From a virus, in the IMG/VR virus record IMGVR_UViG_3300036785_000161, positions 1 through 28,399 of that record: DNA of 28,399 nucleotides, one strand, 5' to 3'. Of this stretch, positions 1 to 28,399 are shown piece after piece. The notes under the pieces are model-generated. The model was given only the letters and a program-made list of their open reading frames with translations. It was not told where the DNA came from and did not search any database. Every line of letters starts with the position of its first letter. Position 1 is the stretch's first letter. Both the position numbers and the translations under genes were made by a program.

Positions 1-3000
1 CGTTGATTTCTCTCAGCATCCTTGGTCCATCTGGCGACATGTAGAGTCGCATAGCATTCCATGCCAGCTTCCTCATTCCAACCTCGGCTGCGCTGTTGAT
101 TGCCGCCGCGACTGTATGCTTTATGATAGTCGACATTCTGTAAAGCAGTTGAACCGTGGTTATCCTCTCGCGAGCCATATGGGCTGCATAGTTCCACCCT
201 GCAAGAGTCGAGTCATTAATCACTTTCCCGTTGGAAACGAACCTCAGCCAGGGCTCAAGCTGCGCCGCATCTTGCTGTCCCCAAGCATCCTCAATGGCTG
301 AGTAAATATCTGGATCGCTAATAAACCTCCAAGCATTTATGAGTGGCCTACGAAACGCGAAGTCATGAATGAATTGTTCCATCTTCGGAACGACAGAATA
401 GTAATTAATATCGAGAGGATACTTCGCGTCGGTCCTCGCGTGTTCCCAGTTCTTCGAAGGCAGTGACCTGAACCAACGGTCCATACCAAAGACTTTCTCT
501 GCGTCGCCAGCCTGGCCAAGCCAGAATGGATCAGCCATCAACGGATAGTATCCACCTTTATAGATTCCGAAGGCAGTTTGAATAGCTCTGGCCTCTACCT
601 TATCCGGTGGTACGCCAGACACTTCTCTTGCAAGTTCCTCCATTCGTGGCCAGAAGTGATCGAATATATCCCACACACCTTGAACGAAGTCCCACATTTC
701 TTTCGTAGCATTCTTAGCCACGAACGACTTAACCTGTATAGGGTCCCATTGAAAAGTCTGCCCGCCTCTACCTTGAAACTCGCCGGTTAGTTTGGTGAAG
801 TTACTCGAGTTCCCCATATTCAGCATGATACCGATCAGATCGCCATGTGTCATATCCCTTGGCTGGCCGCTTCGCCAATCAACCAGTTCATTATTTTCCA
901 GCTTCTCACTGGCCCTCCTATCCATCTCCGCCTTCTCAGGCAGCTTCCTAATCAACTGTCCAAGCTCTCTAAGTGCATCATTCTTTACATGCTTCCCAGC
1001 TTCGAGCGGCATAAACACTACCTGATTAAAAATGCCGAGCGGTTCATTCCGATCATACCAGTCAATCCGTTGCTCCGGCTTAACAAGCGTAGCATCGATA
1101 TCACGGCCAATAGCTCTCAGCTTATCTATCTTGCCTGGGTGCCTCAACGGTACGTTCTTCGGCATTCGCGCCAGTTGATCCAGAGCCTGCTGTTTCGCTA
1201 CGGCAAAGTCCAAGGCCCTCGAGCCAGCCTGTATCGAGAACTCAGCCCTTCCAACCCTATCTATACTTTCGATCGATTCATAAAAGTTATCCCGCTCTTG
1301 CACTGTATACTCACTAAACTTGTAGCCCTGATGACCAATCAATTCAGTATCCACCTTCGGGTCCCAGCCCAACGCACGCTTGTTCTCAATGAACTGTGGC
1401 AGGCTCACGCCCCTCAACGAGGCTAACAGTTCTGCATCATTTCTCGGCTGTGGCAAACCTACTACATCAAAGATGGAATGGATATAGTTGGTCCATTCCT
1501 GTGGAACCTTGCTAACTGTTTGATTGTAGCTGTATCGGTTGATAAGGGTTTGCAGTTTATCGGCGCGCTTCTCCGCAGCGATCGCCATCTTTGCCATGAT
1601 AGTCGAGATGGCCTGTTCCAGCTTCGCCTTAAATGACTCGCCCCACTTCTGCGACAGCGCCTTATCCAGCGCATTCCTTCCAGCCTTCTCCGCCGCACGA
1701 CGGTAGTTCTCGTAATCAACCTCGTAGGCCCTCGTCTTACTTATGCGGTCGTTTGCCCAATCCTGCAGGTTCTGCTTGGTAATGGGCTGCATTTGGCCCA
1801 TCTCGCCAGCCTGATTAATCATGTACAACTCATCGATGAATACATCGATCTGTTCTTCGGCCAAGGCCCGATCGCGGGTTTCATTATAGATCTTCGTTGG
1901 CAGGTCGCCATACCTGGCCCGCATACGCGAGGCAGTTTCGGCCTTCACTCTTTGATCGAAGTATTCCCTCGCCTGTAGATCGCCCTTGTCCTTATCGAAC
2001 TTATTGAGCGCCGCGATCATCTCAGCACCGGACCTAAAGTCCAACAGGTTCGCCACCGTATCCAACTGCTCTCCTTTCGGGTGAGCATACTTACGCAGGT
2101 TTGGCGACGCTTGCCCCGCCTTAATATACCGTTCCAGCGCGGGCTGAAACAATTTCAGTTTCTGGACCTTCTGCCCATTGGGCAACTCCCCCATCCGCAG
2201 ATATCGATCGGCCCTAAAGCCAGGATCGTACCGCATATCTAGTTCAGCCTCTTCAGCCATCCTCTTTTCATTGGCTCTCCACTCTGGCGTCAGTTCCCTC
2301 TTGACGTCCCTCTCAGCTTCTTTATAAATCTTATCCAGCCTCGCTTGTCCTTCCTTCACTATCTTATTAAAATACTTCGTGTACATTCCAGCCGAAATAT
2401 TGGTGGGCCTGTTATCTTGGAACATTGGCTGGAAGTAGAAGGACTTACGAATAGCGCCGAGCAGGGTTTGTGGGATGCTCTCTGGATCGAGGGTCTCAAG
2501 TTCTTTCCCCTCGTTCCTCGTAATCCCATCAGACCTAACTCTAAAATCGTCCTTGATCTTTTCATACAGCGACGGCTCGGTGTAAGCGAGAAAGTTAGCC
2601 ATTGAAATCTTGACGTCAGCGCCAGACATACGCTGCGTCGCGATCTTGTCTGCAATCCCTGGTTCATATCCGAGCAGCCCATCTCCAGGCCCTGGCGTCA
2701 CATTAGCGTATATCGAATCAATAGCCTCGCGAGTGATCCCCACAGTTGTATCCTTCAGCACTCCACTGAGATATTTGGCTATCATCTCAGGCGAGCGCTG
2801 GTACGTATTAGAGTTCTGTACCATCTGAAAGACCTGATCAAAAACATCCAGGTCATGCTTAATCATAGCTTGATGGAGCTTATCAACTAGAGGATCGATA
2901 CCAGTGGGTGGGACTTGACCGGCGCGGATCATCTGTTCAGTGACAGTTGTTACTTTCGGTGGCGGTAACAGCCCAGCAACCTCGGCCCGGCCTTCGCCCT

Positions 3001-3853
3001 CGATCGGAATCTCATCAGGCCTCACCACGATCTCAGGCAGCGTCGTTTCAGCTGGCTTCGAGGGCCTATCCTTATCCGCCAGGAACTCATCAATCTCCCT
3101 TCGCCATCGCTGTCCCCTAGTCTCTACCGGACCTGATCCAGTCCTATCCAAGAACTCTCTGAGTTCCGCTGCCGACGATAGTTCTGGCCTCCCAAAGCGC
3201 ATACCACTCAAGCCCAGCGACCCCATTGCCAAACCCAAGCTTGTTTCCTGCTGCTGTCGTTTCGAGTTCCATGCGAAGAACTGCTCCTCCGACATGTTAT
3301 CTGGAGGCCTCTCCTCCGCATAGCTCGCGAAGGATTTGATCGTGTTGTAAACGAAAGCGAGGAAGGCAACTTCTGGAGAGGCGGTTGAGATAATCCGTGC
3401 CGATACTTCTGGATCAGTTGGGAAGATACCAACGAACGGGACCTGGACAAAGCCATTGGCCTGAATTGTCTTGCCTAGTATATCAAGATTGGCCCAGTCA
3501 TCATTGGAGACAGCCGCAGCCTTCGGATGGCTATTCACGTAGCTTTGCAGGCTTGCATTCTGCCCAACATACTTAGACGCCTGGCCTACCTTATGATCTC
3601 GTATTGCGCCGTCGGGATCAGCACTAACAACGGAAGGGTCCTGACCTGTCAGGTTGGCGGTGTCAACGTCTTTCGCTGCCTTATTCGGGTCCTCCACCGC
3701 CCCAGCCACAGCTTTGGATTGTGCGCCTGGAGCCATGAACTGGTTATAAAAGTCCGTGATGGCGTCCGGCCTAACAGGTCCTTCATCAGTGTCAGGCTGA
3801 CGCTGTTGCTGATACTGCTGGAGCAGCGAGTTGAATGTGGCATTATCTGGCAT
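1..3853 (-). CDS. Giant internal virion (ejection) protein, cut by the left edge
   Basis: One unbroken reading frame runs from an ATG at 3853 (MPDNATFNSL) off the left edge, giving at least 1284 residues with no stop. The N-terminus is Q-rich (QQYQQQRQ at 12-19) and followed by a Pro/Asp-rich linker. The rest is long, charged and apparently alpha-helical, with no clear signal peptide or membrane helix. The ATG overlaps the end of the preceding gene by 11 bases. Its place, last after gp14-like and transglycosylase-carrying proteins, matches T7 gp16, the largest core protein ejected into the cell. I see no transglycosylase motif here; that activity sits two genes upstream. It could also carry domains of the phage 'large polyvalent protein' type, which I cannot confirm by eye. 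The role as ejected protein is inferred from order, size and composition. Confidence 0.85.
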   Translation of the reverse strand, partial: MPDNATFNSLLQQYQQQRQPDTDEGPVRPDAITDFYNQFMAPGAQSKAVAGAVEDPNKAAKDVDTANLTGQDPSVVSADPDGAIRDHKVGQASKYVGQNASLQSYVNSHPKAAAVSNDDWANLDILGKTIQANGFVQVPFVGIFPTDPEVSARIISTASPEVAFLAFVYNTIKSFASYAEERPPDNMSEEQFFAWNSKRQQQETSLGLAMGSLGLSGMRFGRPELSSAAELREFLDRTGSGPVETRGQRWRREIDEFLADKDRPSKPAETTLPEIVVRPDEIPIEGEGRAEVAGLLPPPKVTTVTEQMIRAGQVPPTGIDPLVDKLHQAMIKHDLDVFDQVFQMVQNSNTYQRSPEMIAKYLSGVLKDTTVGITREAIDSIYANVTPGPGDGLLGYEPGIADKIATQRMSGADVKISMANFLAYTEPSLYEKIKDDFRVRSDGITRNEGKELETLDPESIPQTLLGAIRKSFYFQPMFQDNRPTNISAGMYTKYFNKIVKEGQARLDKIYKEAERDVKRELTPEWRANEKRMAEEAELDMRYDPGFRADRYLRMGELPNGQKVQKLKLFQPALERYIKAGQASPNLRKYAHPKGEQLDTVANLLDFRSGAEMIAALNKFDKDKGDLQAREYFDQRVKAETASRMRARYGDLPTKIYNETRDRALAEEQIDVFIDELYMINQAGEMGQMQPITKQNLQDWANDRISKTRAYEVDYENYRRAAEKAGRNALDKALSQKWGESFKAKLEQAISTIMAKMAIAAEKRADKLQTLINRYSYNQTVSKVPQEWTNYIHSIFDVVGLPQPRNDAELLASLRGVSLPQFIENKRALGWDPKVDTELIGHQGYKFSEYTVQERDNFYESIESIDRVGRAEFSIQAGSRALDFAVAKQQALDQLARMPKNVPLRHPGKIDKLRAIGRDIDATLVKPEQRIDWYDRNEPLGIFNQVVFMPLEAGKHVKNDALRELGQLIRKLPEKAEMDRRASEKLENNELVDWRSGQPRDMTHGDLIGIMLNMGNSSNFTKLTGEFQGRGGQTFQWDPIQVKSFVAKNATKEMWDFVQGVWDIFDHFWPRMEELAREVSGVPPDKVEARAIQTAFGIYKGGYYPLMADPFWLGQAGDAEKVFGMDRWFRSLPSKNWEHARTDAKYPLDINYYSVVPKMEQFIHDFAFRRPLINAWRFISDPDIYSAIEDAWGQQDAAQLEPWLRFVSNGKVINDSTLAGWNYAAHMARERITTVQLLYRMSTIIKHTVAAAINSAAEVGMRKLAWNAMRLYMSPDGPRMLREIN

Positions 3854-4928
3854 TGTTCGCCTTGTGCGTCTGGTACAGAGTGTAGATATCTTCGGGCGTT
3901 GCCTCTCTATGGAATTGTTGGAAGAATTGATCCCGATTCTCTTCAGTGAACCAACCATCAGGAACCATGAAGTCTCGATCAGGACTCTGCCAGAAGTAAG
4001 TTGAACGATCGCGAATGAGTCTGGCAGTTATGGACAGCACATCGTTATCGTCGAGAGGAGCCTGTGGGTCCTTCCGCATTCTCTGAAAGCGCTTCAGTTC
4101 ATACGCGAGTGCGCCCTGAAATTGATTCATCTGTTTATCATTAGTCGATGCTATATGAGCCTCATTCAAAAGTCCTGACGCTACTTGCATATAGCGATGC
4201 ATCTGGTTATCAATATCCTTCTGCGATTTCAATGCACTTAAATCATGTCGCAGGATACCAGTCTGCCGCCGCGACAGATCCATTAACGGAAGGTTGTCAC
4301 CCACCTGTTTAAGCACTTCCCACTTATCTACACTAGGATCACCACGCGCAGCCTTATCCACCAAGCCATAAGCCTGATTAAACCTCGCCGTTCGTTCAGA
4401 GGTCTCTGGCACGTCCACCTTACTATTATGTGTAAACACTCCATCGATATACTTTTGCATAGCTGGATCATGGCTTAAAGCTAATTGTCGCATGGCAGGC
4501 CAGGCAGGATTGATTTGATTCGCTTCATAATCATTCCGAGGGCCGCGGCCCTGGAACTGATCATAATTATATAAGATCTTGTCCAGACTATCTCTATCGT
4601 TTGAGAGGATTTGTTTGTTCGCGAACCTCGACACCGCAACATTATTGCGCGTATAACGCGAGGCCCGCTCGATGAACTTCTCCCTCTCATTCTCATTATC
4701 ATACTTGGAAGCCGCATAGTCCTGCAACTCCTTCATCCAGTTTTGTTCTTCCGCTACGTTCCTGTCCGCGACCGGCGCGACGTCAGCTGGTGTTGGGGCG
4801 GTAGTTGGTTCGTCTGCTGCGACAGGAATTGTCGAAGAGGGCTGTGGCAATGGCGCAGCATTTGGGTCCTCCACAATCACCTCTTGAGGACCACCATACA
4901 CGCCCGCACTGATAAGCCCATTAGCCAT
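3843..4928 (-). CDS. Putative internal virion protein (361 aa), unknown function
   Basis: A 361-residue protein starting MANGLISAGV. Residues about 20-60 form a Pro/Ala/Thr-rich linker. The remainder is hydrophilic and predicted helical, with many Asp, Arg and Gln residues, and no signal peptide or membrane segment is apparent. The ATG lies two bases after the stop of the transglycosylase gene, and its own stop overlaps the start of the giant protein by 11 bases. Sitting between two probable ejection proteins it is probably also a core or ejected protein, comparable in position to T7 gp15, although I see no specific sequence match. The start is fixed by the tight spacing. Function is inferred from context only. 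Confidence 0.85.
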   Translation of the reverse strand: MANGLISAGVYGGPQEVIVEDPNAAPLPQPSSTIPVAADEPTTAPTPADVAPVADRNVAEEQNWMKELQDYAASKYDNENEREKFIERASRYTRNNVAVSRFANKQILSNDRDSLDKILYNYDQFQGRGPRNDYEANQINPAWPAMRQLALSHDPAMQKYIDGVFTHNSKVDVPETSERTARFNQAYGLVDKAARGDPSVDKWEVLKQVGDNLPLMDLSRRQTGILRHDLSALKSQKDIDNQMHRYMQVASGLLNEAHIASTNDKQMNQFQGALAYELKRFQRMRKDPQAPLDDNDVLSITARLIRDRSTYFWQSPDRDFMVPDGWFTEENRDQFFQQFHREATPEDIYTLYQTHKANNAR

Positions 4929-4930
4929 GC

Positions 4931-6475
4931 TTACGCTCCAACGGTCTCAGGGCCAGACAGAAGCATTTTCCGTCGTGCGAGTTCGTTCGCCCAACCCTGC
5001 TGGAAACTCTGGCGACTCTGTGGTCCTCTCATTCCAGGGAAACGATTACCAGCTATATTCGTCGTGGCCCCGCGAGAGAAGAACCCTCTGCCTTGCTGGT
5101 GCATCATATACAGTTCGCCATCAGATGGATTCCTGCCATACCGTTCACGGAACCAGCTCTGATGATCCTTGAGCATCCTGGCCGCAGCCATCGCGTTATC
5201 GCGAGGATTATAGATATCACCCTCGCCATACCTTTTCCATTCTTCCTTGCCGATCTGGAATAGGCCCTTGTATTGTGTGGCCCTGTTACGATTGCTTCCA
5301 GGGTTATTCGACGACTCAATCGAGGCTATCGCATTCATAGTATTCGGATCAAGATTGTAACGCTGAGATGCGTCTGCGATGGCGGAGGCTACCTCAGGAC
5401 CGCCCCTTGCTGGAAGGTTCTGCATTACACCTGGCAGTGATGCTAGCTGAATCTTGGGGGCGTGCGGCCTGTAGGTTTCCGTCGCGAATGCGAGGTAGTC
5501 CCCACGGTTAAGTGCGTCGGTTGCCGGATCAATCTCAGACCTTATCTCAGGTTTAGGCGTGGCCGATGGCTGCGCTGGCGGGATTGGTGTTACTGGTTCA
5601 GTTGGCTGCGAACCAGGCTGAACGACAACACCAGTTGTATTACTCCCACCAATGAGCGGCGCGACTGTCTGTGCCTTATCCCTTGACCAGTGCTTTGCCT
5701 CTATATCATTTCTCTTGTCATCGATCTTAGCCTGTGCCTGCTCAGTAGCCGCAGCTGACATCTGCGGCTTCAACGTATTCAAGACCGCTTGCGCCCTATT
5801 AACATCCTCTTTCGGCCCAAGGGCAATAGCGTTAACCATCTTCCCTGCTATATTATCGAAGGTCTTTCGCAGATTATACTGCATCATCGCAGTTGGCACA
5901 CGGTCCATCGCGGACAGCTTCGTAAACTTCTCCGTAATATTCTGCATATCCAGATGAAACAGGGCGTCGTTATCTACATTCCTGATCGCGTGGTCAACAG
6001 TGTTATTAATATCGCCAACTATATTATCACGAGCGAAGGCATGGTACGAAGTGTCGGCCGATGTCTGCGCCCGCGCGATCTGCGCTCGCAGATTCCACAG
6101 CGTCTGCCTCTGAAACATCAGCTTCTGATTGACGCTCATATTCGCGGAGTCATCCGCGACCGTCTTAGTCATAGCATCGATATGAGCCGGTAGACCGGCT
6201 TGTTGCTGATCTCCTGGAAGCTGCTCAAACGTCCCATTCATCATATCGACTTTTTTGAAGTTGCTCGTCACAGCCGTGTTGGTCGTGACCTCATCTTTCA
6301 GGTTTTGAATAGCCGCTGCGGCCTGTCCAACCTGTTCAAATCCCTGTCCAAGTTTCTCCTCGCCCGCGCCTATCTCAGCACCGAACAGTGCAGGGCTTGC
6401 CGGAATATCCACGCGTGGCGCAGCGACCTCCGCGCCGGTCATTGTAGGGTAAGGAGTATAGGGAACCTTTGGCAT
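4931..6475 (-). CDS. Internal virion protein with SLT-type lytic transglycosylase domain
   Basis: A 514-residue protein. Residues about 1-270 are helical and resemble phage core proteins. A Pro/Thr-rich linker covers about 285-310. Residues about 360-470 form a soluble lytic transglycosylase (lysozyme-like) domain with the signature IASIESSNNP; Glu387 is the expected catalytic acid, followed by GLFQIG at 404-409 and NAMAAARML at 427-435. This family cleaves peptidoglycan glycan strands. In virions it opens the cell wall locally during DNA ejection, as the T7 gp16 N-terminal domain does. Here the enzyme is on a mid-sized protein rather than the giant one. No signal peptide is seen, fitting delivery in the virion. 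The ATG is one base after the stop of the gp14-like gene. Confidence 0.93.
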   Translation of the reverse strand: MPKVPYTPYPTMTGAEVAAPRVDIPASPALFGAEIGAGEEKLGQGFEQVGQAAAAIQNLKDEVTTNTAVTSNFKKVDMMNGTFEQLPGDQQQAGLPAHIDAMTKTVADDSANMSVNQKLMFQRQTLWNLRAQIARAQTSADTSYHAFARDNIVGDINNTVDHAIRNVDNDALFHLDMQNITEKFTKLSAMDRVPTAMMQYNLRKTFDNIAGKMVNAIALGPKEDVNRAQAVLNTLKPQMSAAATEQAQAKIDDKRNDIEAKHWSRDKAQTVAPLIGGSNTTGVVVQPGSQPTEPVTPIPPAQPSATPKPEIRSEIDPATDALNRGDYLAFATETYRPHAPKIQLASLPGVMQNLPARGGPEVASAIADASQRYNLDPNTMNAIASIESSNNPGSNRNRATQYKGLFQIGKEEWKRYGEGDIYNPRDNAMAAARMLKDHQSWFRERYGRNPSDGELYMMHQQGRGFFSRGATTNIAGNRFPGMRGPQSRQSFQQGWANELARRKMLLSGPETVGA

Positions 6476-6476
6476 G

Positions 6477-7016
6477 TTACGTTCCTAATGGAGTACCAGG
6501 AGGCTGACCAAATTGATAGGCGAGCTTAGCCGTTGTGGCGGCTCCTCCAAGAACCGAGCCACCTGCCTGAAACGCCCCAGCGATCGGGGCCTGCTCTGCG
6601 CCAAATGTATACAGTTTGGATGAGGCCTCATCCGAAAACCCCTTCACCAGATAATCGTAAGACCTCCTGCTCGCATCATTCCTAACGATGCTCTCGTTGA
6701 ACCGTCCCAGGCTTAGCGCAGAGTCCTGCACCAACGCATTCGTTCCACTCCTCACATCTAGCCCACCAGCACCCTGCTCCGCTATAATACCTCCTAGCTC
6801 TGCACGAGTCTTCATCCCTTGCTGCTGGGCCTGTTCCTCACCCAGCGCGACTTCTCTAGTCGCTTGTTGCTGATCAATAGTTCTATTCATGCTTGCAACA
6901 GCAGACTGATAGTTCATCATGTTCTCTGTCGCGCTGGCCTGTTCCATCGCGCCAGCCGCCGACACGCCAGCGCCAATCACAGTCGCTGCTATTGCGATCT
7001 CAGGCAGCATGGGCAT
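6477..7016 (-). CDS. gp14-like internal core protein
   Basis: A 179-residue protein with a hydrophobic Ala/Gly-rich N-terminus (about residues 5-24), a Gln/Ala-rich helical middle, and a Gly/Ala-rich hydrophobic stretch near 146-165. This resembles the short virion core proteins of T7-like phages (gp14 type), which insert in the outer membrane at ejection. It follows the gp13-like gene by one base and precedes the transglycosylase protein by one base, matching the T7 order 13-14-15/16. Similarity is by composition, size and position; I cannot point to a catalytic motif. The alternative is an unrelated membrane-active virion protein. Confidence 0.75.
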   Translation of the reverse strand: MPMLPEIAIAATVIGAGVSAAGAMEQASATENMMNYQSAVASMNRTIDQQQATREVALGEEQAQQQGMKTRAELGGIIAEQGAGGLDVRSGTNALVQDSALSLGRFNESIVRNDASRRSYDYLVKGFSDEASSKLYTFGAEQAPIAGAFQAGGSVLGGAATTAKLAYQFGQPPGTPLGT

Positions 7017-7017
7017 C

Positions 7018-7449
7018 TTACTTTCTCCTCAACTGGAACGGAATCCTATTTTTGTCATCAGTCCCTTTGAACTCGCCCCCAAGAAACCTAATCCACTTAA
7101 TCGAGTCAACTTGATACGGATAACAGAACCCATACAGCGATTCATACTTTTGAAGCATAACCTCCAGTATCCTCTGCGAGTACCTTATAAACAGGAACTT
7201 ATACTTGCTGTTGTACTTAATCGCGTCAGCAACAACGACCCATACATAAGCTGAACTCGAAAGCATACAGGGTGGTATAATTCCCCAAGCAACCATCACC
7301 TCCCCATCCACCTTCGCGATCCATGCACTTTCACTCAGCAGCATATGATGCTTTAAGGATTCCTCCGCACCATGCACATTAGCGAACTGTGTCCGGCCGA
7401 GAAGGCCGACAAGGTGCGATGGCTCAGCTGGTATAATCTCTACCTTCAT
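7018..7449 (-). CDS. gp13-like / GNAT-fold phage assembly protein
   Basis: A 143-residue protein beginning MKVEIIPAEP. The layout suggests a compact acetyltransferase-like (GNAT) fold: an early HLVGLLGR segment, a middle strand with AWIAKVDGEVMVAWGI, and a late FCYPYQVDSIKWIRFLGGEF segment like the conserved C-terminal part of GNAT-fold phage proteins. T7 gp13 and relatives occupy exactly this place after the nozzle gene and are needed for virion assembly. Its ATG overlaps the stop of the nozzle gene (ATGA). The usual acetyl-CoA loop (Q/RxxGxG/A) is not obvious, so an enzymatic role is uncertain and a structural one is more likely. Confidence 0.75.
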   Translation of the reverse strand: MKVEIIPAEPSHLVGLLGRTQFANVHGAEESLKHHMLLSESAWIAKVDGEVMVAWGIIPPCMLSSSAYVWVVVADAIKYNSKYKFLFIRYSQRILEVMLQKYESLYGFCYPYQVDSIKWIRFLGGEFKGTDDKNRIPFQLRRK

Positions 7450-10400
7450 TTACCTCTACCACCACCAGACGTATCACCGATCACCACCTCCGGTATCACA
7501 CCCAGCACACTCGCCGGTACTGGATCATCCACTTGCACACACAGCTGGCCAGCCGTCTCCCACAAAGGGTCCATCACATAGTAAACGTCAACGCTAACCA
7601 GTGGTGATGGCGGGACGCTGGTAATGGGCTGTCCAGATGGCGTGGGGTTAAATTGCTTAACTGGGAGAATCGTTGGGAAGGTCCTCCCCATCTTGATCCC
7701 TCTCGACTCGCGCGCACGCATAGTCACACGAGGGATGACCTTACGCTTTCCCTGGACAGTAGGTTCGCCAGCGTCTAGATACATCGTTTGAAGCTGAGCT
7801 TGAAACGGCAGACCGGCGGTCGCTTTGGTTGCCGCGAACGGAAGCGTTATCGATCCATTTACGACAGTCTGTTGTGGTACTACCTGCCCATCTGCAAGGA
7901 TTGAAACGGTCGCGCCGTTGAGATAGTCAAGGCCATAATAGGTAGTAGCTGGGGTAGCCATGCTCCACGTTCCAGGCAATGCTACTTGAAGTCCAGGTGA
8001 CGGATTCGGAATTGGCTGTATCCAGTTGCCACTAATGGCGATTGCTGAAGTAAAGGTATTAATAACAGCTATACCACCATTCATTCTGAAGATCTGCCCA
8101 ACATTACCAGCAGTGAATATCCCAGGAGGAGTACAGATGAACGTGACGGCTCCTGATGAGGTCGTAGCACCGAGGCTGGAGGTTGATGTTGTCAACAGAC
8201 CAGCTGTAGTGAATCCACAGTCTACAGAGAAGGCATCCTCCGCTCCGTAGGTTAAATATCGCGGAACCATACGCTCTACAGACTGCACCACGTTTCCATT
8301 TATAACTCGTATAACAGCGAAGTAGGCAACGTCGTTGATCCCTTCACGGATAACGGCAACTGACGTGAACTGTCCTTGTGTATCATGCCGAGCCCATCCA
8401 AGCATCTCCTGGTCCTTAACATACGTCAACGACAAGAGGGCTCCATCGTCGCGGACAGCCCACACAACCCTAAAGGGCTCCTCCGCCCAAGCCCACTCCC
8501 TAATTAAGTGTCCAAAGAATAAATGGTTAGAAAGGATTGAGATATCGGAGCCTGTATAGATGTTAGCGTAGATATTGTATGAAAGGTCGCGGACGATCGA
8601 TCCCTTGGACTGGACATAGAGAACGTCATAGTTGACGACGATTGGAGGAACGTCCGATACGCCATTATACGCTTGTGGTGTGGCCGTGGCATTGGTTGGA
8701 GTAACTGCGGCAGTCGAGGCTAACCCACCAGCGCCACTTGATAGCTGCCATGCACCAGCAGCTGTCAATATCAAGAGACCTCCAGGTAACGGGAGCATAG
8801 ATTTAATCGTGTTGAACTGCGTGCTGACCAGCGTTCCTTGGATGGCGTCACTGTCGATAATTGGATCAGAGATATTAAAGTTAGTGTAAAGGCCTGGTTG
8901 GGACGCCCAAAAGGTAGTTGGCGAATTAGTTGATGCTGCGAAATAAAGACGTTGCTGGAAGAATGTAGTACATCCAGGATTTCCATTGCTTAAAGGATTT
9001 TGTGCCGTACCAGTTCCTCCACCAAGAACAGCAGTTGCGGCGGCCGCTCCAGCAGAGAATGTAACGGCTGGAGGGCTGCCACTCGGATATCCAGAACCTT
9101 GTTGAGCAGGGATAACTGCAGTTACACCCCAGGTACAGGTAAACCGTGGAGGGACACCACCGAAGTCTATCATGCCAGGCACATTACATGCTATAGCTGG
9201 CGTCGGATTGGTTGGTGTTGAGGTGCCGGCGCCAGACAAGCTGCCAGCACTCTGGAGGGTGGCCGTGGTAACGGTCCAAGCCCACCTTCCGTTCATTGCA
9301 TTGATGAAGCCTGCACTGGTTATCAGGAATGTAACGCCATTAGCTAATGTCAAGAGAGAGCCAGTTGGATCATTACCTGTAGTCACCACATTGTTTGTGC
9401 CGGGATTGGAAAGTGATCCACTGAGAACGCCAAGGGATGCGTTAGCTGTTGCCTGCATTCCAGTCGGTGGCGCTGCGACCGTTACGCCTGGGACTGTAGT
9501 ATAGGTTCCAGCTGCTGTAACAGTATAACTTATCACGCTGGACGTAAGATATGGAACTGAGATTATTGGCGGACTCTGCGTGAAGTCTGGTACTATATTG
9601 GAGTCAACTAGACTCGTTCCAGTGGCACTCTGAATGAAGCCATAGGCAGAACCGGTCGGAACAGGATTCCCAACCCCTATCTCAGCCTTATATACATTGT
9701 ACGAGATCGCGCCGGCAACAGCAGACCACACGACATTAATCGAGCCAGCCGTCGTTCCGATATTTACTGCATTAAGAACAGCGAACGGAGCACTTGGACC
9801 ACTCTCCTGCCCGTTAGCGTCCACCGCAGTAACTTCGTACGAATAGTTAGCGGTCCCGACAGCAGTCGGAGTGGCACTCGCTATAGTTGGGGAGCTAATA
9901 GTTGTGCCAAAAACTATAGGATTCAGGGTCCAATTAGTCGCGGCGTACGCAGTCAGGACATATGGCCGATACAACGGATGAACAAGAACCATATTGTTCG
10001 CAAGCTGCGCGAACTTTAACAGTGCAAGATCACTAGCTGCATATGGCGAGGCAATCTCATAGACTCGGCCAGCGGTTCCACCACTACTGTACACGCCATA
10101 ACCAGTACTATTAATGTTCGCGTGAGTGATGGTATCTTGCAGCGTAACGTTGGCTCCAGCCACAGCTGACACATAATAATATCTGTTGTCAATCTGCGGC
10201 ATCCCAACGGTGCCAGTAATAAAAATCCAATTACCAACTGCGAAGTTGTTCCCAGTGATGGTTGCGACAGCTGGATTAGCGTTGGTTATACCAGTGATGG
10301 CAAAAGGCGGTTCCAGAACCGATCCACCATTAATGTAAAACCTACAATAAAAGTTACCAAACTCTATAACAAAACCAATCTCAGCAGAGAACTGGAATGG

Positions 10401-10616
10401 GATCAAACGAACATTCGGAACGAAGTTAGTAGGAGAGAACTTGGTCTGATTGGCGAATGCCAGGCCTGATCTCGTCGAGGCCCCACTCCGGAAATCAACA
10501 AGAAAGTTCCGCATCGTCGCGGCACCAGACTTGTATTTTGGAATGTCTGTGCGCGCGAGCAAGCTCGGCGAGAGTTCGCCACTTGAGAATGAATGCTGGA
10601 TAACATTATCGGCCAC
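7446..10616 (-). CDS. gp12-like tail nozzle/stabilisation protein with inserted E1-FCCH-like and FN3-like domains
   Basis: With the GTG at 10616 (MADNVIQHSFSSGELSP) the protein has 1056 residues. The N-terminus (HSFSSGELSPSLLARTDIPKYKSG split by my reading into a start motif and a TMRNF segment near 34-40) is typical of podovirus tail tubular/nozzle proteins. A beta-rich FCCH-like insert lies at about 105-175 and an FN3-like one (SYEVTAVDANGQESGPS) at about 242-318. A conserved core resumes near FFQQRLYFAAS. T7 gp12 is 794 residues, so this version is enlarged by insertions. The start is unsettled: the HNH gene overlaps it by 11 bases and neither the GTG at 10616 nor that at 10640 has a well-spaced ribosome site. 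The C-terminal stop overlaps the gp13-like ATG. Confidence 0.9.
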   Translation of the reverse strand: MADNVIQHSFSSGELSPSLLARTDIPKYKSGAATMRNFLVDFRSGASTRSGLAFANQTKFSPTNFVPNVRLIPFQFSAEIGFVIEFGNFYCRFYINGGSVLEPPFAITGITNANPAVATITGNNFAVGNWIFITGTVGMPQIDNRYYYVSAVAGANVTLQDTITHANINSTGYGVYSSGGTAGRVYEIASPYAASDLALLKFAQLANNMVLVHPLYRPYVLTAYAATNWTLNPIVFGTTISSPTIASATPTAVGTANYSYEVTAVDANGQESGPSAPFAVLNAVNIGTTAGSINVVWSAVAGAISYNVYKAEIGVGNPVPTGSAYGFIQSATGTSLVDSNIVPDFTQSPPIISVPYLTSSVISYTVTAAGTYTTVPGVTVAAPPTGMQATANASLGVLSGSLSNPGTNNVVTTGNDPTGSLLTLANGVTFLITSAGFINAMNGRWAWTVTTATLQSAGSLSGAGTSTPTNPTPAIACNVPGMIDFGGVPPRFTCTWGVTAVIPAQQGSGYPSGSPPAVTFSAGAAAATAVLGGGTGTAQNPLSNGNPGCTTFFQQRLYFAASTNSPTTFWASQPGLYTNFNISDPIIDSDAIQGTLVSTQFNTIKSMLPLPGGLLILTAAGAWQLSSGAGGLASTAAVTPTNATATPQAYNGVSDVPPIVVNYDVLYVQSKGSIVRDLSYNIYANIYTGSDISILSNHLFFGHLIREWAWAEEPFRVVWAVRDDGALLSLTYVKDQEMLGWARHDTQGQFTSVAVIREGINDVAYFAVIRVINGNVVQSVERMVPRYLTYGAEDAFSVDCGFTTAGLLTTSTSSLGATTSSGAVTFICTPPGIFTAGNVGQIFRMNGGIAVINTFTSAIAISGNWIQPIPNPSPGLQVALPGTWSMATPATTYYGLDYLNGATVSILADGQVVPQQTVVNGSITLPFAATKATAGLPFQAQLQTMYLDAGEPTVQGKRKVIPRVTMRARESRGIKMGRTFPTILPVKQFNPTPSGQPITSVPPSPLVSVDVYYVMDPLWETAGQLCVQVDDPVPASVLGVIPEVVIGDTSGGGRGK

Positions 10617-11097
10617 GATTATGAGCTGAAAACTCTCCACGAAGCTTTTTCGATGCTTCTATGTAAGCTTGCTCAGCTTCCTCTCTTGTAGAGAAGAGAC
10701 CCAAATAAACCTGTTTATAACGAATCATTATCTTAGCACGGAACTTATTACAAACTCGATCTACACCACCGCGTTTGATAGCTATTCTATTCCACATATT
10801 CTGAGATTGTGTGGCTTCTCTTAAGTTCTCTAATCTGTTATTATATCCATTTCCATCTTTATGATCTAATTGCTTTGGCAGGGTTCCATATGCACGCAGC
10901 CAGACTACTCTATGAACTAAGAAAGATACACCATCTATCTTAACAAACTTGCGCCAGGGATCGGCAACGCCACCAGCAACCTTTCCTGCAAATCTACTAT
11001 TCCAAGAATTAGTTTTCTCAGGCCTATACTTCCATATAAGCTCTCCAGTAGATGAATTATAATCGAAGAATTTAAGCGCCTGTTCCTGTGTTAACAT
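10606..11097 (-). CDS. HNH endonuclease with AP2 DNA-binding domain (homing-type)
   Basis: A 163-residue protein. The HNH motif is visible as LVHRVVW (His62), LDHKDGNGYNNRLENLR (His79, Asn86/87, Asn91), and a later N-rich segment. Residues about 118-157 match an AP2 domain (KFRAKIMIRYKQVYLGLF, then EEAEQAYIEA). Such HNH_3-AP2 proteins are free-standing homing endonucleases common in phages; they cut DNA at specific sites and spread by repair. The gene is clearly AT-richer than its neighbours (roughly 35% GC in 10681-10860). It sits between two tail genes that are normally adjacent: its ATG is three bases after the gp11-like stop, without a clear ribosome site, and its stop overlaps the next gene. 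A recent insertion is likely. Confidence 0.93.
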   Translation of the reverse strand: MLTQEQALKFFDYNSSTGELIWKYRPEKTNSWNSRFAGKVAGGVADPWRKFVKIDGVSFLVHRVVWLRAYGTLPKQLDHKDGNGYNNRLENLREATQSQNMWNRIAIKRGGVDRVCNKFRAKIMIRYKQVYLGLFSTREEAEQAYIEASKKLRGEFSAHNRGR

Positions 11098-11100
11098 TTG

Positions 11101-11925
11101 TCAGCCATACATCGTCAGCATATTGCCCCAATCGTACGAGATGTTTGGGGACCAGCTCTGGTCTAGTGGATAATCAATCCCTCTGATTCGTATCCAATCA
11201 GGGGTCACGTTGTTAATCGTCAGGCCCTCATTCCCATCAACTGCCCTGGCAGCGATTATCATATTATTCGCCTCTTGCAGTTTCATATTAGCAAGCTGGG
11301 CGTTACCGCTAAGCTGCCATACCATCCGCCCCGCGAGGGCCATCTCCCACGCCGCTCTGAAGTTGTCATCCATCACATCAGGCAGTGTTACACGTTTACA
11401 ATAGAACAGGAGCGCGAACTCTTGGTTTGTGAGAATAACTCGGGTATCTATGCCGACCGGAGGCGGCGCTGGAAGGCCAGAACCGGGGTCAATCTGATCG
11501 ATAGAGACTTGGAACTTGACTGGGGGTCCGTTCCAGAAGGCTGGTGCGCCGCCAGTCACAGCCGTGGTGATCGGAATGCCTGCACCAAAGCCGGTCTGGA
11601 ACTGTGGGACAATATACAGCGGGCGAAGGCAGTCGGATGGGTAGAGGTACTCGTAGGCCCAGGGGGGCGGTGGAATACCCTTAGCCCACTGAGACGTGCC
11701 AGGGTTGGGGTTCTCTGGCGTCCCTGGCGCTGCGCAAGATAGCGTCAAAAGGTTGAAGTTCTTAACGCAGTTCCAGGGAGCCAGCCGAGCCACTTCATCA
11801 CGAACGACATCGATCCAGGTGCTGGCGGCGATTGCCTCGTTAGACTGCTCGGCCAACGAGGCGATTGTGGATCGAGTGCCAATCAGACTCAGTGCCCGAT
11901 TTGCGATGTCCGTATCAGTTGTCAT
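11101..11925 (-). CDS. gp11-like tail tubular (adaptor) protein
   Basis: A 274-residue protein whose N-terminus (MTTDTDIANRALSLIGTRS, then LAEQSNEA and an Arg-rich helix ending in APWNC) is the usual start of the T7 gp11 tail tubular A family. These proteins form the ring joining the portal to the nozzle. The helical C-terminal part (FRAAWEMALAGRMV near 188-201) also fits. T7 gp11 has 196 residues; the extra length is a Pro/Gly-rich middle, about residues 66-165. It lies just before the gp12-like gene apart from the HNH insertion. The ATG is three bases after the previous stop. Confidence 0.88.
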   Translation of the reverse strand: MTTDTDIANRALSLIGTRSTIASLAEQSNEAIAASTWIDVVRDEVARLAPWNCVKNFNLLTLSCAAPGTPENPNPGTSQWAKGIPPPPWAYEYLYPSDCLRPLYIVPQFQTGFGAGIPITTAVTGGAPAFWNGPPVKFQVSIDQIDPGSGLPAPPPVGIDTRVILTNQEFALLFYCKRVTLPDVMDDNFRAAWEMALAGRMVWQLSGNAQLANMKLQEANNMIIAARAVDGNEGLTINNVTPDWIRIRGIDYPLDQSWSPNISYDWGNMLTMYG

Positions 11926-11928
11926 AGC

Positions 11929-12210
11929 CTACCCTCGGCGATTGCTACCCATTCCCTTACTCTCGCCATGCAGCCCCACACTGCCACCCTCGGCCTTATG
12001 GATGGCCTTAGGCCCTTGCGTACCACAGTTGCCATAGTTATCGCCGCCGAGACCTGGACCGCGATTGCCGATGCTTGTCGGCCCCTGTGGAGGCTGGTAT
12101 GCGTTGACGTCTCTTGCTTGCATGACGCCGCCGCGAGTGGCCCTTGGCTTTTGCGGGTTGCTTCCGTCTGGACCGTACTCGTTTAGAATGTCTTTTCCCT
12201 TTTCCATCAT
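11929..12210 (-). CDS. Small Gly/Asn-rich phage protein, unknown function
   Basis: A 93-residue protein, hydrophilic and probably disordered, with the Gly/Asn-rich stretch [14 protein letters not shown] at about 48-61. Similar Gly-rich small proteins recur in tailed phages but I know no function. Two consecutive ATG codons are available (12210 and 12207); a GAGGAG site precedes both, and the first overlaps the upstream stop (ATGA). It lies directly before the gp11-like tail gene, so a minor virion or assembly role is possible, which is inference only. Confidence 0.72.
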
Positions 12211-12413
12211 GCAGCTCCTCGCTTAAGAGGGGATTGAGGGTTCTCCTTCTTAGCTTGATCTCTTTCTGCTTGTCGTGCATTCATCGAAGCAAGCTCGCGA
12301 AGGAACGACGCAGCGAGCGCCGAAGTCTGTGGATAGTCTCTCATAAGATGGGCAGAGCTCATAAGATGGAACACTCGTGCCACATCTTCTTCAGCTTTGT
12401 AGTCACTAGCCAT
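12207..12413 (-). CDS. Small helical protein, unknown function
   Basis: A 68-residue protein starting [20 protein letters not shown]. It appears mostly alpha-helical with a basic, Lys/Arg-rich C-terminus and no Cys. I recognise no family. It is joined to its upstream neighbour by a TAATG overlap and to the downstream gene by ATGA, strong evidence that it is translated. Its place in the run of small genes before the tail tube genes suggests an accessory phage protein. Confidence 0.72.
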
Positions 12414-12613
12414 TAGTGTCTCCCTTGGCTACCAGATTTGTGATGTTCGATCCCCTCATCCTTCGGGGCTTTGTATCCCCTACCAGAGTGCATGGGATCT
12501 TTCTTGTAGTGAACCGATAAGCCTTCATGAGATGTATACGCTGGAGTAACCTTGTAAGGCTTCGGTTCAACCTTCTTCTCGAGCACAGTTCTACTTGCGA
12601 ATCCCTGCTTCAT
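12413..12613 (-). CDS. Small basic protein, unknown function
   Basis: A 66-residue protein rich in Lys, His, Gly and Ser (MKQGFASRTVLEKKVEPKPY), probably disordered and basic, which could suit nucleic-acid or virion binding, but no family is recognised. The ATG overlaps the stop of the upstream gene (ATGA) and its stop overlaps the next start (TAATG), so it sits inside a translationally coupled chain. Confidence 0.7.
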   Translation of the reverse strand: MKQGFASRTVLEKKVEPKPYKVTPAYTSHEGLSVHYKKDPMHSGRGYKAPKDEGIEHHKSGSQGRH

Positions 12614-13116
12614 TTCCTAATCTCCGTCGGTTTGCGAAGTTTCGCGTTCTCTTCGAGGAGCTTCGCGACTTGACCTTTCAGATCGTTAAACTCCTGAAAG
12701 GTAACGGGGGCATTCACTGGGTTTGCTGGTTGACCCTTGGCCATAGCATCGATTTGCCGCTGGAAGTCGTTTAGGATCGACTGAGTGAAATCGCCTGGCA
12801 ACGAGTCGATCGGATGCTTACAGTTCTTTTGAACCTCTGCACTGAGGAACTCGGCCTCGGCATCCAGCGGTTCCATATCAAGCGTCGGCCCTCCAGTAAA
12901 GATATGATCTCTTGGCTGGCCCTTACCTGCATAGCAGACAATGACCTCACCACTACCCCTTATATTCCAGTCACCTGGCTCTTCAGGATCAAAGTAACGT
13001 GGGACCGAAAAGCGTTTCATTGCTTGCCTTCCAGTATCCCGGTTGGTCTCTTTATACTCCCACTCATTATCTGTAGTCCACAAATAATGGGGCTTTACCA
13101 GTCTCCATCTAGCCAC
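12610..13116 (-). CDS. Conserved phage protein with C-terminal coiled coil, unknown function
   Basis: The GTG at 13116 gives 168 residues starting ARWRLVKPHYLWTTDNEWEY after the initiator. It is preceded by AAAGGAGAAAGCAA, a well-spaced ribosome site, and overlaps the upstream stop by eight bases; a longer upstream extension of the frame has no such support. The pattern NEWEYKETNRDTGRQ, VPRYFDPE and LDMEPLDAEAE recurs in small proteins of podoviruses, as far as I remember. Residues about 140-160 (FNDLKGQVAKLLEENAKL) form a short coiled coil that may mediate oligomerisation. Function is unknown. Confidence 0.8.
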   Translation of the reverse strand: MARWRLVKPHYLWTTDNEWEYKETNRDTGRQAMKRFSVPRYFDPEEPGDWNIRGSGEVIVCYAGKGQPRDHIFTGGPTLDMEPLDAEAEFLSAEVQKNCKHPIDSLPGDFTQSILNDFQRQIDAMAKGQPANPVNAPVTFQEFNDLKGQVAKLLEENAKLRKPTEIRK

Positions 13117-13495
13117 TTGCTTTCTCCTTTGGTTTGTCCAGGAACCTTGTATGATCGTAGCGGTTCGCTGGGTCGGCTGCCATCTCCCGTCGAACCTTCT
13201 CAAAGGCCCCACCATCAGTGTGAAGTTCAGTCAAGAGCTGGCGATAGCGATCATCAAGACGCTCGATCTCACGATTTACATGAGGTGGTACCGTAGTACC
13301 AAGCGTCTCATACATATACCTTACATCGTGAACGTCGTGGTAGTAATTCATGAACCTCCGTATCTTCTCCGGAATTTCCTTCTCAGCTTCTTCAATCATT
13401 GCGTAGACCCATTTCGACGTGAGTTCACGAGTAGTCGTCACCTCTCGTGCCATACGATTGAGTACGGCCAGCATTTGATCTTCAAACTCAGTCAT
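13109..13495 (-). CDS. Helical phage protein, unknown function (128 aa)
   Basis: The ATG at 13495 (MTEFEDQMLAVLNRMAREV) yields 128 residues and follows an AGGA site nine bases away; it overlaps the stop of the upstream small gene by eight bases. A longer in-frame extension exists but would overlap that gene deeply and lacks a ribosome site. The protein is highly charged and helical throughout, with heptad-like Leu/Met spacing in the first 60 residues. No known domain is recognised. It is one member of the run of coupled small genes between tailspike and tail tube. Confidence 0.8.
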   Translation of the reverse strand: MTEFEDQMLAVLNRMAREVTTTRELTSKWVYAMIEEAEKEIPEKIRRFMNYYHDVHDVRYMYETLGTTVPPHVNREIERLDDRYRQLLTELHTDGGAFEKVRREMAADPANRYDHTRFLDKPKEKASG

Positions 13496-13655
13496 CTTGA
13501 GTGTCCTTTCTCTTCTTTTTAAGGATTCCTGCGCGCTTGTCTGCGCGGTTGAACTCTTTGGCGACAGATTGCGGCACGCCAGTTCGTTGCGCCGCACCCT
13601 TATCATGGGCTACCATTGCCATGAAGCGGGCCTGCTTTTTACTTGTGCTCGGCAT
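13488..13655 (-). CDS. Small KxxRFM...QSVAKEFN phage protein (55 aa)
   Basis: A 55-residue basic protein beginning MPSTSKKQARFMAMVAHDKG and containing the motif VPQSVAKEFN at about 27-36, followed by a Lys-rich tail. Small proteins with this pattern are common in tailed phages of proteobacteria; their function is not established. AGGAGAAGGCCG precedes the ATG at good spacing. The gene overlaps its upstream neighbour by 17 bases and the next by eight. The start and the family-like motif give good confidence that it is a real gene despite its size. Confidence 0.82.
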   Translation of the reverse strand: MPSTSKKQARFMAMVAHDKGAAQRTGVPQSVAKEFNRADKRAGILKKKRKDTQDD

Positions 13656-13848
13656 CGGCCTTCTCCTGTCTACCGTACTTTCTTGGGTTAGCCTTCATAT
13701 CTTCAATGAGCCGCTCATTTTCATATCTACGCAGTTCAAAAAGCCTTTGCTCCAGTTGATCGATCCTATACACTAGATCAATTACCCGTTTCATACTTAA
13801 GCGACCAGTTAAGGCCAACCAAGCGTCGCCGACTCTTATTTTTCTCAT
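13639..13848 (-). CDS. Small coiled-coil protein, unknown function
   Basis: The ATG at 13848 (MRKIRVGDAWLALTGRLSMK) gives 69 residues; a GTG six bases upstream is less well placed against the AAGGGTG site. Residues about 24-50 (LVYRIDQLEQRLFELRRYEN) form an amphipathic, coiled-coil-like helix, and the C-terminus is Lys-rich. It starts eight bases after the tailspike stop. It could be a chaperone or attachment partner for the spike, but only position supports that idea. Confidence 0.72.
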   Translation of the reverse strand: MRKIRVGDAWLALTGRLSMKRVIDLVYRIDQLEQRLFELRRYENERLIEDMKANPRKYGRQEKADAEHK

Positions 13849-13856
13849 CCTCACCC

Positions 13857-15836
13857 TTACTGCGATTGAAACAATACGCCATTAGCGTTGCTAACAAACT
13901 GGTAATAGCCCCCGGCCACAGTTGTGAGATCGCCTCCCGATCTAGTACAAATAGTCCCTATGCCAAGACAACTATTATGAATAACAAGAGAAGAATCCGT
14001 AATTACTGTAATAGTCCTTCCAGAGATTATGCTAGGCAGTTGAAAATTCGCCGTGAAAGCAGCGCCAGAGCCACCACCACCGCCAGAAACGCCAATAGCC
14101 GGAGCCGAAGTGCAACCGCTCCCATTTGTAACCATGCTTATTTGACCAATCGTACCATCTCCAACGCCATTCGCGCCTTCAATCTGAGCGGTGGCGGTTG
14201 GCTCGACCGAGCATCCTCCACCAGTAAAAGTTAGCGTTGGGTTGACAGTGTAACTAGAACCCTTATTGGTAATAAACGACCAAGGCACTTTGCCTATATA
14301 GGACGACTGTTGATTAGTCATTATTGTTGAAACCGCATTGGTGCCAGTTAATTCTATAACAAAAGCGGCGTCTGGAAAAACTACAGCAGATGCAGAAACG
14401 ACTTGAAAAATATCTGTTCCATTAGTATTCCAACGATTTCTACCCCACTGCACCCCCTGAGAGGTAATCCCAAAGGCCTGACCCGTTGGGTTTGGTGACC
14501 CTGTCACGTTGTTACCATCAACCCACACACCCGAGCCACCCCCAGATGTAATGCCAGCACCACAACCATTACATTCAACGATATTATTAACTATTCGTGT
14601 CTCGTTAGTTTGAACGCCAAAGGCAAAACCGCCACCACCGTCATAGGGTGGGCCACCAATGCCCACAGTCGAGGGAGTGCCAAGAATTATAACATTGCCA
14701 GACAGATTTAGCCTAGTTGTTGATCCGGTATTTATTCCAGTCCCATTTGTTACAGCAGTCGCGCCATTCATGGGACCAAGCCAATTGCCGGAGATAGTAC
14801 AGAAAATACAGCCACCCGGATCAATGCCAATCGTGGCGTTGTTGTTGGTGCTGTTCCAGTCAAGAATGTTACGACTAAAGACGCTGTTGATTGAATTAAA
14901 CAGCACAACACCGCTATCAACCATTATATTATCAGCAGCGATGCTATTATTTGCCTGTAATATAAATCCGTAAGGACTCCCCTTACAGTGACGAATAATT
15001 GATCCGGTAACGGTTATGGCGTTAAGTGTAGTTGCTGTCGTTAATTGATTGAAGCTTCCGCCAAGACCTATCCCAACCGTTACACCGCCGCCACAATCAA
15101 CATCAGCGCCCTTAATAATGATATTGCTGATGCCGTTGGTGATCCCCGCGTTGGTTCCTATATTGGAAACCGGAACGTTCCCGGTGCTGCGGACAACAGG
15201 GTGGTCTATTATGACGTTACTTGCTTGATCGAGATAAATTCCGGCCCTGGCATTTCCCGAAAGCACAAGACCTGTAAGACGAGTTTCGGTTTTATTTGCT
15301 GCGTCTAATGTGCTGCTTAAATTTATCCCCTCACTAACCGCATTGTTAGAGGCAACATTCTGAATCAACAAATTGCCGCAGGTGTTTGTGCAATAAATAT
15401 TTGCGGAGGCGTTTAAGTTATTCGCCTTATTACCGTCAACGGTTAGATTTAAAATACTAACACCGGTAGCGTTGACATTTACTACACCGTCAAACGATGA
15501 CGGGTCACTGGGCGGTCTTTGTAAAATACTGGCCGGGCCAGCGCCAATTATAACCAAATTCGCTGGAGGATGAATGCCCGATACAACACAAGTTCCATTT
15601 GGTATCTGAAGAGCAACTCCGGTGGAAGAGGCAATGGACATAGCTGAGTTAAAGGCAGCGGTGTCATTGACACCGTGGCATGATACAGCAGTGAACGCAC
15701 TAGGAATAGGACCAGGGAGTCCTCCTGCTATTGAGCCGCAAATCTGTCCGGCAGAGAAGATACCATTGCACTGTGCCAAAGCCAGCGTGGGCCAAAGGGC
15801 GAAGGAAAGGGTGAGAGCGAGAAGGAGCTTTTTCAT
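13857..15836 (-). CDS. Right-handed beta-helix tailspike/depolymerase-like protein with a Sec-type signal peptide
   Basis: A 659-residue protein from the ATG at 15836, which overlaps the upstream stop (ATGA). Residues 1-21 form a textbook signal peptide (MKKLLLALTLSFALWPTLALA) followed by QCNG. Residues about 55-85 (GVNDTAAFNSAMSIA, then IPNGTCVV) match the opening of pectate-lyase-3-type beta-helices. From about 100 to 480 there are repeated beta-helix rungs rich in Asn, Ile and Gly (NIIIKG, NNIV, DNIMV). The C-terminal part holds Gly-rich GSG-CTSAP repeats (about 524-600). Such folds are typical of tailspikes that bind or cut surface polysaccharide. No catalytic residues can be assigned. 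A signal peptide on a virion spike is odd. The gene is AT-richer than the capsid genes. Confidence 0.87.
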   Translation of the reverse strand: MKKLLLALTLSFALWPTLALAQCNGIFSAGQICGSIAGGLPGPIPSAFTAVSCHGVNDTAAFNSAMSIASSTGVALQIPNGTCVVSGIHPPANLVIIGAGPASILQRPPSDPSSFDGVVNVNATGVSILNLTVDGNKANNLNASANIYCTNTCGNLLIQNVASNNAVSEGINLSSTLDAANKTETRLTGLVLSGNARAGIYLDQASNVIIDHPVVRSTGNVPVSNIGTNAGITNGISNIIIKGADVDCGGGVTVGIGLGGSFNQLTTATTLNAITVTGSIIRHCKGSPYGFILQANNSIAADNIMVDSGVVLFNSINSVFSRNILDWNSTNNNATIGIDPGGCIFCTISGNWLGPMNGATAVTNGTGINTGSTTRLNLSGNVIILGTPSTVGIGGPPYDGGGGFAFGVQTNETRIVNNIVECNGCGAGITSGGGSGVWVDGNNVTGSPNPTGQAFGITSQGVQWGRNRWNTNGTDIFQVVSASAVVFPDAAFVIELTGTNAVSTIMTNQQSSYIGKVPWSFITNKGSSYTVNPTLTFTGGGCSVEPTATAQIEGANGVGDGTIGQISMVTNGSGCTSAPAIGVSGGGGGSGAAFTANFQLPSIISGRTITVITDSSLVIHNSCLGIGTICTRSGGDLTTVAGGYYQFVSNANGVLFQSQ

Positions 15837-16249
15837 GCCTGAATCCACTCAGTCAGATTTTGACGCAAGGCGAGGGCACCAAAGTTAGTTCCGATTTGTG
15901 CGGAAGAGAGACCCATAATAGTCTGACCAGCCGCTGGGTTTATGGTTATAGGATTTGCTTGCGCGAACCCGCCAACATCAACAATAGTCAGTGGACTCTG
16001 CACTGATAGTCCTGGCCTTGATCCGTCTGTTGGGGTGATGATTTTGGGCAGATTGAGCGTAACCGGCCCCGATCCAACCCCAACATTGACAGTCACCAGC
16101 GTTACAGCAGGATCAATGCTATAGGTCCCAGGCGATATAACAAGCAAAACAGCCCCCGGAGTCTCAGCCCATCCGATCGATGGACCGAGATACGTTCGGG
16201 TTAGTTTTCGTACTGTCCCGCCTTGGTCAAGATCGAGTTGGGAGGGCAT
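15833..16249 (-). CDS. Beta-rich fibre/tail-associated protein (138 aa)
   Basis: The ATG at 16249 (MPSQLDLDQGG) gives 138 residues and overlaps the upstream stop by 23 bases; a GGAAAG stretch precedes it. The sequence is rich in alternating hydrophobic residues, with VTVNVGVGSGPVTLNLPK in the middle and PITINPAAGQTIMG near the end. That pattern resembles small beta-structured phage tail or fibre proteins that end in a 'NPxAGdtI' rung. It directly precedes the tailspike gene with an ATGA overlap, so a role at the spike or fibre base is plausible. No enzymatic motif is seen. Confidence 0.78.
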   Translation of the reverse strand: MPSQLDLDQGGTVRKLTRTYLGPSIGWAETPGAVLLVISPGTYSIDPAVTLVTVNVGVGSGPVTLNLPKIITPTDGSRPGLSVQSPLTIVDVGGFAQANPITINPAAGQTIMGLSSAQIGTNFGALALRQNLTEWIQA

Positions 16250-16412
16250 CTTCTGTCTTTCCATTACCGGGGGTTGGCGGCGAAGGCTTTTGCTGCACGT
16301 CGATTTGCTTTTGCAATTCGGCGATGACTGGCGCAGCGACGCGAAACGGAGCGTTACCAAGCGCCTCAGAGATTACCCGAAGCATTTGCTCATTGAGCTG
16401 GATGGTGAACAT
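16227..16412 (-). CDS. Small helical protein, unknown function (61 aa)
   Basis: A 61-residue protein starting MFTIQLNEQMLRVISEALGN. A helix covers about the first 38 residues, with a Pro/Lys-rich disordered tail. A purine-rich GGAAGGAAG site stands upstream at workable spacing. It overlaps the previous gene by 23 bases and the next by 23. No family recognised, though similar short proteins with a leading 'xFTIxLxxQxxxVIxxALGxxP' pattern occur in phages, from memory. Confidence 0.72.
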   Translation of the reverse strand: MFTIQLNEQMLRVISEALGNAPFRVAAPVIAELQKQIDVQQKPSPPTPGNGKTEDALPTRS

Positions 16413-16677
16413 CGTTGGCTTCCTTCCACCTTAGATATTTCCGGTATTCTTCGCCGATAGCGGCGCTCCAGAATGCCTTGGCCGCCTCGTCTGGATTGTA
16501 GTCGGGGCCGAAGGTGACCGCACCATCCTGCACTGAAATTTTGACAAGAAGCCTGCCGCCCTCACCGCGGATTTCGAAATAGGTGGGGCCTTTTTTACGC
16601 TCTATCGTAAAAACGTCTCTGCTCCACGTAGGCATCGGAGCGGGATCGACGATCTGCGGAGGATTATCCATTGGCAT
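16390..16677 (-). CDS. Small phage protein, unknown function (95 aa)
   Basis: A 95-residue protein with a Pro-rich N-terminus (MPMDNPPQIVDPAPMPTW), a central strand-rich part with YFEIRGEGGRLLVKIS at about 33-48, and a helical C-terminus carrying EAAKAFWSAA and several Trp/Tyr residues. No family is recognised. The ATG lies one base after the previous stop and follows an AGGA site about eight bases away. It belongs to the fibre region, so it may be a small structural or assembly protein; that is inference from position. Confidence 0.75.
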   Translation of the reverse strand: MPMDNPPQIVDPAPMPTWSRDVFTIERKKGPTYFEIRGEGGRLLVKISVQDGAVTFGPDYNPDEAAKAFWSAAIGEEYRKYLRWKEANDVHHPAQ

Positions 16678-16678
16678 G

Positions 16679-16993
16679 TCACGGTCCTATCACGATTGGC
16701 GTGGGCGGTTGTGCTGGCGTAGTCGAGAACTGTTGCTCGGCCTGGGTAATTCCGGCGACCCAGTTGTGAACGATGGCAGCCCAGATCTGAGTGTTGGTCG
16801 GTTGAAAGTTTGGATTGCTCACTGGCGGGGAGCCAGTTGGCGGATTGTAAGTTGCTTGTATCCAAGTGTTGAAGGCGACCTTTCCCCAGTTGAGCGTTCG
16901 TTGAAAGTCAGCATCGCTGTAAGTCGTGAAGTTATTGCTGACCGCCGCTGGCATTCCACCGAAACCGGAAACCTGAACATTGAGCGTGCCCAT
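16679..16993 (-). CDS. Small protein of the fibre region, unknown function (104 aa)
   Basis: A 104-residue protein beginning MGTLNVQVSGFGGMPAAVSN. It has a helical, Trp-containing middle (RTLNWGKVAFNTWIQATY), a Pro/Asn-rich linker, another Trp-rich helix and a Pro-rich tail. The ATG immediately follows the fibre-like gene stop (TAAATG). No catalytic motif or signal peptide is seen and no family is recognised. It could be a fibre-associated or assembly protein. Confidence 0.75.
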   Translation of the reverse strand: MGTLNVQVSGFGGMPAAVSNNFTTYSDADFQRTLNWGKVAFNTWIQATYNPPTGSPPVSNPNFQPTNTQIWAAIVHNWVAGITQAEQQFSTTPAQPPTPIVIGP

Positions 16994-18139
16994 TTACACC
17001 AGCGCCACTGATTGTAGCGTCCCTGCGTTGTTGTAGTACATCTTCGTTGTGTTGTTAGTTGTATCTCGAATAAGCACCCATGTGCCCGCTGGAACGTCAG
17101 TGGCCAACGGTGCGCCCGCCTTGGTCTTAGCTTTGATCGTCCCACTTGCATCAGCAAGCGTTCCATTGCCGATGGCGATTGTAGGAACCGAGGAAACTGG
17201 CGGGATCCTTGAGAACGCGGTATCTGCAGCAAGGAGATCGCCTGCACCAGCGCTATTTGAGGCAAATCCAAGAACCGAGTCGCCAGAGACGCGAGTGTTA
17301 AGACTGGTTATGTGAAACTGGGTGTTGTTGGCTATTCTGAATTCCAGCTGTGCTGCATCATTGAACAGCGTAGCTAGTCCGGCATTATTCAAAAAGGCGT
17401 AATTGGTGAATGTTTCAGGGAAATTAAACCAGATTCCGCCAAATAAGGCATTGTTGCCGCCGTTGCCAATGGCTAGGGTTTTTGTTGCCCCGGTGCTGAG
17501 AGTGAAAACTCCTATATTATCGAACAGGGCTGCACTGGACGTATCAACAACAAAATTGATATTGCGCGAAGAACCAGTACCGCCTTTCTGCGTCCCGATA
17601 GTCAGGACGTTGGCAGCCGTGGTAAAATCGAAGATGCCGCGTTCGTAGTTGGGGGGGCTGGTTATAGGAAGACTATAGATATTATAAACGAACAGTCCCG
17701 ATGGAGTGTTGGTTGGATTTGCGCCGATCACAACTGTATTGTTGGCATTGATAACGAGATTTGGCGCGCCATTATTAATCCCGAAGCCAAAGGGATCATT
17801 TGTTAGAGTCTCGAAAAGAACGCCTCCAACCCCAGTAGCAAAAGAGTTTGCGCCGACATAAATGCCAAATTGGCGCGTGCCATCAGTAATGTTGACCAAA
17901 TCAGTATCGTGGAGCCCTTTTATCGCAAGTGCAACATTACCGTTCGGATCGGTGTGACCAGCCCCACCAACAGCCAAAAGCTGATTGGTATAATCAAACG
18001 TCAGCCCGGCACTCTCGCCAACAGTCGTGCCTTGCTGAAACAAGACGCGAGTGTCGACGCCGCCAGTGATCGGCGTGGTGCCGATTGCTATTGTGCCACC
18101 ACCGCCACCACCAGCGCCTGCTATGTTTATATTGCTCAT
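16994..18139 (-). CDS. Tail-fibre-like beta-rich protein (381 aa)
   Basis: The ATG at 18139 overlaps the upstream stop (ATGA) and gives 381 residues starting MSNINIAGAGGGGGG. The segment TTPITGGVDTRVLFQQG (about 21-37) is a pattern common near the N-terminus of phage fibre proteins. The body is a long series of short beta-like segments rich in Asn, Gly and Thr. The C-terminus has the PAGTWVLIRDTTNNTTK pattern (about 354-370) seen in fibre knobs. It is probably a trimeric fibre or spike-associated protein for host binding. GC is lower than in the capsid genes, as often with exchanged receptor-binding genes. The exact role is inferred. Confidence 0.82.
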   Translation of the reverse strand: MSNINIAGAGGGGGGTIAIGTTPITGGVDTRVLFQQGTTVGESAGLTFDYTNQLLAVGGAGHTDPNGNVALAIKGLHDTDLVNITDGTRQFGIYVGANSFATGVGGVLFETLTNDPFGFGINNGAPNLVINANNTVVIGANPTNTPSGLFVYNIYSLPITSPPNYERGIFDFTTAANVLTIGTQKGGTGSSRNINFVVDTSSAALFDNIGVFTLSTGATKTLAIGNGGNNALFGGIWFNFPETFTNYAFLNNAGLATLFNDAAQLEFRIANNTQFHITSLNTRVSGDSVLGFASNSAGAGDLLAADTAFSRIPPVSSVPTIAIGNGTLADASGTIKAKTKAGAPLATDVPAGTWVLIRDTTNNTTKMYYNNAGTLQSVALV

Positions 18140-18465
18140 AGCACCAGCGCATACCAAATCGTTCCGCCTACCTGCACAGCGGCGGAGGAGTTAATGATAA
18201 AAGAGTCTCCCACATTGCAGGTTAGTGGAAGTTGGATGAAGTCTTGAACTTGCGCCGCGTTAGAGCCAAAATCCAATGGCCCACTGATCGGCGTTGAGCC
18301 AGACTTGAAGGTAAGGTTGGTCGCTGCTGCGACAACGTAGAAGAACTGTAGAACTTTAATCATCTTTCCCACAGCGCCAATAATCACCGTATTGTCGCCA
18401 GAGGCAGCGAAGTTAATTGGGGCCTGTTGGACGAGTGGGCCGATTGTTGCGTCGAGGGTGGTCAT
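18136..18465 (-). CDS. Small beta-sandwich-like phage structural protein
   Basis: A 109-residue protein. The pattern INFAASGDNTVIIGAVGKMI followed by KVLQFFYVVAAATNLTFKSG and ending SSAAVQVGGTIWYALV recurs in small phage proteins near fibre or capsid genes, as far as I can recall, and is predicted to be all beta. It may decorate the virion or link fibres. It is coupled to both neighbours by ATGA overlaps at each end, so the start is well supported. No enzyme motif or signal peptide. Confidence 0.8.
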   Translation of the reverse strand: MTTLDATIGPLVQQAPINFAASGDNTVIIGAVGKMIKVLQFFYVVAAATNLTFKSGSTPISGPLDFGSNAAQVQDFIQLPLTCNVGDSFIINSSAAVQVGGTIWYALVL

Positions 18466-18839
18466 GACGCAAGTTTACGGCGCGCATCATCTAGCGAATC
18501 GTTGATGGCTCGGAGCTGGCCACCTTTAGTGCTGACTTCATCACTAAGTTCCTTTGCTTTTTCTTCGAGCACCTTAACCCGTTCGCCAAGATCGCGCAGC
18601 GAGCCTTGCTTGTTAAACATGTCCTGGTCAAAGCGCTTCTGTGCGTCCTTTTGAACTTGCGTTAGGCCAGCTTGGGCTTCCTTCATCTGAGCCTGGGTCT
18701 GTTTTAAGTTCTCGTTCACTGACTTAAGGTCGGCCTTCGCGCGGGAGATAGACTCCTCGAGTTCATCAAGATCACCGATGTCTTGCTCTAGCTTCTGGAG
18801 TCTAGTGACTATTTCGCTCAGATCACTTTTGGGCGGCAT
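18462..18839 (-). CDS. Long coiled-coil protein (125 aa)
   Basis: The ATG at 18839 (MPPKSDLSEIVTRLQKLEQD) gives 125 residues, preceded by AAGGAG at about eight bases; the longer frame upstream lacks this support. Almost the whole sequence has heptad spacing of Leu, Ile, Val and Ala amid Glu, Lys and Gln, so it should form a long coiled coil, broken once near FDQDMFNKQGS (about 75-85). It overlaps the preceding gene by 17 bases. In a fibre cluster such a protein could be a fibre shaft, an assembly chaperone or a tape-like spacer; sequence alone does not decide. Confidence 0.8.
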   Translation of the reverse strand: MPPKSDLSEIVTRLQKLEQDIGDLDELEESISRAKADLKSVNENLKQTQAQMKEAQAGLTQVQKDAQKRFDQDMFNKQGSLRDLGERVKVLEEKAKELSDEVSTKGGQLRAINDSLDDARRKLAS

Positions 18840-19008
18840 GGGCCTTACTCCTTGGCTTCGCTTCCTCTTCTTCCGCTGGTGCAGAAACAGTGTAGAGTGT
18901 GCCCTCACGTAAGGCCCGGAGGGCTGCATCGCGAATATGCTCTAAGCCTGGATGCTCAGAGGATTTCCTCGCGATGTCAAGAAGGGCATTTGCTTCAACT
19001 GGTGTCAT
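18823..19008 (-). CDS. Small helical acidic-tail protein, unknown function (61 aa)
   Basis: A 61-residue protein starting MTPVEANALLDIARKSSEHP. The first 36 residues look helical, then come a short beta-like TLYTVSAPA and a Glu-rich then Lys-rich tail. TAGGAGAACGTCA precedes the ATG, a good ribosome site. It overlaps the coiled-coil gene by 17 bases. No family is recognised. Confidence 0.74.
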   Translation of the reverse strand: MTPVEANALLDIARKSSEHPGLEHIRDAALRALREGTLYTVSAPAEEEEAKPRSKAHAAQK

Positions 19009-19018
19009 TGACGTTCTC

Positions 19019-19453
19019 CTAGAATTGACTGTAGTAGACCACGGCCGCGATCGTTGCCACAGAAGGGGTTATGCAGAGCGCTTGAGCTACTCCCGCTACC
19101 ATCGGTACGGTAAAGAAAGCATAGTCGATATGGTCGGTAGCGGGAGCAGTACTGGTTACGTTCTGTGGTGGAATAAACAGCACTGTGCCTGTACCACAGT
19201 TCGATCCGGTGCCATAGGATAAGGAAAAGGTTCCAGTGGCACCAGTATTGGTTACGTGCCATCCACAGATTGAGATAGTCTGACCAGTAACTGCCGGTAC
19301 AATTTGGGTTATGGTGGAGGGACCAACAGCAAGCGTAGCGAGCCTTGGACACAAGATCGCGTTGCCTGGACCAACGATGGTCCCTTGGGAGAAGGCGCTT
19401 GGGCCTACTATAAGGCACAGCCCAAGCGCAAGAAGTGCGAGGAGCTTTCTCAC
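19019..19453 (-). CDS. Small secreted or envelope-targeted protein with signal peptide (144 aa)
   Basis: The GTG at 19453 overlaps the upstream stop (GTGA) and gives MRKLLALLALGLCLIVGPSA, a clean Sec-type signal peptide with predicted cleavage near residue 22; a TTG 15 bases upstream is a weaker start. The mature part is beta-rich, Thr/Gly/Ala-rich, with four Cys (CPRL, ICGW, NCGT, LCIT), consistent with disulfide bonds outside the cytoplasm. No known domain. It is paired with a second signal-peptide gene just upstream in the operon, between cement protein and fibre genes. Why an exported protein is encoded here is unclear. Confidence 0.82.
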   Translation of the reverse strand: MRKLLALLALGLCLIVGPSAFSQGTIVGPGNAILCPRLATLAVGPSTITQIVPAVTGQTISICGWHVTNTGATGTFSLSYGTGSNCGTGTVLFIPPQNVTSTAPATDHIDYAFFTVPMVAGVAQALCITPSVATIAAVVYYSQF

Positions 19454-19944
19454 TGGACCTGACTCCAAGTGGTGTTAGAGGCAGTGTAGATCAGCTTTAC
19501 GCAAGTCCGCGCAGCCAGTGTGGTTAGAGTGGTGGTTGCGCCAGTAGCAAAGACCTGCGGAGCCGTCGCGGTGATCGTCACGACTTGAGTAGCGAAGGCG
19601 CCGTTGGAGGTGTTACAGAACGAGACAATCGCACCATCAACTGGAGTCAGTGGCATGTTGAACACCACGCCAGAGGTTGATTGGACTGGCATGATGACTG
19701 CGTTCTGCGTTACCGCTAACTGTACGGTGCCGGTGGTGGCGGCAGCGTTAGAGAGGTAGCCCCACGAGCTACGGGTTTGGTAGGCACAGATAAAGCCGGT
19801 GGATGGGCCACCAGGGCCTTGACCTGAGTTCCAGCACTCATTGCCGGATAGGGCGTTCTGAACTATTGGCTGTGCGACGAGCCAAGTGGTGGCAAGGGCA
19901 GCGAGTGCTGCCCCCACCAATCCCGCTAGAAGGACCCGACGCAT
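19450..19944 (-). CDS. Secreted or membrane-anchored beta-rich protein with signal peptide (164 aa)
   Basis: A 164-residue protein. Residues about 4-24 (VLLAGLVGAALAALATTWLV) form a signal peptide or N-terminal anchor after MRR. Then comes the motif GNECWNSGQGPGGPS (about 34-48) and a beta-rich body. The GNExWxxGQGPGGPS pattern recurs, as far as I remember, in small proteins near capsid genes of environmental phages. The second half (FATQVVTITATAPQVF, then RTCVKLIYTASNTTW) resembles a small beta-sandwich found in fibre proteins. The ATG overlaps the cement gene stop (TAATG). Function is unknown; a head or tail surface protein or an exported factor are both possible. Confidence 0.82.
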   Translation of the reverse strand: MRRVLLAGLVGAALAALATTWLVAQPIVQNALSGNECWNSGQGPGGPSTGFICAYQTRSSWGYLSNAAATTGTVQLAVTQNAVIMPVQSTSGVVFNMPLTPVDGAIVSFCNTSNGAFATQVVTITATAPQVFATGATTTLTTLAARTCVKLIYTASNTTWSQVQ

Positions 19945-20522
19945 TAGTTGTTCACGACTACGCCAGGAGGATACGCGCCGATGAACTGATCATGGAGCGA
20001 GCCCTGGAACATTTGGTCGAAGCGATCGAGGACAATCGTGCCAAGCAGCCAGGAACTGTTGGTGACTGCACCACCGTTAGTAAACGTACCAGCGACGGTG
20101 TACGCGAGGCGAAGGAACCGCGGAACAGGCGAGCCGGGTGGAGGCCTTGGCAAGTCCATATCAAACATGCGCACGCCTTGGAGAAGGCTCGCGAGAAGTA
20201 CTACTGGAGAGGTCCACCAAGTTGTGTAAGCACCTGGAGCACCCGAGCCGTTATCGGGAGCGCCCTGAAGGCCTACTGACAAGCTGGTCCCACCAGCGAA
20301 GGTGGAGCAGCATTGGATCAGCATCTTCAGTGCAGGATCGTCACCGATGCCCATATCGCGAGCGCCTTGGCCAGAGGCCAGCACAGGGACGCCTGGAGGG
20401 GCGGCGATGTGCAGGTCGATGACGTTCGTGCTGTTGCCGGTTGTGGTGATGAGGTCAACGAACGCCGGAGTAGCGCCTCCGGTGACGTTGCCGGTGAAGA
20501 GAAGTTGTCCATCCAGAATCAT
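19944..20522 (-). CDS. Bbp16-family capsid cement protein
   Basis: A 192-residue protein directly after the major capsid gene. The pattern VIDLHIA, then RDMGIGDDPALKMLIQC, SLSVGLQGAPD and RFLRLAYTVAGTFTNGGAVT matches the Bbp16 cement family of BPP-1-like phages: an early 'STNVIDL', a 'GxGxxLxxxxxV' strand and a late 'RxLRLxYTVxGTFTxGxVT'. Such proteins sit on the outside of the shell and stabilise it. AAGGAG lies seven bases before the ATG. It ends in a TAATG overlap with the next gene. Assignment is by motif pattern from memory. Confidence 0.88.
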   Translation of the reverse strand: MILDGQLLFTGNVTGGATPAFVDLITTTGNSTNVIDLHIAAPPGVPVLASGQGARDMGIGDDPALKMLIQCCSTFAGGTSLSVGLQGAPDNGSGAPGAYTTWWTSPVVLLASLLQGVRMFDMDLPRPPPGSPVPRFLRLAYTVAGTFTNGGAVTNSSWLLGTIVLDRFDQMFQGSLHDQFIGAYPPGVVVNN

Positions 20523-20532
20523 GGTTGGCTCC

Positions 20533-21576
20533 TTACGTTACTTGAGCTTCGTTATTCAGAAGAGCGTCACACGTCCGAACCGGGAGGCCTCGGAACGTGG
20601 TAACAGGCTTACCTTCGAACTCCTCAATCCGGAGCAGGACGTTCGTCTTGTTCATGGCTTGGAGGTCGAGGTAGGTACGGATGACACGATTGCAGTAGAT
20701 AACCGCGCGTCCCATATCGGCCCGGACCTCGGGAGTATCAGAGGTCTGGATAGTCGTGGCAGATGCCGGGGCAGTTGGCAACCTATACAACGCTCGAATG
20801 ATGAGGTTGATAAGGTTCGCTGCGCTGACGCCAGTGAGCTGCGTAACGTCTACGTTAGCTACGCGAGTCCAATAGCGCCAATCCCTCAGCACCAAACCGA
20901 TCTCCCACTTGAAGTGATCGCGGTAGGCCTGGTACGTGTTGCCGGACAGGTCCTGAACCGGCCACTCGCCCATATCCCGGTGCTGGAGGCCTGTGATCTT
21001 GCCTTTGGGGAAGGTGGCATGGCAAGTGTCACTGCCCCACACACCGATCCAGATCGAGGTGTTGGTGTTCGAGGTCCCACCACCGTCCAGTACGTTCGCT
21101 GCGGTCTGGGCATTCGCTGTAGTCTTTGTAGAGTACCGCGGCGAGAACCCAGTGAACCGCTCTGGGTTGGTGGACTGGTTGCCGTAGAAGATGGTTGTAG
21201 CCACTTGCTGGGACATGCCCTCTAAGAAGGCTTTCACTTCAGAAAGCCTGAACTCAGCGGTGTTGCCGTTGAGGTCAGCGATGTCCTTATCGATAACCGC
21301 GTAGGTTTCCAGATTCCCCACCGTGTCTACGATTTGCGCGGTGGTTGACTTGGCATTTGGCACGCCCTGGTTTAACAAGCGCCAAGTGGCCTGTGGGATG
21401 CCGGTTCGAACAGTGGTTTTGTGGCCGGTGGGCAAGTTACCCTCCAACACCAACATATCTTCGAGGATTTCGTTGGTTTGCGAGAGCAGCTCAATGATAG
21501 TGGCGACCCTGTATCCGTCGTCCATTCTCTTGGCCCAGTCGGCGTAGGTAAGTGCAATCGTACCTACGGTAGCCAT
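20533..21576 (-). CDS. Major capsid protein, GP7 / BPP-1 type (HK97-like fold)
   Basis: A 347-residue protein. The sequence IIELLSQTNEILEDMLVLEG and NLPTGHKTTVRTGIPQATWR (about residues 27-67) is the hallmark of GP7-type major capsid proteins of epsilon15 and BPP-1 relatives, followed by DKDIADLNGNTAEFRLSE and FYGNQSTNPERFTGFSPRYS. The C-terminal part ends in a TFRGLPVRTCDALL strand typical of this fold. It would form the icosahedral shell around the scaffold. An optimal AAAGGAG site stands six bases before the ATG, as expected for the most abundant protein. It follows the scaffold and precedes the cement gene. Length is normal for the family and no slippery site for a longer form is seen. 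Confidence 0.95.
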   Translation of the reverse strand: MATVGTIALTYADWAKRMDDGYRVATIIELLSQTNEILEDMLVLEGNLPTGHKTTVRTGIPQATWRLLNQGVPNAKSTTAQIVDTVGNLETYAVIDKDIADLNGNTAEFRLSEVKAFLEGMSQQVATTIFYGNQSTNPERFTGFSPRYSTKTTANAQTAANVLDGGGTSNTNTSIWIGVWGSDTCHATFPKGKITGLQHRDMGEWPVQDLSGNTYQAYRDHFKWEIGLVLRDWRYWTRVANVDVTQLTGVSAANLINLIIRALYRLPTAPASATTIQTSDTPEVRADMGRAVIYCNRVIRTYLDLQAMNKTNVLLRIEEFEGKPVTTFRGLPVRTCDALLNNEAQVT

Positions 21577-21582
21577 AACTTA

Positions 21583-21589
21583 CTCCTTT
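21583..21589 (-). promoter_or_regulatory. Strong ribosome binding site of the capsid gene
   Basis: On the minus strand AAAGGAG occurs six bases before the capsid ATG, the best-matched and best-spaced Shine-Dalgarno site in the window. It begins on the last base of the scaffold stop codon. This should allow high, partly independent translation of the capsid protein from a shared transcript. Confidence 0.75.
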
Positions 21590-22287
21590 CAGCCCCCTTG
21601 TGAGGGCAGGTTTGGATACATTGCGGTGGCAACGGAAGGTCTACCGCCCTGTGGTCGAGCCGCCGGCGAGGGTCCACCTGCCGGAGCGGCCTTGCCCTCA
21701 GTGACAAGCGAAGCAAGTTTATAGAATGCACGGATAAAAGCTGGGTTATTACCCGCTCCCGTGAAGTCCATAGCTTCCCTGAACTCCTTTGCCAGTTTGG
21801 GATCGCCAAGGCCATCGATCGCTCTCGATACGGTTTCCCTGACTCGATCAAGCTTACCACCGATATCGGGGTCGTTCCTGATCTCCGTGCGCCATTTCTC
21901 CTGGGTTTCTTGCCACACTCGATACGGCGCCGTCTCGGACTCTACAACTTCTTTCATGTAGAGGTCCATGAGCTTCTGGCCCTCAGTCTGGCTCAAGCCC
22001 ATCTCCTTAAACGTGCTGTGCACGTCTTTCAGACGATCGGCATTGAACTCATAACCTTCTGGGGCCGTGAATTCTTGATAGGTGTCTGGCGCACCCTCCT
22101 GCGCCTTTATATTCAGTTCCGACGGCTTAGCCTCAGGCTGCTTCGTCGGAGCCGGGCTCGTACTCGACGGAGATTTTTCCGGTTGCGAGGTCTCGGTAGA
22201 GGTCGAGCTGGTACTCGACGTCTGATCCTTGATCTCTCCGGTTTCCGTCCGCGCTGAGGCTTCGTTCGGTTGCAATGTTTCGGGCAT
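21589..22287 (-). CDS. Capsid scaffold protein
   Basis: A 232-residue protein between a Bbp19-like gene and the major capsid gene, the usual place of the scaffold. Residues about 1-60 are Ser/Thr/Pro/Glu-rich and disordered (SSTSSTSTETSQPEKSPSS). Residues about 70-200 are helical with the pattern FTAPEGYEFNADRLKD, MGLSQTEGQKLMDLYM and FREAMDFTGAGNNPAFIR, typical of phage scaffold or assembly proteins. The C-terminus is Pro/Gly-rich. The ATG at 22287 is the only good start upstream of the conserved part; its first 155 bases overlap the Bbp19-like gene in another frame. The scaffold would guide shell assembly and then leave. No protease motif is seen. Confidence 0.87.
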   Translation of the reverse strand: MPETLQPNEASARTETGEIKDQTSSTSSTSTETSQPEKSPSSTSPAPTKQPEAKPSELNIKAQEGAPDTYQEFTAPEGYEFNADRLKDVHSTFKEMGLSQTEGQKLMDLYMKEVVESETAPYRVWQETQEKWRTEIRNDPDIGGKLDRVRETVSRAIDGLGDPKLAKEFREAMDFTGAGNNPAFIRAFYKLASLVTEGKAAPAGGPSPAARPQGGRPSVATAMYPNLPSQGG

Positions 22288-22573
22288 CTGCTTCTCTCGC
22301 CATTTGTACGTACTGGTCTGGACAGTACTTCATAAGTTGGGTAAGGAGTTCTACTCCCTTAGCACGCAGGCCCTCGTTGAAGGCCATTAGTAGAGGGTCC
22401 GACGAAAACGAAGAGGCGAAGACAAAAGACGTTTCCAGCCTTCCCCATATGAACGATCTGCCTGACTGTGTTTCCATAAGGGTGGTTAAGGTCCCCGCAT
22501 CTATGCGGGCCTGCGCCTTAGCTCGATCTTCAAGCTGCTTGACAACCTTTGGATCAGTGAGATCAACCGGCAC
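22133..22573 (-). CDS. Bbp19-like phage protein
   Basis: A 146-residue protein with a GTG start (22573), overlapping the end of the portal gene. Residues about 37-95 carry the Bbp19 pattern: SGRSFIWGRLETSFVF, SSFSSDPLLMAFNEGLRAKG and LLTQLMKYCPDQYVQM. Bbp19 relatives are found beside portal genes in BPP-1-like phages; their function is not established, and they may take part in head completion or in tail assembly. The last 50 or so residues extend past the conserved part and are encoded by sequence that also codes for the scaffold N-terminus. This tail (SDVEYQLDLYRDLATG) is acidic. Confidence 0.87.
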   Translation of the reverse strand: MPVDLTDPKVVKQLEDRAKAQARIDAGTLTTLMETQSGRSFIWGRLETSFVFASSFSSDPLLMAFNEGLRAKGVELLTQLMKYCPDQYVQMAREADARNIATERSLSADGNRRDQGSDVEYQLDLYRDLATGKISVEYEPGSDEAA

Positions 22574-24356
22574 CGGGCAGTCCTCCCATCATGGCCTGGA
22601 GAGCATTCTGCCCTCCACCAACGTCGGTTTCACTAAGCGTTTTGGCGCCGCCCGCGAGCTTCTGTGCGGTGTCGGCGTGCTGCGCCATCTCGTCTTGCTG
22701 CGCTTGCTGTTGCTTCTGCTTCCTAATCTGCGCCAGCACGTCTGGCGACCTAATCAACTTCGGGTCATTATGCAACAGATGCGAGGCTTTCTGGATGCCA
22801 TAGTCAAAGTCAACGGTGTCCATGACTGCCGGATCGACACCTGCGAGGTTCCCGGTTAGCTGGAAGATACGTTCAATGCCCGCCATCTGCGAGGCATTCT
22901 GTGCGGTCTCGAGCATTGATACGAAGTCGATCTGGACCTCCATACCCTGGACTTGACGCGGCGCTGGCGGGAGAATCCCGGAGCGGGAACAGATTTCGAA
23001 GGTACGGTTCACGGCGATCTTCAGCCCTTCGCCAACGATCCTCTCAAGAACCGGCCCGAGCATAATCATGGACTCAGCGCGTCTTGCATCGATCTCCGCA
23101 GCCGTGACGTTAGACCTTGTCTCGAATTGTGAAATGGTCTGGAATAGGTTATTGAAGAAGATTTCCTTGATCCGTTCACGAACCTCGTTAAGGTCCTCCA
23201 TGATTTCCTTGACCGGGGGCTGGACCTGGTAGACAGGTGCAAAACCTGGACGTGAATTTGATAGCATTCCCGCGACATAAGTCACTCCACCCGGCATCAA
23301 CGAAGCTGGCTGGTTCTTGAGTTGGATATCGGCGACCATCGGAGGGTTAACAAGCTTATCAATAGCTTGCGCCTTTCGCTTGACCTCAAGCTGAAGCTGT
23401 TTAATGTCGGGTAGGGCGTCCATCCCAGGGCCGCGTCCGTAAGCATCGTTCGCAACGATGTCCCACCTTGGGGAGATGAAGTTCTGTTCATGGAAGCCAC
23501 CCTTATACAACACTCCAGGCGCGTAGCTTGCCCCACCTTGCGGCGCTGCTGAACCGGCCCATTCCCAGTAAACCTCCCGCCACTTGAAGTGTGATGGTAT
23601 TCCAAACTTCCGGTAATCCTTGTTTGGCTCTATCGCATGCGCTACCACTATTTCTCTGGTAAGGCTCGTTCCTCCCATATCGTACAGAACTCGGACCGCT
23701 GGCGAAACTGCATCAATGCCAAAGCGTTCAACCACCTGCGAAACGGTATAAGTGAATTCCCTGTATAGAGCGTTGACTTTAATTGTGTCGGAGGCCTCGA
23801 GGTAGTACTCGCCGGGGCAGGGGTTGTAACAGGTGATGACGTCATCAAAGTCCTCGTAGATTACCATTACACCCGTTCCAAACACGACCAGGTCGAAATA
23901 CAGCACTGCCATGCAGGTGTAAAAGTTCGACTCCTGGAAAACCATCATCAGAATGCGTTCGCACTCGGCGAGCCACAACGACACTGGCCCGGTCTGCGTG
24001 GAGTCGATGTAACCAATCTTGACATGGAACCAGGACTTGGTGGGATCGGTGCAGCCCGTCATAAGCCCAGCGGCCAGATTGCGAGCAGCAAGAGTACCAG
24101 TACTGTCAAGGATGTGCTGATTAATAGGAGAGCCACGAGCCATCTGGTTAGGGGTGATAAGCCATTTGTAGCGACGAGGAAGAATATAATCAGCGCACTC
24201 GCGCCAATGAACCCACCAAGAATAGCGATTAGTGCGGAGTCCGATAAGCCGTCCATTCACATGCTCGCGGAGCTTCAGCGTCTCCTCATCGGGCATTCGG
24301 TAGAGGACCCGATAGGGCTTGCCATCAACTTTGACGTTGACTTGACGCTCAGCCAC
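22563..24356 (-). CDS. Portal (head-to-tail connector) protein
   Basis: A 597-residue protein with a GTG start at 24356, supported by AGGAGG nine bases upstream and an eight-base overlap with the previous stop. Features of podovirus head-tail connectors are visible: RYSWWVHWRECADYILPRR at about 43-61, LAARNLAAGLMTGCTDPTKSWF at about 88-109, a FGTGVMVIYED segment near 158-168 and a long helical region with MEDLNEVRERIKEIFF and SNVTAAEIDARRAE. The C-terminus is Gln-rich and Gly-rich. Twelve copies would form the portal ring at one capsid vertex, through which terminase pumps DNA and to which the gp11-like ring attaches. Length is in the normal range for the family (T7 gp8 is 536 residues). Confidence 0.95.
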   Translation of the reverse strand: MAERQVNVKVDGKPYRVLYRMPDEETLKLREHVNGRLIGLRTNRYSWWVHWRECADYILPRRYKWLITPNQMARGSPINQHILDSTGTLAARNLAAGLMTGCTDPTKSWFHVKIGYIDSTQTGPVSLWLAECERILMMVFQESNFYTCMAVLYFDLVVFGTGVMVIYEDFDDVITCYNPCPGEYYLEASDTIKVNALYREFTYTVSQVVERFGIDAVSPAVRVLYDMGGTSLTREIVVAHAIEPNKDYRKFGIPSHFKWREVYWEWAGSAAPQGGASYAPGVLYKGGFHEQNFISPRWDIVANDAYGRGPGMDALPDIKQLQLEVKRKAQAIDKLVNPPMVADIQLKNQPASLMPGGVTYVAGMLSNSRPGFAPVYQVQPPVKEIMEDLNEVRERIKEIFFNNLFQTISQFETRSNVTAAEIDARRAESMIMLGPVLERIVGEGLKIAVNRTFEICSRSGILPPAPRQVQGMEVQIDFVSMLETAQNASQMAGIERIFQLTGNLAGVDPAVMDTVDFDYGIQKASHLLHNDPKLIRSPDVLAQIRKQKQQQAQQDEMAQHADTAQKLAGGAKTLSETDVGGGQNALQAMMGGLPGAG

Positions 24357-24573
24357 CCGCTTGCCCTCCTAACGGTGACATTCCCCCTGGAGGGGCTACG
24401 CCGGTTGAGGGACCCATCGGCGCACCCGGTTTCACTCCAGGAGGCTGTTGCTGCTGTGGGAGTGCCTGCTCGATGTTGGAAAGGTGCTGCATGATTTGGT
24501 CGTGGTGGGCCTGTACGGCCGCCTTGGCCCGCTGAATGTGAGCGTGGGCTGGATGCTGTCCTGCTTTTGCCAT
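24349..24573 (-). CDS. Small His/Gln-rich helical protein, unknown function (74 aa)
   Basis: A 74-residue protein. Residues 19-38 (AVQAHHDQIMQHLSNIEQAL) form a helix that closely matches residues 13-32 of the protein encoded just upstream (9 of 20 identical), suggesting related domains. The second half is Pro/Gly-rich and disordered (PPGVKPGAPMGPSTGVAPPG). The ATG follows the previous stop directly (TAAATG) after a purine-rich GGAGAGGAGAAG site, and its end overlaps the portal start by eight bases. No known function; the place before the portal suggests a packaging or head accessory. Confidence 0.77.
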   Translation of the reverse strand: MAKAGQHPAHAHIQRAKAAVQAHHDQIMQHLSNIEQALPQQQQPPGVKPGAPMGPSTGVAPPGGMSPLGGQAGG

Positions 24574-25158
24574 TTACTTCTCCTCTCCTGGTTGAATGGG
24601 AAGAACCTTTGCGCCACCGCCGCCCAGGGCCTTCGATAACGTCTCGTGGGTTTTCAACTTCGCTGTCTCTTCAGGCGATCGCCGGACCTGCCATGGATAA
24701 CCAGCGCCAGGCATCATCTGCACGTCCCCTGCTATCTGCATCAAGTGTTCGTGGATAGCGTCCAGATGACTTCCAAGAGTCTCGCCCCCTTCGTCGGTCT
24801 CAGACACCTTACCTAGTGCCCTGGCCCTCTGCTCCATATCCCTTGCTTTAGTAGTGCGGTCCATCAGATCTTTGAATTGATCTGGAGTCATGGACAGTGG
24901 GGCAGCGCCCTCCTGGCCGGTCTTTGGCAGAGTGGCGGCGACCTGCGTGCCATTGCCTTCAGACTTCTTAGTCTTGGGTGGTGTCTTCTGAGGCTCTGGT
25001 CGAATGTCCGTCGGCTCTCCTGGCTTTGGCTCAGGCGCGTCACCTTGCAAGGGCTCAAACCCCATTGCCTGCCGCACGTTCAGCATATGTCCTATCATGG
25101 TGTCGTGCGACGCCTGCATCGCGTCCATCGCCAGTTCGATCTGTCGTTCCAGGGCCAC
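24574..25158 (-). CDS. Portal-adjacent accessory protein with helical repeat-like motifs (194 aa)
   Basis: A 194-residue protein with a GTG start at 25158; GGAG stands seven bases upstream and the codon is one base after the previous stop. Residues 13-32 (AMQASHDTMIGHMLNVRQAM) are a helix like the one in the next gene, and residues 131-142 (HLDAIHEHLMQI) look like a third copy. A Pro/Lys/Glu-rich linker covers about 38-80 (PEPKPGEPTDIRPEPQKTPP). The C-terminus is Gly/Pro-rich. No family recognised. A structural or packaging accessory role is inferred from the place between terminase and portal. Confidence 0.8.
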   Translation of the reverse strand: MALERQIELAMDAMQASHDTMIGHMLNVRQAMGFEPLQGDAPEPKPGEPTDIRPEPQKTPPKTKKSEGNGTQVAATLPKTGQEGAAPLSMTPDQFKDLMDRTTKARDMEQRARALGKVSETDEGGETLGSHLDAIHEHLMQIAGDVQMMPGAGYPWQVRRSPEETAKLKTHETLSKALGGGGAKVLPIQPGEEK

Positions 25159-25159
25159 G

Positions 25160-25354
25160 TTATGCTCCTAACAGAGTGCCTGGAGTGCCGGTGGCACCTG
25201 GCGCCAATGCGCCGCCAAGAATGGTTGGAGTGCCAAAGCCAGTACTGCCTGGACGCCTTGCTGTCCCACGCGGTTGGCTCGACCCATACATAGGTGGATT
25301 GGCTGGAGGGGGTGGAGGGGCTGGTAAGGGTGGAGGACTGGGGGCACTAAACAT
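25160..25354 (-). CDS. Small proline-rich protein (64 aa)
   Basis: The ATG at 25354 (MFSAPSPPPLPAPPPPPANP) overlaps the stop of the zinc-protein gene (TAATG) and has AGGA eight bases upstream, so it is preferred over a start nine codons earlier. The first 22 residues are extremely Pro-rich and would form an extended polyproline stretch; the rest is Gly/Thr-rich (PTILGGALAPGATGTPGT). No family is recognised. Disordered proteins of this kind are common around phage packaging genes. Confidence 0.75.
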   Translation of the reverse strand: MFSAPSPPPLPAPPPPPANPPMYGSSQPRGTARRPGSTGFGTPTILGGALAPGATGTPGTLLGA

Positions 25355-25515
25355 TAGTCGGTTCCTACTCGTTCGAGGCATTCTCTATGAAAGAACTTGA
25401 TTGGCCCCTCGATCTTATTCTCTTCATCATCCTTGACTGCTTGCAGTGTAACGACTTCGTCCCCCTCCTCGAAGGGCCTTTCACAAGCGTAGCAGAACTT
25501 AGGCTTAGAGTCCAT
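25354..25515 (-). CDS. Tiny zinc-binding protein (53 aa), CxxC...HxxC
   Basis: A 53-residue protein starting MDSKPKFCYACERPFEEGDE. Cys8-x2-Cys11 and His43-x2-Cys46 give four zinc ligands separated by a beta-like, charged middle, a layout typical of a small zinc-ribbon or treble-clef fold. Zinc folds of this size often bind DNA, RNA or a protein partner, but no partner is visible. The ATG overlaps the terminase gene by 11 bases and has GAGG nine bases upstream; the stop overlaps the next start (TAATG). Being coupled to terminase, it might act in packaging or serve host takeover, both inference. Confidence 0.83.
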   Translation of the reverse strand: MDSKPKFCYACERPFEEGDEVVTLQAVKDDEENKIEGPIKFFHRECLERVGTD

Positions 25516-27034
25516 CGTTCATGGCCTCGTAGCTAAGAGGGTTGTAGTCGTGCTGCATCGGCGCGAAGGGGTTGTACTCGGACTCGACCAGCGGCTTATG
25601 TGGGCCTTCATGACCTGCATTTTGGTGCGGGGAGACATATTGGGAGAAGGTGAGCGCAAGTGCATCAGCGATGTCTGGGGACGATAGACCTCGCTTCTTC
25701 ATATCCTCTTTCTTTTCTAACTGGATCTCATTCCGAACGTTGAAAGCATATTGGAGATTCGTGAGTTGGGAGTGGAGTTCTTGGTCTGCGGGGATGGTTC
25801 CTCCGGACTTGAGCCAGGATCGCATTGATCCCCAGATCTCGGCCCTTTTGTTCGCGTAACGAACGCCGTCATCTCCGGTGAGAAAGCCGACTCCATCAGG
25901 CTTCCCACCAAACTGTACGTCCATAACAGGTATGTGGAGTTGACGAAGGCGATCGACAACGCCGCCGCCCACGCCTCCTCCATCCACAAAAACTGCGTCC
26001 GCATTGTATTGGGCATAGGTTTCGGCCACCTTTCCAGCTAGGGTCATTGTATCCAGCCCCCTGAACTGAAGCGGAATAATTGTTCTGCCATCTCTTCCTT
26101 TTCTGATATAGATAACGGAAGCGTCGTCTCCAAAACGAGCGACGTCGACTCCGAGAACGAGGGGATCGTAAAGGTGTACACCAGGTTCCCTGACCGCAGC
26201 CTCACCTGCGATGGCGTCATCGATAAACTGCATCGATCCTGCGCGGGGGAAGACACCACGGACGCGAACCCGTACGAAATCGTTGTCTTCTCCATATTCG
26301 GCCACCCATCTGTTAAGCTCACCCTTGTCGGTGAAGCTGATAGTACGGGAGTCCACGGTTCGCGAACGCCAGACATTGGAGAACCGGCCACCAGGAAAAC
26401 ACTCTCGAAATCTCCCCTTTGGGAGATTGGGATTGCCAAAGACGCACCAGACCCTCTCCGTGTCCTTATCAGTCATGCAGCCGTCCCCCGCTTCCCAGAT
26501 GGGATCAGGGATCGCCGAGGCCTCATCATAGATCATTAAAAGGCGTTTGCCCTCGTTATGGAGGCCTTGGAAGGCAACGGCGTTGTTCTCGGACCACGGA
26601 ACCATGTCTATGCGCCATGTCCTCTCGTGGTCGTCGTCTCTAACAAAAATGGCAGTGGCCGTCAGCTTGAGGCTGTCGCGGCCCTCGAACAAATTAAACC
26701 ACTTGCCTAACTCGGCCCAGGTCTTGGTCTTGAGCTGGGTCTCGGTGTTGGCAGTAACGACGCCGCGAGTATCTGCCCTGGTACATAACGCCCAGAGTAT
26801 GATCCAGGCAACGAGGGTGGACTTCCCGACGCCGTTACCGCTCACTGCGGCCTGGCGAATCGCGACCTCTGGGGTTTTCAACCCTTCTCCGATTGATCGG
26901 AGGAAGTTCCTTTGCCACTGTTCGAGGGTACGGTTCTCGAGGACCGAGCCCTTTCTCCCCCAAGGGAAAGCGGTTAGGACGAAGCCCTCGGGGGACTTCT
27001 CGAAGAATGCCCAATCGGTGAAGGCGCGGGTCAT
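25505..27034 (-). CDS. terL: Terminase large subunit (packaging ATPase and nuclease)
   Basis: A 509-residue protein from the ATG at 27034, whose A overlaps the preceding TGA (TGATG); a GTG one codon earlier is also possible. Numbered from that GTG, the Walker A motif SGNGVGKST is at 66-74, the Walker B motif LLMIYDEAS at 166-174 with the catalytic Glu, and the RNase-H-like nuclease has Asp298 (LGVDVARFGDD), Asp352 (VFVDGGGVGGG) and Asp455/458 (SPDIADAL). The protein cuts concatemeric DNA and drives it through the portal using ATP. Length and motif order are normal and all key residues are present. No small subunit gene is recognised next to it. Confidence 0.96.
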   Translation of the reverse strand: MTRAFTDWAFFEKSPEGFVLTAFPWGRKGSVLENRTLEQWQRNFLRSIGEGLKTPEVAIRQAAVSGNGVGKSTLVAWIILWALCTRADTRGVVTANTETQLKTKTWAELGKWFNLFEGRDSLKLTATAIFVRDDDHERTWRIDMVPWSENNAVAFQGLHNEGKRLLMIYDEASAIPDPIWEAGDGCMTDKDTERVWCVFGNPNLPKGRFRECFPGGRFSNVWRSRTVDSRTISFTDKGELNRWVAEYGEDNDFVRVRVRGVFPRAGSMQFIDDAIAGEAAVREPGVHLYDPLVLGVDVARFGDDASVIYIRKGRDGRTIIPLQFRGLDTMTLAGKVAETYAQYNADAVFVDGGGVGGGVVDRLRQLHIPVMDVQFGGKPDGVGFLTGDDGVRYANKRAEIWGSMRSWLKSGGTIPADQELHSQLTNLQYAFNVRNEIQLEKKEDMKKRGLSSPDIADALALTFSQYVSPHQNAGHEGPHKPLVESEYNPFAPMQHDYNPLSYEAMNDGL

Positions 27035-27468
27035 CACTTCTCGCTTGGTACTGGGTGTTCACCAGTTGGAATACCAACCACAATCCACCCAGTCGATGGA
27101 CTCCATGCTGTATGCCACTCGATCGGTGGAGTTCCTTCCGGTGGAGTGGTACCCTCTGGCGGAAGGATTGGGCCACCACCTACAATCGGCGGGATTGGAT
27201 GGGCTGGAAAACCTGGCCACCAGGGTGGCATAGCGATTGGATGAGTTGGAACACCTGGGCTGGGCCATATGGTCGGCGGCGGCCCTGCAATCGGATGCGT
27301 TGGCACTCCCGGTGATGGCCAGATACCAGGCGGATTATAAATCGGGTGAGTCGGAACTCCAGGACCGCCCGGTGCGATTGGGTGGGCTGGCATATCGATA
27401 CCACTGCCCGGTGGCCAAACTCCTGTTCCTCCACCACCCAGCGGCGTAATCAATGCTAGAAAGCTCAT
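27034..27468 (-). CDS. Proline-rich HPI-repeat protein (144 aa)
   Basis: A 144-residue protein with a good GGAGAGG site before the ATG. After a Gly-rich start, residues 26-92 hold five copies of a P-[AT]-H-P-I motif (HPI at 29, 41, 58, 76 and 90) with spacers such as WPSPGVPTHPI. The C-terminal 30 residues (IEWHTAWSPSTGWIVVGIP at 111-129) look like a small folded beta segment. Comparable repeat proteins with a Trp-rich end occur beside terminase genes in environmental podoviruses, from memory; function is unknown. Its stop overlaps the terminase start (TGATG). It is not like any small terminase I know, being all Pro-rich rather than helical. Confidence 0.82.
   Translation of the reverse strand: MSFLALITPLGGGGTGVWPPGSGIDMPAHPIAPGGPGVPTHPIYNPPGIWPSPGVPTHPIAGPPPTIWPSPGVPTHPIAMPPWWPGFPAHPIPPIVGGGPILPPEGTTPPEGTPPIEWHTAWSPSTGWIVVGIPTGEHPVPSEK
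27193..27393 (-). repeat. Imperfect in-frame repeats encoding five P-x-H-P-I units
   Basis: Five imperfect units of 12 to 18 codons each carry a PTHPI or PAHPI core. The best-kept pair shares WPSPGVPTHPIA at protein residues 50-61 and 68-79. The unit length varies, so expansion has been followed by divergence. Confidence 0.75.
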
Positions 27469-27490
27469 AGACCTCTCCTTTGGTTAATGT

Positions 27491-28117
27491 TTATTCTCGT
27501 CTCCAGATAACCTGTGCGTCTTGGCGATCGATGTAGGGTGCGCTGCGCGCTAAGTGACGCTCTAGCAGCCACCGGCGTGCTGGGTCAGCGACTGCGCCTA
27601 CGGCGAATACTGCATCGCGCTGGTACAGCGGGTCAGTGTCAGCCGCGCCATGCGGATTGGGCCGCTCGACGAAGGTTGTGTAATGGGCTGGCGGGCCTTC
27701 CGGCTGGTAGCTGCCTAATCCAAAGGTTCCCGAACTCCAAGTATCCTGGAAGTAGCGCATGTTTGGAGTTGTAGGATAACGACCACACCAAACAGATGGT
27801 TGTAGGGCAATAACATGCGCGGTGCGGTGGAGGGCTCCACCAACTGCCAAGGCAGAATTGCCGCCGCAACTGTACCCGACGAAGGCAACTGAGTGTTCAT
27901 GATTTGCTGCTGTTGCTTCATCGTAAGCCCTCTGCGTTTCTCTGTAGTCGTAAACATGGACGCTGTTAACACCGCGCAGCGTGCGGACGCGGCGGGCGAT
28001 CTGATCAATACCGCTCGACCAGCCGTTCGGTCCCCATCCGTAGAACAGCCAAACATCGGTGGCGGCCTGGGCTGGCAACGTCAATGAGAGGAGAACGGTC
28101 GCCGCCGCGAGCTTCAT
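27491..28117 (-). CDS. Secreted alpha/beta-hydrolase-like protein
   Basis: A 208-residue protein with a signal peptide at 1-19 (MKLAAATVLLSLTLPAQAA). The motif GYSCGG at 81-86 is a GxSxG nucleophile elbow with Ser83, preceded by the hydrophobic strand SVAFV; an early strand VWLFYGWGPNGWSSG (22-36) could supply the oxyanion loop. His145 or His156 and an Asp such as Asp125 may complete the triad, but this cannot be settled by eye. Such enzymes hydrolyse esters, lipids or peptides. Its ATG overlaps the stop of a small two-helix membrane gene (ATGA). The signal peptide places it in the periplasm or outside, so a part in envelope breakdown at lysis is possible. Similar proteins are, from memory, known in phages of alpha-proteobacteria. 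Confidence 0.83.
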   Translation of the reverse strand: MKLAAATVLLSLTLPAQAATDVWLFYGWGPNGWSSGIDQIARRVRTLRGVNSVHVYDYRETQRAYDEATAANHEHSVAFVGYSCGGNSALAVGGALHRTAHVIALQPSVWCGRYPTTPNMRYFQDTWSSGTFGLGSYQPEGPPAHYTTFVERPNPHGAADTDPLYQRDAVFAVGAVADPARRWLLERHLARSAPYIDRQDAQVIWRRE

Positions 28118-28272
28118 CCAAGCTTCCCGCCGAGCAAGATTGACAGAATCCAGAATGAAATGCTAAGCCAGCCGAAGTGGATTACTATCGGCGGTCGGTT
28201 TACTGTGTCGATGAACAAGGCAGCAATGGCCGCGAACACGAACGCGAATACGAGTAGGATGGTGCTTAGCAT
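28114..28272 (-). CDS. Small two-helix membrane protein, possible holin-like (52 aa)
   Basis: A 52-residue protein starting MLSTILLVFAFVFAAIAALF. Two hydrophobic segments at about 2-21 and 29-48 are linked by a short polar turn with Asp22, Asn25 and Arg26, a hairpin topology found in small holins and many other phage membrane proteins. AAGGAGGA six bases before the ATG is a very strong ribosome site. The stop overlaps the start of the secreted hydrolase gene (ATGA). The charged tail usual in holins is short here (GGKLG), so the holin role is a guess based on size, topology and neighbour. Confidence 0.8.
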   Translation of the reverse strand: MLSTILLVFAFVFAAIAALFIDTVNRPPIVIHFGWLSISFWILSILLGGKLG

Positions 28273-28273
28273 A

Positions 28274-28399
28274 TTAGTCCTCCTTCGGTGGTTGAGGTGG
28301 AGCCGCTGAAGACTCCACCTCTTCGCTGCCAGGGAGGTGGGCTGGCGCGATCAGCCGGTCTGCGCGTTTACTCTGAAGCTCGAACAGATCGGCGATTGG
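28274..28399 (-). CDS. 3' end of an unknown gene, cut by the right edge
   Basis: The last 41 codons of a gene read PIADLFELQSKRADRLIAPA and end in a Pro/Glu/Ser-rich tail (SSAAPPQPPKED) with TAA at 28274. Only one base separates this stop from the ATG of the small membrane gene, so it is part of the same operon. The visible part is hydrophilic and gives no family hint. Confidence 0.7.
   Translation of the reverse strand, partial: PIADLFELQSKRADRLIAPAHLPGSEEVESSAAPPQPPKED

Follow-up and report, generated by a model that had tools for sequence, protein, structure and literature searches.

A spike body gene with a Sec leader beside a separate anchor gene: a possible split tailspike in an epsilon15/BPP-1-like podophage

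A spike body encoded in a fragment of a podophage genome is very probably exported by way of its Sec leader and matured by disulfide bonding, as the sequences of the gene and its relatives indicate. Its gene directly follows a small leaderless anchor gene. The two products may form a split tailspike, in which the body would be exported, disulfide-matured and then docked on the virion anchor at lysis, a reading to which we give about half of our confidence.

The phage fragment and its spike body gene

The window, meaning the whole stretch of DNA analysed (28,399 nucleotides, IMG/VR record IMGVR_UViG_3300036785_000161), is a fragment of an epsilon15/BPP-1-like podophage in which terminase, portal, capsid and tail genes follow one another as in that group. 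Its likeness to epsilon15, phiV10 and BPP-1 (Uetakevirus, Rauchvirus) lies in the capsid gene, the late gene order and a homologue of Bbp14. The genes considered here belong to a block with the following surroundings:

20533–21576, minus strand: major capsid protein, with up to 54% identity to epsilon15/phiV10/BPP-1-like phages
19944–20522, minus strand: cement-protein position, upstream border of the block, weakly similar to BPP-1 Bbp16
11101–11925, minus strand: tail tubular protein A-like, downstream border of the block, homologue of BPP-1 Bbp14

In epsilon15, phiV10, BPP-1 and other named relatives, the space between capsid/cement and tail tube holds one to three small leaderless genes, whereas in the window it spans 8 kb and contains three leader-bearing genes. 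In epsilon15, phiV10 and BPP-1 the fibre genes follow those for the ejection proteins, and none of the cement-to-tail genes received a leader call; among the other relatives compared, the exception is the metagenome-assembled vir555, where one small gene (L091 16756) received a leader-like call. Limnohabitans phage DC33 (PQ492659.1, L087) is labelled Inoviridae, yet it has a BPP-1-like tailed-phage capsid and tail genes, and its label looks like wrong taxonomy. The major capsid protein of the window matched Telmatospirillum, Reyranella and acetic acid bacteria, which offers only a hint at Alphaproteobacteria as the host group; the anchor domain, sought in about 790 alphaproteobacterial genomes in a search without a positive control, was found in none. 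An HNH-endonuclease-like ORF occupies positions 10606–11097 (minus strand) of the window, between two tail-tube genes.

The first-pass annotation had described an open reading frame at 13857–15836 as a beta-helix tailspike with a Sec-type signal followed by Q. The frame exists with that N-terminus, and its strand can now be added:

13857–15836, minus strand: spike body gene, 659 aa, Sec/SPI leader, 16 Cys in the mature part, ATG at 15836
15774–15836, minus strand: leader peptide, residues 1–21, MKKLLLALTLSFALWPTLALA, predicted SPase I cleavage between A21 and Q22
15732–15773, minus strand: conserved mature N-terminus QCNGIFSAGQICGS, candidate docking element, consensus QC[NT]GxF..xTxCGNxTG
15833–15836, minus strand: ATGA shared by the stop codon of the anchor gene and the start codon of the body gene (translational coupling), recurring across relatives

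The gene product thus starts with MKKLLLALTLSFALWPTLALA, passes the cleavage point and continues as QCNGIFSAGQICGS. Signals were called with a rule-based Sec/SPI scheme of our own, which considers the n-, h- and c-regions together with the -3/-1 rule and uses a hand-set threshold; it recovered 5/6 E. coli exported proteins and made calls on 1.2% of shuffled N-termini. The body N-terminus has a positive n-region, a hydrophobic core and small residues at -3/-1, and it scored 3.79 with cleavage between A21 and Q22. This score, and the retention of the leader across relatives, establish that the signal reported in the first pass is real. The SPII lipobox [LVI][ASTVI][GAS]C is absent, the sequence at that place being LAQC, and because the residue preceding Cys is Q, the body is not a lipoprotein.

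The term beta-helix is supported for relatives at the same locus, which match the families PF12708, NosD and PF13229 (the last in the fused locus L192), but the window body itself had no match in the Pfam search. Its single-sequence AF2 model was poor (pLDDT 40) and was left out of the fold search. Compared as a whole with named phages and IMG/VR records, the body matched nothing at a useful score, so that its homology is unusable. Split bodies share the conserved mature N-terminus, after which the remainder is hypervariable and too different to align.

The start codon of the body is secure, because its ATG overlaps the TGA of the preceding gene. The same 4-base overlap is present in the window, in 30/34 relatives found by the body N-terminus and in almost all split loci of the anchor-based search. 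No better-supported start downstream of the leader, the alternative raised in the first pass, was seen. Pairs of leaders differ on average at 23 of 54 bases, and the signal is kept in all of them; in simulated random drift of equal size it was kept in 2.9% of simulations. Judged from the simulations, the leader is under selection. Because the search pattern for the body N-terminus included AQCNG, leader frequency can be fairly judged from the anchor-based search alone.

The anchor gene in split and fused loci

The first pass had overlooked the gene directly before the body, as well as two other leader genes of the block and the cysteine pattern described below:

15833–16249, minus strand: anchor gene, 138 aa (MPSQLDLDQGG..), leaderless, directly before the body, XD1/gp9-like AF2 model, cis-fused to spike/fibre bodies in relatives

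The anchor domain alone served as the query against IMG/VR, and the resulting counts of split and fused loci are for this reason unbiased towards leaders. It formed a separate short gene in 55 loci, and in 50 of them the next gene encoded a leader and body; the remaining five comprise three contig ends (L161, L185, L205), one insertion of an HNH-type ORF (L172) and one atypical locus (L210). Anchor and body were fused in a single chain in six loci (four distinct), all six leaderless; among these, Pfam assigns the L192 body to a beta-helix family, and L193 has a match to a tail-fibre PHROG. With 50/55 split loci bearing a leader and 6/6 fused loci lacking one, the leader goes with a body made as a separate chain. 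The HNH-type ORF of L172, also found in L142 (IMGVR_UViG_3300047494_000218), lies exactly between anchor and body and has a 4-base overlap with the anchor stop, as if a mobile endonuclease had taken over the coupling site.

The AF2 model of the anchor, built from 43 sequences (pLDDT 83), matched CBA120 TSP4 XD1 (Z 12.7), T4 gp10 (10.8) and T4 gp9 (9.5). PF07880 reached 22.6 bits on the window anchor, under the curated cut-off of 25, and gave weak matches in 3/10 members of the family. According to the model, the anchor shares the fold of T4 gp9 and TSP4 XD1. The XD1/gp9 fold is also present in the secreted proteins CpaA and StcE, and the fold alone is consequently no proof of a virion role. 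On the tail, TSP4 and gp10 act as hubs to which separate spike or fibre proteins are attached, and XD1 is presumed to be a spacer and not a docking site (PMC8825819); the TSP4 docking domains XD2 and XD3 gave no match in the structural search with the anchor. Divergence of the anchor correlated with that of the mature N-terminus at r 0.40, against 0.22 for the leader lying between them and 0.27 for the rest of the body, values that are modest and confounded by linkage.

Leaders and cysteine parity across the block

Two further genes of the block carry leaders:

19450–19944, minus strand: protein with a leader, second in the block; 4 Cys in the mature part; leaders in most members of its family
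19019–19453, minus strand: protein with a leader, third in the block; 4 Cys in the mature part; GTG start overlapping the previous stop

Leaderless and leader-bearing homologues were compared for cysteines in the family of 19450–19944 only, in an analysis re-done after wrong starts from the gene caller: complete leader-bearing members have 0, 2 or 4 Cys, and three leaderless members have 0 or 1. The two matches to this family in L027 and L036, which map upstream of the capsid gene, appear to represent other proteins. The idea that 19019–19453 is a leader version of the leaderless 18136–18465 was dropped, as BLAST found no similarity between them.

In 80 close capsid relatives from soil metagenomes, leaders were called in 125/418 distinct block genes versus 13/329 upstream genes and 0/37 tail genes; genes were simple longest-ORF calls, and since some starts were set too far upstream, 125/418 is an underestimate. 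Loci with the whole block have, according to the caller, from one to about six leader-bearing genes each. By these predictions, the leader is a lineage-wide trait of the soil relatives and no quirk of one spike. A fourth leader-bearing ORF of the window, at 27491–28117 (minus strand) upstream of the terminase, contains a GYSCG (GxSxG) motif and had no match in Pfam, PHROG or NCBIfam; from its motif and leader it looks like an exported esterase/lipase-type hydrolase. In Xanthomonas phage PBR31, gp40 has been described as a leader-bearing esterase near the lysis genes.

An oxidised mature protein is expected to have its cysteines in pairs, which is the rationale for a parity test. Of 159 distinct leader proteins, 151 have at least one Cys in the mature part, and 142 of these have an even number. 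The even:odd ratios of the controls were 72:86 for leaderless block genes (72/158 even), 55:66 for upstream genes and 12:15 for tail genes. Counted by cluster majority the leader proteins gave 50:7, and by coarse clusters 21:3; because they are related, a nominal p-value for parity is not trustworthy. The leaders themselves hold 41 Cys, and including these weakens the parity to 109:42, which places the start of the paired region at about the predicted cleavage. Cysteine content is 2.05% in split bodies, 0.82% in fused bodies and 0.10% in anchors. These cysteine patterns argue strongly, at the sequence level, for a functional leader and for disulfides in the mature part. An ejection-type protein of 2052 aa in the G001 genome (L211–L212; G001 22859–29017) has zero Cys, as against the Cys-rich leader proteins.

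Possible roles of the exported body and comparison with known systems

Tailed-phage virions are taken to assemble wholly in the cytoplasm, a reducing compartment, and tailspikes normally assemble there as well. To our knowledge, a cleaved Sec leader has not been described on any virion protein of a tailed phage, and the open-licence papers searched contained no report of an exported one. In a split tailspike, the leaderless anchor (15833–16249) would stay in the cytoplasm and presumably join the virion, while the body (13857–15836) would be translated from the overlapping start codon and exported by Sec. Signal peptidase I would cut it after A21, and in the periplasm disulfide bonds would form. 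Once the cell lyses, the mature body would meet the virions and dock on the anchor through its QC[NT]GxF...CGNxTG N-terminus, a step that seems likely, at a probability near even. The leader, selection on it, the coupling, the split/fused dichotomy and the cysteine pairing are supported by sequence; what we infer is the periplasmic location, the cleavage, docking after lysis and an enzymatic or receptor role. The body is probably the part of the spike that touches the host cell. Against this reading, lysis would be the first moment at which anchor and body share a compartment, XD1 is described as a spacer, and the fused set is small (four distinct loci).

The first pass had left three options for the signal: a free exported factor, some other use in the virion, or a protein foreign to it. 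Export is supported. A virion protein for which export is part of maturation is favoured over a free factor, because the anchor is cis-fused to leaderless spike/fibre bodies elsewhere, the genes are coupled by their overlap, and outside the block G001 (about 48 kb like its relatives, and taken as complete) lacks any gene for a tail fibre or spike. The main rival, of lower probability, is that the body is released as a non-virion depolymerase, decoy or exclusion factor and that the anchor is a small virion protein that lost its spike. The leader-bearing phage proteins known to us are non-virion proteins, there is a documented case of a free endolysin that bears a Sec leader, the other leader genes of the block and the hydrolase at 27491–28117 could form an exported set, and in fused phages, L016/G004 among them, leaderless spikes occur together with leader proteins. 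The coupling overlap, the fusion partners, the missing further spike gene in G001 and a conserved mature N-terminus followed by a hypervariable remainder all speak against such release.

Two further readings concern the leader itself. Paired cysteines indicate only an oxidising compartment, and a leader held in the membrane would likewise exclude its own Cys from pairing; the body could thus remain uncleaved in the inner membrane, facing the periplasm, and be freed at lysis for a virion or lysis role, with SAR endolysins as the precedent. The A/Q cleavage site with its small residues is, however, well conserved across split bodies, and we regard this course as improbable. That the leader is a chance resemblance or a hydrophobic helix for virion assembly, on a normal spike that stays cytoplasmic, agrees with the norm for tailspikes, but it conflicts with the drift simulation, the 50/55 association with the split state and the cysteine parity, and is very improbable.

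Returning to the split tailspike, its counterpart for the whole clade, held a little short of even confidence, is that several appendage proteins are Sec-exported, acquire disulfide bonds in the periplasm and join the particle while the cell lyses or afterwards, the spike consisting of a cytoplasmic anchor and an exported body. The open-licence papers searched describe no tailed phage in which a spike part is exported and disulfide-bonded before it joins the virus. A lineage with hundreds of soil-metagenome relatives appears to export several proteins of its appendage module and to use disulfides in them. If these belong to the virion, its assembly would be completed outside the cytoplasm, disulfide stability could suit the spikes to life in soil, and spikes could be swapped easily, the anchor and the body being encoded by separate genes; as free proteins, they would make up a diverse set secreted by the phages during infection. 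In either case, cysteine parity offers a test for export of phage proteins that needs nothing but sequence.

Several known systems share parts of this arrangement. The branched tailspikes of CBA120/Kuttervirus and T4 gp9/gp10 have the XD1/gp9 fold of the anchor model, and in these systems, too, separate spike proteins are assembled on a gp10-like hub; export of CBA120 spikes has not been reported, and the window anchor resembles XD1, the presumed spacer, with XD2/XD3 not seen. Secreted and SAR endolysins (Lys44 of fOg44, P1 Lyz) are likewise phage proteins with N-terminal Sec export signals, but they are lysis enzymes, usually one per phage, whereas the window lineage has several such proteins in a virion gene block. 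Among isolated phages, BcepC6B gp19 (L086 20959–22032) and Xanthomonas phage PBR31 orf035 (L119 2932–3741) are annotated as tail fibre or structural proteins and have a Sec-like leader that had gone unnoticed, with 4 and 2 mature Cys, respectively, both even. They differ from the window spike in gene position and in body.
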